DNA from: Flavobacteriia bacterium
Lineage (GTDB): Bacteria > Bacteroidota > Bacteroidia > Flavobacteriales_D > Crocinitomicaceae
Reading direction: 5' to 3'
Assembly (NCBI GenBank): GCA_947446925.1
Contig: CANFHU010000004.1
Span: forward strand, 1-64,000
DNA: 64,000 nt
Made by a program: the position numbers and the translations under genes. The notes under the pieces were generated by a model. It searched no databases, was not told the DNA's origin, and was given only the letters and a program-made list of their open reading frames with translations. Below, piece after piece: positions 1 to 64,000 of the stretch. Positions within the stretch are counted from its first letter, which is position 1; each line of letters starts with the position of its first letter.

Positions 1-1070
1 ACCAAGAAGGTCCAGTAAGTGTAACAACTACACCTGTTGTCGCACCGAGCCATGGAACCATCACTGTGAACACGAATGGAACATTTACCTACACACCAAG
101 TGTAAACTTTAATGGTAAAGACACCGTGGTTGTGAGTGTATGTGATAATGGATCACCAAGTATTTGTGTGAACGATACGATTTTCATTACAGTAAGTCCA
201 GTAAATGATAGCCCAGTAGTTGCAAACGAAACAGTTAGTGGCCCAGAGGATGCACCAATTACAGGAAACATTACAACCAATGATACAGACCAAGAAGGTC
301 CAGTAAGTGTAACAACTACACCTTTTGTCGCACCGAGCCATGGAACCATCACGGTGAACACGAATGGAACATTTACTTATACACCAAGTGCAAACTTTAA
401 CGGAAAAGACACCGTGGTTGTAAGTGTATGTGATAATAATGGATCACCAAGTATTTGTGTTAACGATACGATTTTCATTACTGTAACACCCGTAAATGAT
501 AGTCCAGTAGTTGCTAACGAAACAGTAAGTGGCCCAGAGGATACACCAATTACAGGAAACATTACAACCAATGATACAGACCAAGAAGGTCCAGTAAGTG
601 TAACAACTACACCTGTTGTTGACCCTAGCCATGGAACCATCGCAGTGAACACGAATGGAACATTTACCTACACACCAACTGTAAACTTTAATGGTAAAGA
701 CACCGTGGTTGTGAGTGTATGTGATAATGGATCACCAAGTATCTGTGTGAACGATACGATTTTCATTACAGTAAGTCCAGTAAATGATAGTCCGGTAGTT
801 GCTAACGAAACAGTAAGCGGCCTTGAGGATGCACCAATTACAGGAAACATTACAATAAATGATACAGACCAAGAAGGTCCAGTAAGTGTAACAACTACAC
901 CTGTTGTCGCACCGAGCCATGGAACCATCACTGTGAACACGAATGGAACATTTACCTACACACCAAGTGCAAACTTTAACGGAAAAGACACCGTGGTTGT
1001 AAGTGTATGTGATAATAATGGATCACCAAGTATTTGTGTTAACGATACGATTTTCATTACCTTAACACCA
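1..1070 (+). repeat. Tandem 288/291-bp coding repeats of the adhesin
   Basis: Near-identical DNA units run in tandem. The conserved NGTFTYTP codons recur every 288 or 291 bp. Units differ by one Asn codon: CDNGSP in copies 1 and 3, CDNNGSP in copies 2 and 4. The array probably continues upstream of the window. Confidence 0.9.
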
Positions 1071-2096
1071 GTGGATGATGCGCCTATTTTTGTAACAAAC
1101 GATACGACGATTATTATTGATGCTGTGACAACCTATTGTTTTGCAATTGCAGATATAGATGGAGGAAATAATACGATAAGCATTGCTTGTAACAAGAATG
1201 GAAATGCACAATTGGAGAATGGATGTATTAAATACACTCCAAATGACAAATTTACAGGAGTAGATACCGTGTGTGTTTTAGTGTGTAATGCAGTTACATG
1301 TGATACTTTGAAAGTTATTTTCAATGTAATTCCAAAAGCGAATAATGACACGGAAATTACGGATGATCAAACGCCAATTACGTTTAATGTACTTTCGAAT
1401 GATAAGAATCCAACAGGAGGTGCAGTTTCTGTAATCATTATTCAACAAGCGAAACGTGGTAAAGCATCCGTAGAAGCAAATACCGGAAATGTTGTGTATG
1501 TTCCGAAACCAGGATATTGTGGATTAGATACTTTCTACTATAAAATGTGTGACATACAATCGCAATGTGATTCAGCAATGGTGGTTGTAAACAATACATT
1601 GAAAGATTCTGATAAAGATGGTATTCCAGATTTCATTGAAGGAACTACCGATACAGATGGGGATGGGATTCCAAATAATTTAGATTTAGATTCGGATAAT
1701 GATGGTAAATTGGATTCGGAAGAAAATACAATTATAGATCCTTGTCATGCAGAAACAATTACGATTGTGGATTCAGATAATGACGGTAAACCAAATTACT
1801 TAGATTTCGACGGTATATTTATTCCAGAAGGTTTCTCTCCAAACAGCGATGGTGTGAACGATGTATTTACCATCAAAAACATTGATTTATTCCCTAAAAA
1901 CCGTATTCAAATTTTCAACAGATGGGGTAATTTGGTGTATGAAAAAGAAGGATATGCAAACGATTGGAATGGGCACCCAAATGTTCGAAATACATTAGGA
2001 GATGGCGAGTTACCAATTGGAACTTACTACTATGTATTGGATTTAAATGATGAAGCTAATACACATTTCAACGGATATATTTACTTAAATAAATAA
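1..2096 (+). CDS. T9SS type B sorting domain-containing repeat adhesin (5' end outside window)
   Basis: The frame is open from the first bases of the window, so the true start lies upstream; at least 697 codons are visible. Four near-identical Ig/cadherin-like repeats of 96-97 residues each carry NGTFTYTP, NFNGKDTVVVSVCDN and VNDTIFITV blocks. Less conserved Ig-like units follow, then calcium-binding thrombospondin type 3-like stretches (DSDKDGIPD, DTDGDGIPNNLD, DSDNDGK). The last ~90 residues (IPEGFSPNSDGVNDVF, then FNRWGNLVYEKEGY) match the gliding-motility C-terminal (CHU_C, type B) sorting domain. By family knowledge the protein is exported by the type IX secretion system and displayed at the surface. 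PorP/SprF and OmpA genes follow directly, the usual arrangement for this cargo. The ligand is unknown. Confidence 0.93.
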   Translation, partial: QEGPVSVTTTPVVAPSHGTITVNTNGTFTYTPSVNFNGKDTVVVSVCDNGSPSICVNDTIFITVSPVNDSPVVANETVSGPEDAPITGNITTNDTDQEGPVSVTTTPFVAPSHGTITVNTNGTFTYTPSANFNGKDTVVVSVCDNNGSPSICVNDTIFITVTPVNDSPVVANETVSGPEDTPITGNITTNDTDQEGPVSVTTTPVVDPSHGTIAVNTNGTFTYTPTVNFNGKDTVVVSVCDNGSPSICVNDTIFITVSPVNDSPVVANETVSGLEDAPITGNITINDTDQEGPVSVTTTPVVAPSHGTITVNTNGTFTYTPSANFNGKDTVVVSVCDNNGSPSICVNDTIFITLTPVDDAPIFVTNDTTIIIDAVTTYCFAIADIDGGNNTISIACNKNGNAQLENGCIKYTPNDKFTGVDTVCVLVCNAVTCDTLKVIFNVIPKANNDTEITDDQTPITFNVLSNDKNPTGGAVSVIIIQQAKRGKASVEANTGNVVYVPKPGYCGLDTFYYKMCDIQSQCDSAMVVVNNTLKDSDKDGIPDFIEGTTDTDGDGIPNNLDLDSDNDGKLDSEENTIIDPCHAETITIVDSDNDGKPNYLDFDGIFIPEGFSPNSDGVNDVFTIKNIDLFPKNRIQIFNRWGNLVYEKEGYANDWNGHPNVRNTLGDGELPIGTYYYVLDLNDEANTHFNGYIYLNK

Positions 2097-2098
2097 TT

Positions 2099-3022
2099 AT
2101 GAAAGCTATATTACAATACGTATTCGTTGTAATTACCATGTGTATCATTGGTAATGCAGCAGTAGCACAGCAAGAAGTACAGTTTACACATTATATGTAT
2201 AATACATTGACTGTAAATCCTGCCTACGCTGGATCGAAAGGGATGCTAAATATGTCAGCGTTGATGCGTCAACAATGGATAGGAATAGAGGGTGCGCCAG
2301 TTACCCAAAATTTCATCATTCACTCGCCAATTGTCTCTAAAAACATAGGAGTAGGATTATCCTTTTTAAATGATAAAGCAGGACCTATCCAACAAACTTC
2401 GATAGCAATGGATTATTCATATAGTATACGAGTAAATTCAACTGGAAGACTTAATGTTGGAATCAAAGGGATGTTGAATTTTGTGCAAGCAAACTTAAGT
2501 TCGTTGAAATTAGAGCAATTAAATGACCAAACATTTACAGCAAATCCAACGATATTAGCACCGAATGTTGGTTTGGGGTTATATTACCATACCGATAAAT
2601 GGTATCTTGGTGCTTCCACGCCAAAGTTGTTAGAAACAAGTATTGCAGGTAATGCTAAAACCATCGTTTCGAAATTAAACAGACACTATTACATTATTGG
2701 AGGTTATGTTTTTAATCTTAACACAGATTGGAAATTAAAACCAGCATTTTTGGCTAAGCTTACCTCCAATGCTCCAATAAGTGTGGATGCGTCTGTTGAA
2801 GCCTATTATAAAAATTTAATTTCTTTGGGTATTATGCACCGTTTTGGAGATTCCTTTGGTTTTTTATGTGGTTACCAAATCACGAATCAGTTTAAAGCAG
2901 GAGCATCTTTTGATCAGACAATTTCCCGTTTAAAGAATTATAACAGTGGAACATTTGAAATGTTTTTAAGTTATGATTTTATATTTAAGAAGGATAAAAT
3001 TATTACACCAAGATATTTTTAA
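2099..3022 (+). CDS. PorP/SprF family type IX secretion system membrane protein
   Basis: A 307-residue protein with an N-terminal signal peptide (hydrophobic VFVVITMCIIG, then AVAQQ). The mature start QQEVQFTHYMYNTLTVNPAYAGSKG is the hallmark of the PorP/SprF family, and the length is typical. The rest alternates short hydrophobic strands, as expected of an outer-membrane beta-barrel. Members of this family are paired with type B T9SS cargo and help deliver or anchor it. The gene starts two bases after the stop of the adhesin and is followed 10 bp later by an OmpA-family gene, so the three are probably one operon. The exact paralog (PorP or SprF) cannot be decided here. Confidence 0.93.
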   Translation: MKAILQYVFVVITMCIIGNAAVAQQEVQFTHYMYNTLTVNPAYAGSKGMLNMSALMRQQWIGIEGAPVTQNFIIHSPIVSKNIGVGLSFLNDKAGPIQQTSIAMDYSYSIRVNSTGRLNVGIKGMLNFVQANLSSLKLEQLNDQTFTANPTILAPNVGLGLYYHTDKWYLGASTPKLLETSIAGNAKTIVSKLNRHYYIIGGYVFNLNTDWKLKPAFLAKLTSNAPISVDASVEAYYKNLISLGIMHRFGDSFGFLCGYQITNQFKAGASFDQTISRLKNYNSGTFEMFLSYDFIFKKDKIITPRYF

Positions 3023-3032
3023 TACGCGTTAT

Positions 3033-5249
3033 ATGAAAAAAATAGCATTACTACTTCTTTGTTTTGTAATTTCCTTACAAAGTAGTGCGGAAGAATCTCC
3101 GAAATTAAAACGAGCAGAAAATTTGTTTGCACATTTTGCCTATAAAGAAGCAATTGATCTTTACCAAGAATTGTATGCGCAACAAATAGATTTGCAAAAA
3201 GTGACCGAAAGATTAGCAAATAGTTATCGTTTTATCAATGATACACGAAATGCAGAAATTTGGTATGAAAAATTTATTGCATTTGGAAAATATTCAGCGA
3301 ACGATGTATTCTACTATTCATTAGCATTACGATCGAATGGTAAAACAAAACTTGCCGATGATTGGATGTTGATCTTTAAACAATTAAACTCTTCCGATTC
3401 GCGCGCATTGGCTTTGGATTATAAGGAAAATAAATTACGTGAGATAGAAAGTAAAAGATCCAATTTTGCAATTCGTAATCTGCCATTTAATACCGAAGGA
3501 ATTGAATTTTCGCCAGCATTTGTGCAGGACAAACAATTAGCATTTGTGGCTGCGGATCCAAATCAACTTGTAATTAAGCGTGAATTTTCTTGGAATCAAA
3601 CGCCATTTTTAGATGTGTATTTGGTAGATAAATCTTCAGACACGACGTTTGGAACACCTTTTCCAATTGCAGGAAAAGTAAATAGTAAATACCATGATGG
3701 ACCAGCAACCTTCAATCAGTCTGGGGACATGATGTTTTTTACACGAAATAATTATTTGAAAAACAAAAAATTAAGTAGTGATGGCGTTTTGAAATTAACT
3801 TTATTACGCGCAGAAAAAAATGCGAAAGGAAAATGGAAAAACATACATGAGGTAGATTTAGGAACCAAAGAGTATTCCGTTGGACATCCTTCGATGAGTG
3901 CGGATGGTACAAAACTTGTGTTTACATCGGATATGCCAGGATCTATTGGTGGGACAGATATTTGGATGATTACAAAATCCGGAAATGCTTGGAGTAAACC
4001 GATTAATTTAGGTCCACAGGTGAATACCGAAGGGAATGAAATGTTTCCATATATAGCTACAAATGGAGATATGTTTTTTGCATCCAATGGACATATAGGT
4101 CTAGGAGGTCTTGATATTTTTTATGCACCTTTAAAAAATAATGACTATCGCAATGTTGTTAATTTAGGAGCAGGATTAAATTCACCACAAGATGATTTTG
4201 GGTTGATTGTTACATCCGATTTTACAAAAGGATATTTTACCTCTAACAGAGCAGGTGGTAAAGGAGACGATGACATTTATGCGGTATCTTTTTTAAAACC
4301 GATTCAGATTAAATTATTACACTTGACGTTAGAAGATAAATTGACTAAGAATCCAATTTTTCAAGCGACTGTAAAACTAAAAATCAACGAAAAAACATTG
4401 GATTATGTTTCGGATAGTTTAGGTAAAGTAGAACTTATCATTAACCCGTTAGACAAAATTAGTGCAACAATTTCTCGTGAAAATTTCTTTTCAATCGATC
4501 AGTTGTCTATTGCAAATGATAGTTCATACGTAACGATACATGAAGCAATACATTTGGTTTCGAACCAACAGTTAGTGTATACTACAAAGGTAGTTGACCA
4601 TACAACGAAAAACCCTTTGGATGGGGTTAAAGTAAGTGTGAAATCGCGTAAATATTATACTTCGTTAGTTACGGATGCTAATGGAAATTTATTTCTAGAT
4701 CTTACCACCTTCAAAAAGGGGGATAAAATTCAATTAGACATTCGATTAGAAAAAGAAGGGTACCTAGGGAAAGAATTATTGATAACGAAAGTGATTGATA
4801 AACCAGGTATGTTGTCACTTGTGAACGAGAAGGTAATAAGCATGCATAAGTTAGAAGTTGGTTTAGAAATTGGTAAAGCGATCAAAATCAATCCAATTTA
4901 TTTTGATTATGGAAAAGATGCAATTCGTCCGGATGCTGCAACAGAATTAGATAAAATCGTTAAAATTTTGAAACGTCATCCAGAAATTGTGATTGAATTA
5001 GGATCGCATACGGATTGTAGAAGTAGTGTACGTTTTAACAATGATTTGTCCGATCGTAGAGCAAAAACTTCGGTACAATATTTAGTGGATAATGGAATTG
5101 CAGAAGATCGTTTGTATGGTAAAGGGTATGGTGAAAGTCGCTTGGTTAACAAATGTGCTTGTGAAGATCAACAGGCAGTAGAATGTTCGGAAGAACAACA
5201 CCAACAAAATCGTAGAACAGAATTTGTGATAAAGAAAATTCGCTTATAA
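3033..5249 (+). CDS. OmpA family protein with PD40 beta-propeller repeats
   Basis: The start is placed at 3033 (MKKIALLLLCFVISLQSSAEES) because it gives a signal peptide and follows the porP stop; a longer frame from 2973 would overlap porP. The 738-residue protein has an N-terminal TPR-like helical part, PD40/WD40-like beta-propeller motifs in the middle (SADGTKLVFTSD, then TSNRAGGKGDDDIY), carboxypeptidase-regulatory-like segments, and a C-terminal OmpA peptidoglycan-binding domain (IYFDYGKDAIRPDA, then LSDRRAKTSVQYLVDNGI). It resembles the OmpA/PD40 proteins encoded with PorP/SprF in T9SS loci. It probably ties the outer-membrane complex to peptidoglycan. A terminator follows at 5270. Confidence 0.93.
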   Translation: MKKIALLLLCFVISLQSSAEESPKLKRAENLFAHFAYKEAIDLYQELYAQQIDLQKVTERLANSYRFINDTRNAEIWYEKFIAFGKYSANDVFYYSLALRSNGKTKLADDWMLIFKQLNSSDSRALALDYKENKLREIESKRSNFAIRNLPFNTEGIEFSPAFVQDKQLAFVAADPNQLVIKREFSWNQTPFLDVYLVDKSSDTTFGTPFPIAGKVNSKYHDGPATFNQSGDMMFFTRNNYLKNKKLSSDGVLKLTLLRAEKNAKGKWKNIHEVDLGTKEYSVGHPSMSADGTKLVFTSDMPGSIGGTDIWMITKSGNAWSKPINLGPQVNTEGNEMFPYIATNGDMFFASNGHIGLGGLDIFYAPLKNNDYRNVVNLGAGLNSPQDDFGLIVTSDFTKGYFTSNRAGGKGDDDIYAVSFLKPIQIKLLHLTLEDKLTKNPIFQATVKLKINEKTLDYVSDSLGKVELIINPLDKISATISRENFFSIDQLSIANDSSYVTIHEAIHLVSNQQLVYTTKVVDHTTKNPLDGVKVSVKSRKYYTSLVTDANGNLFLDLTTFKKGDKIQLDIRLEKEGYLGKELLITKVIDKPGMLSLVNEKVISMHKLEVGLEIGKAIKINPIYFDYGKDAIRPDAATELDKIVKILKRHPEIVIELGSHTDCRSSVRFNNDLSDRRAKTSVQYLVDNGIAEDRLYGKGYGESRLVNKCACEDQQAVECSEEQHQQNRRTEFVIKKIRL

Positions 5250-5269
5250 CTTTTTTTACACGTAATTTT

Positions 5270-5301
5270 AAGGATTGGACAATGTTCAATCCTTTTTTTT
5301 T
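5270..5301 (+). terminator. Rho-independent terminator after the OmpA gene
   Basis: Near-perfect palindrome with 8-bp arms AAGGATTG and CAATCCTT (25 nt in all), followed directly by a run of nine T. It closes the adhesin-porP-ompA operon. Confidence 0.9.
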
Positions 5302-5327
5302 GGCATGCATTTAAACAGTTACTTTAC

Positions 5328-6779
5328 ATGGAAAAAGACATTACTACTTGGCATTGGAATACAACTTATTTGACAGTTAACCAACAATTATTCAGCAAGG
5401 TATTACCGACGCATGTGTTATCTCCGCGACTTTTGTTATACAATCACCAATTGGCAAAGGAACTTGGTTTACCGAATAACTTGGATGAATTTGAATTATC
5501 TGCATTGGCAGGAAATGGTTTAATAGAAGGTTCTGAACCGATTGCGCAAGCATATGCAGGTCATCAATTTGGGCATTTTAACATACTAGGAGATGGCAGA
5601 GCGATTTTGTTAGGAGAACATATAACGCCATCTGGAAAACGCTTTGACATCCAACTAAAAGGTGCTGGTAGAACCCCTTATTCGCGTAATGGCGATGGAC
5701 GTGCTACAACGAGTGCTATGTTGCGTGAATATCTCATCAGTGAAGCAATGCATGGATTGGGTATTCCAACTACGCGTAGTTTGGCGGTTGTTGGGACAGG
5801 CGATGAAGTGTATCGCGAATATGTAAGTGAGGGTGCTGTGTTGACGCGTATTGCTGCGAGTCACATTCGTGTGGGGACATTTCAATATGCATCGAAGTAT
5901 TTACCAAAAGATGAATTGCTTGAATTTTGTGCTTATGTAATCGAACGTCATTATCCGGAAGTTGCAGAGGAAGAAAATCCTCCGTTAGCATTTTTGAGAA
6001 AAGTACAAGACAAACAAATTGATTTGATTGTAGACTGGATGCGCGTAGGATTTATCCATGGGGTCATGAATACCGATAATATGAGTATTCCTGGCGAAAC
6101 AATCGATTATGGTCCGTGTGCGTTTATGAATGGGTATGATCCTGCGACTGTTTTTAGTTCGATAGACCGCAATAGTCGCTATGCATATGGTAATCAACCT
6201 TCGATGGCCCAGTGGAACATTGCGTGTTTGGCAAGTGCGTTGATTACGATTATCCATGATGATAAAGAAGAAGCGGTGAAACTGTGTCAAGAAGTTATTA
6301 ATGACTTTCCAATAGCATATGAAAAACGTTGGACGAAGATGATGTGTTCCAAGTTAGGTATATTGGAGGAACAGGAAGGAGATGATAGTCTGATTAAGGA
6401 CTTGTTGCATTGGATGGAAGCAAACAAAGTGGATTTTACGAATACGTTTTTGCAGTTGCTTAAACCAAAGAACGAACACATCGGAATCTATGGGCTAGCA
6501 GATTTTCAAGCTTGGTTTGTGCGTTGGGAGGAACGTGTTTCCCATTATAAGCGAGAAGAAGTTCTTCTATTGCTGGAGAAATTTAATCCGAAGTTCATTC
6601 CACGAAATCATTTGGTGGAAGAGGCTTTGCATCAGGCGGCGAATTTGAATGATTATGGTTTGTTTAATCGTTTGTTGGAAGTCTTAAAAGCGCCGTATGA
6701 AACACAGAAAGGCTATGAAGATTTTCAAGAACCACCGATAGAAGGAGATGGGGATTATAGAACGTATTGCGGTACGTGA
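5328..6779 (+). CDS. selO: Protein adenylyltransferase SelO (YdiU/UPF0061 family)
   Basis: 483 residues, close to E. coli SelO. SelO is a pseudokinase-fold enzyme that transfers AMP from ATP to Ser/Thr/Tyr of target proteins in redox stress. Visible signatures are the glycine-rich nucleotide-binding region (QLKGAGRTPYSRNGDGRA), the block SAMLREYLISEAMHGLGIPT, and the catalytic region near residues 244-262 (HGVMNTDNMS, then DYGPCAFM) with the metal-binding Asn and Asp. The C-terminus ends in Cys-Gly-Thr, matching the place of the C-terminal Cys or Sec in the family. The gene stands alone after a strong terminator. Confidence 0.95.
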   Translation: MEKDITTWHWNTTYLTVNQQLFSKVLPTHVLSPRLLLYNHQLAKELGLPNNLDEFELSALAGNGLIEGSEPIAQAYAGHQFGHFNILGDGRAILLGEHITPSGKRFDIQLKGAGRTPYSRNGDGRATTSAMLREYLISEAMHGLGIPTTRSLAVVGTGDEVYREYVSEGAVLTRIAASHIRVGTFQYASKYLPKDELLEFCAYVIERHYPEVAEEENPPLAFLRKVQDKQIDLIVDWMRVGFIHGVMNTDNMSIPGETIDYGPCAFMNGYDPATVFSSIDRNSRYAYGNQPSMAQWNIACLASALITIIHDDKEEAVKLCQEVINDFPIAYEKRWTKMMCSKLGILEEQEGDDSLIKDLLHWMEANKVDFTNTFLQLLKPKNEHIGIYGLADFQAWFVRWEERVSHYKREEVLLLLEKFNPKFIPRNHLVEEALHQAANLNDYGLFNRLLEVLKAPYETQKGYEDFQEPPIEGDGDYRTYCGT

Positions 6780-6860
6780 TGGTGTTTTCCCACTTTCTTA
6801 TGTAATGTTTGTTACAGGGAAACACAAACTATTCATTTAAGTTTGTAAAAAAAAATAGGT

Positions 6861-7478
6861 ATGTCTGAAAAAGCACATTGGGAAAATGTATACGAAACAA
6901 AAACACCCGAACAAGTAAGTTGGACTCAAGCAGTGCCGAGTACTTCTTTACGTTTAATTCAGGAAACGGGTATCGCGAAAGATGCAGCAATTATCGATAT
7001 TGGTGGAGGGGATAGTCATTTGGTGGATCATCTACTGAAAGCAGGGTATAGCAATATTACCGTATTAGATATTTCCGCAAAAGCGCTAGAACGTGCTAAA
7101 ATACGTTTGGGAGAAAAGGCGAAATTGGTGACTTGGATAGTATCCGATATGAATGAATTTGTTCCGAATCAACACTATGCAGTTTGGCATGACCGCGCTG
7201 TTTTTCATTTTGTTACGAAAGCGGATGCCATTCAAAACTATGTTCACCGAGTTGCGAATCATGTTGGCGGATACTTTATCGTCGGTACTTTCTCCGAAAA
7301 TGGTCCTTTGAAATGTAGTGGTTTGGAAATCAAGCAATACAATGAAACTAGTTTTCAGCAGTTATTTGGTGCTTATTTGGATAAAATTGGATGTTTTACG
7401 GAAGATCATGTTACGCCATTTGACACGGTGCAAAATTTTATTTTTTGCAGTTTTAAGCGCAGGTATAGTTGTTGTTAA
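6861..7478 (+). CDS. Class I SAM-dependent methyltransferase
   Basis: A 205-residue protein with a Rossmann-type SAM-binding core: IIDIGGGDSHLVDHLL (motif I, about residues 44-59), VLDISAKALERAK (motif II acidic residue) and a later WHDRAVFHFV block. The N-terminus (HWENVYETKTPEQVSW) is typical of small-molecule methyltransferases of the thiopurine/tellurite-resistance type found widely in Bacteroidota. The substrate cannot be predicted. An A-rich stretch precedes the start. It is convergent with the TonB receptor, with only two bases between stops and no clear terminator. Confidence 0.85.
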   Translation: MSEKAHWENVYETKTPEQVSWTQAVPSTSLRLIQETGIAKDAAIIDIGGGDSHLVDHLLKAGYSNITVLDISAKALERAKIRLGEKAKLVTWIVSDMNEFVPNQHYAVWHDRAVFHFVTKADAIQNYVHRVANHVGGYFIVGTFSENGPLKCSGLEIKQYNETSFQQLFGAYLDKIGCFTEDHVTPFDTVQNFIFCSFKRRYSCC

Positions 7479-7480
7479 AC

Positions 7481-9889
7481 TTATTTACGCTCGCCAATCT
7501 TCCATTGTACCGTCACATAAAAATTCCGTCCATCCGAAGGTAAGATACCTGGACCAGGATAAGCCGTAGCTCTTCGTGTGAAATAGGATGCATTTAAAAG
7601 GTTATTGATACCGCCTTCAAGTGTAATCCATTTCTTACAATTATATTTTGCAGACATGTCCATGACAAAATAGGCTGGAACTTCTCCAATTACGGCATCG
7701 CCACTCGGCTCCACAGAATTTGAAGCATCGGAGAATTGTGCGGCATTATAGGAGCCTTGTATGGTTGCCCCCCAGCGGTCGTGTTTGATTTTTATTCCCG
7801 TCTTCAGAATAATTGGGCTAACGTATTCCAACTGTTTGCCTATAAAGTTTGTTTCTTTAGAAGATACATATTGAGCATGGATGTAAGAGAAATTTACATA
7901 TAAGGAGGAGTTGTAGGTGGAACTATCTTTCCACGCTTTTAGGAAGTCAAATTCCACCAAACATTCTACACCAACATTACGCGCATTCCCAATATTGGTA
8001 CGGATTTTTTTGATGCTACCGGCAAGAGGTGTGATTCCTATTTTATCCCCATAATACAGGTGAAAAGCAGCTACATCGACATATAAAAAGCGCTTGATAA
8101 ATCCACGGAAACCGATTTCTGCTGTGGAACCATACTCATCTCGCATCGCACTATCAATCAGTAAGTTTGGGTTTGTAACGCGAATGTCACTAAAATTGAC
8201 TGCACGATAATTCATACAGAAATTTCCATACAGATTTGTTTGTTTACTTGTTTTGTAGGAAAGTCCAAATCCACCCAGCGGTACGGAGCGCGTCAAGGAA
8301 TTGCTCGACTCCAATTTTTGAATTGCGAGTGTATCTTGGGTTAAGTTATGGATACTGTAAACTTTGTAATAACCAGAAGAAGCACTAGTAATATATTCGT
8401 AGCGAAATCCTACATTGAAGGATGTGCGCGGACCTAAAAACCAAATGTGCTCGGTGAATAAAGATAGATTTTTAGAAGGAAAGAGGTAGTTTGAATTTTC
8501 CAGTTCGTTACTCGATGTAAAACGAAAATCTGCTGCGCTGCCACCTGGTGCATTTCCTTGTAAAGCAGAAGTTTGACCGTTATAATATCTTCCGCCAACC
8601 AAAGAAGCACCTTTGATCGTTTTTTCTTTCAGGGTAAATTCATATTTTTTCAAGATACGCACTTCCGTACCTGTATTTTTAAAATCCCCATAAATGAGTT
8701 GTCTTTCATTACCGGGATCTTGTTGATTTATTTTACCCAAGAAACCAAGCGATTCGCGGGAAGATAGAATTCCGAAAGTACGAATGTTCAGTAATACATC
8801 TGGTTTAATTTCCAAGTTGTAATGTAAGGCAAGAAGGTTCCAGTTCACCTTAAACCAGTTTCTATCGCGGACACTTTGAATTGGATTTTCGTAAAACTGT
8901 TTGTCTGTTAATCCTCCCGGCTGTTGAGCATCGTAGCTCATGGTGGTGTATTCTAGGCGAATGGATTGTTTGTCGCTAAAACGATAACCAAGTTGCGCAA
9001 AATATTGGTGTTGATTAAACGGACTATTTTCGCGGTAACCAGTTCCTTCTTTATATTGGTAATAGGTTTGGTATTCTAATTTGTTTTTTGTTCCACTAAA
9101 ACGCAAAAATCCAGCCTTGTATCCAAAATTACCAACGGTGGCGCGCGAGGTAAATTCAAAAGGAGAATTTTTTGCTGGTTCTTTGATAATGAAGTTCATC
9201 AATCCCCCGAATTGTGTACCATATTGTAAAGAAGCAGAACCACGAATAATTTCAATAGCAGAAAGCGCTTCTAAGGGTGGGGTATAGTAAGATTCCGGAT
9301 ACCCTAAAGCGTCTGCACTGATGTCGTACCCATTTTGGCGCGTATTGAAGTTGGCAGTTCTGTTTGGACTTAAACCTCTTCCTCCAACTCCCATTTGAAT
9401 ACCCGCACCATCGCTTTCCCAGATGTTAAGACCAGGAACTTTCGCGAATAATTCACGTGGGTTTGCACTTGATTTGGCGCCACCTTGTCCTTCTGTTTGA
9501 ATTAGGGTACTAGTACCTGTGGTGATTTGCACTCCTTTGACAGGAGGAAGATACCCAATATCAAAATTTTCAAAGCGATTTTTGATTACTACGGCTTCTT
9601 GTATCTCTTTTGCGTTTGCTAGTAAGGTGCAGTGTATGAATTTTTTTGGTAGCTTGGAAAGCAAAATTAGTTGGGTTTCGAAGCCTATATAGGAAATTAT
9701 AACGGTATCGGAGGTTGGATTTTTTAATTCAAATCTCCCATTCCAATCGCTGGCAATTAAGAGGTTACCACAACTTACTTTAGCACCGATGATTGCTTCT
9801 TTATTTTCATTTTCCACATATCCATGAAAGTCTTGCGCTAAAGTAACTAATGTAGTAAGTAAACTGAAAAGTACTATTGAAATCTTCAT
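7481..9889 (-). CDS. TonB-dependent receptor with carboxypeptidase-like N-terminal domain
   Basis: 802 residues with a signal peptide (ISIVLFSLLTTLVTLAQDF), then a carboxypeptidase-regulatory-like domain (GYVENENKEAIIGAKV), a plug domain (ANPRELFAKVPGLNIWESDG, later IEIIRGSASLQYGTQFGG) and a long outer-membrane barrel ending in an aromatic-rich strand. The plug and barrel look most like FecA-type siderophore or ferric-citrate receptors, but the ligand is not provable from sequence. Its ATG overlaps the stop of the HTTM gene (ATGA), so the two are translationally coupled. It is the last gene of the DUF4856-imelysin-HTTM-receptor operon, which suggests metal uptake. Confidence 0.93.
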   Translation of the reverse strand: MKISIVLFSLLTTLVTLAQDFHGYVENENKEAIIGAKVSCGNLLIASDWNGRFELKNPTSDTVIISYIGFETQLILLSKLPKKFIHCTLLANAKEIQEAVVIKNRFENFDIGYLPPVKGVQITTGTSTLIQTEGQGGAKSSANPRELFAKVPGLNIWESDGAGIQMGVGGRGLSPNRTANFNTRQNGYDISADALGYPESYYTPPLEALSAIEIIRGSASLQYGTQFGGLMNFIIKEPAKNSPFEFTSRATVGNFGYKAGFLRFSGTKNKLEYQTYYQYKEGTGYRENSPFNQHQYFAQLGYRFSDKQSIRLEYTTMSYDAQQPGGLTDKQFYENPIQSVRDRNWFKVNWNLLALHYNLEIKPDVLLNIRTFGILSSRESLGFLGKINQQDPGNERQLIYGDFKNTGTEVRILKKYEFTLKEKTIKGASLVGGRYYNGQTSALQGNAPGGSAADFRFTSSNELENSNYLFPSKNLSLFTEHIWFLGPRTSFNVGFRYEYITSASSGYYKVYSIHNLTQDTLAIQKLESSNSLTRSVPLGGFGLSYKTSKQTNLYGNFCMNYRAVNFSDIRVTNPNLLIDSAMRDEYGSTAEIGFRGFIKRFLYVDVAAFHLYYGDKIGITPLAGSIKKIRTNIGNARNVGVECLVEFDFLKAWKDSSTYNSSLYVNFSYIHAQYVSSKETNFIGKQLEYVSPIILKTGIKIKHDRWGATIQGSYNAAQFSDASNSVEPSGDAVIGEVPAYFVMDMSAKYNCKKWITLEGGINNLLNASYFTRRATAYPGPGILPSDGRNFYVTVQWKIGERK

Positions 9890-11244
9890 AACTTAGAGTT
9901 GTATTTTGCTAACCATTGTTGGGGATTAGTCGTGTATTTTTTTTCTTGTAAACTATGTTTTTTAGCAAGGAAAAGTTGGGCATTTCTACCATTTAAACTG
10001 ACAAAAATTTCTGCGTGAATGGATGGATTTTTAAGTTGGAATGAGCCTTGACTAGTTTGAATTATACTATCGTTGAATGTGCGATAAAGATGGTCGGCAT
10101 ATTGTTTAATCATATCAGGTTGGGTAGCCATTTGATCGATTTGTCCGACGGTGAGGAAATCTTCGTTACGCACTTGTATCTCACGTTTCGAATTTTTATC
10201 CTTTACATAAAACGTTGCAAACCCTTCTTTATGCATGAGCATCACACGCCAGGAAAATCGCATGCCTTCTTCGTGCCAAAACAAGGTTTGAGGATGGTTG
10301 AAAAAACAACGTATCGGAAGAAATAATTGAAGAAATACATATACCAAGACAAACAATGTGATAATTTTATTAGTTTGATAATGAGAAGGTAATATGTTTT
10401 TATCTTTTTCCCAACGAAACCAAGTAGCAACTTTGGACAACCATTTTTCGTGAAATGTAGCGGGAAAGAAAATGAGCGTGGAGAAAATCATAACCCATGG
10501 AAATACACCGATTGGAAACAATAACCACGTAACGATATGAAATACAACGACAAAGAAATAGGCGTAAGGGCGCGTTTTATTTCCTAGAAGAAAAAATGGG
10601 ATGGTAAGGTCGTAGATACACCCAAACCAACTAAATGCAAATGCCAACCAACTGGTAGCGAAGTAATCTCCAACGATGGGTAGGTCGCGGTAGGCCTGCA
10701 GCCAAATTGCTAAAGGTTGCGCGTGGAGTAACCAGTCTGGATTAATTTTTGCGACACCAGCAAAAAAGTATACCACTGCTAATTGTAGTTGTACGATACG
10801 GATGGTCCATAGTGGAACTACTGTTTTTTGGATGGAAGTATTTCGTTTGCTATCCCAAGACAAATAGGCATTCGCGGGAACCAAACATAGCAGAAACAAA
10901 ACTAAACTCACAAAATAGTAGTGGTTTAGGTAGTTCGTTTTATCTAATACTTCGATATAGGTAAAACTGATAAAAGCAAGGGTAGTACTGAAGCGGTAAA
11001 ATGCGCCAAGCACGATACCAATAGCTCCAATAAGTAATAGGATAAAAGGAAGATACATCCAGTTTCCTGGTAGGGGTGAAATCCCTTCGATGAAACCAAA
11101 GTAGAATTTTGGTTGTATGTAGAGTTGGTGTACCCAGCCATTGAATAAAAATCGTAGTGTTCCAATAACCATCAACAATCCAAAGATAATTCGAAATCCA
11201 ACTAAGGGTAGGATGGAAGTTTCTTTGAAGAGATATTTTTTCAT
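9886..11244 (-). CDS. HTTM domain (vitamin K-dependent gamma-carboxylase-like) membrane protein
   Basis: 452 residues with several hydrophobic segments in the N-terminal 300 residues (for example LVGFRIIFGLLMVIGTLRFL and YLPFILLLIGAIGIVLGAFY) and a soluble C-terminal part. The order and the block KINPDWLLHAQPLAIWLQ match the HTTM family, named for similarity to vitamin K-dependent gamma-glutamyl carboxylase. The bacterial role is not established. In Bacteroidota such genes often sit beside imelysin and TonB-receptor genes, as here, so a part in handling the imported metal or ligand is an inference. It overlaps the receptor gene by 4 bp. Confidence 0.85.
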   Translation of the reverse strand: MKKYLFKETSILPLVGFRIIFGLLMVIGTLRFLFNGWVHQLYIQPKFYFGFIEGISPLPGNWMYLPFILLLIGAIGIVLGAFYRFSTTLAFISFTYIEVLDKTNYLNHYYFVSLVLFLLCLVPANAYLSWDSKRNTSIQKTVVPLWTIRIVQLQLAVVYFFAGVAKINPDWLLHAQPLAIWLQAYRDLPIVGDYFATSWLAFAFSWFGCIYDLTIPFFLLGNKTRPYAYFFVVVFHIVTWLLFPIGVFPWVMIFSTLIFFPATFHEKWLSKVATWFRWEKDKNILPSHYQTNKIITLFVLVYVFLQLFLPIRCFFNHPQTLFWHEEGMRFSWRVMLMHKEGFATFYVKDKNSKREIQVRNEDFLTVGQIDQMATQPDMIKQYADHLYRTFNDSIIQTSQGSFQLKNPSIHAEIFVSLNGRNAQLFLAKKHSLQEKKYTTNPQQWLAKYNSKL

Positions 11245-11314
11245 TGATTTAATTTTTCATTTTGTGTGTTTATTAAAATTAGATTTTTTGAGGCAGACAA
11301 AAAATTAATTCCGC

Positions 11315-11332
11315 TCCCGATAACAATCGGGA
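11315..11332. repeat. Short hairpin in the 157-bp spacer between the imelysin-like and HTTM genes
   Basis: Perfect 7-bp inverted repeat TCCCGAT / ATCGGGA around a 4-nt loop (AACA). No T-run follows on the transcribed strand, so it is not a standard terminator. It may stabilise or partly separate the two halves of the operon mRNA. Function unknown. Confidence 0.5.
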
Positions 11333-11401
11333 TTACATACGTAAATGAGGAAGTTAATTTTGCAGTCGAACGAAGAAAAAGCAATTTTAATAACTCACTA
11401 A

Positions 11402-12460
11402 CTAATCTCCGTCGTTGTCTGAGTAGGTGATTAAAATCCCAAATGCACTCACCATGTCCGTTTTTAATGCTATTGTATTGAAGTGAATCGCATTGTACAA
11501 ATCAATCATTTTCTGCGTATCTGTGTTTAATGCCGTTTCCAAACTAGTTGGTAATGCATCGATTTGGGTTAGAAACACTCCCCAATTGGTTTCAATGGTA
11601 GTGGCAGTAGTTGTTTTCGCTAAAGCTAGTAAATAGTCGTGCATGCTTTTCCCATCTTTCCCATTGCTACCTTTCCCTAAATAAATTTGCTGTAGGGCAA
11701 GAACATTTGCGCGTAATAGTTCTTTCCCGATTCCTGATTTTCTAGCTTCTAGTAAGGCAGGATTTTTTACATTTCCACTATTTGCACCAAGTGGATATCC
11801 AAGTTTGGTCCATTTTAATGTTTCGTAATCATGGATGTAGTTATTTACAACTAAGGAAAAAGGACTTGTGGATGCGTTACTTGTGCCATCTACAAATGCA
11901 GACCGGTATGTATTCCATTCCGTGCATGTTTTATCGATTTCTGCTTTCATTTTTAGGATTAACTCGCGCACATATACTTTTCGATTTAGAGTTGTCGTGA
12001 TATCGGTATATGCATTTTTTGAAAACAATAGATAATCCAAAGCAGGAAAACCGATAGCATCGTAATTGGATATGCTCGTTAAATTGTAATTTCCAGTATT
12101 AATATTTGTTTCAATTGCAAGGGTATCTGTTGGGAAAGTACCAAGACTCATCGCTAAATTTTGGTTCATTCCTGGTCCAAAATCAAACATTTTCACGTAT
12201 TGAAAACGAATATAGGCACGTTTCCATTGTGCTCTAATGGAATCAAGTTTTGTTTCGCTTGGTTGGTTTTCAAAAGCATTCCAACTAGTTACTAATTCGT
12301 CAACATGAGACTGTAAGGAAGCATATTCCGGTAAGATGTAATTATCCGCTAGTTGCGATAATAACTCCGTTTTTTTAAACGTGTCGTCTTTCATGCCGCC
12401 CATCTTATCCCTACAAGAGGAAAATAAGATGCAAATTGCGATGATCCAATAATATTTCAT
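11402..12460 (-). CDS. Imelysin family lipoprotein
   Basis: 352 residues with a lipoprotein signal (IIAICILFSSC, Cys 16). The helical domain carries imelysin-type blocks (LADNYILPEYASLQSHVDEL, the GxHxxE-equivalent region IGFPALDYLLFS, and a later MHDYLLALAKT). Imelysin-like proteins are surface or periplasmic proteins, often iron-regulated, related to the EfeO M75 domain. The classic GxH.xE site is not conserved here (GFPALD), as in other family members without peptidase activity. The gene follows the DUF4856 gene by 8 bp, so the two are surely co-transcribed. Together with the TonB receptor they suggest iron acquisition. Confidence 0.88.
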   Translation of the reverse strand: MKYYWIIAICILFSSCRDKMGGMKDDTFKKTELLSQLADNYILPEYASLQSHVDELVTSWNAFENQPSETKLDSIRAQWKRAYIRFQYVKMFDFGPGMNQNLAMSLGTFPTDTLAIETNINTGNYNLTSISNYDAIGFPALDYLLFSKNAYTDITTTLNRKVYVRELILKMKAEIDKTCTEWNTYRSAFVDGTSNASTSPFSLVVNNYIHDYETLKWTKLGYPLGANSGNVKNPALLEARKSGIGKELLRANVLALQQIYLGKGSNGKDGKSMHDYLLALAKTTTATTIETNWGVFLTQIDALPTSLETALNTDTQKMIDLYNAIHFNTIALKTDMVSAFGILITYSDNDGD

Positions 12461-12468
12461 GGTCGTTA

Positions 12469-13674
12469 TTATTTAGTTGCGTCTTTTGCTTGTTCCACCG
12501 TAAATCCAAATCGTGTAGCAATTTTTGCAGCGATCGTATCTAGTGCGGTATTAAGGTAATCCACATCGTACAAACCATTTGTACCTTTTAGTAAATCTGC
12601 AAGCATGCTGTCTACTTCTTCTTTGGAGAAATATGGCGCTTTCGTTGTAGGATTTTGTGTAAAACGTAAACACCAGATAAATCCATACCCTTCTGATAAA
12701 GCGTGGAATGCTGCTTTGCCGTTGTTTGTTGCTAATTTACTTTTTGCTTCACCAACTAAGTAATATACTGCTCTCACTGCAGGAACTTTGGATAATTCCG
12801 ATTTAATGATGGTAATTTGTGCATCACGTGTGGCATAGTCGGCATTCGAAATCGCAGCTCTACCTTGGATGAACGCTTTGGAAATCGCATCTTTTACCGT
12901 GTTGAAATTTGGATCTGCATTTACTTGATTGATATAGGAAGACCAGTATTTGTACACCGATGGATTAGCTGTAATATTATCATTTCCATAGATGTAACCA
13001 TATGCTTCATCCCAAGCATGTTCCATGGTCGTATATGTTTTTCCAGATTCTACTACTTTGTTTGTGTTGTTAGTTAGGTTTGAACCAGCATCTAATTTGT
13101 TTTTGCTCAGGTAGTTGTTAAGAATTTGATCTAGTAAACACGCACCCATCATCCCTTTTGCAAAAACTTGTTGTGGTTCTAAACCATTTGCATTGAAATA
13201 GCGTTTTTTCGTTCCATCCATATAATAGCCAGCAACACCAGCGCTTGCTTCTGTACTTCCGGCAGTTAGTACTTCCGCATCTTTGAATAAGGCTTTGAAA
13301 GTGTTGCTAATACTTGTTTGCTCAGCATTAATTCCAGAGAAATAATCAACAGAAGAAGCCGTTTTATCACTTAATTTTTTTCCGGAAGTATTCAATGAAT
13401 CCCCTAAAAATCCAGTTCCATCAAACATTGCTAACAGCGTCGCTTCGCTTACAGGGGTAGTTCCCCCCATCAAAGCGCTGATTTGGTCCAGCATTACCAA
13501 ACGCGTTTTTTGTCCGCTGTAGTCTACGGTAGAAATATTACTTGTGTTTTTGAATTCGTAGGTGCTTGGGATTGTGTAAGTATCCTTTGTAGGATTAATT
13601 GCTTTTTTTTCACAACTAGTTAAAAGCACAGATGCCATTGCAAGCGTAACTAGAAATATATTTATTGCTTTCAT
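12469..13674 (-). CDS. DUF4856 domain-containing lipoprotein
   Basis: 401 residues. The lipoprotein signal peptide (FLVTLAMASVLLTSC) is followed by the characteristic IPSTYEFKNTSNISTVDYSGQ opening of DUF4856 proteins and a long helical region (MEHAWDEAYGYIYG, then KAAFHALSEGYGFIWCLRF). The molecular function is not established. Genes of this family neighbour imelysin genes in Bacteroidota, and this one is the first gene of a four-gene operon with imelysin, HTTM and a TonB receptor. A well-formed promoter lies about 30-60 bp upstream. A role with the imelysin-like protein in metal binding at the outer membrane is an inference. Confidence 0.85.
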   Translation of the reverse strand: MKAINIFLVTLAMASVLLTSCEKKAINPTKDTYTIPSTYEFKNTSNISTVDYSGQKTRLVMLDQISALMGGTTPVSEATLLAMFDGTGFLGDSLNTSGKKLSDKTASSVDYFSGINAEQTSISNTFKALFKDAEVLTAGSTEASAGVAGYYMDGTKKRYFNANGLEPQQVFAKGMMGACLLDQILNNYLSKNKLDAGSNLTNNTNKVVESGKTYTTMEHAWDEAYGYIYGNDNITANPSVYKYWSSYINQVNADPNFNTVKDAISKAFIQGRAAISNADYATRDAQITIIKSELSKVPAVRAVYYLVGEAKSKLATNNGKAAFHALSEGYGFIWCLRFTQNPTTKAPYFSKEEVDSMLADLLKGTNGLYDVDYLNTALDTIAAKIATRFGFTVEQAKDATK

Positions 13675-13701
13675 CTTTATTTAGATTGATTTTAAATAAG
13701 A

Positions 13702-13732
13702 CAAAAGTACATGCAAGGAGTATAGTTGGCAA
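13702..13732 (-). promoter_or_regulatory. Bacteroidota-type promoter for the DUF4856/imelysin/HTTM/TonB operon
   Basis: On the minus strand a TTG (13732-13730) is separated by 20 bp from TACTTTTG (13709-13702), matching the -33 TTG and -7 TAnnTTTG consensus. It lies 28 bp upstream of the DUF4856 start. No convincing Fur box was recognised by eye. Confidence 0.6.
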
Positions 13733-13762
13733 TACCACAAAAAAGGTATTTTGTAACTAAAA

Positions 13763-13788
13763 AAATACTGCCTCGGAAAGCAGTATTT
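13763..13788 (-). terminator. Terminator after the GNAT-nitrilase gene
   Basis: Inverted repeat AAATACTGC / GCAGTATTT with an 8-nt loop. It is followed on the minus strand by an A/T-rich run. It separates the GNAT-nitrilase gene from the downstream iron-type operon. Confidence 0.75.
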
Positions 13789-13816
13789 TAAACGTATAAT
13801 TTTATTCGAGTAAATA

Positions 13817-15340
13817 TTAAGTTGTAGTTGTTTCTATTTTTTGCACTTTATAAATATCTAATCGTCTGTCTTTTAAGTTTGTAACACTTCCGTAATTATG
13901 AAGTTCGCGCAATAGCGATAAATCGATATCACAAATTAATATCATTTCGGTATTAGGTGTTGCTTCTGCTTTGATGCCATTGGTTGGAAAAGCAAAATCA
14001 CAGGGGGTATATACAGCAGATTGTGCAAATTGAATATCCATGTTGCTCACTTTGGGTAAGTTACCTACCGAGCCAGCAATCGCTACATAACATTCATTTT
14101 CAATAGCACGCGCTTGTGCACAACGTTTAACGCGGTGAAAACCATTTTGGGTATCGGTTAAGAATGGCACAAATAAAATATCCATTCCTTCATCTGCTAA
14201 AATTCTACTTAATTCTGGAAATTCAGAATCGTAGCAAATTAAGATTCCAATGCGACCACAATCGGTATCAAAGGTCTTTAGTTCATGACCACCAATCATT
14301 CCCCAGGCATATGATTCACTCGGAGTGATGTGAATTTTTCGATATTCTTCGATGCTTCCATCCCGACGACATAAATATCCTACATTGTATAAATGATCAT
14401 TTTCAATGTAAGGCATACTCCCGGTGATAATGTTAATATTATAGGAGATAGCAAATTCCTTAAATTTAGATTTAATTTTCTTGGTGTATTTGGCCAACAT
14501 ACGTATCGCTTCCGATTCAGGCAAATCATTGTATTCCGCCATTAATGGTGCGTTAAAGAATTCTGGAAACAAACAGAAATCACAACTGTAATCGGATACC
14601 GCATCGATAAAATATTCCATCTGTTCAAAAAGCGTATCTAATTTGCTCATTGGTCGCATTTGCCATTGAACTAAACCTAAACGTACATCTGTTTTTCGGA
14701 ATGATTTTTCAGTAGTGTAATAAATATTATTCCATTCGAGTAGCGTGGCATATTCCTTCGAACTTTTGTCTGTTGGCAAATATCCAGTCATTAACTTCAA
14801 CACGTGAAAATCATTACTTAACTGAAAGGTTAATACCGGGTCGTAAATTTCTTTCAATTTTACTTTATCGATATATTCTTTTGGGGTAATATTTTCTGCA
14901 AATTTTGAATAATTAGGAATTCTTCCGCCAAAAATAATTCCTTTTAAATTTAATTGTTCACACAATTGTTTTCGCTCATCGTACAACCTTCTACCTAATC
15001 TTAAACCGCGAAATTGTTGGATAATAAACACATCAATTCCATAAAGGATATTTCCGGTTGGGTTGTGGGTGCCGAATTTATATTGATCCGTTATTTCAAA
15101 ATAGGTATGGTCACGTTCTGCCAATTCATAATTCACTAAAATTGATAAGGCACATCCTGCAAATTCGTCATTGATAAATACTACTTTCTGTCCTTCTGGA
15201 AATTTTTTGAGTAATAACTTGATGTGTTTTTCTTTCCAATAGGAATTTTCCATATCGTCGTATGCACTTTGCATCGCGACTTTTAGTTTAGGATAATCTT
15301 CAATTTGTAAATTTCTAACTTCAACTTTATGTATGATCAT
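13817..15340 (-). CDS. Bifunctional GNAT N-acetyltransferase / carbon-nitrogen hydrolase
   Basis: 507 residues with two fused domains. The N-terminal ~210 residues form a GNAT acetyltransferase (GIDVFIIQQFRGLRLGRRLYDERK is the acetyl-CoA pyrophosphate loop). The C-terminal ~290 residues form a nitrilase-superfamily amidohydrolase with its triad in place: Glu in FCLFPEFFNAPL, Lys in YRKIHITPSE and Cys in RIGILICYDSEFPELSR. This fusion is known in many bacteria, but its substrate is not established. It is monocistronic here, with its own terminator. No promoter consensus was found upstream by eye. Confidence 0.93.
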   Translation of the reverse strand: MIIHKVEVRNLQIEDYPKLKVAMQSAYDDMENSYWKEKHIKLLLKKFPEGQKVVFINDEFAGCALSILVNYELAERDHTYFEITDQYKFGTHNPTGNILYGIDVFIIQQFRGLRLGRRLYDERKQLCEQLNLKGIIFGGRIPNYSKFAENITPKEYIDKVKLKEIYDPVLTFQLSNDFHVLKLMTGYLPTDKSSKEYATLLEWNNIYYTTEKSFRKTDVRLGLVQWQMRPMSKLDTLFEQMEYFIDAVSDYSCDFCLFPEFFNAPLMAEYNDLPESEAIRMLAKYTKKIKSKFKEFAISYNINIITGSMPYIENDHLYNVGYLCRRDGSIEEYRKIHITPSESYAWGMIGGHELKTFDTDCGRIGILICYDSEFPELSRILADEGMDILFVPFLTDTQNGFHRVKRCAQARAIENECYVAIAGSVGNLPKVSNMDIQFAQSAVYTPCDFAFPTNGIKAEATPNTEMILICDIDLSLLRELHNYGSVTNLKDRRLDIYKVQKIETTTT

Positions 15341-15558
15341 AGATTTTTCTTATAAATTTCTATGAATTCAGTTAGATAAACGTGCAGATTAATAAGTATT
15401 TACAATAAGTTAATGATTAAGTGTAGGTTGTTTAATGTTATTTTTATTTGCGTAATAATTTAATAACCTTTTAGCATTGCTTAAGAAACAATATACGTAG
15501 GTTGAGACTTGGTTTGGTGATTTGTGGAAAAGAAAATAGTGGAGGTGAGTAATTTTAA

Positions 15559-16476
15559 TTAGAGTTGAGACATAAAATGTAGCCAAGATTTTTCCCCATA
15601 TTCTGCCATACGAGAATAGGCGTTTGGTAAATCTCTTCTTGGAAATGAATGTGCAATACCAGCATGTATAGGTTGGTTATTCCATTTTAATTGTATAAAT
15701 GAAAATGCTAGACTGTTTTTGGTGATTCCGGTAAATTTTTGTTCTACCTCTTCAATTTCAATAATTGGTTTTACTTTTTGGTGATAAATTTTGAAAAGAG
15801 AACTAAAAATTCTGCTTCCAAATAAAACATATGTTCTAGGGTGTAATGCGATTGTATCCAGCAATTTCTCTACATAAGGAGCAATACTACTTGGTTCCAG
15901 TTCGAATGCTTTTACAATTTTATTCGTATCAATACTATTCGAACCGTAAGGAAATAACTCTAATTGTAATTTTTGATTCAGAACATTAACACTATTGAAT
16001 TGTTGAATCGTTTTATCGGCTAAATCTCCTTGCTTTAATTCAATACCGCTATTTTGCCAATGTAAAAGAAAACAAGCCTGTTTGTAATCGAAATTGTCGA
16101 ATTCATTTTTAATTACAAATCGATTGTAGGCATATTCAGTCCATTCTTGCACATAGATATGTAAAAAACGATTTATATCCATTTCTTGGGTTATATTTCG
16201 TTCTTGATAAAAAGAGCTTTTATTCCATTTCTGATTAAAAAATACCTCTGGGGTAGAGCTATCTCCAAGCCCAGCACCAGGGTTTAAATGAACAAACACC
16301 GTTTTAGCATCCAAATTAGCAGTTGGGTAATGTGGAATAGCATGATGACTAAAATAAATAGGAGAGCCAACCAATGCACTTAAACTCTTACTTAAATGAA
16401 TAGCGCGATTGATTTTCCCTGTTGATAAAAGATCATTTAGATCTTGATTTAGCAAATTATTATGTATGTGAGACAT
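15559..16476 (-). CDS. Uncharacterised protein, possible uracil-DNA-glycosylase-like fold
   Basis: 305 residues; I do not recognise the family. No signal peptide or membrane segment is visible. Two motifs stand out: VFVHLNPGAGLGDSS (about residues 81-95), which resembles the NPG loop of uracil-DNA glycosylase-like proteins, and a late HAGIAHSFPRRDLPNAYSRM, which sits where that superfamily has a conserved His loop. Catalysis is not demonstrated. It is the last of five minus-strand genes in the cluster facing the kinase operon, 12 bp after the coiled-coil gene, so it is probably co-transcribed with them. Confidence 0.6.
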   Translation of the reverse strand: MSHIHNNLLNQDLNDLLSTGKINRAIHLSKSLSALVGSPIYFSHHAIPHYPTANLDAKTVFVHLNPGAGLGDSSTPEVFFNQKWNKSSFYQERNITQEMDINRFLHIYVQEWTEYAYNRFVIKNEFDNFDYKQACFLLHWQNSGIELKQGDLADKTIQQFNSVNVLNQKLQLELFPYGSNSIDTNKIVKAFELEPSSIAPYVEKLLDTIALHPRTYVLFGSRIFSSLFKIYHQKVKPIIEIEEVEQKFTGITKNSLAFSFIQLKWNNQPIHAGIAHSFPRRDLPNAYSRMAEYGEKSWLHFMSQL

Positions 16477-16487
16477 ATTATTTGTAT

Positions 16488-16763
16488 TTAAGCTCTTGAA
16501 CGGATGTCTTGAATATATCTTCTTGTGCGTTCAATACTTTTTTTTAATGATTCAATGGAGTTTGAAATTTGAAGGTAAGCTGTTGTTTTAGATTTTCTTA
16601 TTTGTTCCTTTTTTTTTGAATCAGTCGTATTTTTTAATTCTCGCGCAGTTCGTTCAGCGACTCTCTTTTTTTCATCTCTGTATCTTTGTGTTTCTCTCTT
16701 TAGTCCTTCAATCTGTTTTTTATAGGATTCGATGGATTGTTTTTGACTAGCTGTTAATGCCAT
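16488..16763 (-). CDS. Small highly charged coiled-coil protein
   Basis: 91 residues, almost wholly predicted helix: Lys/Arg/Glu/Gln-rich heptads (KKQIEGLKRETQRYRDEKKRVAERTARELKN) followed by a second helix (SIESLKKSIERTRRYIQDIRSRA). No signal or membrane segment. Family not recognised. It lies 24 bp after the preceding cluster gene and 11 bp before the 305-residue gene, so it is in the same transcription unit. It may be an adaptor or multimerising partner; this is inference. Confidence 0.6.
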   Translation of the reverse strand: MALTASQKQSIESYKKQIEGLKRETQRYRDEKKRVAERTARELKNTTDSKKKEQIRKSKTTAYLQISNSIESLKKSIERTRRYIQDIRSRA

Positions 16764-16787
16764 GGTTTTAAAATTTAATTTATGAAA

Positions 16788-17129
16788 TTATGATATAATA
16801 AAGTTGGACCCTTTTTGTGCATCATTAAATTCAAGTAAAATGGTTTTAATTTTTTTTGCGTCACTTTTCGATAGGCAATAGACAGAAAGTGAACCACCTA
16901 CCACTTTAATATGTATGTCTGCTCCGATGAGGTGTTGATCGATTTTAATGGAGCGTACGCGCTTGAAGTTTACGACATTTTCATCCACCCCTATTAAAAA
17001 TGAATTCCGTTTTTTAACTTCTATCGTTTCTTTTGCTAGGTCTATCGTAATGTGCCAAGGGTTCACTACATGCGCACCTTTGCCGTTCATTACTAATGCA
17101 TCTTTTGCCGAAGAAAAATGATATTTCAT
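16788..17129 (-). CDS. Small protein with PH-like beta-rich character
   Basis: 113 residues. A run of alternating strands (HITIDLAKETIEVKKRN, FKRVRSIKIDQHLIGADIHIKV, GSLSVYCLS) ends in a helix (KSDAKKIKTILLEFNDAQKG). The order strand-rich core then C-terminal helix resembles small bacterial PH-like domains, but I do not recognise a family. There is no signal peptide. A 23-nt motif shared with another leader of this cluster lies just upstream (17148-17170). Role unknown. Confidence 0.55.
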   Translation of the reverse strand: MKYHFSSAKDALVMNGKGAHVVNPWHITIDLAKETIEVKKRNSFLIGVDENVVNFKRVRSIKIDQHLIGADIHIKVVGGSLSVYCLSKSDAKKIKTILLEFNDAQKGSNFIIS

Positions 17130-17147
17130 GGAATAAGGGAATTATTG

Positions 17148-17170
17148 CCTACTCTATTAGGGATTTTCGG
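17148..17170 (-). promoter_or_regulatory. Copy 1 of a 23-nt leader motif
   Basis: In the gene direction it reads CCGAAAATCC then AGAGTAGG, ending about 18 nt upstream of the ATG at 17129. Twenty of 23 bases match the motif at 17536-17558 in another leader of the cluster. It could be an RNA or DNA regulatory site. Confidence 0.5.
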
Positions 17171-17185
17171 CATACCTCCCGTCTT

Positions 17186-17512
17186 TTATAAATGCTTGTA
17201 TTTTTCTTCTTGATATGTTTTTTTACTTTCAGATAAAGTAGAACTATCTTTAGCAAGAACCTGGTCATTTGGGCTTGCAACTTGTACTTTTAAACCGGTT
17301 GCTTTCGTGAAGTTTTCCTCAAAATTTCCAACTTTCATGTTTGAATTTGCTTTAAATTCTTCTACTTTTTTCTCGGATAGACTTGCCAATGTTGCGCTAT
17401 CATCCGCAAACTTACTTCCTTTATATACGCGCAAGGTTAAACCAAAAGATTCTTTAAATTTTGCTTTTAAAGTCTTAACCTGCATTCTTCCGCTGATTGC
17501 TAATTCACCCAT
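17186..17512 (-). CDS. Small protein made of two diverged ~36-residue repeats
   Basis: 108 residues. Residues about 10-46 (MQVKTLKAKFKESFGLTLRV, then KFADDSATLASL) and about 59-96 (MKVGNFEENFTKATGLKVQV, then VLAKDSSTLSE) share the pattern M-K-V-x-x-F-x-x-x-F-x-x-x-x-G-L-x-x-x-V and end in D-S-x-T-L. The protein is therefore an internal duplication of one small alpha/beta unit. I recall similar small proteins in Bacteroidota but know no function. It lies between the tail-anchored gene and the PH-like gene, with spacers of 58 and 56 bp that each carry the same 23-nt motif. Confidence 0.6.
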   Translation of the reverse strand: MGELAISGRMQVKTLKAKFKESFGLTLRVYKGSKFADDSATLASLSEKKVEEFKANSNMKVGNFEENFTKATGLKVQVASPNDQVLAKDSSTLSESKKTYQEEKYKHL

Positions 17513-17535
17513 AATAATTTGATTTTTAGTGTATT

Positions 17536-17558
17536 CCTACTCTTTTGTGGATTTTCGG
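17536..17558 (-). promoter_or_regulatory. Copy 2 of the 23-nt leader motif
   Basis: In the spacer between the tail-anchored gene and the 108-residue gene, about 23 nt upstream of the ATG at 17512. It shares CCGAAAATCC and AGAGTAGG with copy 1 at 17148-17170, with three mismatches. Confidence 0.5.
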
Positions 17559-17570
17559 ATTCTCCATTGT

Positions 17571-18191
17571 TTATTTGTTCAATACATATAAAGTGACCCC
17601 TAATAGTAGAATTATTAAAATAATTAACCACCAATAGTTTCTTGTCTTAGTTTGTTGTTGCATGCTTTCCAAAAGGGTAGGATTTAATACTTTTAAATTG
17701 TATTCTCCTTTATTAAACGCATCTTTTTTTTCTACTTTTACAACTCTAACTCCATGTTTTTCCACATGATTTATTAAGTTTTGTAAGTCATTTTCTCCTG
17801 TTTCAGTATCGCTTGATTCCCATAATTTGGATACCAAAATTTCTACGCCATCTGCAGTTTTAAATGTCTCCTCTTCCTGCGTAAAATGCGTACTTGTTAT
17901 ATCGAAACCTTGTTTTGTTATTTCGCCACGAATAGTTCCAGGTTGGAAAACTCCATAATTTTTAGTGGTAAAAGGCTTGAAAATAGATTTGAAGTTTTTA
18001 GGTGCGGATGGATTTAATGTATCTGGTAAAATTTCTTGCAGTTCAGTCAGTGTTATTTTCGGATACAAGGTGAAAATTGCATCCACCACACCTAATGCGG
18101 TACGATTCATTGCTTTGCCTGTAACTTCAACAACACCATTCTTCAATGCTTGGATTTGAGAATCGGATAATTTTTGATGAATTTTAATCAT
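17571..18191 (-). CDS. Uncharacterised C-terminally tail-anchored protein
   Basis: 206 residues. The first ~180 are soluble (ALGVVDAIFTLYPKITLTELQEILP, a helical opening; then NLINHVEKHGVRVVKVEKKDAFNKGEYNLKVLNP). They are followed by one C-terminal membrane helix (YWWLIILIILLLGVTLYVL) with only a short Asn-Lys tail, so the protein is a tail-anchored inner-membrane protein facing the cytoplasm. I do not recognise the family. It is the first gene of the five-gene minus-strand unit and is divergent from the regulator-kinase pair. The 138-bp intergenic region holds four 9-bp direct repeats. Confidence 0.6.
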   Translation of the reverse strand: MIKIHQKLSDSQIQALKNGVVEVTGKAMNRTALGVVDAIFTLYPKITLTELQEILPDTLNPSAPKNFKSIFKPFTTKNYGVFQPGTIRGEITKQGFDITSTHFTQEEETFKTADGVEILVSKLWESSDTETGENDLQNLINHVEKHGVRVVKVEKKDAFNKGEYNLKVLNPTLLESMQQQTKTRNYWWLIILIILLLGVTLYVLNK

Positions 18192-18244
18192 TTTCGAATC
18201 AATTTATACAAACAAAGTAATCAGTTTTACCTTAATTTTCATCC

Positions 18245-18281
18245 GTTCATTTTGTTCATTAAGTTCACTTTGTTCATTTTG
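18245..18281. repeat. Four tandem 9-bp repeats (GTTCATTTT) in the divergent promoter region
   Basis: GTTCATTTT (18245), GTTCATTAA (18254), GTTCACTTT (18263) and GTTCATTTT (18272) follow each other with an exact 9-bp period and a final G. The array lies between the divergent genes and runs into the -33 position of the plus-strand promoter, as an iteron-type operator would. Confidence 0.7.
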
Positions 18282-18311
18282 AAAATTATTGATTTACAAG
18301 GTGTACTTTTG
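18278..18311 (+). promoter_or_regulatory. Probable promoter of the regulator-kinase operon
   Basis: TACTTTTG (18304-18311) matches the TAnnTTTG -7 element. A TTTG at 18278-18281 sits 22 bp upstream, slightly farther than the usual 19-21 bp. It lies 18 bp before the start at 18330 and overlaps the last 9-bp repeat. Confidence 0.45.
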
Positions 18312-18329
18312 TGTTTATTTTTTTTTGAA

Positions 18330-18881
18330 ATGCTATCAAAGGTTATTATTCTTCATATTGAGAAAAAGTTCGGTAAAGAAATTCGATACCCTTCCGATTG
18401 TGATGCACTTTCAGAGGATGTTTTTTTACATACAAAACAAAAAATAAGCGTCTCCACCTTAAAAAGATTATTAGGATTTGTCAATGGTGTGCAGGATCCA
18501 CGACTATATACCCTAGATATATTGGCTAAATATTTAGGATATACGAATTGGGATGTTTACTTAGAAGAAATTAAATCCAGTAGTAGTTCTGAATTTTTTA
18601 ATGTTGAGCGTTTAGATGTTGAATCCTTAGCTGTAGAAACCAAAATCAAAGTAGCCTACGAGCCAAATAGAATTATCGAATTAAATTATATTGGAAATTT
18701 TAATTTTAAAATTGAATCTTCGGAGAATAGTAAATTACAAGTGGGTGATATAGTTAAGATTACTAACTTTGTGAAAAACTTTCCACTTCTTATCAGCGAA
18801 GTCAAAAGAAATGACCAAAATTTAGGTCAGTATCGTGCCGGTAAAAGTGGTGGATTAAGTGAAATTAAAATTATTGAATAA
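18330..18881 (+). CDS. Regulator-like protein of the kinase cluster (HTH-like N-terminus)
   Basis: The start is set at 18330 (MLSKVIILHIEKKFGKEIRY) because the longer open frame from 18174 would run through the promoter and overlap the divergent gene. 183 residues. The N-terminal ~75 residues (SDCDALSEDVF, then ISVSTLKRLLGFVNGVQDPRLYTLDILAKYLGY) look like a helix-turn-helix type module known in Bacteroidota proteins of unknown role. The C-terminal half is a small beta-barrel-like domain (LQVGDIVKITNFVKNFPLLISEV). Its last 23 bases overlap the kinase gene, so the two are translationally coupled. DNA binding, perhaps to the 9-bp repeats, is an inference. Confidence 0.65.
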   Translation: MLSKVIILHIEKKFGKEIRYPSDCDALSEDVFLHTKQKISVSTLKRLLGFVNGVQDPRLYTLDILAKYLGYTNWDVYLEEIKSSSSSEFFNVERLDVESLAVETKIKVAYEPNRIIELNYIGNFNFKIESSENSKLQVGDIVKITNFVKNFPLLISEVKRNDQNLGQYRAGKSGGLSEIKIIE

Positions 18882-20274
18882 TTTACCTTCCATAGATTCT
18901 GATTTTTCTGATTTTGAAAAGGATACTATCTACAGTATACATTTTGACCCAAAACAGATCACCAAAACGCTTGTTCAAGCATCGAAGTATAGTGCAACGT
19001 TTAAATTTAAGTCGCATAATAAATGGCTATGTGTTAAATCATTAAATGATGAATATGTAACAAATGGCATGTATGTAGATACATTTGAAAATGAATTTAC
19101 GATTGGTTTCGAATTAAATCATCCCAACATAATTCAATATTACAAATTAGTCAAAACAGTAGATACTGTATATATTCTTAAAGAATATGTTGATGGTATA
19201 GCATTGAAAGATTATCTTTTACAATTTACCTCAACTACCACCTTTTTTTCGGCGCTTCATGCTATTTTATTGCAATTAATAGATGTGTTACACTATTTAC
19301 ATTCGAAACAGATTTATCATCTGGATGTGAAGCCTGCCAATATTTTAATAACGAGTAAAGGACAGAATGTCAAATTGATAGATTTTGGGTTATCTACGCG
19401 CGATAATCACGATTATTACCCTGCAGGCACGAAAAATTATTCTTCGCCAGAACAACGGAAATCTACACGTATTATTGATGGGAGAAGTGATATTTATGCG
19501 CTAGGGAAGACATTGGACGCATTAATTTCTTTGCCAAAAAGAAAAGGAATTCTCTACTTTTTATATTGGATAAAATTTAAATGGCTAGTAAAAAACTGTA
19601 TCTCTGAAAGTCAAGCCAATCGATTCCATCGCACGACAGATATCGCACGTTTCCTCAAAAGATTTTCGCTGGTAAAGTATACCGTAATTTTTCTTTGTTG
19701 TATGGCTGTCAGTGTATATTTTGTAGCAAAATCCATTGAAGATAAAGTGGAGCCACCAATAGTTACCCAATTACAAATGCACACGGAAAAAACCCATAAA
19801 CCAGGTGTAAATGGAAACTTAAAATTTAATAAACCGCTACAAAATAAGCATCCCATTTTTGAGGATGCACGCACAAAAAAGGTTCAAAATGATTCTACGT
19901 TTCAGCGAACAAACACTAGGAGTAAAGCAGTAGTGCCAATCCTTAGTTATTTAACGTTAAATGATATAGATTTGTTAGGTGTTCAAACTCCGAACTTGGC
20001 TTGTTTGACTGCTGAGGATAAATGGTTTTGTGAAAAATTATTAGATACATTACATAGTAATTTCATACATCAATTTGCTGCTAAACCTCAAAATATTGAT
20101 AGTAGTTTACTAGTTTTTAAGTATAAAAATCAACTCAATACATATGCTAGAAGACAATTGAATCAGTATAATTACAGTCGCTATAACAATGATAAAACCA
20201 AAACGTTGGCGCTTCGAGAGTATTTTGAATTACTAAAACAACAAGAATTTCAACGAATTAAAAAAGAGATTTAA
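18859..20274 (+). CDS. Membrane-anchored Ser/Thr protein kinase
   Basis: 471 residues from a GTG start inside the preceding gene; no in-frame ATG occurs before the kinase core. Hanks-type motifs: Lys in WLCVKSLNDE, Glu in FENEFTIGFEL, catalytic loop YHLDVKPANIL, DFG in LIDFGLST, SPE in place of APE (YSSPEQRK) and DIYALGKTL. The glycine-rich loop is not evident (SKYSATFKFKSH). A membrane helix follows at about residues 274-294 (YTVIFLCCMAVSVYFVA), then an extracytoplasmic ~175-residue helical domain without known repeats. It is probably a receptor kinase working with the upstream regulator and the divergent five-gene unit. Its substrate is unknown. Confidence 0.88.
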   Translation: MKLKLLNNLPSIDSDFSDFEKDTIYSIHFDPKQITKTLVQASKYSATFKFKSHNKWLCVKSLNDEYVTNGMYVDTFENEFTIGFELNHPNIIQYYKLVKTVDTVYILKEYVDGIALKDYLLQFTSTTTFFSALHAILLQLIDVLHYLHSKQIYHLDVKPANILITSKGQNVKLIDFGLSTRDNHDYYPAGTKNYSSPEQRKSTRIIDGRSDIYALGKTLDALISLPKRKGILYFLYWIKFKWLVKNCISESQANRFHRTTDIARFLKRFSLVKYTVIFLCCMAVSVYFVAKSIEDKVEPPIVTQLQMHTEKTHKPGVNGNLKFNKPLQNKHPIFEDARTKKVQNDSTFQRTNTRSKAVVPILSYLTLNDIDLLGVQTPNLACLTAEDKWFCEKLLDTLHSNFIHQFAAKPQNIDSSLLVFKYKNQLNTYARRQLNQYNYSRYNNDKTKTLALREYFELLKQQEFQRIKKEI

Positions 20275-20522
20275 TTAATTACATAGTATCAAATTTTCAC
20301 TAAATTCCCCACCATGAAAAATGCGTTTTTATTTAGTTTCAAAATCAGTTTGGTGATCTAATGTATTTTTTTGCTGGTTTTGTTTAGAAATAGGTGGTGT
20401 TATGTTTGCTGATTTTTTTCTGTACATACTATTTTAGAAGTTATTTCGTTTAAAAAGTAAGGGTAGATTAATAAAAATATTAAATAAAATAATAATTTTA
20501 TACACTTTAAAATTAGTTACTT

Positions 20523-21077
20523 ATGAAAATTATTTTGATTTCTGTTACTTCCATTGCACTATTTGCTTGCTCAATAGTACATAAAAAAGGCCCTTTACAT
20601 GCAAAATCGGGCGTGGTTAAAATCGATATTCAATGCTTTAATGATACTGTAAGATTTTTAAATGAGACAGATTTAGTTTCCAGAGCCGAAATTAAAAATC
20701 TAGTTACAAAAGTATCGGTAAAAACCAAAAATATTGCTAGAAATAAGGGGTTTGAAAGAATGAAAATAAATATGGATGGCTCACCAATGGTTAAAACAGA
20801 TCCGATTACAGGTGAAGTAATGAGAACAAATGGTCCATGTGGCATACAAGATGTATTAGACATGGATTTGGTTTTATTTTCTTCTATTGCTCCCTTGAAT
20901 AGTGTCTTTACTGCGCTTCCAAGTGATACCATTTTAGTGACTTTGGAATGCACTGGTAAGTCTAGTAATAATAATCTTAAAGAGTTTCAAATGATGAGTT
21001 ATGGTAAGTTTGTAGATAATGAACTTGTTGAATTTAAAATTACCGATATTGCTGAAATTAGAAATTCTAAGAATTAA
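20523..21077 (+). CDS. Hypothetical lipoprotein
   Basis: 184 residues with a short lipoprotein signal (ILISVTSIALFAC, Cys 16). The mature part is mixed alpha/beta with no recognised domain. It contains a basic stretch (VKTKNIARNKGFERMKI) and the segment TDPITGEVMRTNGPCGIQDVLDMDLVLF. It is separated from the kinase gene by 248 bp of very AT-rich sequence in which I see nothing definite. Its membership in the kinase module is possible but unsupported. Confidence 0.6.
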   Translation: MKIILISVTSIALFACSIVHKKGPLHAKSGVVKIDIQCFNDTVRFLNETDLVSRAEIKNLVTKVSVKTKNIARNKGFERMKINMDGSPMVKTDPITGEVMRTNGPCGIQDVLDMDLVLFSSIAPLNSVFTALPSDTILVTLECTGKSSNNNLKEFQMMSYGKFVDNELVEFKITDIAEIRNSKN

Positions 21078-21233
21078 TCATCCTATTCTTTACTACCTAA
21101 TGGCATGAAAATTATTACCGGTTGACTTAATGGATTTTATTTTAGACGATATAGATTTTGTAAATCGAGTAGAATCAGATTTATTACAATTTACACCTTC
21201 GTTTAATTTTTAATAAATTCTCCTATACATAAT

Positions 21234-21267
21234 AAAGGCTGGATCATCGATCCAGCCTTTGCTTTTT
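21234..21267. terminator. Bidirectional terminator between the lipoprotein gene and katG
   Basis: Strong hairpin with 12-bp arms AAAGGCTGGATC / GATCCAGCCTTT and a 3-nt loop, then GCTTTTTTT on the plus strand. It abuts the katG stop, so it can serve katG on the minus strand as well. Confidence 0.9.
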
Positions 21268-23604
<2,337 letters not shown>

Positions 23605-23618
23605 TTACTATTGATGAT

Positions 23619-24554
23619 ATGAATGTTAGACAGTTCGAATATATTTTAGCCGTTGCGAAATACAAACATTTTGAATTAGCCGCGGAAAAGTGCTTTGCTA
23701 CGCAATCTACGTTGAGTACCATGATATCCAAGTTTGAAGAGGAACTTGGGATAAAAATTTTTGATCGAAAACGAAAACCGGTAGAAATTACAGTCGAAGG
23801 GGAAGCGATTATACAACAATTGCGACTCATTTCAACGCACATAGAACAATTGTCGGAGTTAGCAAAGGAAATGAAGGGGGAAATTAAAGGTAATCTAACC
23901 ATAGCGGTGATACCAACGATAGCTCCTTTTCTGTTGCCTTTATTTCTACAAGATTTTGCTGCAAAGTTTAAAGATTTGCATATGGAAGTTCGGGAATTAA
24001 CCACCCATGAAATAATCCAACGTATTAAACGAAGAGAATTAGATATTGGAATTCTTTCTACGCCCATCCTAGAGGAAGAATTAGTGGAACATCCACTTTA
24101 TGAGGAACCTTTCGTCTTATTTGATGCAAGTGGAAAGTATACAGATATAAATCGGGTACAACAAATTGCTGCTGAAGATCTTTGGCTGATGGAAGAAGGG
24201 CATTGCATGCGAACACAAATTGTCCATTTATGTGAACTTAGCAAAAAAGCAAAAAATACGACGCTAAACTTTGATTTTAGAGCCGGTTCGATTGATAGTT
24301 TATTACGTTTTGTCAAAGCACATCAAGCAACAACCTTGGTTCCGTATTTGGCAACTAGCCAATTTAGTGAACAAGAAAGAGGATTAGTGAAAACAATCAT
24401 AGCACCTACTCCTCAACGCGCTGTTGGTTTGGTCGTGCATCGTGATTTTGTCAAAAAATCGGTACTAACCCTATTGATTCAAGAAATAATCACCAAAGTA
24501 TCTCCGTTGTTACCTACTGTTTCGCAGGACAGTGTACAATTATCACCAATTTAA
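23619..24554 (+). CDS. oxyR: LysR-family hydrogen peroxide regulator OxyR
   Basis: The start at 23619 (MNVRQFEYILAVAKYKHFELAAEKC) gives the standard LysR N-terminus and 311 residues; a longer frame from 23541 would run through the promoter. The helix-turn-helix spans about residues 2-60 (AAEKCFATQSTLSTMISKFEEELG). In the effector domain the pair EEGHCMRTQIVHLC has two Cys nine positions apart, the spacing of the redox Cys199/Cys208 pair of E. coli OxyR. It is divergent from katG, its likely target. The 3' end overlaps the convergent ABC1 kinase gene by 4 bp. Confidence 0.93.
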   Translation: MNVRQFEYILAVAKYKHFELAAEKCFATQSTLSTMISKFEEELGIKIFDRKRKPVEITVEGEAIIQQLRLISTHIEQLSELAKEMKGEIKGNLTIAVIPTIAPFLLPLFLQDFAAKFKDLHMEVRELTTHEIIQRIKRRELDIGILSTPILEEELVEHPLYEEPFVLFDASGKYTDINRVQQIAAEDLWLMEEGHCMRTQIVHLCELSKKAKNTTLNFDFRAGSIDSLLRFVKAHQATTLVPYLATSQFSEQERGLVKTIIAPTPQRAVGLVVHRDFVKKSVLTLLIQEIITKVSPLLPTVSQDSVQLSPI

Positions 24555-25843
24555 TTTTTCGTAACAATCTCCGCTTTCAGGTCGTGTAGTAAGTTATACA
24601 AACCAAAAAAAGTACGATTGATATAAAGGAAATGTTTGGAACCTCTATTCCCGTTTAATTTCTTGAGATTTTCATTGTTGGTGAAGGATTCTCCCAAGCG
24701 TGCAATTTCTGCAAAAAAGGTATCGTTCGCAAAATCAAACGTTTCTTCCTGAAATGGTTTGGTAAATAAACACAGCAAATCATGGAAAAATGCTTTAATT
24801 TCTTGAATGCCTGCTTCGGTGTCGTCCGGACGAATAATTTCTAAAGCGATTAATCGTTCTTCAAACGCAACTTCATTATGCAGAATTTCTTTGTCTACTA
24901 AATCAAAATACGGAAAATAGAAATTGTCTGGAATTGTTTTGATACATCCAAAGTCTATTGCAATTAATCGATTTTCAGAATCTACAAGAAAGTTCCCCGG
25001 ATGTGGATCGGCATGTACTGCTCGTAGGGTATGTATTTGAAACATGTAAAAGTCCCAAAGTGCCTGAGCAATTACTTTTCGTTTTTCTGGATCTGTTTCT
25101 TGCGCGCAATATTCCGAAAGATGTTTTCCATCCATCCATTCCATACTGATTATCTTTTCCGAAGATAACGCTGGATAGTAGGTTGGAAAGCGCATATTCG
25201 GGATCTGTTTACATGCGTCCGAAATTTCTATACTTTGCTTAATTTCAAGGTGGTAGTTTGTTTCTTCTAATAGTTTTTGTTCTACCTCGTTAAAATAAAC
25301 ATCTAAGTCTTTTCCTTTCATATTAAACATCCGAATCGCGAAAGGTTTTACCAAAGCTAGATCCGAACTGATACTGTCCGCAACTCCTGGGTATTGAATT
25401 TTAATGGCAAGTGTTAATCCATCTTTGGTTGCTTTATGCACCTGACCAATACTTGCAGCATGAATTGCATCCGGCGTGAAGGTGTCGAATAATTCTTCCG
25501 GATAGGCATTTAAGTATTTTTTGAATGTTTTGCGTACCAATGGTGCCGATAAAGCAGGAACTGAAAATTGCGATAACGAGAATTTGTCTACGTATGCTTG
25601 TGGTAGGATGCTTTTATCCATACTCAACATTTGTGCAACCTTTAACGCACTTCCTTTCAAATTTTGTAAGCCTTCGTAGATGTCGGTGGCATTGTTTTCG
25701 TTCAGTTTGTCTTTATTCAAACTAGGGTGGATGATTTTCTCGCCATAATAAGCAATGTAATTTCCACCAACTTTGAGTCCTGTTTTCACTAACTGACCTG
25801 CGCGCTCAATTTTACTTGTCGGAATACGTTCGATTGTTTTCAT
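24551..25843 (-). CDS. ABC1/AarF/UbiB family atypical kinase
   Basis: 430 residues. Family motifs are present: the KxGQ-like helix (LKGSALKVAQMLSMD, with Ala for the usual Gly), the alanine-rich loop (IHAASIGQVHKA), the lysine LAIKIQYPG, the catalytic loop VHADPHPGNFLVD and DFG as IDFGCIK. ABC1 proteins are ATP-binding regulators often linked to quinone or isoprenoid lipid metabolism; the client here is unknown. It follows the TetR-like gene by 3 bp, a pairing I recall from other Bacteroidota, so the two act as one operon. Confidence 0.9.
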   Translation of the reverse strand: MKTIERIPTSKIERAGQLVKTGLKVGGNYIAYYGEKIIHPSLNKDKLNENNATDIYEGLQNLKGSALKVAQMLSMDKSILPQAYVDKFSLSQFSVPALSAPLVRKTFKKYLNAYPEELFDTFTPDAIHAASIGQVHKATKDGLTLAIKIQYPGVADSISSDLALVKPFAIRMFNMKGKDLDVYFNEVEQKLLEETNYHLEIKQSIEISDACKQIPNMRFPTYYPALSSEKIISMEWMDGKHLSEYCAQETDPEKRKVIAQALWDFYMFQIHTLRAVHADPHPGNFLVDSENRLIAIDFGCIKTIPDNFYFPYFDLVDKEILHNEVAFEERLIALEIIRPDDTEAGIQEIKAFFHDLLCLFTKPFQEETFDFANDTFFAEIARLGESFTNNENLKKLNGNRGSKHFLYINRTFFGLYNLLHDLKAEIVTKN

Positions 25844-25846
25844 AGA

Positions 25847-26521
25847 CTAACGTTTTGTTTTCCAAAGAAATTTACCTAAATCGATCAGACTTTCCATCGG
25901 TTTTGAATTGCTTAATTCTTGGCTGGTATGAATTAATTTTTCAATCAACACATCTGTTTTTTCAAACCCTTTAGAAGTGTCGTTTAACCAAAAATGGAGG
26001 ATAAATAAAAATTGTACCCAATACGATTCGTTTACCAAAGGTTGTGCAAAGGAACTCAATTGCTCTGGGATAAAACTTGGACTTTTTGGATTCAACGATT
26101 CACCTAAAAATGCTTTGAATGCAGTTCGTAGTCCTTTAAGTTGATTTAGATTTTTGAGTGCTTCCGCATTATTTGGTAGTACACAGGTGATGTAACTGCG
26201 GTTTAATGTCAACACTTCAAAGAAGGTGAAATAGAGCGCTACTAATTTATTTGTATCGTTGTATTGCGCAAAAGCAGCATCTGCTTTCAGTGTTTCCGTA
26301 GCGTTGTGAAAGAAGGTAATCCAAATTTGTTCTTTTAATTGCTCCATCGACGAAAAATGGGTATAAAAGTCCGTTTCTTGTACGCTATGTTTTTTACAGA
26401 ATTTGTAGATGTTATCGGTAAACTCTTCTTCCATAACATCTTCCATATAGAACGTTAGAAGTTGCACTTCCGTTGGAAATTTTAATTCCTCCACGATTTC
26501 AGCAGCAGTAGACATATGCAA
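25847..26521 (-). CDS. TetR/AcrR-like transcriptional regulator
   Basis: 224 residues. The N-terminal segment (FTDNIYKFCKKHSVQETDFYTHFSSMEQLKEQIW) has the second and third helices and the turn of TetR proteins (xxxFYxHFxSxxxL). The rest is all helical, like TetR ligand-binding domains. The first helix is atypical, so DNA binding is likely but not certain. It is co-transcribed with the ABC1 kinase gene 3 bp downstream and may control it. The ligand is unknown. Confidence 0.75.
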   Translation of the reverse strand: MHMSTAAEIVEELKFPTEVQLLTFYMEDVMEEEFTDNIYKFCKKHSVQETDFYTHFSSMEQLKEQIWITFFHNATETLKADAAFAQYNDTNKLVALYFTFFEVLTLNRSYITCVLPNNAEALKNLNQLKGLRTAFKAFLGESLNPKSPSFIPEQLSSFAQPLVNESYWVQFLFILHFWLNDTSKGFEKTDVLIEKLIHTSQELSNSKPMESLIDLGKFLWKTKR

Positions 26522-26679
26522 TTAGATTAGGTTAAATTCTTAACCAAATTACAGCAATCTACCCGTATAAAAAAATAAATTCAGGTGTTTTTTGAAAGAT
26601 TATATATTGCTCTGAATATCAGTATTTATAGGAGGTGTAGTGCGCGACCTAGAGCCAACTATTATAGATTAAGAGAACT

Positions 26680-27468
26680 TTATTTTTCTTTCAAAATTTT
26701 TTCTTTTAAAATTTGAGCATTGATTATAAAATGAGATTCACCCGCAATAATTTTGTCAAGATATTCGATAGACTTTGCTTTATTTCCCTTTTTTAGATAT
26801 GCAATTGCTAAATAATAGTCCACTTCAAAGGGGTTGTAATTATTAGTTACCTCTCCTTTGTCATTCACTTGAAATCCTAATATTTTATAATTTAAAATAT
26901 CAATGGCTTCATCATATTCATCGGTAAGAATATAATAATTAGCGCGATAAATTAAATTCGTATAATTGGTTTCGTCATAACTATTGATATTATCATTTAT
27001 TTTTTTGAAAGCATTATGTAGTTCTTTACTATTTAAAGTTTGACCATATTCCATGATAAGGCTATAGAGAGAACTCTTTTCTATGAGCACGTTGTTTATT
27101 GAATTGGTATATTCTTGATTTTCATTGTAGTAAAAGTCTACCAGTTCAATGATTTTATTGGTGTACTCGGTATACTTTTTGAGTTTTACAGACCAAAACA
27201 ACCACTTAGATAAGATTGTATAATTATACGAGTGTTTTTTATGGAAGGAATCTAGATTTTGGTAAAATAAATTTGTTATGGTACTGTCATAGGTAGAATT
27301 ACCTAAGTTTTTAACTAGTATTGAATCAATTTTTAAAAGATTATTTTCATTCGTAGTTTCATCATTACTTATTATAAAATAATTTTTTGGGATACTATTT
27401 TTAATGTTTTGAGTAAAACTACAATTAGCAATCATCAATAAAAAAACGAGACTCAATATTTTTTTCAT
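26680..27468 (-). CDS. Hypothetical secreted or lipid-anchored TPR-like protein
   Basis: 262 residues with an N-terminal signal (ILSLVFLLMIANCSFTQN). The Cys could be a lipobox, but Asn precedes it, so plain signal-peptide cleavage is equally possible. The mature part is helical. The C-terminal region (NPFEVDYYLAIAYLKKGNKAKSIEYLDKIIAGES) has a TPR-like repeat, and earlier segments (LIYRANYYILTDEYDEAIDILN) look like another. No family or function recognised. It lies 27 bp downstream of the SOUL gene and may be co-transcribed with it. Confidence 0.65.
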   Translation of the reverse strand: MKKILSLVFLLMIANCSFTQNIKNSIPKNYFIISNDETTNENNLLKIDSILVKNLGNSTYDSTITNLFYQNLDSFHKKHSYNYTILSKWLFWSVKLKKYTEYTNKIIELVDFYYNENQEYTNSINNVLIEKSSLYSLIMEYGQTLNSKELHNAFKKINDNINSYDETNYTNLIYRANYYILTDEYDEAIDILNYKILGFQVNDKGEVTNNYNPFEVDYYLAIAYLKKGNKAKSIEYLDKIIAGESHFIINAQILKEKILKEK

Positions 27469-27495
27469 AGTTTATTTAATTATGCTAAGCGTATT

Positions 27496-28080
27496 TTAGT
27501 ACAATTCCACTAACACTTCATTTTTCCGATTAAACACTTCATAGGGTGCATTATACCCGAAAAAATAAAATTTGTCGGTATACTTAATGCCTTCCGCGTC
27601 TAAAGCTGCTTTTAAATCCTGTTTATACTGCTTCAGTTTCGCGTCATTGGCCCAACCGCTAAAGCGAATTGCAGCAAGTTTTTTGGCAGGTTCTTCTTTA
27701 AATTCGATAGCCGATTGTCCAGGTTTAGGAAGCGTTTCCTTCTGTAATTTCTTTGGCACCATAAACATCATCGTCATCGTATCCTCCAAGGACATCGATA
27801 CCGGGGATGTCATCGAAATTTTTTCATTCCGTTCATTGTTCCCAAAAATATATCCAGCTAAAATCGAGAAACCCTGACTGGAAGCATTTTTGTATCCTTT
27901 TTTGGAGAGTTTGACGGAGGTAAATAAGGTCGCTTCATAACTTCTTATTTCAAATCGGTCGTATTTTTTTTTGACTACATAGGGGTACGTTTCAATGTTT
28001 CTTTGTCCGAAAATAAAGAAAAGTTGGACGGCCACAAATATCACTACGATTACGATAAGTAAGATACTTAGAAGTTTCAT
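27496..28080 (-). CDS. SOUL family heme-binding protein
   Basis: 194 residues with an N-terminal membrane anchor (LLSILLIVIVVIFVAVQLFFIFG). SOUL-type blocks follow: IETYPYVVKKKYDRFEIRSYEA, the phrase NNERNEKISMTSPVSM, and FYFFGYNAPYEVFNRKNEVLVEL at the end. Family members bind heme or related tetrapyrroles; the role in Bacteroidota is not known. It is probably anchored in the inner membrane with the domain in the periplasm. Confidence 0.88.
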   Translation of the reverse strand: MKLLSILLIVIVVIFVAVQLFFIFGQRNIETYPYVVKKKYDRFEIRSYEATLFTSVKLSKKGYKNASSQGFSILAGYIFGNNERNEKISMTSPVSMSLEDTMTMMFMVPKKLQKETLPKPGQSAIEFKEEPAKKLAAIRFSGWANDAKLKQYKQDLKAALDAEGIKYTDKFYFFGYNAPYEVFNRKNEVLVELY

Positions 28081-28170
28081 TTTTTAGAATTTAGTATTGT
28101 GCCATGGATAAAATCATCCAAGTAAATATACGGTTTATTGAACGTCTTTTAGTTGTGAATTAGCATATAT

Positions 28171-28202
28171 AAATAAAAAAAGCCAAGTCGTTTTGACTTG
28201 GC
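28171..28202 (-). terminator. Terminator after the 168-residue membrane protein gene
   Basis: Hairpin GCCAAGTC / GACTTGGC with a 5-nt loop (28182-28202), followed on the minus strand by a U-rich run (28181-28171). A similar stem occurs inside repeat copy I of the cassette region. Confidence 0.85.
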
Positions 28203-28233
28203 AGTACTGCTAGTTAGTTGGACAAACTCTATT

Positions 28234-28740
28234 TTAAAATAGTTCTTTTAATTTAAACTTTGGTAAACCGAATGGTAAAATAATAATTGCAATAAACCAT
28301 AAAATAGGTCCGCCATACGTCCCCAAGTCCCCTTTAATATGCCCTGGTGTTACTTGTAAAAACAAAAAGGATAAATCGGCTAAACCAATGATACATAACC
28401 CTACGAGATACGCAAGCCAAGGTTTGGTGTTTTTCCATAACATTACTCCCAATAAAATGCCAAGCATTCCATATCCTGCCACATCTAAGCAAAAGTTTAG
28501 AATAAAGTTTGCAGTTACCTTAAGGGTCATTGGGTCGGAGGCAAATTGGAATTTATCAATAGGCATTTTGTCACCACCAATTAATGCACTCCATAATCCT
28601 CTGTTGGGGTCAGTAAAATATTGGCTAATACCTATATAACCAACATAAATGTGTAAAATACCCCAAATAACATATGCTAATGCACCAATTTTGATTGCAT
28701 AGTTAGGTTTTTTCTGATTTTCAAAGTTGCTATTTTCCAT
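28234..28740 (-). CDS. Hypothetical four-helix membrane protein
   Basis: 168 residues with four hydrophobic segments (IGALAYVIWGILHIYVGYIG; ILNFCLDVAGYGMLGILLGVML; LAYLVGLCIIGLADLSFLFL; PILWFIAIIILPFGLP). The loop between the first two (PNRGLWSALIGGDKMPIDKF) is polar. Family not recognised. It lies 77 bp downstream of the Crp/Fnr-type regulator gene on the same strand and may be its target, with a terminator just after the stop. Confidence 0.7.
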   Translation of the reverse strand: MENSNFENQKKPNYAIKIGALAYVIWGILHIYVGYIGISQYFTDPNRGLWSALIGGDKMPIDKFQFASDPMTLKVTANFILNFCLDVAGYGMLGILLGVMLWKNTKPWLAYLVGLCIIGLADLSFLFLQVTPGHIKGDLGTYGGPILWFIAIIILPFGLPKFKLKELF

Positions 28741-28817
28741 TTTATTAAATTTTAAATTAATACCTGGTGCAAAATTGCAACACTGAACTTAAAAACTTTT
28801 TTACCTAAGTTAAAAAA

Positions 28818-29384
28818 TCATTTTTTGGCTCTTATTCTACTTAAAGTTACTTGAGAAATACCTAAATAACTTGCAGTGTCTCCCAAACTAATTCGCTGTA
28901 ATAAATGATGGTTTTCGTTTATAAACTCGGCATAAAGTTCGGTTGCATCTGCGTCAAACATTTCTTTGATTCGCTTCAAATTTACAACAGCTGCCATGGT
29001 ATATAGTTTTCGCGAAAAGGTTTCAAATGAATGATGTTTTTTACACAATTCCTCAAAATCAGTATAATCAATTGTGCTGGTTTCGGTATCTTCTAAAGCA
29101 ATTGTAATGAAATTCGATGGTGTTTGATTAGCAAAACTATCCAGTACCGTAAAGAAATTAGTCTCTGAAAAAAAACGAAGAATAAAAACTCGGTCTTTAT
29201 GATAATAATAATGTTTAACCAATCCTTTGTCGATATAGAATAGATTTTTACAAATTTGTCCTTCCGTGTTTATGACTTGCCCTTTTTTAAAAGATTTTAC
29301 TTTAATTCTAGGTAAAAGGTCGTCTTCGGCTTCTTTAGAAAGCGGAGAAACTTGGTTCAAATAGTTTATAAAATCTATGGACAT
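28818..29384 (-). CDS. Crp/Fnr family transcriptional regulator
   Basis: 188 residues. The N-terminal cyclic-nucleotide-binding-like beta-roll (VKSFKKGQVINTEGQICKNLFYIDKGLVKHYY) is followed by a long dimer helix and a short C-terminal helix-turn-helix (LGDTASYLGISQVTLSRIRAKK). The canonical Arg/Ser cAMP-binding loop is not seen, nor are Fnr-type cysteines, as in many Bacteroidota regulators of this type. It is the last gene before the repeat-separated accessory region begins at 29.4 kb. Confidence 0.88.
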   Translation of the reverse strand: MSIDFINYLNQVSPLSKEAEDDLLPRIKVKSFKKGQVINTEGQICKNLFYIDKGLVKHYYYHKDRVFILRFFSETNFFTVLDSFANQTPSNFITIALEDTETSTIDYTDFEELCKKHHSFETFSRKLYTMAAVVNLKRIKEMFDADATELYAEFINENHHLLQRISLGDTASYLGISQVTLSRIRAKK

Positions 29385-29418
29385 TACTTAGTAGTCTTTT
29401 AGTTTGTATAATACTCTA

Positions 29419-29516
29419 TACCGAGGCAAAACACCCATTACCCGAAGCGCGTTTTATTTCAAATGTAGTAAATATTTTCTTCGGAGTAGGACATAATAGT
29501 ATATTGATAAGGCGCT
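29419..29516. repeat. Cassette-type 3' repeat, copy A (attC-like?)
   Basis: Contains the family core (ACCGAGGCAAAACACCC, then CCCGAAGCGC and TTTTCTTCGGAGT) and ends in AAGGCGC just beyond the Fic stop codon. It is the outermost copy on the Crp/Fnr side; the TAACG end is lost. Confidence 0.8.
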
Positions 29517-29529
29517 CTTATTTGCGGGG

Positions 29530-30381
29530 TTAAATTATTGTATAACTCACATTACGTCCCGCACCTTGTTTTTCAATAATCCCTTTATTTATTAATTCCG
29601 ATAATATACGTTTTACTGTAGGTAATGGTATTGCTAATTTTGCTGAAATTTCTCCCGATTGAATATTTGGTCGATGTTGTATAATTGTAAAAATTGATTT
29701 TTCTTTTGGAGAAAGTTGTTTTTCCAAACTATTCGTATTCAATTTCGTCATAAGTTGTTTTTGAATATTTGACAAACAACTTAAAAAGAACATCATCCAA
29801 TCTGTTATGTCTTCATCAGGTCGTTGCGCTTGACAACTTCTAAGAACTTGATAATATTCGCTTTTTCGCTTTTCTATTTCGTGTTCAAAACTCACATATT
29901 CTATCCATTTATATCCATTTTTGAGTAGTAATAGTGTTGAAATTAACCTACTAAGCCTTCCGTTACCGTCTTGAAAGGGATGAACACTTAAAAAATCATA
30001 GACAAAAGATGCAATTTTGATTAAAGGATGTACTTCTAATTCTAAATTATACCAATCGATTAATAGTCTTATTGCATCATCGGTTGCAAATCCTACTTCA
30101 GTTGTTTGAAAAATAATTTGACGCGTACCATCTGGAAATGAAGCTTCAACTGCATTGCTGTGCGTTTTGAAATTCCCTTTATGCCATTTATCTTTAGCAC
30201 TATATTTCATCAAACTATTATGTAAACTTTTGATGTTGTTTTCGGTAAGATTGATTTTTTCATAGGTCTCTGAAATCAAATCTAAAACTTCAAAATAGCC
30301 GACCACTTCTTGTGAATCCCTGTCAGTAAGATTTGTTATCTCAATTTTTTGAAGTAGTACATCCACCTCTTTATCACTCAT
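29530..30381 (-). CDS. Fic family protein (5'-truncated reading frame)
   Basis: 283 residues from the internal ATG at 30381. The Fic core is intact: HPFQDGNGRLSRL (about residues 135-147) with catalytic His and the nucleotide-binding GNGR. Fic enzymes transfer AMP to target-protein hydroxyls. A C-terminal winged-helix follows (SGEISAKLAIPLPTVKRILSELINKGIIEKQ). The family usually starts ~63 residues earlier; that upstream part is present in frame but carries a stop codon (see 30382-30570). If translation restarts at 30381, the product lacks the inhibitory helix. It could instead be inactive. It lies in the repeat-separated accessory region. Confidence 0.85.
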   Translation of the reverse strand: MSDKEVDVLLQKIEITNLTDRDSQEVVGYFEVLDLISETYEKINLTENNIKSLHNSLMKYSAKDKWHKGNFKTHSNAVEASFPDGTRQIIFQTTEVGFATDDAIRLLIDWYNLELEVHPLIKIASFVYDFLSVHPFQDGNGRLSRLISTLLLLKNGYKWIEYVSFEHEIEKRKSEYYQVLRSCQAQRPDEDITDWMMFFLSCLSNIQKQLMTKLNTNSLEKQLSPKEKSIFTIIQHRPNIQSGEISAKLAIPLPTVKRILSELINKGIIEKQGAGRNVSYTII

Positions 30382-30570
30382 TTTGTTACCTTCAATACGA
30401 TTTGAAGCTCCTACACTTTTTACAGTTGCAATATTTTTTAACTCCTTTAAACTTTGACCTTCTTTTCGTTAGATAGCTGTCCAATTAGCGTCAAATCGGT
30501 CAATCTCACTTAGTAAATTTATAAGTTTCCAGTCAATACTAAGGTAGAAATTATATACTTTATTCTTCAT
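30382..30570 (-). pseudogene. Disrupted N-terminal part of the Fic gene (in-frame TAA)
   Basis: In the same frame as the downstream Fic ORF, an ATG at 30570 opens MKNKVYNFYLSIDWKLIN and continues to FDANWTAI. A TAA at 30471-30469 (codon 34) then interrupts, and the frame resumes RKEGQSLKELKNIATVKS, VGASNRIEGNK, reaching Met 64 at 30381. The resumed part contains SNRIEG, a match to the (S/T)xxxE(G/N) inhibitory motif of Fic proteins. One base change (for example GAA or AAA to TAA) explains the break. Confidence 0.8.
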
Positions 30571-30572
30571 TT

Positions 30573-30669
30573 TGATACGATTTGACAGATAAATATATGA
30601 TTATGATTTGAAAAAACAAGCTGGAATGATACGATTTGATACGTTTATGTTTGATTGTGATACGAATGA
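30573..30669. repeat. Three copies of TGATACGATTTGA upstream of the Fic gene
   Basis: TGATACGATTTGA at 30573-30585 and 30627-30639, and a variant (TGATACGAATGA) at 30658-30669, directly before the original Fic start. A related AATACGATTTGAA occurs at 30398. They may be operators for the Fic protein's own winged helix. The stretch 30670-30724 shows nothing else. Confidence 0.5.
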
Positions 30670-30724
30670 ACTTATCGATTAAGTTCTTAGTTATCTTGAA
30701 AAGGATGCGTCTTGCCTTGCTACA

Positions 30725-30797
30725 AACGTTCCGCCCCTGCCACACTGGGCGATACCGAAACAAAACATCCATCTCCCGAAGCGCGGTTTATTTTTTT
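30725..30797. repeat. Cassette-type 3' repeat, copy B (truncated)
   Basis: Starts with ACGTTCCGCCCC and GGGCGATACCGAAACAAAAC, continues to CCCGAAGCGCGGTTTATTT, then stops abruptly at the stop codon of the SDR gene. The second half of the palindrome is missing. Confidence 0.75.
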
Positions 30798-31430
30798 CTA
30801 TTTTTCAGATAAAGCAACGAACTTTTTCAATTCAGTGTGATTTTCTGCTTGTTTAATTAAAAAGTCAGCAACGTCTGCTCTATTAATTCCGCCTATATTA
30901 ATTCCTTTGAATAATGTGTTTTCCGTCCGATATTTCTCTGTCAATTCCTTGTCTAATAGCCTTCCTGGTCTCACGACGGTCCAATGTAGATCAGAATTAG
31001 TGATAATTTCCTCCATTTTGGTTTTGTCAGCATAAACGTCTTTTAAAAAGTAGTTTAAAAAAAGTTTTACTAGCCAAGAAACATAATTTTTACTTTCTCC
31101 AGCACCAAAACCTGTAACAAAAATAACTGGAATAGTTATTTTATTCTCGTTATGTATTTCCACAAGCAATTTAGCAAAATCTGAAAAAAGGGTAGTAGTT
31201 TTCATATTCTTACCTGTCCCCAACGTTATAATTAGCGCATCTGCGTTTTGGATTGCATGTACTAGATCAACTTTATTAGTTGCATCCCCAAGTAGCATGT
31301 TTATTGATTTTTTTTCCTGTATTTCAATTTCAGATCGAGATAGGGTAGTTATCGAATGATGTTTAGTTAATCCTCTTTTTACTGCTTCTAGTCCTATTCC
31401 AGCTGAGGCTCCTATGATAGTTATATTCAT
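30798..31430 (-). CDS. Atypical SDR-type NAD(P)H-binding protein
   Basis: 210 residues with an N-terminal Rossmann motif (IIGASAGIGLEAVKRGL, GxxGxxG type), the strand DALIITLGTG and the late block WTVVRPGRLLDKELTEKY typical of NAD(P)-binding, NmrA-like atypical SDR proteins. No YxxxK pair is clear, so it may act as a redox sensor or reductase. The substrate is unknown. It is a single-gene unit bounded by repeat copies B (3' side) and C of the preceding cassette boundary region. Confidence 0.82.
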   Translation of the reverse strand: MNITIIGASAGIGLEAVKRGLTKHHSITTLSRSEIEIQEKKSINMLLGDATNKVDLVHAIQNADALIITLGTGKNMKTTTLFSDFAKLLVEIHNENKITIPVIFVTGFGAGESKNYVSWLVKLFLNYFLKDVYADKTKMEEIITNSDLHWTVVRPGRLLDKELTEKYRTENTLFKGINIGGINRADVADFLIKQAENHTELKKFVALSEK

Positions 31431-31493
31431 TTTTTTAATGATTTTGGTTTTTTGCTGACTGGTTATTATTTCCTTGCTTATATTTTATCTACA

Positions 31494-31603
31494 ATACCGA
31501 GGCAAAATAACCAAAAGCCGAAGCGTGTTTTATTTCAAATGTAGTGAATATTTTCTTCGGAGTAGGCATAAGAGCCTTGTGTAAATCTCCGGTAAAGATC
31601 CTT
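31494..31603. repeat. Cassette-type 3' repeat, copy C
   Basis: Family core (TACCGAGGCAAAATAACC, GAAGCGTGTTTTATTTCAAA, TTTTCTTCGGAGTAGGCATA, AGAGCCTTGTG) ending at the mazF stop. Nearly the same sequence as copy E, which follows the second mazF. Confidence 0.8.
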
Positions 31604-31927
31604 TTAGTCAACGAATGTTTCTCGTATCACACGTTTACATTCCTGTATTTCTTTTTCGGTAAGCGAACTAAAAACTTTTACAATACGAATCTTATCGATA
31701 GTTCTTATTTGATCAATTACTATCCAACCTTCTTGACTGTTGTGCTTTACTTTAACTCTGGTTGGATATTTTCTGCTGATTGAAGTCATGGGGGCAATGA
31801 CAACTGTTTGAAGATTGTCGTTCATTTCATTTGGGGAAACAATAACACAAGGCCTAGTTTTTTGAATTTCACTACCCAAGGTTGGGTCCAAATTAACCAA
31901 AACGATTTGATATTGTTTTACTTCCAT
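31604..31927 (-). CDS. MazF/PemK-type toxin (copy 1)
   Basis: 107 residues with the MazF/PemK fold signature: the opening EVKQYQIVLVNLDPTLGSEI, then QKTRPCVIVSPNEMN with the conserved Arg-Pro, VIAPMTS, and IVIDQIRTIDKIRIVK. Family members are ribosome-independent endoribonucleases that cut mRNA when unbound. Its start overlaps the antitoxin stop by 10 bp, the usual coupled order antitoxin then toxin. It differs from the second copy at 35819-36142 at only four residues. Confidence 0.93.
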   Translation of the reverse strand: MEVKQYQIVLVNLDPTLGSEIQKTRPCVIVSPNEMNDNLQTVVIAPMTSISRKYPTRVKVKHNSQEGWIVIDQIRTIDKIRIVKVFSSLTEKEIQECKRVIRETFVD

Positions 31928-32163
31928 TCGTCAAAGTTTTCATCTTCAAAAACATCATCCAACAGCAGTTGATCATCCCCATTTTTATGCATCTTTTGGA
32001 ATGCTTTATCCCAGCCTTTTCGAGGTTCGGAAATAGGACGCAAAATGATTTGTCCTTTTTCAAGGATCAATTCAATTTTATCGGTGATGTTATACCGCTC
32101 CAAAATAGATTTGGTTAATCGAAACCCTTTGGAATTACCTATTTTAATAATTGAAACTTCCAT
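31918..32163 (-). CDS. MazE/AbrB-type antitoxin (copy 1)
   Basis: 81 residues. The N-terminal AbrB/SpoVT DNA-binding half (VSIIKIGNSKGFRLTKSILERYN) is followed by an acidic tail (LLLDDVFEDENFDEWK) that would wrap the toxin. It neutralises MazF and represses its own operon by family precedent. It differs from copy 2 (36133-36378) at one residue (Asp for Glu). Confidence 0.92.
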   Translation of the reverse strand: MEVSIIKIGNSKGFRLTKSILERYNITDKIELILEKGQIILRPISEPRKGWDKAFQKMHKNGDDQLLLDDVFEDENFDEWK

Positions 32164-32180
32164 GACGTATACTTTATGTA

Positions 32181-32203
32181 ATTACAAAGTTATTACAAAA
32201 GTT
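32181..32203 (-). promoter_or_regulatory. Operator/promoter candidate of mazEF copy 1
   Basis: Direct repeats ATTACAAAGTT and ATTACAAAAGTTT stand side by side just upstream of mazE. Read on the minus strand, 32192-32185 is TAACTTTG, a TAnnTTTG match, though no TTG sits at -33. The same block is upstream of the second mazE (about 36396-36418). Confidence 0.45.
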
Positions 32204-32244
32204 TCGATTTATAAAGTTTTTTTATAGGTTATGTGTGGTTTCTG

Positions 32245-32371
32245 TAACGTTCCGCGCATTTAGCGATGGGCGATACCGAGGCTTTACACCCATCACCCTA
32301 AGCCCGGTTTATTTCAAATGTAGTGAATATTTTCTTCGAAGTGGGGGTACAAGTTCTTAATAATTTAGGGT
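32245..32371. repeat. Cassette-type 3' repeat, copy D
   Basis: Starts TAACGTTCCGCGC, then TTTAGCGATGGGCGATACC, GAGGCTTTACACCC, and TTTTCTTCGAAGTGGGGGTA. It lies downstream of the AraC gene and before mazE copy 1. About 100 bp between it and the AraC stop shows no feature. Confidence 0.8.
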
Positions 32372-32471
32372 CTGGTAGATATTCAGAATTCAATTCAACC
32401 CTCTGTTTTCAACCGTTTTTTTAGCACAAAGGCTTAACAATTACCAAATCCATATTTACACTAGACTTTCC

Positions 32472-33380
32472 TTAATTCAAATTCCTAAATTCCTTGGGAG
32501 TTCTTCCTGTCTTTTTCTTGAAAAGAGTATTGAAATATTGAGGGTATTCGAACCCTAAATTATATGCTATTTCATTTACGTTTTTTTCTGAATTTAAAAG
32601 TAAATTCTTTGCTTCTTCGATCAGGTAAAAGTGAATGTGTTCTTGTGCGTTCTTGCCTGTTTCTTTTTTTAATAAATCGCTCAAATAACTTGGCGATAAA
32701 TGAACTTTTTCGGCTAAATATTTAACGGTGGGTAAACCTTGTTCCTGTATGGTGTTCGTAGAAAAATAGTGAGTTAAAATGCTTTCTATCTGATTAATAG
32801 TGAGTTTGTTGTTTTGACTACGGGTAATCATTTGTCTGCCATAAAACCGTGAGCAATAATTTAAGAGTAGTTCTATCGTAGACACAATAATGTATTGGCT
32901 ATACACATCTATATTTTCTTGTAATTCGGCTTGTATTTTTTGCACACATTCATATAAAACTCCTTTTTCTTTGTCAGAAAGATGCAAGGCTTCGCTTATT
33001 TCATAATTGAAAAAAGTATAATCTTTTAATTTCTCATTTAAAGTGGTAGCTCGAATTAAATCGGGGTGAAAAAACAAACCCCAACCCATTTTATCTTCCC
33101 TTTCTTCTTCCTCATTGTCCATGTCAATGGTTTGGTTGGGAGCAATGCATATGAGATTCCCGTCCTGAAAATCTATCGCTTTTCTGCCGTACTTTATTTT
33201 GTTCTTGCAGTAGTTTTTGAACATGATGGAATAAAAATCGGTAGTAATTTTTGAATATTCCGCCACGTTTTCGGTCACTTTGCTAAAATCCAAAACGGTA
33301 ACCAATGGATGAAAACTATTTCCTAGATTAAATAACGTGTGTAAATCGGTAATGCTTTGAAGGTGAATGAGATTATTCAT
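32472..33380 (-). CDS. AraC family transcriptional regulator
   Basis: 302 residues. The C-terminal ~100 residues hold two helix-turn-helix units (VKYLAEKVHLSPSYLSDLLKKETGKN and VNEIAYNLGFEYPQYFNTLFKKKTGRTPKEF), the AraC/XylS signature. The N-terminal domain is a cupin-like sensor without recognised ligand. It is the last gene of a four-gene operon (hchA-like, SDR, membrane protein, araC) and overlaps the membrane-protein gene by 4 bp, so it probably regulates these stress-type oxidoreductase genes. Confidence 0.92.
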   Translation of the reverse strand: MNNLIHLQSITDLHTLFNLGNSFHPLVTVLDFSKVTENVAEYSKITTDFYSIMFKNYCKNKIKYGRKAIDFQDGNLICIAPNQTIDMDNEEEEREDKMGWGLFFHPDLIRATTLNEKLKDYTFFNYEISEALHLSDKEKGVLYECVQKIQAELQENIDVYSQYIIVSTIELLLNYCSRFYGRQMITRSQNNKLTINQIESILTHYFSTNTIQEQGLPTVKYLAEKVHLSPSYLSDLLKKETGKNAQEHIHFYLIEEAKNLLLNSEKNVNEIAYNLGFEYPQYFNTLFKKKTGRTPKEFRNLN

Positions 33381-33874
33381 ATTTTTTCAATCAATTCTTG
33401 TAAATATAAAACATAACTATGTCCCCGTCTTTCGGCAAAAAAATCTAAACACAAAACAATACTCGCTTGTATAAACAATCCGAGCCCTAAACCTCTCCAA
33501 AAAGTATCCTGCATAGAGCTGTACATCAATACTATACCTAATATGATTAAGGCTATTTCTACATAACGATAAACCACAAAGTTCTTCATTACTTTTTCCA
33601 TTCGTGGAATTTCAATGGTTTTGATGCTTTTGGGTGCTTCTTGAAGATAAGTTTCTACACGAGCAATATCTTTTGGACTGCGGGTAACAATGGTATAACC
33701 TATCACAAATTCAAGCAAAGCCACAAGGATAAAAGGCACAGCGACACCTTTCCAAAACAAGGTTTTTAAAGCAAATAAGAAATATAGAGCCATCGCAAGC
33801 GCAACGACTCCTATCATCATAAAAATATAGCTTTCGGCTTTTTCGCCATGAAAATATTTAATAATGGGATTCAT
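33377..33874 (-). CDS. Hypothetical membrane protein of the AraC/SDR/HchA operon
   Basis: 165 residues with four hydrophobic segments in two pairs (IFMMIGVVALAMALYFLFAL and VAVPFILVALLEFVIGYTIV; later YVEIALIILGIVLMY and GLGLFIQASIVLCLDFF). The central loop (KDIARVETYLQEAPKSIKTI) is charged. Family not recognised. It overlaps the AraC gene by 4 bp and lies 3 bp from the SDR gene, so it belongs to the operon. Confidence 0.7.
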   Translation of the reverse strand: MNPIIKYFHGEKAESYIFMMIGVVALAMALYFLFALKTLFWKGVAVPFILVALLEFVIGYTIVTRSPKDIARVETYLQEAPKSIKTIEIPRMEKVMKNFVVYRYVEIALIILGIVLMYSSMQDTFWRGLGLGLFIQASIVLCLDFFAERRGHSYVLYLQELIEKI

Positions 33875-33877
33875 GAT

Positions 33878-34693
33878 TTACAATTTGAAGAACTTTTTAT
33901 TCATACTTACGATGAAGTTATAACCAAGTAATTTATTCATGAAATTAAACATTTTCGCATCTTTTCCTGCCATATATCGCAGTTTGTTTTTCCCATCCGT
34001 CGCTGCTTCATAAATTACTTTTGTAACCACATCCGTTTTGGATGCTTTTTTAATCATTGTTGGAAAAACAGTGGTTACTTTAGTAACAATGTCATTGTAT
34101 TCTTTAAGCTTTTCATCATGATTGAAATCAAATGAACGACCTGCAAAATCCGTTGCTATTGCTCCAGGCTCAACTATTTTAACTTTACATCCGAATTGTT
34201 CGACTTCGTATCTCAAGGATTCAGAAATTCCTTCTACAGCGAATTTAGTACCATGGTATAAAGAACCTAATGGGAATGTCATTTTACCGCCCATAGAAGA
34301 AATATTGATGATTGTACCATTTTTATTTTGACGAAAATGTGGAAGTATTGCCCGGGTAACATCTAACAACCCAATTACATTCGTATTGAATTGCTTTAAT
34401 ACGCGTTCTCTTGGAAATGACTCTAATGGACCATAAGCGCCATATCCAGCATTATTAAGCAAAACATCAATTTTACCGAATTTTTGAATACCTTTTTGTA
34501 TGGCATTGTCAATGGAGTCTAAATCCAGTACATCCAATCGTGTAATTAGTACATTGCTTAATTTGCTTAACTCTGCTTCCTGTTCCGGATTTCGCATCGT
34601 AGCGATCACATTCCATCCTTTGGATTGAAATAATTTTGCAGTTTCTTTTCCTATGCCACTACTTGCACCTGTGATAAATATTGTCTTTTTCAT
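33878..34693 (-). CDS. Classical SDR family oxidoreductase
   Basis: 271 residues: cofactor motif ITGASSGIGKETAKLF, NNAGYG (residues ~82-87), catalytic Ser in IINISSMGGKM and the pair YHGTKFAVEG (YxxxK). These are all features of an active NAD(P)-dependent classical SDR, of the type acting on small carbonyls or alcohols. The substrate is not predictable. It lies 17 bp after hchA and 3 bp before the membrane-protein gene, so it is in the same operon, which suggests removal of reactive carbonyls. Confidence 0.92.
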   Translation of the reverse strand: MKKTIFITGASSGIGKETAKLFQSKGWNVIATMRNPEQEAELSKLSNVLITRLDVLDLDSIDNAIQKGIQKFGKIDVLLNNAGYGAYGPLESFPRERVLKQFNTNVIGLLDVTRAILPHFRQNKNGTIINISSMGGKMTFPLGSLYHGTKFAVEGISESLRYEVEQFGCKVKIVEPGAIATDFAGRSFDFNHDEKLKEYNDIVTKVTTVFPTMIKKASKTDVVTKVIYEAATDGKNKLRYMAGKDAKMFNFMNKLLGYNFIVSMNKKFFKL

Positions 34694-34710
34694 TCTTGTT
34701 GATTTTTAAT

Positions 34711-35565
34711 TTATTTCAATTCTTTTAATAAAGTTTCTGTTGCTAATTTCCCAAGTTCATTTGCTGCCAAGGGACTGGCTCCTGTAATCAATTTTCTATC
34801 CAAGCAAACCGTATTATCTGCTTTTGTATTCAAAATATTAGCGCCTAAACTTTTCAGTTTTTCACTTAATCCCCAAGGCATTTGTCCAGGAAGGTATCCA
34901 ATTTTAGGAGTCATTTTATCTACTGAATCAGGAAAAACCGCCATTTTGTAGTTCTCATAAAGAAATGGCTGATTATCCAATGTAGTTGCTAATAAGGAAC
35001 CAGGTCCATGACAAAGTGTGATAGTGAATAGATTATTTTTATGTGCCCACGATAGTATATTCCCTACATTTTTGTCTTCAGGAATTCCAAGCATGGCACC
35101 ATGTCCTCCAGGTATGAATACAGCTGCAAACGATTCAGTCTCGGCTAAAGAATTATTTACAAAATCCTGTAATTTTTTTGGTTTTTCAAAATCGTTTTTA
35201 TATTCTTGGTGGAATTTTTTGACATTTTCGTCTTTTTCTGGAAATGCCCACATTTCAAAAACAACTGGCCTTCCAGTTGGGGTAGCTATTTCAAAACTAA
35301 AACCCGCATTTTTTAAATGCATCATGGGTAAGAGTGCTTCAACAGGATGATTGCCCGTAGAAAACATTTTACCATTTTGCATTTTCATGTTTTTCTGTTC
35401 GGTAAAAATTACAAGGATTTTTGATTTTTTACCTTGATATTTTTTATAAACAACAGGCTTATAGTCGGTTTTTTGTTTAGTTGCCAATTTCAAAGCAAGT
35501 TTTGAAGGGCTGTAAGAGTCATCTGATTCTAGTTTAGGAGCTATACCTAATATATTTTTAAACAT
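34711..35565 (-). CDS. hchA: DJ-1/PfpI superfamily protein, HchA (Hsp31)-like
   Basis: 284 residues, against 283 for E. coli Hsp31/HchA, and similar along the whole length: MFSTGNHPVEALLPMMHL, FEMWAFPEKDENV, AVFIPGGHGAMLGIPE, the nucleophile elbow LCHGPGSLLAT with the catalytic Cys, and KIGYLPGQMPWG. HchA is a holdase chaperone and glyoxalase III/deglycase acting on methylglyoxal and glycation products. It is the first gene of the operon with an SDR, so a carbonyl-stress role is a fair inference. Confidence 0.92.
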   Translation of the reverse strand: MFKNILGIAPKLESDDSYSPSKLALKLATKQKTDYKPVVYKKYQGKKSKILVIFTEQKNMKMQNGKMFSTGNHPVEALLPMMHLKNAGFSFEIATPTGRPVVFEMWAFPEKDENVKKFHQEYKNDFEKPKKLQDFVNNSLAETESFAAVFIPGGHGAMLGIPEDKNVGNILSWAHKNNLFTITLCHGPGSLLATTLDNQPFLYENYKMAVFPDSVDKMTPKIGYLPGQMPWGLSEKLKSLGANILNTKADNTVCLDRKLITGASPLAANELGKLATETLLKELK

Positions 35566-35692
35566 ACATCTTTGAATTTATATTCAAATGCAAAAGTGAT
35601 GTATTTACCTAGTGCTAACGTAATACAAATTCGGGTAGTTTGTATACTTTTTTTGTTTTACGATTAAACCTAACACCTTACCTTTCGTATAT

Positions 35693-35818
35693 TTAGAGAT
35701 CGGCGATACCGAAGCAAAACACCCAATACCCGAAGCGCGGTTTATTTTCAAATGTAGTAAATATTTTCTTCGAAGTGAGTATAAGAGCCTTGTGCAAATC
35801 CCCGGTAGAAGATACCTT
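35693..35818. repeat. Cassette-type 3' repeat, copy E
   Basis: Family core (GGCGATACCGAAGCAAAAC, ACCCGAAGCGCGGTTTATT, TTTTCTTCGAAGTGAGTATA, AGAGCCTTGTG), directly after the stop of mazF copy 2. The TAACG end is not present. Confidence 0.8.
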
Positions 35819-36142
35819 TTAGTCAACGTATGTTTCTCGTATCACACGTTTACATTCCTGTATTTCTTTTTCGGTAAGCGAACTAAAAACTTTTACAATA
35901 CGAATTTTATCGATTGTTCTAATTTGATCAATTACGATCCAACCTTCTTGACTGTTGTGCTTTACTTTAACTCTGGTTGGATATTTTCTGCTGCTAGAAG
36001 TCATGGGGGCAATGACGATTGTTTGAAGATTGTCATTCATTTCATTTGGGGAAACAATAACACAAGGCCTAGTTTTTTGAATATCACTACCCAAGGTTGG
36101 GTCCAGATTAACCAAAACGATTTGATATTGTTTTACTTCCAT
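35819..36142 (-). CDS. MazF/PemK-type toxin (copy 2)
   Basis: 107 residues, same family as copy 1 at 31604 and differing at four positions (Asp/Glu, Ile/Val, Ser/Ile, Tyr/Phe). The invariant QKTRPCVIVSPNEMN and PMTS blocks are kept, so it looks functional. It overlaps its antitoxin gene by 10 bp. With copy 1 it brackets the AraC/SDR/HchA operon as direct repeats. The two toxins are probably both neutralised by either antitoxin. Confidence 0.93.
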   Translation of the reverse strand: MEVKQYQIVLVNLDPTLGSDIQKTRPCVIVSPNEMNDNLQTIVIAPMTSSSRKYPTRVKVKHNSQEGWIVIDQIRTIDKIRIVKVFSSLTEKEIQECKRVIRETYVD

Positions 36143-36378
36143 TCGTCAAAGTTTTCATCTTCAAAAACATCATCCAACAGCAGTTGGTCCTCCCCATTTT
36201 TATGCATCTTTTGGAATGCTTTATCCCAGCCTTTTCGAGGTTCGGAAATAGGACGCAAAATGATTTGTCCTTTTTCAAGGATCAATTCAATTTTGTCGGT
36301 GATGTTATACCGCTCCAAAATAGATTTGGTTAATCGAAACCCTTTGGAATTACCTATTTTAATAATTGAAACTTCCAT
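36133..36378 (-). CDS. MazE/AbrB-type antitoxin (copy 2)
   Basis: 81 residues with the same AbrB-type N-terminus (IIKIGNSKGFRLTKSILERY) and acidic tail as copy 1; one substitution. Upstream (36379-36425) the direct-repeat operator block of copy 1 is also conserved, so the whole unit was duplicated. Confidence 0.92.
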   Translation of the reverse strand: MEVSIIKIGNSKGFRLTKSILERYNITDKIELILEKGQIILRPISEPRKGWDKAFQKMHKNGEDQLLLDDVFEDENFDEWK

Positions 36379-36459
36379 GACGTATACATTATGTAATTAC
36401 AAAGTTATTACAAAAGTTTCTATTTATAAAGTTTTTTTAAAGGTTATTAGTGGTTTCTG

Positions 36460-36797
36460 TAACGTTCCGCGCCTTTAGCGATGGGCGATACCGAGGCAAA
36501 ACATCCAAAACCCGAAGTGCGGTTTATTTTCAAATGTAGTAAATAGTTAGTAGAAGTGGAGCGTAAGAGACTAGTGATAAGATTTTTTTAAATATAGATT
36601 CTGTAGCCGATAAACTACAAGTAAAATAAAAGCCAATTCGTTCAAACTTGGCTCAACGAATCAAAAATCAATTTTCGAAAAATCAGAATAGGTTTCGTTC
36701 AACAGCCCATTACCTGCGGTGCTACTCCGTGGTCATCGCTTGTCAGGTTGCTGAACTTGACGAAGTGCAGACACGACGAAAGGTAAGTTGTTATATG
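36460..36797. repeat. Long cassette-type repeat, copy F (both ends present)
   Basis: Starts TAACGTTCCGCGCC, contains the family core (36485-36575), then a terminator-like stem (AGCCAATTCGTTC...ACTTGGCT) and a second palindromic part (CAACAGCCCATTACC ... AAAGGTAAGTTG), and ends GTTGTTATATG just before the HigA stop. About 210 bp of its right part are nearly identical to copy I. It fills most of the 427-bp gap 36379-36805; no gene is visible in it. Confidence 0.85.
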
Positions 36798-36805
36798 AGG
36801 TTTTT

Positions 36806-37111
36806 TTATAGATTTATAGACAATTCAAGATTTCCTCCAAGACCTAATTCAATAATTTTTTTCAGAGTTGAAAGTCTTACTTCTTTGATGTTATTTTCAA
36901 TTTTAGAAATATAGGATTTTGTTGTACCTACTTTTTCTGCAAGTTGTTCTTGAGTCATTCCTTTTTCAAGTCTTGCTTCCTGAATTAATGCACCAATCTT
37001 AAAACTTTCATAACCCTCTTCTAAAGTGTCACGTTTTTTTGATCCAACTTTTCCGTAATGTTTGTCTTTGAATTGGTCTAGTGTCGATGTGTTATTTTTC
37101 GTTTTGCTCAT
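36806..37111 (-). CDS. XRE family antitoxin (HigA-type)
   Basis: 101 residues. A basic N-terminal stretch (FKDKHYGKVGSKKRDTLEE) precedes the helix-turn-helix (LIQEARLEKGMTQEQLAEKVGTTKSYISKIENNIKEVRLSTLKKI), typical of HigA antitoxins. It lies 12 bp after the RelE/HigB toxin gene, the toxin-first order of higBA. By family it binds the toxin and the operator. Confidence 0.88.
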   Translation of the reverse strand: MSKTKNNTSTLDQFKDKHYGKVGSKKRDTLEEGYESFKIGALIQEARLEKGMTQEQLAEKVGTTKSYISKIENNIKEVRLSTLKKIIELGLGGNLELSINL

Positions 37112-37123
37112 AGTAATTTTATT

Positions 37124-37486
37124 TTATTTGTTTTCGCGAATCGAATTCTCGAATTCATATTCTTTCTTAATTTTTAGAGCCTTTTCGATTTCTTGTTTTG
37201 GTGTTTTTTGAGTCTTCTTTTGAAACCCATTTGCCAGAACAACTAGTTTTCCTTCATCAAAAAAACTAAATATTCTATAAATATCACTTCCAAGTTTTAC
37301 TCTTATTTCATACAGTCCATCCGTGTCTTCTAGATGTTTTAAATACGTTTCAGGTACTCTTGGTAATTCTTCTATTAAATCTAATGTCCAGATTATTTTG
37401 TCTTGGACTTTACTTTTTTGTTTTATGAAAAATTCTTCAAAATAACTTTTATACGTAATAACTGTTCTTACTTTATTATTGTTCAC
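37124..37486 (-). CDS. RelE/HigB-type toxin
   Basis: 120 residues, RelE/ParE-fold toxin of the phage Gp49-like/HigB kind: helical start (FEEFFIKQKSKVQDKIIWTLDLIEELP), then KHLEDTDGLYEIRVKLGSDIYRIFSFFDEGKLVVLANGFQKKTQKTP, where the ...GLYEIRV...YRIF... and NGFQKKTQKTP blocks carry the basic catalytic residues. It would cleave mRNA on the ribosome. It is upstream of its antitoxin gene. The second HigBA pair nearby is only distantly related. Confidence 0.9.
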   Translation of the reverse strand: MNNNKVRTVITYKSYFEEFFIKQKSKVQDKIIWTLDLIEELPRVPETYLKHLEDTDGLYEIRVKLGSDIYRIFSFFDEGKLVVLANGFQKKTQKTPKQEIEKALKIKKEYEFENSIRENK

Positions 37487-37594
37487 TTTTCAAATTTACG
37501 ATAAGTTTCACTAAAGTACAACTTTCTTTTTATTAGGTGTTTTAGATAATGGAATTTTTTTAGCTCGAAGCGAAATACTTTTCAAGATCTCATA

Positions 37595-37726
37595 TAACGT
37601 TTTGCGCCTTTAGCGATGGGCATACCGAAGCTTTACACCCAAAACCCGAAGCGCGGTTTATTTTCAAAAGTAGTAAATAGTTAGTTGAAGTGGGGTGTAA
37701 GAACCTAGTTTAAAGGCGCTATTATG
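37595..37726. repeat. Cassette-type 3' repeat, copy G (best-preserved nested palindrome)
   Basis: TAACGTTTTGC start; outer inverted repeat GCGCCTTTA (37604-37612) / TAAAGGCGC (37711-37719); inner inverted repeat TTACACCC (37633-37640) / GGGTGTAA (37693-37700). It sits 18 bp beyond the stop of the HTH antitoxin gene. Confidence 0.85.
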
Positions 37727-37744
37727 CTTCGCCATTAAATTATT

Positions 37745-38071
37745 CTAGATGAGTTGAATAAACTGTTTTTCTAATGTAACATTGAAATGAATATCAGCTT
37801 TTAATGCTTTAAATACTTTTAAAATAGTATCAATAGTAGCGCTATTTGTACTTTTTTCAAGTTTTGATATTTGAGATTTTTGAACACCAACTAAGTTTCC
37901 TAATTCTTCTTGTGTTAAATTTCTTTCTTGTCGAGCAGTTTTAATCATTCGACCTAAAAGTTCCATGTTAAGTTCGTATTCATACAAATCTCTTTCAGTT
38001 TCACCGATTTTGCCAATGTATTTATCTTTCATTTCGGCAAGTGATTTTGCTTTAAATTCAGTAGTTGCCAT
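37745..38071 (-). CDS. XRE family antitoxin (second HigA-type)
   Basis: 108 residues: N-terminal stretch AEMKDKYIGKIGETERDLYE, then a helix-turn-helix (MIKTARQERNLTQEELGNLVGVQKSQISKLEKSTNSATIDTILKVF), then a strand-rich tail (ADIHFNVTLEKQFIQLI). HigA-like antitoxin, 3 bp after its toxin gene. It is only weakly like the antitoxin at 36806, so this is an independent module. Confidence 0.88.
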   Translation of the reverse strand: MATTEFKAKSLAEMKDKYIGKIGETERDLYEYELNMELLGRMIKTARQERNLTQEELGNLVGVQKSQISKLEKSTNSATIDTILKVFKALKADIHFNVTLEKQFIQLI

Positions 38072-38074
38072 AAT

Positions 38075-38416
38075 TTATTTTTTTAGTTTATTTTCAAAAT
38101 ATTTAATCCTAATTCTTTTTGCTTTCTCGATTTCTTTTTTCGGAACTTTACCTACTTTTTTAATAAATCCATGAGTAGCAAGAACTAATGTTTTCTGTTT
38201 ATCTGTTTTATCCCAAAAAGCCAATATTCTAATTTGATTACCAAAATATTTTGTTCTAAATTCCCAAATTTCATCTTCCAGTTTTTTAAATAATTCAGGA
38301 TCATTTGTTTGTTCAGCGATTTCAATATTGTATAAAACTTTTTTAATTGATTTTATGTCTAGTTTTGAAATGAAATCTTCGGCGTCTTTTAGAAATTCAG
38401 TTTGAAAATATTGCAT
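38075..38416 (-). CDS. RelE/HigB-type toxin (second module)
   Basis: 113 residues of the Gp49/HigB toxin type: YFQTEFLKDAEDFISKLDIKSIKK, then KKLEDEIWEFRTKYFGNQIRILAFWDKTDKQKTLVLATHGFIKKVGKVPKKEIEKA. The HGFIKKVGKVP block matches the catalytic C-terminal strand of the family. An inverted repeat at 38443-38464 lies 27 bp upstream of the start and is the likely operator. Confidence 0.9.
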   Translation of the reverse strand: MQYFQTEFLKDAEDFISKLDIKSIKKVLYNIEIAEQTNDPELFKKLEDEIWEFRTKYFGNQIRILAFWDKTDKQKTLVLATHGFIKKVGKVPKKEIEKAKRIRIKYFENKLKK

Positions 38417-38442
38417 TAACTTTTTTATTCAAATATATTAAT

Positions 38443-38464
38443 AAGTTTCCAAATATAGAAACTT
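38443..38464. promoter_or_regulatory. Operator candidate of the second HigBA module
   Basis: Perfect 7-bp inverted repeat AAGTTTC / GAAACTT separated by 8 bp, 27 bp upstream of the toxin start. Its size suits a dimeric HTH antitoxin. Confidence 0.55.
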
Positions 38465-38510
38465 TTGAGTTGTTATTGTTTTATGTTTCTACGTCTCATG
38501 GTGTAGCATC

Positions 38511-38634
38511 TTGTTCCACGCCTTTAGTCATTTGGATACCGAGGCAAAACACCCAAAACCCGAAGTGCGGTTTATTTCAAATGTAGTAAATATTTTCTTC
38601 GAAGTGAGTATAAGAGCCTAGTGCTAAGGCGCTT
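38511..38634. repeat. Cassette-type 3' repeat, copy H
   Basis: Left arm GCCTTTAG (38520-38527) and right arm CTAAGGC (38624-38630), with the family core between (TACCGAGGCAAAACACCC, CCCGAAGTGCGG, TTTTCTTCGAAGTGAGTATA). It touches the stop codon of the DUF4143 fragment. Confidence 0.82.
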
Positions 38635-39183
38635 TTATTTTTCAGAGTTTAACAGCCAATCTATCGCATTAATTTTTTTTATTCCATTATATGTCCCGGT
38701 GTCGTAGTCCATCGTTATTAGAAGCTTTTCGTAATGATCAGGTATATTTTCAAATGGGGCTAATTCACGCTCTAAAGTTTGTCTGTTTTGGACTGTCTGT
38801 GAAACTTGTATGTATTGGGTAAAACCATTGTTATTTCGCACTACAAAATCAACTTCTAAATTATTCGTTTTACCGATCCAAATTTGATTGTTTCTACGTT
38901 TTAATTCAAGGTAGATAATATTTTCTAGTAGGTGACCTGCATCGCTTGCCAATTCTTTTCCAAGTAATGCGTTGCGAAAACCTAAATCTACCATATAATA
39001 TTTTTCTTGTGTCGCTAAATGTGTTTTTCCTTTGATGTCGTAACGATTGACTTTGTAAAATAAATACGCTTCAACCAATGTATTAATATATTTTGATACT
39101 GTTTTATTATCAATTTTCTTTTTGTTAGCTGTCAAGACTTTTGAAATTTTAAAATTCCTAAAACTTATTAAAAATGAAAACTT
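38635..39183 (-). pseudogene. Truncated DUF4143 domain (C-terminal part of an ATP-binding protein)
   Basis: The readable frame starts at a TTG (39135) with TANKKKIDNKTVSKYINTLVEAYLFYKVNRYDIKG and runs to KINAIDWLL. Sixteen more codons upstream (FSFLISFRNFKISKV) still fit the family before a TAA at 39186-39184. This is the C-terminal DUF4143 region of the widespread ATPase family with an N-terminal AAA domain; the whole ATPase half (about 200 residues) is missing. Repeat copy I lies about 55 bp further upstream, so the gene was cut at or near the cassette boundary. Expression is doubtful. Confidence 0.75.
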
Positions 39184-39239
39184 TTAGGAAATTAAATTGG
39201 TATTCAGTTTAACTATTGCTTTCGTTTTGAAGTGAATAA

Positions 39240-39580
39240 TAACGTTTTGCGCCTTTAGCGATGGGCGATGTCGAGGCAAAACACCCAAAACTCGAAGCTC
39301 AGATATTTTACAAAAGTAATAAATAGTTAGTAGAAGTGGGGCATAAGCGCCTAGTGATAAGATTTTTTTAAATATAGATTCTGTAGCAGATAAACTACAA
39401 GCAAACAAAAAGCCAAGTCGTTCAAACTTGGCTCTAATAATCAAAAATCAATTTTCGAAAAGTCCATAGAATAGGTTTCGTTCAACAGCCCTTTACCTGC
39501 GGTGCTACTCCGTGGTCATCGCTTGTCAGGTTGCTGAGCCTGTCGATGTACAGACACGACGAAAGGTTAGTTGTTATATG
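39240..39580. repeat. Long cassette-type repeat, copy I (both ends present)
   Basis: Starts TAACGTTTTGCGCC and ends GTTGTTATATG, like copy F. It contains the family core, a terminator-like stem AGCCAAGT / ACTTGGCT (39411-39434) and the same second palindromic part as F. It fills most of the gap between the DUF4143 fragment and the HNH gene; no gene is seen in it. Confidence 0.85.
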
Positions 39581-39616
39581 CTGGTGTTTTTTCTCTCGTG
39601 GTTTATCTGTCCATTA

Positions 39617-40780
39617 TTATTTATTTCCTTTTGCTCTGTTGTGTGTTTTACATAACATTTCACAATTCTTGATGTCTGTCGCACCGCCTTTGCTCCAAGC
39701 CGAAACGTGGTCAGCATCCATTTCTGCTAATGACCATATTTTAGTTTTATTTGTGTTGTTGCCAACTGCACAAAGAGGACAGTTTGAAATTTCTTTTTTC
39801 TCTGCTTCTGCTTTTTGTTTTGCATAAACAGATTTTTTAGTTGCTTCGTCAAATACACGAACTTCTAAAAGTTTTGTGTCAACTGAACCGCCTAAAACAT
39901 ACTCAAATATTCCTTTTCTGGTTTTTATATATGGGTCAGAATACAATTTTTTGACTTCTTCAGAAATTGTTTTTGAATTGTAAGGCTGTTTATGGTATGC
40001 TTCATACAATCGTCCCCATTCAAGTCCTTGCATTTCACTTTCAACATCTGTAAAAACAGTAGAAACCCAATCTATAACACTTGTGAAATAGTTTTTTAAC
40101 TCTGTGATATTTTTGTCAAAACGGTGTCGGCTCATATAGTCACCAATATTTCCTTTGCTAACCCAATCTAATGCTCTTTCCAAAATTTTCTGTCTGTCTG
40201 CACTTCCTGCAACATATGCACTCCATTTTTGAATATTTGCATTTTGACTATTACTAAATTCCTCTTTGCCAAGTGTAACAAATGGTCCAGAATATACTGC
40301 ATTTAGTAATTCCTGCTCGGTAAGTGGAACACCAGCAATATTGATTGTCTTAAACCATTCTTTTATTTCGCTTTCTGTTCCTTCACACTCATAAATAAGA
40401 AGTTTTGCGTCTAAAATCTTTGCTTGTTTGTCAGCAGCAATACTGTCAAAGTATTGCTCCATCCCATTCTCATCTTTGATTGCTAATTTATTTGTTACAA
40501 AGCGTCCGAAACTAGTTATACGTTGCTGTCCGTCTAATACTTCAAGATTATTGTCATCAATTTTGTTGAAGTAAATTAATCCCAAAGGATAACCTTTTAA
40601 AATAGATTCTATAACAGCAACATCTCTTTTGCCATCTGCATAAATATAATTTCGTTGATATTCGGGTTGAATAGTTAATTTTCCCGATAAGCCAAATAAA
40701 CCTTTGCCTTCAAGCTTGTTATATACAAATCCATCGCAAATATCTTTGATTGTAATGTCTATTCTTAGTGTTGTTTCCAT
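39617..40780 (-). CDS. DUF262 and HNH endonuclease domain protein
   Basis: 387 residues. The N-terminal DUF262 (GmrS-like/ParB-fold NTPase-type) domain shows IQPEYQRNYIY and the signature LEVLDGQQRITSFGRF. The C-terminal ~60 residues form a complete HNH nuclease: CPLC, then MDADHVSAWSKGGATDIKNCEMLCKTHNRAKGN with the zinc Cys pair and catalytic His. DUF262-HNH proteins act as NTP-dependent nucleases in modification-dependent restriction (GmrSD, BrxU types). It is encoded 14 bp after an EcoRI-family adenine methylase gene, which suggests a restriction-modification or related defence pair. It ends 36 bp from repeat copy I. Confidence 0.9.
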   Translation of the reverse strand: METTLRIDITIKDICDGFVYNKLEGKGLFGLSGKLTIQPEYQRNYIYADGKRDVAVIESILKGYPLGLIYFNKIDDNNLEVLDGQQRITSFGRFVTNKLAIKDENGMEQYFDSIAADKQAKILDAKLLIYECEGTESEIKEWFKTINIAGVPLTEQELLNAVYSGPFVTLGKEEFSNSQNANIQKWSAYVAGSADRQKILERALDWVSKGNIGDYMSRHRFDKNITELKNYFTSVIDWVSTVFTDVESEMQGLEWGRLYEAYHKQPYNSKTISEEVKKLYSDPYIKTRKGIFEYVLGGSVDTKLLEVRVFDEATKKSVYAKQKAEAEKKEISNCPLCAVGNNTNKTKIWSLAEMDADHVSAWSKGGATDIKNCEMLCKTHNRAKGNK

Positions 40781-40794
40781 TTGTTTTGCGATAT

Positions 40795-41967
40795 CTAATT
40801 TGTATTTTTTGAAACAATAAATAGCCTATCAAATAATGAATAAGCACATTCACCATTTTCATCTATGTAATAATTACCTTTTGTTGGCTTTCCTTTCATC
40901 ATAGGATTACCATTAGTTTTTTTACCTGATGAACCAGTAAAAGAACCGTCTTGTCTTATTTCTTTGAAATTATCATATTGTTTATGACTTTGTAAGCCAA
41001 AACCATCTTTCATTGATAAACCAATTATTTCAAATTGGTCAGGTGAATGCTTACTAAGGAAGCTTATCGGAACACCCATTACACCTTTATAATCACTTGG
41101 TATATGTTTTACAAAAGATATTTCAATTGCATCGAAGTTATCGTATTTTTCAAAAGGTTTTTTTGTGCCAAATTTGATAACATCTTTCTCCGTCATAAGT
41201 GGAATTGGTTTATGTCTTCTTCCGTGGTCAAGATTTGTAAACCAAATTGTTCCTGCAACAAAAGCATACTTCTTACCGTTTTCCTCTTTATGAAAACTTG
41301 TGAAATCACTTGGGATTTCATACCAAACATTGCGTCCATCATTTTTTCCACCACCAAGCCACATTTTCTTATCTCTAATTATTGGAAAAACCTCTTTGTA
41401 TTTTATGGCATTCATATTGCCGAGAATCACAAATTTCTTATCAGCCTCAATTATCCAAGCTAAAAACTCACGAAAAAGTGAAAAGGGGGGATTTGTAATT
41501 ATAATATCAGCTTCATCACGCAATTTTTGAATTTCCTTACTTCTAAAATCACCATCACCTTTTAAATATTTCCATTCTAAATCTGTTACATCAATTTTTC
41601 CATCGCCTGATTTATCGTGTTCAAGTGTGAAAATTTTTCCGTTTGTTATTGTTTTCTTTTCGTCAAATTTTGGGTCATTAACTTCAAATAAACTAGGTTG
41701 GTATTTACTTTTAAGGATTTTGCTATCTGGGGCAAAACTTGTGCTAATCAATTTTTTCAATCCAAATCGTTCAAAATTTTGTGCAAAAAACTTTGTAAAA
41801 TTGCTCCATTCAGGGTCGTCACAGGGTAAAAGAATTGTCTTATTACGAAATGTATCAGCGTCAAATTCTAGATACGCTTCAATTTCTTTCTGTATGTCTT
41901 GATATTGCGTGTAAAATTCATCATTCTTAGCAGCTTTGGCATTGGTTAAATTATTACTCTTTCCCAT
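40795..41967 (-). CDS. EcoRI-family adenine-specific DNA methyltransferase
   Basis: 390 residues. The N-terminus (AKAAKNDEFYTQYQDIQKEIEAYL), ILLPCDDPEWSNFTKFFAQNFERFGLKKLI and motif IV IIITNPPFSLFREFL match the EcoRI methylase family, which transfers methyl from SAM to adenine N6. The recognition sequence cannot be inferred. It is immediately upstream of the DUF262-HNH gene and both sit between repeat copies J and I, as one two-gene unit. Confidence 0.9.
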   Translation of the reverse strand: MGKSNNLTNAKAAKNDEFYTQYQDIQKEIEAYLEFDADTFRNKTILLPCDDPEWSNFTKFFAQNFERFGLKKLISTSFAPDSKILKSKYQPSLFEVNDPKFDEKKTITNGKIFTLEHDKSGDGKIDVTDLEWKYLKGDGDFRSKEIQKLRDEADIIITNPPFSLFREFLAWIIEADKKFVILGNMNAIKYKEVFPIIRDKKMWLGGGKNDGRNVWYEIPSDFTSFHKEENGKKYAFVAGTIWFTNLDHGRRHKPIPLMTEKDVIKFGTKKPFEKYDNFDAIEISFVKHIPSDYKGVMGVPISFLSKHSPDQFEIIGLSMKDGFGLQSHKQYDNFKEIRQDGSFTGSSGKKTNGNPMMKGKPTKGNYYIDENGECAYSLFDRLFIVSKNTN

Positions 41968-42063
41968 TTATTTTGTCTATTCGTTTTGGTCGTAAAGTTA
42001 CGTTTTAAATTCCTGTTTCTTGTTGGTTTGTGTTTGCACTGTCGGTCGTCCTACACTTGCTTG

Positions 42064-42138
42064 TAACGTTTTGCTGCTTTGCGTCAGCGGGCTAACAAAC
42101 ACAGTACGTTTCAGCCCGTTGTCGCAAAACAGTTGTTA
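42064..42138. repeat. attC-like palindrome, copy J
   Basis: 75 bp from TAAC to GTTA. Paired segments are TAAC/GTTA at the ends, GTTTTGC (42068-42074) / GCAAAAC, and GCGGGCT / AGCCCG in the centre, with unpaired spacers between them. It follows the small membrane-protein gene on the minus strand. Its ends match those of copies F and I, but the middle is unrelated. The 42139-42197 stretch shows nothing else. Confidence 0.75.
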
Positions 42139-42197
42139 GCACCTGCTGTGAGTACACGACCTACTTTGGTTTTCAGTTTAAGTTTGTCTCTCGAATT

Positions 42198-42617
42198 CTA
42201 TTTTTGTCCAACTTTTTTTTTCTTATGGTCATAAAATAATTCAATAAATATAAATGAACAAAATAAAATAGAACAAATTGTTAAAGTTACAAATCCAATT
42301 CCCGCTTTTGTATCAAAATCATGGTCTATAAAGCCTTGAAAATGAATCATAAGTCTTACCAAATAAACACTTAAACAAATTAAACTCGAAAGGAAAATTG
42401 TTATAATGTTATTTCTAACTTCTTGTTTGTAGTAAAAAGTAATAAGCATAAAACTAATTGATATTAAAGCGGTTGAGAATTTATGTCCATATTCAATTTT
42501 TGAAATATTAAGATTTCCACTATGGATATTTAACCTTATTAAATAAGGTAAAAATAAACTTACAATAGCAAAAACAATCATAGTTATTTGAATTGACATT
42601 AAAAATCGTTTTTTCAT
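42198..42617 (-). CDS. Hypothetical small four-helix membrane protein
   Basis: 139 residues with four hydrophobic helices (IQITMIVFAIVSLFLPYLI; FSTALISISFMLITFYY; IITIFLSSLICLSVYLVRLM; IGFVTLTICSILFCSFIFIELFY). Family not recognised. Its ATG begins 3 bp after the TAACG end of repeat K (read on the minus strand GTTATAAATG), so it has almost no leader, a feature often seen in integron cassettes. Confidence 0.65.
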   Translation of the reverse strand: MKKRFLMSIQITMIVFAIVSLFLPYLIRLNIHSGNLNISKIEYGHKFSTALISISFMLITFYYKQEVRNNIITIFLSSLICLSVYLVRLMIHFQGFIDHDFDTKAGIGFVTLTICSILFCSFIFIELFYDHKKKKVGQK

Positions 42618-42620
42618 TTA

Positions 42621-42850
42621 TAACGTTTTTCTGTTGTTTATATTCTGAATTACTCTAGGTCGACCAATGCGGTTGTTCTTTTAATTTAGTTTGTCATTTT
42701 TTGTCCTAAAGCCCAATTTTGAATTTTAATTTCAGATCGACTTTTAGTTGTAGTCGTCCTTTGAGGATTTTATACGAAGTGAGAATTTAAAACTTTCCGA
42801 TTTCCCCCAGATACGAAGCGAGATTTTTGTCGAGCAGTTGGTGCTAACTT
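42621..42850. repeat. Cassette-type boundary element, copy K (diverged)
   Basis: Begins TAACGTTTTTCTG, directly before the small membrane-protein gene. It ends near GAGCAGTTGGTGCTAAC, similar to the AGTTGTTA end of other copies. The internal sequence is not related to the common core. No gene is visible between 42618 and 43007. Confidence 0.45.
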
Positions 42851-42949
42851 ATATATACACCTCATAAATAGTATGTTATTCAACTACCTATAGTTGGATA
42901 ACCGCCATAGAATGAGGTTCACTAAAGTACAATTTTTTTAATAATTTCT

Positions 42950-42986
42950 TCAAAACAAAAAAAGCCCTACATCGCTGTAAGGCTTT
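42950..42986 (-). terminator. Terminator after fabF
   Basis: Hairpin AAAGCC-TACA / TGTA-GGCTTT (42961-42986) with a 4-nt loop, followed on the minus strand by a U-rich run. It closes the suf/fabF transcription unit. Confidence 0.85.
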
Positions 42987-43007
42987 AACTATCATTTTTA
43001 TATCGTC

Positions 43008-44252
43008 TTATTTTTCAAACTTCTTAAAAATCACCGAAGCAATATGTCCTCCAAATCCAAAGGTATTACTCATCGCATACGTTAATTTTTTTGGTTCCGC
43101 TTTTGCCAATGGAAAATGGAATAAATCTTTAAAGTCTGGTTCAATTTCTGTGGTATTGATGGTTGGTGGCACCATGTCGTCTTGTAAGGCTTTGATACAC
43201 GCAATGGCTTCAATCGCTCCTGCAGCACCCAACAAGTGACCCGTCATCGATTTTGTACCTGAGATACTTAAAGATTTACGTTCACCAAATACACGTTTCG
43301 CAGCAATTAATTCACTTACATCTCCTTGTGGGGTAGAGGTAGCGTGCATGTTGATATAGTCGATGTCTGCCGGTGTAATTTCCGCTTCTTCCAATGCCAA
43401 CTCCATTCCAAGAACTGCGCCTTCCCCTTCTGGGTGTGTTCCTGTTAAATGGTAAGCATCTGCAGCCATTCCACCACCTACCACTTCTCCAAGAATTGTA
43501 GCGCCACGTTTTACTGCATGCTCGTATTCTTCTAAGATGATCGCTCCAGCACCTTCCCCCATCACAAATCCATCACGGTGTACGTCAAATGGTCTCGATG
43601 CAGTGCTATAGTCGTCGTTGCGTTTTGATAAGGCTTGCGCTGAAGAGAATCCTCCAATTGCTGCTTGGTTGATCGCTGCTTCAGAACCACCGGAAATAAT
43701 GATATCCGCCTTGTTCCAACGAATGTAGTTGAACGCGTCAATCAATGCGGTATTGGAAGTGGCACATGCCGAAACAGGACAATAATTCACCCCACGTAAT
43801 CCATATTTAATCGAAATAACTCCAGAGGCAATATCTACCAATATTCTTGGGATAAAGAAAGGTGTAAATCGTGGAGTACCATCTCCCTGACAAAATTCCA
43901 TCATTTGGTCTTGGAAGGTTTGAATTCCCCCATTTCCAGAACCCCAAATTACCCCAATACGGTTGCAATTTAAGTTTTCGAAATCCAAGTTTGCTTGTTT
44001 CACCGCTTCATCTACGGAAACCAAAGCATATTGTGTAAATGGATCGTATTTGCGAATTTCCTTTACATCAAAATGTGCTTTTGCATCGTATTCTTTTAGT
44101 TCGCAAGCGAATGTCGTTTTATATTTTTCGGTGTCAAATTTGGTAATTGGACCAGCGCCACTCACCCCATTTTTTAGATTCGTCCAGTATTCTTCTACAG
44201 AATTTCCAATTGGTGTCAATGCACCCATTCCTGTGATTACAACTCTTCTCAT
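43008..44252 (-). CDS. fabF: Beta-ketoacyl-ACP synthase II (FabF)
   Basis: 414 residues. The condensing-enzyme triad is present: Cys in YCPVSACATSNTALID, His in INMHATSTPQGD and His in SGTKSMTGHLLGAAGAIE. The enzyme extends acyl chains with malonyl-ACP in fatty acid synthesis. It is on the same strand as the suf genes, 231 bp downstream of the DUF59 gene; the spacer carries inverted repeats, so it may have its own promoter. No acpP gene is adjacent. Confidence 0.96.
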   Translation of the reverse strand: MRRVVITGMGALTPIGNSVEEYWTNLKNGVSGAGPITKFDTEKYKTTFACELKEYDAKAHFDVKEIRKYDPFTQYALVSVDEAVKQANLDFENLNCNRIGVIWGSGNGGIQTFQDQMMEFCQGDGTPRFTPFFIPRILVDIASGVISIKYGLRGVNYCPVSACATSNTALIDAFNYIRWNKADIIISGGSEAAINQAAIGGFSSAQALSKRNDDYSTASRPFDVHRDGFVMGEGAGAIILEEYEHAVKRGATILGEVVGGGMAADAYHLTGTHPEGEGAVLGMELALEEAEITPADIDYINMHATSTPQGDVSELIAAKRVFGERKSLSISGTKSMTGHLLGAAGAIEAIACIKALQDDMVPPTINTTEIEPDFKDLFHFPLAKAEPKKLTYAMSNTFGFGGHIASVIFKKFEK

Positions 44253-44261
44253 AGTACTTTA

Positions 44262-44402
44262 TTTTTAACTTCCCTCCCTAGTTTACACTGAGTTTGTCGA
44301 AGTGAGTAGGGATTAAGGGAGGTGATTAATACTTCTTTTACAATAAATATAAAGAAATATTTTTATTTGTCTCCCTCCTTGAGGAGGGATTAAGGGAGGT
44401 GA
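44262..44402. repeat. Intergenic repeat block between the DUF59 gene and fabF
   Basis: Two related segments share AGGGATTAAGGGAGGTGA. The first carries CACTGAGTTTGTCGAAGTG, an interspersed motif frequent in Bacteroidota; the second has the inverted repeat CTCCCTCCTTGAGGAGGGA. Function unknown. Confidence 0.55.
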
Positions 44403-44483
44403 CAATTTCATCCCGCAGTATACACTAGTATATGAGGAAATAAATTTTGAAAACCAACGATGAAAGAGGCTTTTAAAATACAT

Positions 44484-44786
44484 TTACAAAAATCCTAATT
44501 CTAGTTTTGCTTCTTCAGACATCATATCCTTATCCCAAGTAGGTTCAAATACAATATTCACCTTACACGAAGCAACTCCTTCCACAGAAGCAACTTTGTC
44601 TTCTACTTCCTTCGGCATTGTTTCTGCCACAGGGCAATTTGGAGAAGTTAAAGTCATATCAATCTCCACATGGTTTTCAGGAGAAATTTTCACTTCATAA
44701 ATCAATCCTAATTCATATACATCCACAGGAATTTCTGGATCGTATATGGTTTTTAGCATGTCAACAATTTTGTTTTCTAATTCCAT
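44484..44786 (-). CDS. DUF59/MIP18 family Fe-S assembly factor (SUF locus)
   Basis: 100 residues: MLKTIYDPEIPVDVYELGLIYEV, then DMTLTSPNCPVAETMP with the conserved Cys, and a C-terminal strand (CKVNIVFEPTWDKDMMSEEAKLELGFL). The short MIP18 type (SufT/PaaD-like) helps mature Fe-S proteins. It is the last gene of the suf operon, 6 bp after sufE. Confidence 0.92.
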   Translation of the reverse strand: MELENKIVDMLKTIYDPEIPVDVYELGLIYEVKISPENHVEIDMTLTSPNCPVAETMPKEVEDKVASVEGVASCKVNIVFEPTWDKDMMSEEAKLELGFL

Positions 44787-44792
44787 CCTATT

Positions 44793-45215
44793 TTATTTTG
44801 TAGTGCCAAGGGCTACTAATGATGCCATTTTCATTTTTTTTACCATACTCGCTAAACCGTTTGATCGGGTAGGTGAGAGGTGTTCATGCAAGCCAATACG
44901 GTCGATGAAAAACAATTCGTTTTTAAGAATTTCTTCTGGCGTTTCATTGTCTAACACACGAATCAGTAAGCCAATAATTCCTTTCGTAATAATCGCGTCA
45001 GAATCTGCTTTGAAGTGCATGGTGCCTTCCCGAAATTCTGCATCTAACCAAACTTTCGACTGACATCCTTCAATGATGCGGTCTTCTGTTTTTTTATCGT
45101 CCGCTATTTTTGGTAAATCTTTTCCTAACTCGATGAGGTACTCGTATTTCTCCATCCAATCGTCATAGATCGCAAAGTCCTCAATGACCTCTTCTTGTTT
45201 TTCTTGTAGTGTCAT
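44793..45215 (-). CDS. sufE: Cysteine desulfuration protein SufE
   Basis: 140 residues. The active-site motif EDRIIEGCQSKVWLDAEF contains the sulfur-accepting Cys; the HLSPTRSNGLASMVKKM end is also typical. SufE takes persulfide sulfur from SufS and passes it to SufBCD. It lies 6 bp after sufS and 6 bp before the DUF59 gene. Confidence 0.95.
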   Translation of the reverse strand: MTLQEKQEEVIEDFAIYDDWMEKYEYLIELGKDLPKIADDKKTEDRIIEGCQSKVWLDAEFREGTMHFKADSDAIITKGIIGLLIRVLDNETPEEILKNELFFIDRIGLHEHLSPTRSNGLASMVKKMKMASLVALGTTK

Positions 45216-45221
45216 AGTGCG

Positions 45222-46457
45222 TTATTTAAGCATCGTAATGGCTTTTTCCAAAGCGCCGATAAAAGTGTCTATTTCTTGTTTGGTATTGTAAAATGCAAAC
45301 GATGCACGCACAGTCCCTGGAATACGATAAAAATCCATCAATGGTTGTGTGCAATGATGGCCCGTACGTACTGCAATACCTTGTTTATCCAACAAAGTAC
45401 CCAAATCAAACGGATGTATTCCATCGATAACAAACGATACAACACTTGTTTTCTTTTTAGATTCACCAACAATGTGTAAGCCCTCAAACGTTAACAATAA
45501 GTCATGCGCATAATCTGCTAATTCTAATTCATGACGTTCAATGTCTTCGATGTTAAATTGACTCAAATATTCAATGGCTTTCCCCAAACATATAGCACCT
45601 GCAATATGTGGTGTGCCGGCTTCAAATTTGAAAGGTAATTCGTTATACGTTGTTTTTTCGAATGTCACTTTCGCAATCATATCGCCACCACCTTGGTAGG
45701 GAGGCATTTTATTTAACAGTGCTTCTTTACCATATAATACGCCAATACCAGTTGGACCAAATACTTTATGTCCGGAGAATGCAAAGAAATCACAATCTAA
45801 TTCCTGTACATCAATCTTGGTATGTTGGATACTTTGTGCACCGTCGATGAGTACTTTTGCACCAACTGCATGCGCACTAACAATCATTTTTTTGATAGGG
45901 TTTATTGTTCCTAGCGTATTGGAAATATGGGTAACCGAAACTAATTTCGTTTTTGGAGAAAGTAATTTTTCATATTCCTCCAATAATAAATCTCCTTTTT
46001 TACTAATCGGAATTACTTTTAGTACACAGCCTACACGTGCACATAGCATTTGCCATGGCACAATGTTGGAATGGTGTTCCATATGAGAAATAATGATTTC
46101 ATCACCCGCTTGCAACAAAGCACCAAAAGAATTTGCTACGAGATTAATACTATCGGTAGTTCCTTTCGTGAATATGATTTCGTGTGTATGTTTTGCGTGA
46201 ATATAGTTAGCGATAGTTGCGCGTGCTGCCTCATATTCATTGGTCGCCTTTTGACTTAAATGATGGACACCTCGGTGAATATTCGCGTTGTTTTTGGTGT
46301 AATATAAATTGATTGCGTCAATAACCGATTGTGGTTTTTGAGAGGTCGCACCATTATCAAAATAAATCAAATTTTTCCCGTAAATGGTTTGACGTAATGC
46401 AGGAAAATCTTCTCTAACTTCTCTACTGGATAATTTTCTTTTAGGACGTGTTTCCAT
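45222..46457 (-). CDS. sufS: Cysteine desulfurase SufS
   Basis: 411 residues, PLP enzyme of the group II (SufS/CsdA) desulfurases. The PLP lysine is in FFAFSGHKVFGPTGIGVLYG and the catalytic Cys loop is RTGHHCTQPLMDFY. It releases sulfur from L-cysteine for Fe-S cluster assembly. It is preceded by tlyA (21 bp) and followed by sufE. Confidence 0.96.
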   Translation of the reverse strand: METRPKRKLSSREVREDFPALRQTIYGKNLIYFDNGATSQKPQSVIDAINLYYTKNNANIHRGVHHLSQKATNEYEAARATIANYIHAKHTHEIIFTKGTTDSINLVANSFGALLQAGDEIIISHMEHHSNIVPWQMLCARVGCVLKVIPISKKGDLLLEEYEKLLSPKTKLVSVTHISNTLGTINPIKKMIVSAHAVGAKVLIDGAQSIQHTKIDVQELDCDFFAFSGHKVFGPTGIGVLYGKEALLNKMPPYQGGGDMIAKVTFEKTTYNELPFKFEAGTPHIAGAICLGKAIEYLSQFNIEDIERHELELADYAHDLLLTFEGLHIVGESKKKTSVVSFVIDGIHPFDLGTLLDKQGIAVRTGHHCTQPLMDFYRIPGTVRASFAFYNTKQEIDTFIGALEKAITMLK

Positions 46458-46478
46458 TTGATGAAATGTTTGTTTAAG

Positions 46479-47213
46479 TTAGTTATTTTTTTTCAACCAC
46501 ATTAAAAATTCGCGATTACCATCTCCACCTAATAATGGGGATTCAATGCTCTCTTGAACGGTAAAATTACTACGTAACGCATACGTTTTTACCTGTTCTA
46601 ATATTTCAGGATATAGTTTTTGATTTTTTACAATTCCTTTTTTGGAAATGTTTTCTCTTCCTGCTTCAAATTGCGGTTTTACCAATGCAATAATATCGCC
46701 ACCCATAGTGATAAATGGGTGTAAGAAAGGAAATATTTTTTCAAGAGAAATAAAGGAAACATCAATTACGATGATTCCTACTTGTTCCGGAATATGGCGT
46801 AAGGTTAATTCACGCGCATGGGTTTGTTGTAAATCGATAACCTTTGGGTTGGATTTAATACGTTCGTGTAATTGGTTTGTGCCAACATCCACACAATATA
46901 CTTTGGCAATATTTTTACTTAATAATACCTCCGTAAATCCGCCTGTTGAAGCGCCAAGGTCCATGGCTGTTTTTCCTGCTACTGGAATATCCCAAGTTTC
47001 TAACGCTTTTAATAATTTTAAAGCACCGCGAGATACCCATGGCAATTCTTCTTCAATCAGTTCTATAACTGCTGTTTCAGCGATTTTTTTTCCAGGTTTA
47101 TTGATTAATTTCCCATCGACTTTTACACCAACTTCTTCAATCATTTTTTCTGCTCGAACGCGAGTAGAAATTAAACCTCTGTTTACTAGTATTTTATCTA
47201 ATCGCTCTTCCAT
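46479..47213 (-). CDS. tlyA: TlyA family rRNA 2'-O-methyltransferase
   Basis: 244 residues. An S4 RNA-binding domain (RLDKILVNRGLISTRVRAEKMIEE) is followed by an FtsJ-type Rossmann methyltransferase (AMDLGASTGGFTEVLL; later GDIIALVKPQFEAGRENISK). TlyA methylates ribose in 16S/23S rRNA; the older name hemolysin is misleading. It sits 7 bp after sufD and 21 bp before sufS, inside the suf operon, unusual company for an rRNA modification enzyme. Confidence 0.93.
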   Translation of the reverse strand: MEERLDKILVNRGLISTRVRAEKMIEEVGVKVDGKLINKPGKKIAETAVIELIEEELPWVSRGALKLLKALETWDIPVAGKTAMDLGASTGGFTEVLLSKNIAKVYCVDVGTNQLHERIKSNPKVIDLQQTHARELTLRHIPEQVGIIVIDVSFISLEKIFPFLHPFITMGGDIIALVKPQFEAGRENISKKGIVKNQKLYPEILEQVKTYALRSNFTVQESIESPLLGGDGNREFLMWLKKNN

Positions 47214-47220
47214 GCAGCGT

Positions 47221-48498
47221 TTACCCTTTATTTACACCTAATTTATTGTTTACAAGTGTTGTCACTTTTTCTTTTACTGCTTCAGAAGTAAATTTATCGA
47301 GTACGTCACCTATAAAACCATGTAAAAGTAAGCTTTTTGCAGATTTTTCTGAAATTCCGCGTGCACGTAAATAGAAAATCGCTTCTTCGTCTATCTGACC
47401 AGTGGTAGAACCATGCGAACATTTCACATCATCCGCATAAATCTCTAATTCTGGTTTGGAGTTCATGGAAGCATTATCACTCAACAATACGTTTGCATTG
47501 GATTGAAATGCGTTAATTTTTTGAGCGTCTTGGCGAACATATACTTTCCCATTAAACACACCCGTCGACGCATCATCCAATACGCCTTTGTATAATTCAT
47601 TCGAAATACAATGTGCTACTTTATGGTCTACGGTAGTATGGTTGTCAACTACTTGTTTGCCATTTAATAAATACGTTCCAAAAAGATTTGTCTCCGCATT
47701 TTCACCGATAACCTGCACATTTACATTGTTGCGTACAATGGATCCGGAAAAGGTAGAGGTGGTTAAGGTAAATGTAGAGTCACGTTCTTGGATTACTTGT
47801 TCTGTACCGATGTGAAAGTCTTCCGCTCCTTCCGCTTGAATTTTGTCTACAAACAATTTTGCATTTTGTTCCAGATGAATTTCACTGATGGTGTTTGTAA
47901 AGTTTTGGGAAGAATTTTCTCCATAATAACTAAACGTAATATGTGCTTGTGTATTTTCAAGTGCATGGATGATATTACGCGTACTAGCGATGTTATTCGA
48001 ACCAGTTGTCAAATGAATAATTTGAATACTTTGCTTAGCGGCAACATTTTTAGAGATGCTAATCGCAACACCATCTGTCGCATAATACGTATTGATTGCA
48101 TTAAAAATTTCACCTTCCACAGCAATGTTTTTGGTAGAATTTTCAGCAATCCATTCTGAAGAAACTTGACTTAATGGACTTACTTGCAGTCCTGTTTCTG
48201 GATTGATTTCGGATAAAGTTTCGGAGTAAAATCCATTAACAAATACCAAAACAGATCCCGTTAATCCTTCTATTTTATAATTTTCGATAGACGTTATTTC
48301 AGAAGAAGTTTGTATCGCAAAATGAGCGTTTGCAATACGTGCCGTACGCGTGTATTTCCATGCTTCTGTACGTGTAGTTGGAAACACATTTTGAGAAAGG
48401 GTTGCAAATGCAAGTGCCCTTTGTGTTTCTGGAATTACTAATTTAACTCCTTCCAATGCAATACGTTCGTGAAATTTAGTGATTTGATCCATGTTCAA
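47221..48498 (-). CDS. sufD: Fe-S cluster assembly protein SufD
   Basis: 425 residues with the SufB/SufD beta-helix core (QVVDNHTTVDHKVAHCISNE, then YKGVLDDASTGVFNGKVYVRQDAQKINAFQSNANVLLSDNASMNSKPELEIYADDVKCSHGSTTGQIDEEAIFYLRARGI). The conserved CSHGSTTG loop near the C-terminus is intact. It is part of the SufBCD scaffold. The start could also be the Met two codons later. Between it and sufC lies a 16-bp tandem repeat. Confidence 0.95.
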   Translation of the reverse strand: MNMDQITKFHERIALEGVKLVIPETQRALAFATLSQNVFPTTRTEAWKYTRTARIANAHFAIQTSSEITSIENYKIEGLTGSVLVFVNGFYSETLSEINPETGLQVSPLSQVSSEWIAENSTKNIAVEGEIFNAINTYYATDGVAISISKNVAAKQSIQIIHLTTGSNNIASTRNIIHALENTQAHITFSYYGENSSQNFTNTISEIHLEQNAKLFVDKIQAEGAEDFHIGTEQVIQERDSTFTLTTSTFSGSIVRNNVNVQVIGENAETNLFGTYLLNGKQVVDNHTTVDHKVAHCISNELYKGVLDDASTGVFNGKVYVRQDAQKINAFQSNANVLLSDNASMNSKPELEIYADDVKCSHGSTTGQIDEEAIFYLRARGISEKSAKSLLLHGFIGDVLDKFTSEAVKEKVTTLVNNKLGVNKG

Positions 48499-48532
48499 AT
48501 TCGATGTAAATTCAATTATTCATTTTTAATAT

Positions 48533-48605
48533 CCTCGCAGCCTGAGGCTCTCGAAAGCTGAGGTTCCCGTAGGTTGAGGCTCTCGAAACCTGAGGTTCTC
48601 GAAGC
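48533..48605. repeat. 16-bp tandem repeat between sufD and sufC
   Basis: About four and a half units of CTGAGGCTCTCGAAAG and variants (TTCCCGTAGG, CTCTCGAAAC, TTCTCGAAGC), with a 16-bp period, running into the sufC stop codon. No coding capacity. Confidence 0.7.
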
Positions 48606-49358
48606 CTAGTCAGCAAATTCAGCTTTAATCCAATCGTAACCTTTTTCTTCTAATTCTAAAGCCAATTCTTTTGGACCTGTCTTAACAATTCTTCCATTGT
48701 ATAGTACGTGTACAAAGTCAGGAACGATATAATCCAACAAACGTTGGTAGTGGGTAATAACGATGGTTGCATTTTCTTTCGTTTTCAAGGTGTTTACCCC
48801 ATTTGCCACGATACGTAATGCGTCGATATCCAAACCTGAATCGGTCTCATCTAAGATGGATAATTTTGGTTGTAACATCGCCATTTGAAAGATTTCGTTA
48901 CGTTTTTTTTCACCTCCTGAAAAACCTTCGTTTACGGAACGCGATGCTAATTTTGCGTCTAATTCCACAATTTTAGATTTCTCACGAACCAATTGCATGA
49001 AGTCTTTTGCGGAAATTTGTTCTTCTCCTTTGTACTCGCGAATTTCATTTAAGGCAGTTCGCAAAAAGTTAATGTTTGAAACACCAGGGATTTCTACAGG
49101 ATATTGGAAAGCTAAGAACAAACCTTCACGTGCACGATCTTCGGTAGATAGTTCCAATAAATCTTTACCGTCAAAATCTACAGATCCTGCTGTAATTTCA
49201 TATTCTTCACGACCAGCAAGCACAGATGCCAAAGTACTCTTTCCAGCACCGTTAGGACCCATAATTGCATGTACTTCACCAGCTTTAACTTCTAAATTTA
49301 ATCCTTTTAGAATTTCTTTTCCTTCGATGGAAGCGTGTAAATCGTTTATTTTTATCAT
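48606..49358 (-). CDS. sufC: Fe-S cluster assembly ATPase SufC
   Basis: 250 residues, ABC-type ATPase: Walker A GPNGAGKSTLASVL, signature SGGEKKRNEIF, Walker B LSILDETDSGLD, and the H-loop ITHYQRLLDYI. It drives SufBCD conformational change during cluster assembly. The gene is separated from sufB by 655 bp that contain a four-helix-bundle gene and an AT-rich tandem repeat. Confidence 0.96.
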   Translation of the reverse strand: MIKINDLHASIEGKEILKGLNLEVKAGEVHAIMGPNGAGKSTLASVLAGREEYEITAGSVDFDGKDLLELSTEDRAREGLFLAFQYPVEIPGVSNINFLRTALNEIREYKGEEQISAKDFMQLVREKSKIVELDAKLASRSVNEGFSGGEKKRNEIFQMAMLQPKLSILDETDSGLDIDALRIVANGVNTLKTKENATIVITHYQRLLDYIVPDFVHVLYNGRIVKTGPKELALELEEKGYDWIKAEFAD

Positions 49359-49384
49359 TTTTAATAGATTAAAAAATTTTCAGA

Positions 49385-49798
49385 TTACAAATTGACAGAT
49401 TGAATTTGTAATTTATTATTCTTTTCGTTTAATTTATAATTTCTTAAATATTTACTAAAACCTGAAAGTTGTTTGCTTGTCGATAAGCATTTTTCATTCA
49501 GGATATCGAATTCGATGTTTGATATATAGTTTAAGTTTGAAGCAATTCGAAGTTGCGTTCTTAATTCGCCACAAGAACCTTTAGAAATAGCAAGAAAATA
49601 GAGAAATTGATTTATTCCATCTCTTTCATACCCTTCAGAAATATTAGATGGAATTGAAATAGCTGATCTTCTAATTTGGTCTTTTAGTGCGAAATCTTTA
49701 GAGAAAAGTTCTTTATTCGTTAAATTATATACTTCCGTACATAATTCCATAGCAATTTTCCAAACTTCTAATTCTTCAAAATTCTTTATAGTCGCCAT
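49385..49798 (-). CDS. Four-helix bundle protein (S23 ribosomal protein/IVP family) inside the suf operon
   Basis: 137 residues. The start IKNFEELEVWKIAMELCTEVYNLT, followed by LKDQIRRSAISIPSNISEGYER and LYFLAISKGSCGELRTQLRIA, is the hallmark of the S23/intervening-sequence-encoded four-helix-bundle family. These genes are common mobile-looking inserts in Bacteroidota and in rRNA spacers; their role is not known. It interrupts sufB and sufC and lies next to a long tandem repeat, so it is probably an insertion. Confidence 0.88.
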   Translation of the reverse strand: MATIKNFEELEVWKIAMELCTEVYNLTNKELFSKDFALKDQIRRSAISIPSNISEGYERDGINQFLYFLAISKGSCGELRTQLRIASNLNYISNIEFDILNEKCLSTSKQLSGFSKYLRNYKLNEKNNKLQIQSVNL

Positions 49799-49805
49799 TT
49801 AATAA

Positions 49806-50010
49806 TCAATTAATTCTAAATTCTTCAATCTCCCAATCTATAATCTGCAATTTACTAATTTGCAATCTACTAATCTGCCAATCTTATAATCTGTAATCTG
49901 CAATCTACTAATCTGCAATCTACTAATTTGCAATCTACTAATTTGCAATCTTATAATCTGCAAATCTGTAATCTACTAATCTGTAATCTGCAAATCTGCA
50001 ATCTGCCAAT
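49806..50010. repeat. Low-complexity tandem repeat before sufB's 3' end
   Basis: About 200 bp of imperfect 7-10-bp units (AATCTGC, AATCTACT, AATTTGC, AATCTTAT). No ORF and no equal-length spacers. It lies between sufB and the S23-type gene. Confidence 0.8.
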
Positions 50011-50013
50011 CCA

Positions 50014-51465
50014 TCATCCTACCGACCCCTCCAAACTTATCGCCAACAATTTCTGCGCTTCCACAGCAAATTCCATCGGCAATTGGTTTAATACTTCCTT
50101 GCAATAACCATTAACAATCAAACTAATCGCTTTTTCTTCACTTATTCCACGTTGTAAACAATAGAATATTTGATCTTCTCCAATTTTGGAAGTGGTAGCT
50201 TCGTGTTCAATTTTAGCACTGCTATTTTTACACTCGATGTATGGGAAGGTATGTGCACCACACGTATCTCCCATTAATAAGGAGTCACATTGTGAAAAAT
50301 TACGCGCGTTTTGCGCACTCTTATGTATTTGAACAAGACCTCTATACGAGTTGTGCGACTTTCCTGCAGAAATTCCTTTAGAAATAATCGTACTCTTCGT
50401 GTTTTTTCCAAGGTGAATCATCTTAGTTCCAGTATCCGCTTGTTGGAAGTTATTCGTTACTGCTACGGAGTAGAATTCACCAATTGAATGATCACCTTTT
50501 AAAATGCAGGATGGATATTTCCAAGTTACTGCAGAACCAGTTTCCACTTGTGTCCATGAAATTTTAGCATTTTTCTCACAAATTCCACGTTTAGTCACAA
50601 AATTAAAAATCCCTCCTTTACCATCTTTGTCTCCTGGATACCAGTTTTGTACGGTGGAGTATTTGATCTCAGCATCCTCCAAAGCGATTAATTCTACAAC
50701 TGCGGCATGTAATTGATTTTCATCGCGTTGTGGAGCGGTACAACCTTCTAAGTAAGAAACGTAAGCTCCTTGATCTGCAATTACTAGTGTACGCTCAAAT
50801 TGTCCAGTTCCCCCTTCGTTGATTCGGAAGTAGGTAGACAATTCCATCGGACAACGAACTCCTTTTGGAATATAACAAAATGAACCATCCGTAAATACGG
50901 CGCCGTTTAGTGCTGCATAAAAATTATCGGTGTGCGGAACAACCGTTCCCATGTATTTTTTAACCAATTCCGGATGCTCTTTTACAGCATCGGAAAAAGA
51001 ACAAAAAATAATGCCTAATTCGCTTAGTTTTTCTTTGAAAGAGGTTGCAACAGAAACAGAGTCCATCACAAAGTCAACTGCCATGTTAGTGCCTGTCAAA
51101 CGTTGTTGTTCGTCCATCGAAATCCCCAATTTTTTCATGGTTTCTTTCATTTCTGGCTCTACATCGTCCCAACTTTCGTATTTCTTTTTCTGTTTCGGTG
51201 CAGAATAATAGATAATATCTTGAAAGTTTGGTTTTTCGTAAGTAACGTGTGCCCATTCTGGTTCAGTCATCGCTTGCCATGCCTTGAAAGCATTCAAACG
51301 ATATTCTAACAACCAAGATGGCTCTTCTTTCTTCGCAGAAATAAAACGAATAATATCTTCATTCAGACCTTTCGGTGCTTGATCGGACTCAATATTGGTA
51401 ACAAAACCAAATTTATATTCTTGATTTTCTAAATCTTTTGCTAATTGATCTTCGGTATAACTCAT
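50014..51465 (-). CDS. sufB: Fe-S cluster assembly protein SufB
   Basis: 483 residues from the ATG at 51465 ([20 protein letters not shown]). This start is preferred over an in-frame ATG at 51537, which would overlap sufA. SufB motifs: [63 protein letters not shown], and [42 protein letters not shown]. It is the scaffold subunit that holds the nascent cluster. It starts 10 bp after sufA. Confidence 0.96.
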
Positions 51466-51475
51466 ACTAGTTTTG

Positions 51476-51799
51476 TTAGATAGAAAAACTTTCCCCACAT
51501 CCACAAGTTCTTCCTGCGTTCGGATTTTCAAAGACAAATCCCTTTCCGTTCAAACCTCCTGAAAAATCAAGGGTTGTACCAATTAAATAGAGAAAACTTT
51601 TCTTATCTACAACCACCTTCATGCCATTGTCTTCAAAGATTTTATCATCTTCTTTATCCTCGTTGTCAAATTTTAACTGGTACATCAAACCAGAGCAACC
51701 ACCACCTTCAACGCCAACACGGATAAAATACCCCTCTTTGTTTTCGTCTTCCATTAATCTAATGGCTTGTTTTTTAGCGTTATCTGTTATTTTAATCAT
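51476..51799 (-). CDS. sufA: A-type Fe-S carrier (SufA/IscA/HesB family)
   Basis: 107 residues with the three conserved cysteines of A-type carriers: [14 protein letters not shown] and the C-terminal [12 protein letters not shown]. It is the first gene of the suf operon, with a promoter about 63 bp upstream, and delivers clusters made by SufBCD. It could equally be named an IscA/ErpA homolog. Confidence 0.92.
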
Positions 51800-51861
51800 A
51801 GGAATGAATCTTAAAAATTGTGTTATTTAGATTAATTATAAATAAAATAATTTTTCGGTAC

Positions 51862-51892
51862 AAAATTACCCTTTTTGTGGTATTGAACCAAT
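51862..51892 (-). promoter_or_regulatory. suf operon promoter
   Basis: On the minus strand TTG (51892-51890), a 20-bp spacer, then TAATTTTG (51869-51862), a full match to the Bacteroidota consensus, 63 bp upstream of the sufA start. Confidence 0.65.
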
Positions 51893-52016
51893 AAAAATTT
51901 CGTTTATAATTTATTTTTTTTTCAATTAATTCTGCACTAGCCACTTTCAACTTTTTCATCTGTCGTTTTAGGCAACCTTTTACCGATTTTAACGTAATAA
52001 TTTTAATTATTTATGT

Positions 52017-52024
52017 TATTTTTG
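52017..52024 (+). promoter_or_regulatory. Possible -7 element of the giant adhesin gene
   Basis: TATTTTTG fits TAnnTTTG and lies 54 bp before the ATG, but no TTG is found at the right distance upstream, so this is weak. Confidence 0.3.
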
Positions 52025-52077
52025 GAGGTTGTACAAGAATCGACCAGATAACTACATCGAGATAAAAATTAGTAACA

Positions 52078-55000
52078 ATGATACACGCATACCATACGTG
52101 GAGTAATAAGAGTTTAAATTATCTTGCTAAGATTGTGTTAGCAATGTTTTGTTTGTTTAGCTCTTTTTCGTATTCGCAAAATATAGTAGTAGAAACACTG
52201 AATACATTAAGTGGAGATCCATTTCCATATAATAATATGTGTCCAAATATTGGACGTTCATTAGGTGTTAAATTTAAAAATACGGGTGGTAGTGCGATTT
52301 TAAACAAAACAGTTACAATTACTGTTTTAGTGACAGCTCCAGATAATACGACACAAACATTTAGTCAAAACTGGAGCGGAATATCAATTGCAACTAATAC
52401 TGGAATAACAAAAACTTTTACGGCTACTGTTGATATGCATTTACAAGGAATGTATGATTTTGCAATGGTAGCAACGTATGCTGGAGATGTTCCTCCTGGT
52501 GGAGATGGTTACGATTTACATGAACAAGTTTTTGTTGTTGGGAATGTGATTGGCTTAACTTCTTCCCTTGCTACAACTTCTCAAAATATTTGTAAAAATA
52601 GTGCCTTAGATACCATATTTTATGATGTTTCTTATAATGGTACGGATGCTACGGCAACTGGTTTGCCTGCTGGTGTAACTTATTCTTTTAATTATCCAAC
52701 GCTTAAAATATTTGGGAAACCTACAACTACAGTTGGTTCTCCATATGCTTATGCGGTTACTGCTACAGGATCTTGTCCTACAAAAGATGATTCCACTTTA
52801 GTAGGTACTGTCACCGTGAAGGATCTTCCAGTGGTTGCTTATCTTGGTAACGATACTATCTGTGAAGGATTTGCCTCATCGGTATCCCCAAATTCATTGG
52901 GTACTTGGACAAGTTCTTCACCAACTATTGCTTCTATCACAAATACAGGGGCAATTACTGGTTTATCTGCGGGGAAAACATTACTTACATATACCAAAAC
53001 AGCAACTGGTTGTCATGATACTTTACGCAAATTCACCGTTAACCCATTGCCAATTGTGAATGCTATTACTGGTACGACTAACATTTGTATTGGAACAACC
53101 ACGCAACTCGCGAATACTACTGTTGGAGGTACTTGGAGTAGTAGTTCTACAAATATTGCTACAGTTAACCCTAGCACAGGTCTTGTTTCAGGTATTAGTG
53201 ATGGGTTTACAGAAATAGATTATACAGTTGTTAGTCTTGGTTGTACGACGGTTGTTAGTACTATCGTAACTGTAAATGCATTACCTGCAGTAAGCACAAC
53301 TTCTGGTATAAAACATGTTTGTGTCGGTATGAAGACTAAATTAACAAACTCAACAGCAATTGGTGTTGGGGTTTGGTCTATTGCTTCACCAGCTGTTGCT
53401 TCAATTAACAATGGTTTGGTAACAGGTGTTGCGGCAGGGAAAACATTGGTGAGTTATACAGTTACGGATATAAATGGTTGTATTAGTTCAGATACTACTA
53501 CTATTAGAGTATATGCATTCCCAACTGTTGCACCTATCACGGGTATAAAAACAATTTGTGAAGATGTTACTACACAATTAGCTGACGCTACTCCTACTGG
53601 TGTATGGTCAAGTTTAAATACAGGAGTTGCAACAATAAACTCACTTGGTTTAGTTACTCCTGTTTCTGCTGGACAAAGTATAATTAAATATGTTGTTACA
53701 ACCAATGGATGTGCTACTACTGTAAAAGATACTTTAACCGTTAATGCTTTACCAATTGTGGACCCAATTGCTGGTTCAACAAATGTCTGTGTTGGTGCTA
53801 CAAGCCAGTTAACTAATACTACACCTGGTGGTGTATGGTCAAGTTTCACTACTGCTGTTGCAACTATAAATAGTACAGGATTAGTTTCTGGATTAACGCC
53901 AGGTACAACACTAATTGATTATACAGTAACAATTTTAGGGTGTACTTCTAAAAGTTCTGAAACGGTTAGTACTTTTTCCATGCCAAGTGTTAATCCAATT
54001 ACTGGAAATACTACCGTGTGTGCGGAGGCAACTAGTCAATTATCAAATACAACTTTAGGTGGTGTCTGGACGAGTGGAACTCCAGCGAATGCTACTATTT
54101 CTGCAAATGGATTGGTTACAGGTATAAAAGCAGGTACTAGTTTGATTACGTACGCGGTAACTGTAAACGGTTGTACAACGATTAGTAACGCTACTGTTTC
54201 AGTAACCGCCCTTCCTGTTGTACCAGCGATCACTGGAAGTGCCTCTGTCTGTGAAGCAGCTACTACTAAGTTTACAAATACTACTGCGGGAGGCACTTGG
54301 TCAAGCGATACTCCTAGTGTAGCAACAATCGATCCTACCACTGGTACTATAACAGGTGTAAGTGCCGGTACAGCAAGTATCAGTTACCTAGTAACTCAAG
54401 TAGGATGTTCCAAAACGGTTACCAAAACAATAACCGTGAATCCATTGCCAATTGTAGCAAGTATAACGGGAACGAAACAAGCATGTATTGGTCTTACAAC
54501 TCCACTTACAAATGCAACTGCTACTGGTGTTTGGTCAAGTGGAAGTACGAGTGTAGCAACAATATCAGGAACAGGTTTAGTTACTGGTAAAACTGCTGGT
54601 TCGAGTTTAATTAGTTACACAGTTACGGATGTAAATGGGTGTGTTAATACAGATACGACAACAATCCAAATTTACGCATTCCCAGTTGTTGCTGCTATTA
54701 GTGGAACTACAACACTTTGTGAATTAGCGTCTACCCAACTAGCTAATACAACTGCAAATGGTGTTTGGTCAAGTGGAACAACAAGTGTTGCAACGATAGA
54801 TGTAAATGGGCTAGTAACAGCAATCAAGGCTGGAACTAGTAGTATTAGTTATGTTGTTACAACAAACAACTGTGCAACAACGGTGAACAGTACAATTACG
54901 GTGAATGCATTGCCAATTGTAGTTCCAATAACCGGTTCAACAAATGTTTGTGTTGGAGCAACCAGCCAATTAACTAATACTACACCTGGAGGAGTTTGGA

Positions 55001-58000
55001 CAAGTTTAACTCCTGCTGTTGCCACAATCAATAGTTCTGGTTTAGTTTCAGGATTAACACCTGGTACTAGTCAAATAGATTATACAGTTACAATTTTAGG
55101 TTGTTCTACAACTAAATCTACCATTGTAAATACTTTTTCCATGCCGAGTGTTAATCCAATAACAGGTCTTACGACAATTTGTGCTGGTGCTTCAACGAAA
55201 TTTACTAGTACAACACCAAGTGGAGTTTGGTCAAGTGGTTCAATAAATATTGCAACCATAGATACAGCTGGTTTAGCAACCGGAATTTCCGGTGGATCAA
55301 GTATAATTGGATATGCAGTTACCATAAACGGGTGTACAACTACACGTAATGTGACATTGAATGTTACTCCGCTTCCAGTAGTACCAGCGATTACAGGAAG
55401 TTCTTCTGTTTGTGTAGCAGCTACTACTACCTATTCCAATACTACTGCGGGTGGTACTTGGTCAAGTGATACTCCTAGTATAGCAACAATTGATCCTACA
55501 ACTGGTACTATAACAGGTGTAAGTGCTGGTTCAGCAAGTATCAGTTATACAGTAACTCAAGTAGGATGTTCCAAAACGGTTACCAAATCAATAACCGTGA
55601 ATCCATTGCCAATTGTAGCAAGTATAACGGGAACAAAACAAGCATGTATTGGTCTTACAACTCCACTTACAAATGCAACTGCAGCTGGTGTTTGGTCAAG
55701 TGGAAGTACAAGTGTAGCAACAATATCTGGTACCGGTTTAGTTACTGGTAAAAGTGCTGGTTCGAGTGTAATTAGTTATACGGTTACGGATGTAAATGGG
55801 TGTTTTAAAGCAGATACTGCAACGGTTCGAATCTATGCATTCCCAGTAGTTGCAGCCATCACTGGAACTACAACGCTATGTGAATTAGCAACTACCCAAC
55901 TAGCAAATACAACTGCAAATGGTATTTGGTCAAGTGGAACAACAAGCGTAGCAACAATAGATGTAAATGGTCTAGTAACAGCAATCAAAGCTGGAACTAG
56001 TAGTATAAGTTATGTTGTTACTACAAACAACTGTGCGACAACTGTGAATAGTACAATTACGGTGAACGCATTACCAATAGTAGCTGCGGTGACTGGTTCT
56101 TCCATCGTTTGTATGGGTAAAACAACACAATTAGCATGCGTCACTCCTAGTGGCGTTTGGTCTAGTGCATCTGCAAATGTTGCATCTGTAGATGCTAACG
56201 GATTAGTTACAGGTTTAATTTCGGGTTCTTCTAGTGTAATTTCGTATGCAGTTACCGCTAATGGATGTACGTCTACGAGTAATTTTACGATCACAGTTAA
56301 TCCAATGCCAGTGGTTTCTTCCATTACTGGAAACTTAACCGTTTGTTCTGGTTTAACTTCGCAATTAGCAAACGTTACAGTAAATGGTGTTTGGACAAGT
56401 GCTAGTCCAGCTATTGCAACTATTTCGAATACAGGTTTAGTTACAGGCGTTACTGGTGGATCTTCTCAAATTAGTTATGCTGTCACAATAAATGGTTGTA
56501 CAACGACACAAAATGCTACAGTAATTGTGGTTAACTCTCCTGTTGTACCTGCTATTACAGGGAATACAGTAATTTGTGTAAATGCTACAAGTATATTAGC
56601 AAATACTACCACCGATGGTGTTTGGACAAGTGATTCAACTGCTTATGCTACAATCAATTCTTCTACAGGGGAAGTTACTGGGATAAAAGCGGGAATTTCT
56701 TTGATTCGTTATACGGTTAACGCGAATGGTTGTAGTACTGAAAAAACAAAAGCAGTAACGATAAAACCTTTGCCAACTATAACTCGAATTATTGGTGCAA
56801 CAAATGTTTGTGTTGGTGCTACAACTCCTCTGTCCAATGTTACTCCAACCGGTATTTGGAGTAGTTCCGATCCTTTGGTAGCTTCTGTAAATGGTACAGG
56901 GGTAGTAACAGGAGTAAAACCAGGAGCGGCAGTTATTTTATACACAGTTACCTCTGGAGGTTGTTCTAATACTAGTTCAACTGCTATTGCTGTAAATGCT
57001 TTGCCTATTGTTGCTCCAATAGAAGGAAATACAACTTTCTGTTCTGGTAATGCGAGTCAATTAACCTGTTTAACTCCAAAAGGTAGTTGGTCTAGTAATA
57101 ATCCAACGGTTGTGACTGTTGATCAAAATGGAATGCTTTCAGGACTTACTTTTGGAACAAGTATTGTTTCGTATGCTGTTTCTGAAAATGGTTGTACAAC
57201 GACAAATACTGCTATTGTTACAATTAATGCCTCTCCAATGGTTGCTGATATTACTGGTGGCTCTACAATGTGTATGGGTGCTACTTTGCAATTAGCAAGT
57301 GCAACTACAGATGGTACTTGGAAAAGCGCATCCCTAGGGGTTGCAACAGTAAATACTGCCGGATTGATAACAAGTACCGGTCCTGGGACTTCGGTAATCA
57401 CTTACAGTAAAACAATAGGAATTTGTACCACAACAAAAAAAGATACAATCCGTGTATTCGCAATGCCCGTTGTTTCACCAATAACTGGTAAAGTAGAGAT
57501 TTGTGCCGGTTCTTCAACACAATTAGAAAATGAAACACTTAATGGTGTTTGGTCAAGTTCAATCCCCGGAATTGCTTCTATTGATGGTTTTGGTATGGTT
57601 ATCGGAATTAATGCAGGTTCTAGTACGATTTCATATGCTGTCTCTGAAAACAATTGTACAACTACGGTTACTACCAATGTAAATATTACTGGTGCATTAA
57701 AGGTTTCTCCAATTAGTGGTAATACTACGGTATGTGAAAATGCAACAACGCTACTCGAAGATGTAACTCCGGGTGGTAAATGGTCCTCTTCTACAGCGAG
57801 TATTGCCTCTATTGACTCAATTACAGGTTTGGTAAGCGGTAAAACACCAGGGACTAGTATAATTACTTATTCCGTGGTTACTAACGGTGTTTGTCCGCAA
57901 TTTGCACAAACAACAATAACCGTGAACCAAGTACCAACAGTAAATGCTATAACCGATAAAACTGTCTGTGAAGGTAGTATGGTAAATGGAATAACTTTTA

Positions 58001-61000
58001 CTGGAAATAGTACACCAACGTATCAATGGACAAACTCAAATACTGCTATTGGTTTAGCATCATCAGGTACAGGAAATATATCTGCTTTTAAAGGCACTGG
58101 TACCACTTTGGGTGGACCTGCGCAAACAGCAGTAATTAATGTTATTCCAAATATGGGTGGGTGCGTAGGTACGCCAAAGTCATTTTTTATTACGATCAAA
58201 TCACTCGAAAATCCAGCATTCTCATATAATGCTACTTCTTACTGTAATTTAGATGCGGATCCTTTTCCAACCGTTACTGGGACAACAGGTGGTACATTTA
58301 CAGCATTGCCAGCAGGACTTGCTTTAAATCCAATAACTGGTGTTGTAAATCTTGCAGGTTCTAAAGATGGTTATTATTCCGTAAAATATACTACTGGAGG
58401 TACTTGTTCACAAGACTCTACTGTACTTCTAAGTATTTCAAATAACCCTAGCGTAAATGTTACAAGTGATCAATCGGTTTGTGAAGGCACCAATTTTAAT
58501 GCTGTCAATTTCGCAGGAAATCCAGGGTCATTATTTAATTGGACAAACTCAAATAGTACAATTGGATTATCTACCAATGGAAGTGGTAATATTGCTAGTT
58601 TTAAAGGTACCGGAACAATCGCGAGTGGCTCTAGTGTTTCAGGAATTGTTGTTGTAACTCCTTTTGCTGGTTCATGTATTGGAAAAACGGATACATTCCA
58701 ATTACAAGTTAATGCGAAAGATAATGCTTCTTTTACTTACCCAAGTAATTCTTTTTGTACGACGCTAGATGCAAACCCAATTGCTAATATTACTGGAAAA
58801 ACAGGAGGTGTTTTTAGTGCTTCCCCAAACGGTTTAACCTTGAATCCGTCTACTGGTTTGATTACATTAGCTAGTTCAACTCCTGGTGCATATCTTTTAA
58901 CATATACCACTAATGGAACTTGTCCTAATTCTTCTTCGTTAAATTTGACATTAGGGGATAATCCTTCTGTAAATTCAATAATTAGTCAGTCTAAATGTAT
59001 TGGAACTAGTTTTGACCCGATTAATTTTACTGGATCTGCTGGTACTTCTTTCAATTGGGTAAACAATACACCATCGATTGGATTGGCAGCATCTGGAAGT
59101 GGTAACATCGCGGCATTCTCTGGTACAGGTGTTTCTGTGAATATGAACACATTGTCATCCACTGTTACTGTTACACCTCGTATTGGATCTTGTATTGGAT
59201 CTACTAAGACATTTACTCTGACACTCAACTATTCCGATAATGTTGGGATAACGTATTCGGATAATTCATATTGCGCAGCAGATGTTAATCCAACTCCAAC
59301 AATTTCTGGTGCAACCGGAGGGGTGTTTTCTGCTACACCAAATGGATTAACGATAGATGCTTTAACAGGTAAAATTGATATAATAACCTCTACAGAAGGG
59401 TTTTATAATGTAATGTATCGAACTACAGGTGTCTGTGCAGATACTGCAATTGTTCCTGTAGGAATTAGTTTTAATCCTGCGGTTAATACCATATTAGGTC
59501 AAACAGTGTGTGCAGGTACTAGTTTTACTCCTACTAGTTTTACAGGTTCTCCAGGTTCTGTTTTTGATTGGAAAAATTCAAATACAAGCCTTGGTTTAGC
59601 TACTTCCGGTACTGGTGATATACCTTCTTTTGTATCCATTAATACTTCAAAATCTGCTATTCAAGGAACGGTAACCGTAACTCCTCGAGCAGGTTCTTGT
59701 AAAGGAACACCTAAATCTTTCGATCTTAAAGTTAATCCAGTGGATGATGCTACGTTTAGTTATACTGCGGCATCTTTCTGTTCTAACGCACAAGATATAA
59801 CCCCAACAATTACAGGTACTGCTGCTGGAACCTTTTCTGCTATGCCAGTAACAGGTATTTCATTGAATCCGACGTCCGGTAAAATTGCAGTAAGTTCCTC
59901 CTCACCAGGTATATATAATATAACCTACCTAACTCCTGGTGTATGTCCAAAGGTTTCTTCAACAGTGGTAAAAATTAATCCTGAACCAGTAGTTAATTCG
60001 GTAAGTAATCAGATTGTTTGTCAAAATGCAAACTTTAATTCTATTAATTTTAGCGGTACATCTTCTACTTTGTTTAATTGGACAAATAGTAACACCTCAA
60101 TCGGTTTAGCATCATCTGGGACAGGAAGTATATCTTCTTTTAAAGCATCCGGCACTTATAAAGGTGGAAATCCGGAAACAGCAATTTTACAGGTTACACC
60201 TTCGATAGGGGTATGTTTAGGTACTCCTATTTCTGTTGTACTAACCGTGAATAATTTCGATAATCCTGCTTTCGCATATTCGGATAATTCCTTTTGTAAA
60301 TCACAAGTAAATCCAATCCCTTCAATTACTGGTGCAACTGGAGGGAATTTTACGGTATCACCGATAGGTTTAGATTTAGATAATGTTAGTGGTGCTATTA
60401 ATTTAGCGAATTCTACCTCTGGAACTTATGCGATTACTTATACCACAAACGGAAATTGTCCGATTGACTCTACAGTAAACATTGCTGTTGGTAATGATCC
60501 AATTGTGGATGCAATTACGGATCAAACCAAATGTGAGGGGGTTGCTTTCTCTACCATCGCTTTTTCTGGAAACCCTGGTACCGTATTTGATTGGACTAAC
60601 ACGAATACTGCAATTGGATTAAGTGCAAGTGGAACAGGGGATATCCAGAGTTTTAATGCAACTGGAACAATAATAACTGCGTCGGATATTTACGGAACAA
60701 TTACTGTAACTCCGAGAATGGGTTCCTGTGTAGGAAGTCCTAAAACATTTAAATTAACTGTAAATGCATTAGATAATGCTAATTTTTCTTATTCGAACAC
60801 TTCATTTTGTAAAACACAAGCAAATCCGTCTCCTTCTATAAACGGTTTATCTGGTGGTACATTTAGTTCTTTACCTGCTGGAATAGCAATGAATTCAAGC
60901 GGTGTTATCGATCTAATTTCTTCTTTAAGTGGAACTTATATGGTTAGTTATACCACCCATGGAAAATGTCCTAACGTAAACTCGGTGCCAATGTCTATCG

Positions 61001-64000
61001 GGAATGCGCCTACTGTAAATACAGTTGCTGATCAAACGGTGTGTGCTGGAAGTAACTTCCATGCTATAAGTTTTACTGGAGCTTTAGGATCCGTATATAC
61101 ATGGACGAATAACAATTCCGCAATTGGTTTGGCATCTGCTGGAACTGGTGATATCAACTCCTTTACGAGTGTTGCTTCTGGAGTAAGTAATATAACTGTC
61201 ACTCCAAGTGTTGGCGCCTGTATTGGTTCTCCAAAAACATTTAAATTAACAGTAAACGGACTACAACCTACAACGGTATCTTATCCTCAAACTTCTTATT
61301 GTTTAAATCAAGTTAATCCGTCACCAACGATTTCTGGTCCAACAGGAGGAAATTATTCAGCATTCCCATTTGGATTGTCTGTGAACCCAACAAATGGTGT
61401 CGTTGATTTAGCGAATTCTACTCCTGGTAATTATGTAGTAACTTATGCAATAAATGGTATTGCATGTGCTTCAAATGCAACAACGTCCATTGCTGTTGGC
61501 GAAAATCCAACGGTTAATGCTATTTCTTCGCAAACCGTTTGTACGGATGTGAATTTTAATACCGTTATTTTTAGTGGAAATACAGGAACTCAATTTAGTT
61601 GGGCCAATACGAACTCAGCAATTGGTTTAGCAGCAACTGGTACTGGTAATATTCCTTCTTTTACTGGAACTAATTCTACAAATAATAGCATTGCAGGAAA
61701 TATTACAGTAACTCCAATGATTGGTACCTGTGTGGGGACTGCTAAAATGTTTGTGTTAACTGTTAAACCTTCGGATGATGCTTCGTTTAGTTATTCTTCG
61801 AATAAATATTGTGCGGATGCCTCTAATCCAACGCCTACAATTTTAGGTACATCAGGTGGAACTTTTACTTCTAATTTATCAAGTATAACATTAAGTAAAA
61901 CTTCAGGAAAAATTACTTTAGGTACATCTACTCCAGGTACGTATAACATAACGTATTTAACTTCTGGTGCTTGTCCAAAAGCATCTACAGAAGTAATTAC
62001 ATTAGTCCCTTTACCAATTGTGAATTCTATTTTAGATCAAACGGTTTGTGATGGTTCGAATTTTAATACGGTTATTTTTACTGGTTCACCAAATACACAA
62101 TTTGATTGGACAAACTCTAAAACATCCATTGGTTTACTTGCTTCAGGTGTAAGTGATATTACTGCATTCAAAGCACGGGGTACTACACCAAATGGACCTT
62201 CTGTAACTGGTAAAATAGTGGTTACACCAAAAATTAATGGATGTATTGGTACGCCAACATCTTTTGATTTGACTGTAAATTCCATGGATGCGCCTTATTT
62301 TTCTTACCCAAAAAATTCTATTTGTCAGTTAGATGCAAATCCTACTCCAACAATTACTGGGACTACAGGTGGAGTGTTTACTTCAACACCTGTTGGTTTA
62401 TCCTTGACTCCTAGTACCGGTAAAATTATCATTTCCACTTCCACTGTAAATACATACACAGTTAAATATACCACTACAGGTTCCTGTGTAAAAGATTCAT
62501 CCATTTCTATTGTAATTAATCCTACTGCTTTTGTAAATCCAATATCAAGTCAACAACGTTGCCAAGACGATAGTTTTAACCCGATAATTTTTTCAGGTTC
62601 TGCAAATACTATTTATAAATGGACAAATTCCAATACAGTAATTGGATTAGCAGATAGTGGTGAGGGTAACATCCCATCTTTTATTGCAACTGGTACTGTT
62701 TTTGGAGGTGTATCTATCCTTGGAAATGTGCTTGTCACTCCTGAAATTAATGGTTGTACCGGTGCGACTAAGTCTTTTAATTTATCTGTTAACCCAATTG
62801 ATAATCCAGCATTTGCTTATTCTGATAATTCGTTCTGTGCGGTGCAAGCAAATCCAACTCCAACGATTACTGGGACACCTGGTGGAACGTTTAGTTATTC
62901 TCCTAGTGGTTTGGTAATAAATACATTTACTGGTGAAATAAATTTGTTAGCCTCTACGCCAAATAATTATTTGATAAAATATACTACAGCAGGTAATTGT
63001 AAAGATGATTCTACGGTAAGTATTGGTGTAGGTGGAAATCCATCCTTGGACGATATAGATGACCAAGATGTATGTGAAGGAACTTCGTTTGATCCTGTTG
63101 TATTCACTGGAAATCCTGGTTCTGTTTTTAGTTGGACAAACGCAAATGCAACTGTAGGTATTCCAACTACTGGAAACACAAATATCCCAGCATATGTTGC
63201 TAAAGGAGTAGTGAATTATAGAGATACATTAGCGCAAATGATTGTTACGTCTCGAATTGGTACGTGTATTGGAAACTCTGTAAACTTCAAATACAGAGTT
63301 CGTGCTAAACCACATATTCAAGGTAGAATCGTTCAAACTTCATTAACGAGTAAATTGGTCAAAGATACTGCTGTTTGTAAAGGTTCCAATATTAAATTAA
63401 TTGCAACTGGAATCACTAAAAATGCAGATTATCATTGGTCTCCAAATACAGCATTATTAGGCTTCCAATCTTCTGGTGCAAGTGTGACAACGAACCTGGA
63501 TTCTACGCAACAATTTGTAATTACTGGGCAAAACCAATTTGGTTGTAGTAATACGGATAGTGTAATAGTTCGTGTATATAATCCAAAAGTGGTATCTTCC
63601 CATAAGGATACAACCGTTTGTTCGGGTATTACCTTTAATGGAATTATTTTTAAAGGAAATACTCCAACACCAACATTTACTTGGACGAATACAAATACTA
63701 GTATAGGTTTGGGTGCATCTGGATCAGGAAATATTACTCCATTTATAGGGAAAAATGTTTCAGCAAATCAGATACAATCCGCAACTATTACCGTAACGCC
63801 AAAATATACCATTCCAACCTCTGGTGCAATTTGTACTGGTACACCAACAAGCATTAAATTAAATGTCAATAAATTGGATAATCCTTCTTTCACAGGTTAT
63901 TTATCACAATATTGTTCGAATGAGACAGCCTCAACAATTCCAACTATCTCAGGCACGAAAAATGGTGTTTTTACTTCATTGCCAACTGGACTGGTATTAA
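52078..64000 (+). CDS. Giant secreted Ig-like/PKD-like repeat protein (3' end outside window)
   Basis: One open frame without stop from 52078 to the window end (at least 3,974 codons). A signal peptide (LAKIVLAMFCLFSSFSYSQN) is followed by a ~250-residue non-repetitive region. Then come 22 Big_2/BID-type Ig-like repeats of about 77-78 residues (pattern GVWSS..., ATI, GLVTG...AGTS.ISY.VT.NGC). At least 12 PKD-like repeats of about 170 residues follow (pattern WTNSNT.IGL..SGTGNI...GTCIGTPK.F.LTVN...F.Y....C.... PTISG.TGG.F). By analogy with the gene at 1-2096 a T9SS C-terminal domain and PorP/SprF partner are expected downstream. It is a probable surface adhesin; the ligand is unknown. Confidence 0.93.
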   Translation, partial: MIHAYHTWSNKSLNYLAKIVLAMFCLFSSFSYSQNIVVETLNTLSGDPFPYNNMCPNIGRSLGVKFKNTGGSAILNKTVTITVLVTAPDNTTQTFSQNWSGISIATNTGITKTFTATVDMHLQGMYDFAMVATYAGDVPPGGDGYDLHEQVFVVGNVIGLTSSLATTSQNICKNSALDTIFYDVSYNGTDATATGLPAGVTYSFNYPTLKIFGKPTTTVGSPYAYAVTATGSCPTKDDSTLVGTVTVKDLPVVAYLGNDTICEGFASSVSPNSLGTWTSSSPTIASITNTGAITGLSAGKTLLTYTKTATGCHDTLRKFTVNPLPIVNAITGTTNICIGTTTQLANTTVGGTWSSSSTNIATVNPSTGLVSGISDGFTEIDYTVVSLGCTTVVSTIVTVNALPAVSTTSGIKHVCVGMKTKLTNSTAIGVGVWSIASPAVASINNGLVTGVAAGKTLVSYTVTDINGCISSDTTTIRVYAFPTVAPITGIKTICEDVTTQLADATPTGVWSSLNTGVATINSLGLVTPVSAGQSIIKYVVTTNGCATTVKDTLTVNALPIVDPIAGSTNVCVGATSQLTNTTPGGVWSSFTTAVATINSTGLVSGLTPGTTLIDYTVTILGCTSKSSETVSTFSMPSVNPITGNTTVCAEATSQLSNTTLGGVWTSGTPANATISANGLVTGIKAGTSLITYAVTVNGCTTISNATVSVTALPVVPAITGSASVCEAATTKFTNTTAGGTWSSDTPSVATIDPTTGTITGVSAGTASISYLVTQVGCSKTVTKTITVNPLPIVASITGTKQACIGLTTPLTNATATGVWSSGSTSVATISGTGLVTGKTAGSSLISYTVTDVNGCVNTDTTTIQIYAFPVVAAISGTTTLCELASTQLANTTANGVWSSGTTSVATIDVNGLVTAIKAGTSSISYVVTTNNCATTVNSTITVNALPIVVPITGSTNVCVGATSQLTNTTPGGVWTSLTPAVATINSSGLVSGLTPGTSQIDYTVTILGCSTTKSTIVNTFSMPSVNPITGLTTICAGASTKFTSTTPSGVWSSGSINIATIDTAGLATGISGGSSIIGYAVTINGCTTTRNVTLNVTPLPVVPAITGSSSVCVAATTTYSNTTAGGTWSSDTPSIATIDPTTGTITGVSAGSASISYTVTQVGCSKTVTKSITVNPLPIVASITGTKQACIGLTTPLTNATAAGVWSSGSTSVATISGTGLVTGKSAGSSVISYTVTDVNGCFKADTATVRIYAFPVVAAITGTTTLCELATTQLANTTANGIWSSGTTSVATIDVNGLVTAIKAGTSSISYVVTTNNCATTVNSTITVNALPIVAAVTGSSIVCMGKTTQLACVTPSGVWSSASANVASVDANGLVTGLISGSSSVISYAVTANGCTSTSNFTITVNPMPVVSSITGNLTVCSGLTSQLANVTVNGVWTSASPAIATISNTGLVTGVTGGSSQISYAVTINGCTTTQNATVIVVNSPVVPAITGNTVICVNATSILANTTTDGVWTSDSTAYATINSSTGEVTGIKAGISLIRYTVNANGCSTEKTKAVTIKPLPTITRIIGATNVCVGATTPLSNVTPTGIWSSSDPLVASVNGTGVVTGVKPGAAVILYTVTSGGCSNTSSTAIAVNALPIVAPIEGNTTFCSGNASQLTCLTPKGSWSSNNPTVVTVDQNGMLSGLTFGTSIVSYAVSENGCTTTNTAIVTINASPMVADITGGSTMCMGATLQLASATTDGTWKSASLGVATVNTAGLITSTGPGTSVITYSKTIGICTTTKKDTIRVFAMPVVSPITGKVEICAGSSTQLENETLNGVWSSSIPGIASIDGFGMVIGINAGSSTISYAVSENNCTTTVTTNVNITGALKVSPISGNTTVCENATTLLEDVTPGGKWSSSTASIASIDSITGLVSGKTPGTSIITYSVVTNGVCPQFAQTTITVNQVPTVNAITDKTVCEGSMVNGITFTGNSTPTYQWTNSNTAIGLASSGTGNISAFKGTGTTLGGPAQTAVINVIPNMGGCVGTPKSFFITIKSLENPAFSYNATSYCNLDADPFPTVTGTTGGTFTALPAGLALNPITGVVNLAGSKDGYYSVKYTTGGTCSQDSTVLLSISNNPSVNVTSDQSVCEGTNFNAVNFAGNPGSLFNWTNSNSTIGLSTNGSGNIASFKGTGTIASGSSVSGIVVVTPFAGSCIGKTDTFQLQVNAKDNASFTYPSNSFCTTLDANPIANITGKTGGVFSASPNGLTLNPSTGLITLASSTPGAYLLTYTTNGTCPNSSSLNLTLGDNPSVNSIISQSKCIGTSFDPINFTGSAGTSFNWVNNTPSIGLAASGSGNIAAFSGTGVSVNMNTLSSTVTVTPRIGSCIGSTKTFTLTLNYSDNVGITYSDNSYCAADVNPTPTISGATGGVFSATPNGLTIDALTGKIDIITSTEGFYNVMYRTTGVCADTAIVPVGISFNPAVNTILGQTVCAGTSFTPTSFTGSPGSVFDWKNSNTSLGLATSGTGDIPSFVSINTSKSAIQGTVTVTPRAGSCKGTPKSFDLKVNPVDDATFSYTAASFCSNAQDITPTITGTAAGTFSAMPVTGISLNPTSGKIAVSSSSPGIYNITYLTPGVCPKVSSTVVKINPEPVVNSVSNQIVCQNANFNSINFSGTSSTLFNWTNSNTSIGLASSGTGSISSFKASGTYKGGNPETAILQVTPSIGVCLGTPISVVLTVNNFDNPAFAYSDNSFCKSQVNPIPSITGATGGNFTVSPIGLDLDNVSGAINLANSTSGTYAITYTTNGNCPIDSTVNIAVGNDPIVDAITDQTKCEGVAFSTIAFSGNPGTVFDWTNTNTAIGLSASGTGDIQSFNATGTIITASDIYGTITVTPRMGSCVGSPKTFKLTVNALDNANFSYSNTSFCKTQANPSPSINGLSGGTFSSLPAGIAMNSSGVIDLISSLSGTYMVSYTTHGKCPNVNSVPMSIGNAPTVNTVADQTVCAGSNFHAISFTGALGSVYTWTNNNSAIGLASAGTGDINSFTSVASGVSNITVTPSVGACIGSPKTFKLTVNGLQPTTVSYPQTSYCLNQVNPSPTISGPTGGNYSAFPFGLSVNPTNGVVDLANSTPGNYVVTYAINGIACASNATTSIAVGENPTVNAISSQTVCTDVNFNTVIFSGNTGTQFSWANTNSAIGLAATGTGNIPSFTGTNSTNNSIAGNITVTPMIGTCVGTAKMFVLTVKPSDDASFSYSSNKYCADASNPTPTILGTSGGTFTSNLSSITLSKTSGKITLGTSTPGTYNITYLTSGACPKASTEVITLVPLPIVNSILDQTVCDGSNFNTVIFTGSPNTQFDWTNSKTSIGLLASGVSDITAFKARGTTPNGPSVTGKIVVTPKINGCIGTPTSFDLTVNSMDAPYFSYPKNSICQLDANPTPTITGTTGGVFTSTPVGLSLTPSTGKIIISTSTVNTYTVKYTTTGSCVKDSSISIVINPTAFVNPISSQQRCQDDSFNPIIFSGSANTIYKWTNSNTVIGLADSGEGNIPSFIATGTVFGGVSILGNVLVTPEINGCTGATKSFNLSVNPIDNPAFAYSDNSFCAVQANPTPTITGTPGGTFSYSPSGLVINTFTGEINLLASTPNNYLIKYTTAGNCKDDSTVSIGVGGNPSLDDIDDQDVCEGTSFDPVVFTGNPGSVFSWTNANATVGIPTTGNTNIPAYVAKGVVNYRDTLAQMIVTSRIGTCIGNSVNFKYRVRAKPHIQGRIVQTSLTSKLVKDTAVCKGSNIKLIATGITKNADYHWSPNTALLGFQSSGASVTTNLDSTQQFVITGQNQFGCSNTDSVIVRVYNPKVVSSHKDTTVCSGITFNGIIFKGNTPTPTFTWTNTNTSIGLGASGSGNITPFIGKNVSANQIQSATITVTPKYTIPTSGAICTGTPTSIKLNVNKLDNPSFTGYLSQYCSNETASTIPTISGTKNGVFTSLPTGLVL
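52870..57860 (+). repeat. Array of 22 Ig-like (Big_2-type) coding repeats
   Basis: The conserved Trp codon of the G-x-W-(S/T)-S motif occurs 22 times, from 52906 to 57781, spaced 228-240 bp and mostly 231 or 234 bp. Confidence 0.92.
54240..56390 (+). repeat. 1,161-bp higher-order duplication within the Ig-like array
   Basis: A block of five repeats beginning near 54240 is repeated at +1,161 bp. The DNA around 54405-54600 and 55566-55760 is nearly identical, and the stretch near 54849 matches that near 56010. Confidence 0.8.
57940..64000 (+). repeat. Array of at least 12 PKD-like coding repeats
   Basis: The conserved Trp codon of the motif WTNSNT occurs at 58027, 58540, 59056, 59569, 60079, 60592, 61102, 61600, 62107, 62620, 63133 and 63682, about 510 bp apart. 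One non-matching Ig-like segment (about 63313-63600) precedes the last copy. Confidence 0.92.

What the first reader, a model, noticed from the sequence alone, without database searches (positions are those of the whole stretch)
15559..20274. Divergent seven-gene kinase module of unknown function
Five consecutive unrecognised genes (tail-anchored protein, two-repeat protein, PH-like protein, coiled-coil protein, UDG-fold-like protein) face a regulator-like gene fused by overlap to a membrane-anchored Ser/Thr kinase. The set is compact, has shared regulatory motifs, and mixes a membrane sensor kinase, a DNA-type fold and a tail-anchored protein. It could be a stress-signalling or anti-phage module not described before.
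Basis: inference. Interest (0 to 1): 0.68.

Follow-up and report, generated by a model that had tools for sequence, protein, structure and literature searches.

The report
Accessory membrane module beside kinase switch
Seven unnamed genes in a Bacteroidota chromosome turn out to be two separable parts sitting in one accessory block: a regulator with a membrane kinase, and a five-gene operon around a membrane-anchored protein, whose relatives elsewhere often sit beside ATPases of a kind known from anti-phage systems.

Summary
The seven genes are real, compact and at the stated coordinates. The block is accessory: near-identical sister genomes lack 4.9 kb here (about 15415-20299).

It is not one kinase module. 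The regulator-kinase pair recurs without the five genes in two same-genus genomes, with the same promoter plan: four 9-bp GTTCA repeats exactly 23 nt before TAnnTTTG, 3 of 3. The five-gene operon belongs to another recurrent neighbourhood: 19 loci carry the tail-anchored family F2, 16 of 19 with the two-repeat family F1, 9 of 19 with a KAP NTPase, 0 of 19 with a relative of this kinase.

Beyond the finding: long F2 forms end in an OmpA domain; the F1 model resembles tandem ubiquitin, weakly; two DUF805b RNAs precede F1 and the PH-like gene, and that RNA family shows a covarying second, pseudoknotted stem (30 of 32 sequences).

Best reading: a sensor cassette switching a membrane-tethered stress or conflict payload. 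Anti-phage function is plausible but untested; flanks show no clear defence enrichment.

The parts
15415..20299 (.). accessory block (approximate ends; right end could be 20334)
   Evidence: absent from G009 and G001 by blastn/tblastn: 4885 bp here, 147 bp in G009
15559..16476 (-). F9, 305 aa, unnamed; not shown to be UDG
   Evidence: in 3 of 19 F2 loci
16488..16763 (-). F8, 91-aa coiled-coil protein
   Evidence: alignment; in 6 of 19 F2 loci
16788..17129 (-). F16, 113-aa bacterial-PH-like protein
   Evidence: bPH_2 E 0.0015 below cut-off; homologue over bPH_3 cut-off
17146..17181 (-). DUF805b RNA before F16 (16 nt to ATG)
   Evidence: Rfam RF02914, 40.9 bits, gathering 35.6; spacing
17186..17512 (-). 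F1, 108-aa two-repeat protein, possibly ubiquitin-like fold
   Evidence: in 16 of 19 F2 loci
17534..17567 (-). DUF805b RNA before F1 (21 nt to ATG)
   Evidence: RF02914, 41.4 bits; spacing
17571..18191 (-). F2, 206-aa tail-anchored protein; long relatives carry OmpA
18245..18280 (.). 4 x 9 bp GTTCA(N4) direct-repeat array, presumed operator
   Evidence: same array in G002 and G004
18304..18311 (+). TACTTTTG, presumed -7 box of the regulator promoter
   Evidence: 23 nt after the array in 3 of 3 genomes; meaning of TAnnTTTG recalled
18330..18881 (+). REG, 183-aa HTH regulator of the F3 family
18859..20274 (+). KIN, 471-aa membrane Ser/Thr kinase (GTG start assumed)
   Evidence: PF00069 E 1.7e-32; motifs and hydrophobic stretch

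Best explanation
A composite accessory cassette with a sensor part and a payload part. Shown: the block is present here and absent in sisters; the regulator-kinase pair is an independent two-gene unit with a conserved repeat array and promoter; the five-gene operon belongs to a separate conserved family of neighbourhoods. Inferred: the membrane kinase reads an envelope or infection signal with its C-terminal tail and phosphorylates REG; REG binds the repeat array and so controls its own operon and, from the same intergenic region, the divergent payload operon. The payload is a membrane-tethered complex: F2 anchors it in the inner membrane (to peptidoglycan in the OmpA forms), F1 and F8 act as adaptors, F16 adds membrane or protein binding, and F9 (in relatives a KAP NTPase and a UDG-like protein) is the executing part. 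DUF805b pseudoknots set translation of F1 and F16. The likeliest purpose is a conflict or stress response rather than housekeeping.
For: Empty site in G009 and G001. REG+KIN adjacent in G002 and G004 with the 4 x 9 bp array 23 nt before TAnnTTTG in 3 of 3. REG shares its HTH with the F3 regulators found in 7 of 19 F2 loci and 7 of 20 F1 loci, divergent from F2 in L007 and L030 as in the window. F3 genes often have 10-bp direct repeats upstream. F2 with F1 in 16 of 19 loci, KAP in 9 of 19, UDG-like F7 in 7 of 19. OmpA in long F2. KAP proteins match PDC-S20, PifA and QatA models. Patchy distribution.
Against: No binding, phosphorylation or phage test exists. The window genome and 7 same-genus genomes have no KAP, so the window version lacks the best defence-like partner. 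No relatives in viral contigs, plasmids or phages (F2; F1: by single sequence). Flanks of module loci show no clear defence excess over control. The array belongs to the REG-KIN unit wherever that unit occurs, so control of the divergent operon is not shown. The kinase matches PADLOC kinases mad6 and PD-T4-6, but only as kinases in general.
Confidence: 0.42

Rival explanations
1. Two unrelated accessory cassettes merely sit side by side in one insertion spot. The regulator-kinase pair controls itself or distant genes, and the payload has its own control.
For: Each part occurs without the other; the array is already complete at stand-alone copies of the pair.
Against: Both are missing together at the empty site; head-to-head arrangement of F3-family regulator and F2 also in L007 and L030; the array lies between both operons.
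Confidence: 0.3
2. An envelope-maintenance or general stress operon, not a conflict system.
For: DUF805/DUF805b RNAs precede many membrane, lipoprotein and other genes unrelated to defence; OmpA domain in long F2; DUF481 family (F6) in 6 of 19 loci.
Against: F2 in 1 of 395 phylum genomes and the empty site are unlike housekeeping; KAP and UDG-like partners elsewhere.
Confidence: 0.18
3. One dedicated seven-gene kinase-driven defence module.
For: Block-wise presence and absence; kinases occur in known defence systems (PADLOC kinase matches).
Against: 0 of 19 F2 loci and 0 of 20 F1 loci have a relative of this kinase, and the pair occurs without the five families.
Confidence: 0.1

Closest known systems
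CapK/CapS kinase-regulator pairs beside immune operons (PMC13373217; abstract, outline and passages seen)
   Same: A kinase and a small DNA-binding regulator encoded together next to an operon they may control.
   Different: CapK is GHKL-type and CapS a STAS-wHTH protein binding palindromes (passages); here a Hanks-type membrane kinase, an HTH protein of another family, and direct repeats.
KAP NTPase systems: PifA, Qat (PMC13279940, passages), PADLOC PDC-S20
   Same: KAP NTPase in 9 of 19 related F2 loci matches PDC-S20, PifA and QatA models.
   Different: No KAP in the window genome; partners F1, F2, F8 are not part of those systems as far as seen.
Zorya ZorB (PMC11890865, passages)
   Same: Long F2 forms have a membrane segment followed by an OmpA-type domain that matches ZorB models.
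   Different: The match is to the OmpA part only; the large F2 cytoplasmic domain is different, and the window F2 has no OmpA domain.
DUF805b RNA, Rfam RF02914
   Same: Both window elements pass the gathering score.
   Different: Here they lie between genes of one operon; covariation supports a second, pseudoknotted stem that the nested model does not show.

Membership tests
Hanks-type Ser/Thr protein kinase | PF00069 domain with HxDxKxxN and DFG | tested here: met
   E 1.7e-32; HLDVKPAN at 154, DFG at 175
DUF805b RNA (RF02914) | covariance-model score over gathering cut-off | tested here: met
   41.4 and 40.9 bits against 35.6
CapK/CapS | GHKL-type kinase with STAS-domain regulator | tested here: not met
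   kinase is PF00069; REG shows no STAS family in Pfam at E up to 1
KAP NTPase defence system (PifA, Qat) | KAP NTPase in the locus | tested here: not met
   0 of 8 same-genus genomes including the window's; present in 9 of 19 relatives
Zorya | ZorA (MotA-like) with ZorB | tested here: not met
   no ZorA or ZorB match among the 8 window proteins at E up to 1, the kinase list being cut at 25 of 36
Bacterial ubiquitin-like conjugation (Bil, CBASS Cap2 and similar) | E1, E2 or deubiquitinase partner | tested here: not met
   no such family among the 8 window proteins; defining partners recalled
Ubiquitin-like (beta-grasp) fold, F1 | beta-grasp fold | tested here: inconclusive
   Foldseek top hits di-ubiquitin/ISG15, E 7.7e-3 at best; VIA Z at most 4.6; sequence tests negative
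Uracil-DNA glycosylase superfamily, F9 | UDG domain | tested here: inconclusive
   no Pfam hit, no PDB hit of that kind, hhalign 0.3%; fold not predicted
Bacterial PH domain, F16 | bPH profile score over cut-off | tested here: inconclusive
   19.2 bits against 22 in the window protein; 23.4 against 23 in L031, none in L030
Anti-phage defence system | protection against phage | not testable with these tools
   needs a plaque assay

The most novel reading that the evidence does not exclude
A new family of Bacteroidota immune complexes: a non-conjugated tandem-ubiquitin-fold adaptor (F1) on a membrane- or peptidoglycan-tethered hub (F2) recruits interchangeable executors (KAP NTPase, UDG-like protein or F9), with interchangeable HTH sensors (kinase-coupled here) that read tandem 9-10 bp direct repeats, and pseudoknot RNAs that set the adaptor dose.
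Probability: 0.22. Interest if true: 0.78.

Novelty: new variant of a known kind. Interest (0 to 1): 0.5.

Why it matters
It outlines a recurrent Bacteroidota neighbourhood (F1, F2, F8, F3, F5 with KAP NTPase and UDG-like protein) whose F1, F2, F3 and F5 families had no named match in the libraries scanned (Pfam and NCBIfam; PADLOC for F1, F2, F3 and F5), gives exact repeat and RNA elements to test, and shows a regulator-kinase unit parked beside an unrelated payload, as CapK/CapS units are. It also gives covariation evidence for a pseudoknot in an orphan Rfam element that sits just before translation starts.

Tried and rejected
Leader peptide: both window DUF805b copies read PKI..RVG in frame, but the other copies of the genome do not keep a frame, so a coding leader was rejected. 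DUF805 RNA as a module-specific element: rejected; none of the 20 DUF805 loci fetched shows an F-family gene within 4 kb of the RNA. UDG homology of the window 305-aa gene: not supported. Defence-island test: 132 flanking proteins of module loci against 132 control proteins from DUF805 loci (132 of 216 available, drawn at random) gave 51 against 18 PADLOC families at E up to 1e-10; the tables do not give the number of distinct members, AbiE models overlap, and by listed rows the member numbers look alike, so no enrichment is claimed. F2 fold: no match in PDB or viral models, which does not show a new fold. F1 against ubiquitin by sequence failed.

Counts mended on checking: F1 was first counted in 15 of 19 F2 loci from selected ORFs; a six-frame scan gives 16 of 19, because L033 has F1 on the other strand. 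The KAP model rings in 11 of 19, but in L033 and L043 it rings only in a 264-266-codon frame of the TerB-like protein, so I use 9 of 19. The 19 loci are partly redundant: L026, L028 and L029 are alike, L038 and L039 are alike.
Full report
Observation. The seven ORFs lie where stated. The minus-strand genes 17571-18191 (F2), 17186-17512 (F1), 16788-17129 (F16), 16488-16763 (F8) and 15559-16476 (F9) are separated by 58, 56, 24 and 11 nt and read as one operon (inference). The plus-strand pair 18330-18881 (REG) and 18859-20274 (KIN) overlaps by 23 nt. The kinase is clear (PF00069, E 1.7e-32) and matches kinase models in NCBIfam, PADLOC (mad6, PD-T4-6) and PHROGs, as kinases in general. The other six proteins have no match over a curated cut-off; the coiled-coil F8 collects weak coiled-coil matches.

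The block is accessory. In sister genomes G009 and G001, whose GNAT-nitrilase protein is 98-99% identical to the window's, the order is nitrilase, 139-aa gene, the 20523 homologue, 249-aa gene, katG, oxyR, and none of the seven genes is found in the stretch. Nucleotide alignment puts the difference at about window 15415-20299: 4885 bp here against 147 bp in G009; the right edge rests on a short 39-bp match and could be 20334. The window itself keeps only remnants of the 139-aa gene. F1 by single-protein search is in 5 of 119 relatives, the own genome included, and not in G001, G008 or G009.

It is two parts. REG matches over its whole length only in the own genome, G002 and G004 (49-50% identity); 14 further genomes of 119 match in the N-terminal part at E up to 1e-5. 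In G002 and G004 a KIN homologue (32-34%) follows directly. Neither contig (about 9.7 and 9.6 kb) has F1, F2, F8, F9 or F16 in six frames, and F1 was not found in these genomes, which are only 59% and 76% complete. All three copies carry four 9-bp GTTCA(N4) repeats with TAnnTTTG exactly 23 nt after them; 0, 2 and 0 of 300 shuffles reach the array score. That TAnnTTTG is the Bacteroidota -7 element is recalled. In the window the array lies between the two divergent operons. F3-type regulators of related loci instead often have 10-bp direct repeats upstream: 9 of 9 matching positions in L007, L010 (second gene), L030, L108 (second gene), L112 and L115, 8 of 9 in L010, L106 and L108 (first genes), among 16 F3 genes looked at.

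The payload family. A scan of the species-genome collection with the F2 alignment gave 19 confirmed loci from 220 pattern stretches; it reaches only genes that keep the two peptide patterns used. A draw of 395 phylum genomes gave only the window's own. Six-frame counts in the 19 loci: F1 16, F8 6, F9 3, F16 2, F3 7, F5 8, F6 (DUF481) 6, UDG-like F7 7, KAP NTPase 9, relative of KIN 0. Several loci are cut by contig ends and some are close relatives. F7 of L040 is UDG by Pfam (E 1e-6) and the KAP protein of L040 is PF07693 (E 9e-36). Eight F2 proteins are long (359-383 aa); the one scanned has an OmpA domain (L035, E 2.9e-22) after a hydrophobic segment and the other seven align with it, which places the F2 domain in the cytoplasm (inference). 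F1 by profile is in 67 of 299 order genomes. Of 20 such loci fetched, 12 hold another of these families and 8 (L116, L117, L119-L124) hold F1 alone in ordinary surroundings; 0 of 20 hold a relative of KIN. No KAP is in the window's genome or 7 other same-genus genomes, so the window version is a reduced or alternative form.

Structure. The F1 model (mean pLDDT 86, pTM 0.73) has beta-alpha-beta repeats. Its best PDB matches are linear di-ubiquitin and ISG15 entries (E 7.7e-3 and worse, probability up to 0.89); single ubiquitins match with 2.3-2.4 A over about 49 columns, probability up to 0.97 but E above 0.1. VIA-align gives Z at most 4.6, the top row being a FERM-containing myosin tail and most others ubiquitins; Z under 8 may mean little. 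Sequence comparison fails. 'Ubiquitin-like' is a lead, not a result. The F2 model (pLDDT 86) has no match.

RNA. Two DUF805b elements sit between payload genes, 21 and 16 nt before the ATG of F1 and F16. Of 17 F2 loci scanned at the gathering score, four (L034, L035, L041, L043) hold seven DUF805 or DUF805b elements; with the window that is nine elements, five of them before an intact F1 (window, L034, L035, L041, L043). The other 13 have none, nor have L007-L011 at E up to 0.1. The families are not specific to the module: DUF805b has matches at E up to 1e-6 in 70 of 149 relatives, over the cut-off in 54, and DUF805 in 41 of 247 phylum genomes, before varied genes. In 26 of 29 DUF805b loci read, the first plausible ATG lies 14-25 nt downstream in 25 and at 0 nt in one; three did not match the pattern used. 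In 32 distinct sequences the base before CC and the base after GG form a Watson-Crick pair in 30, of all four types, and a G-U pair in 2 (shuffle mean 11.5, maximum 21 in 20,000; the shuffle ignores relatedness). This supports a 3-bp second stem, hence an H-type pseudoknot, next to the stem of the Rfam model. The paper that I recall as describing this RNA (2017) is not held, so I cannot say whether the pseudoknot is already drawn there.

Mechanism. I propose a sensor cassette (KIN and REG with its array) driving a membrane-tethered payload. The closest published logic is CapK/CapS (PMC13373217, abstract and passages): a kinase and its substrate regulator control an adjacent immune operon; the proteins here belong to other families. 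KAP partners in relatives point towards PifA/Qat-like conflict systems (QatA as a KAP NTPase, PMC13279940 passages). Against defence: F2 not found in viral contigs, plasmids or phages, F1 not in plasmids or phages by single sequence, and no clear defence-gene excess in flanks.

Literature. Searches for DUF805b; DUF805 with RNA motif; KAP NTPase with antiphage; ubiquitin-like, KAP, Bacteroidetes, OmpA and conflict systems (4 of 5); candidate structured RNAs with Bacteroidetes and pseudoknot; KAP P-loop with uracil-DNA glycosylase and Bacteroidetes; Bil/ISG15-like; tail-anchored, OmpA, KAP NTPase and Zorya (3 of 6); and PifA with KAP listed nothing that, from titles, abstract starts and the passages opened in four papers (PMC7159879, PMC13373217, PMC11890865, PMC13279940), describes this gene set. 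Only the first listed papers were shown, and the library lacks most subscription journals.

Noticed in passing
G000:C31:1627-1659 and 3053-3085, C13:13123-13156 (L023, L024): Other DUF805b elements of the same genome, two over the cut-off and one (C31:3053) below it; C31:3053 and C13:13123 lie just upstream of genes for apparently exported proteins.
   Followed up: partly
window 20300-20520: Remnants of a 139-aa gene that is intact in G009, G001 and G008; the 249-aa gene found next to katG in G009 and G001 is missing here.
   Followed up: partly
L034, L040, L108, L110, L112, L118: F5, a 55-57-aa protein (FGFKxKxGxSFSxxRLLGIS) in 8 of 19 F2 loci, without a Pfam or NCBIfam match.
   Followed up: partly
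upstream of F3 genes in L007, L010, L030, L106, L108, L112, L115: Pairs of 10-bp direct repeats 50-92 nt before the regulator start, of differing sequence from locus to locus: likely operators of an undescribed HTH family.
   Followed up: partly
L009:1727-3339: F1 and F8 beside a 264-aa membrane protein, without F2 on this short contig.
   Followed up: no
L119-L124: Remote F1 relatives in constant chromosomal surroundings (L119-L122 alike; L123 and L124 beside what I read as cytochrome oxidase genes), so the F1 superfamily is wider than the module.
   Followed up: no
L041:2122-2300: A DUF805 element precedes a short F1-like reading frame that stops early; apparently a degraded copy.
   Followed up: no
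L127, L141, L144 (DUF805 loci): DUF805 RNAs precede short proteins starting MADLLAGAYLAKGTIGNVG or MSDLLAGAYLAKGTIGNVG, which I read from memory as inclusion-body-type proteins.
   Followed up: no
window 11402-15340: Two adjacent genes read as imelysin-like lipoproteins and a GNAT-nitrilase fusion next to the block (names by my reading); they look ordinary.
   Followed up: no
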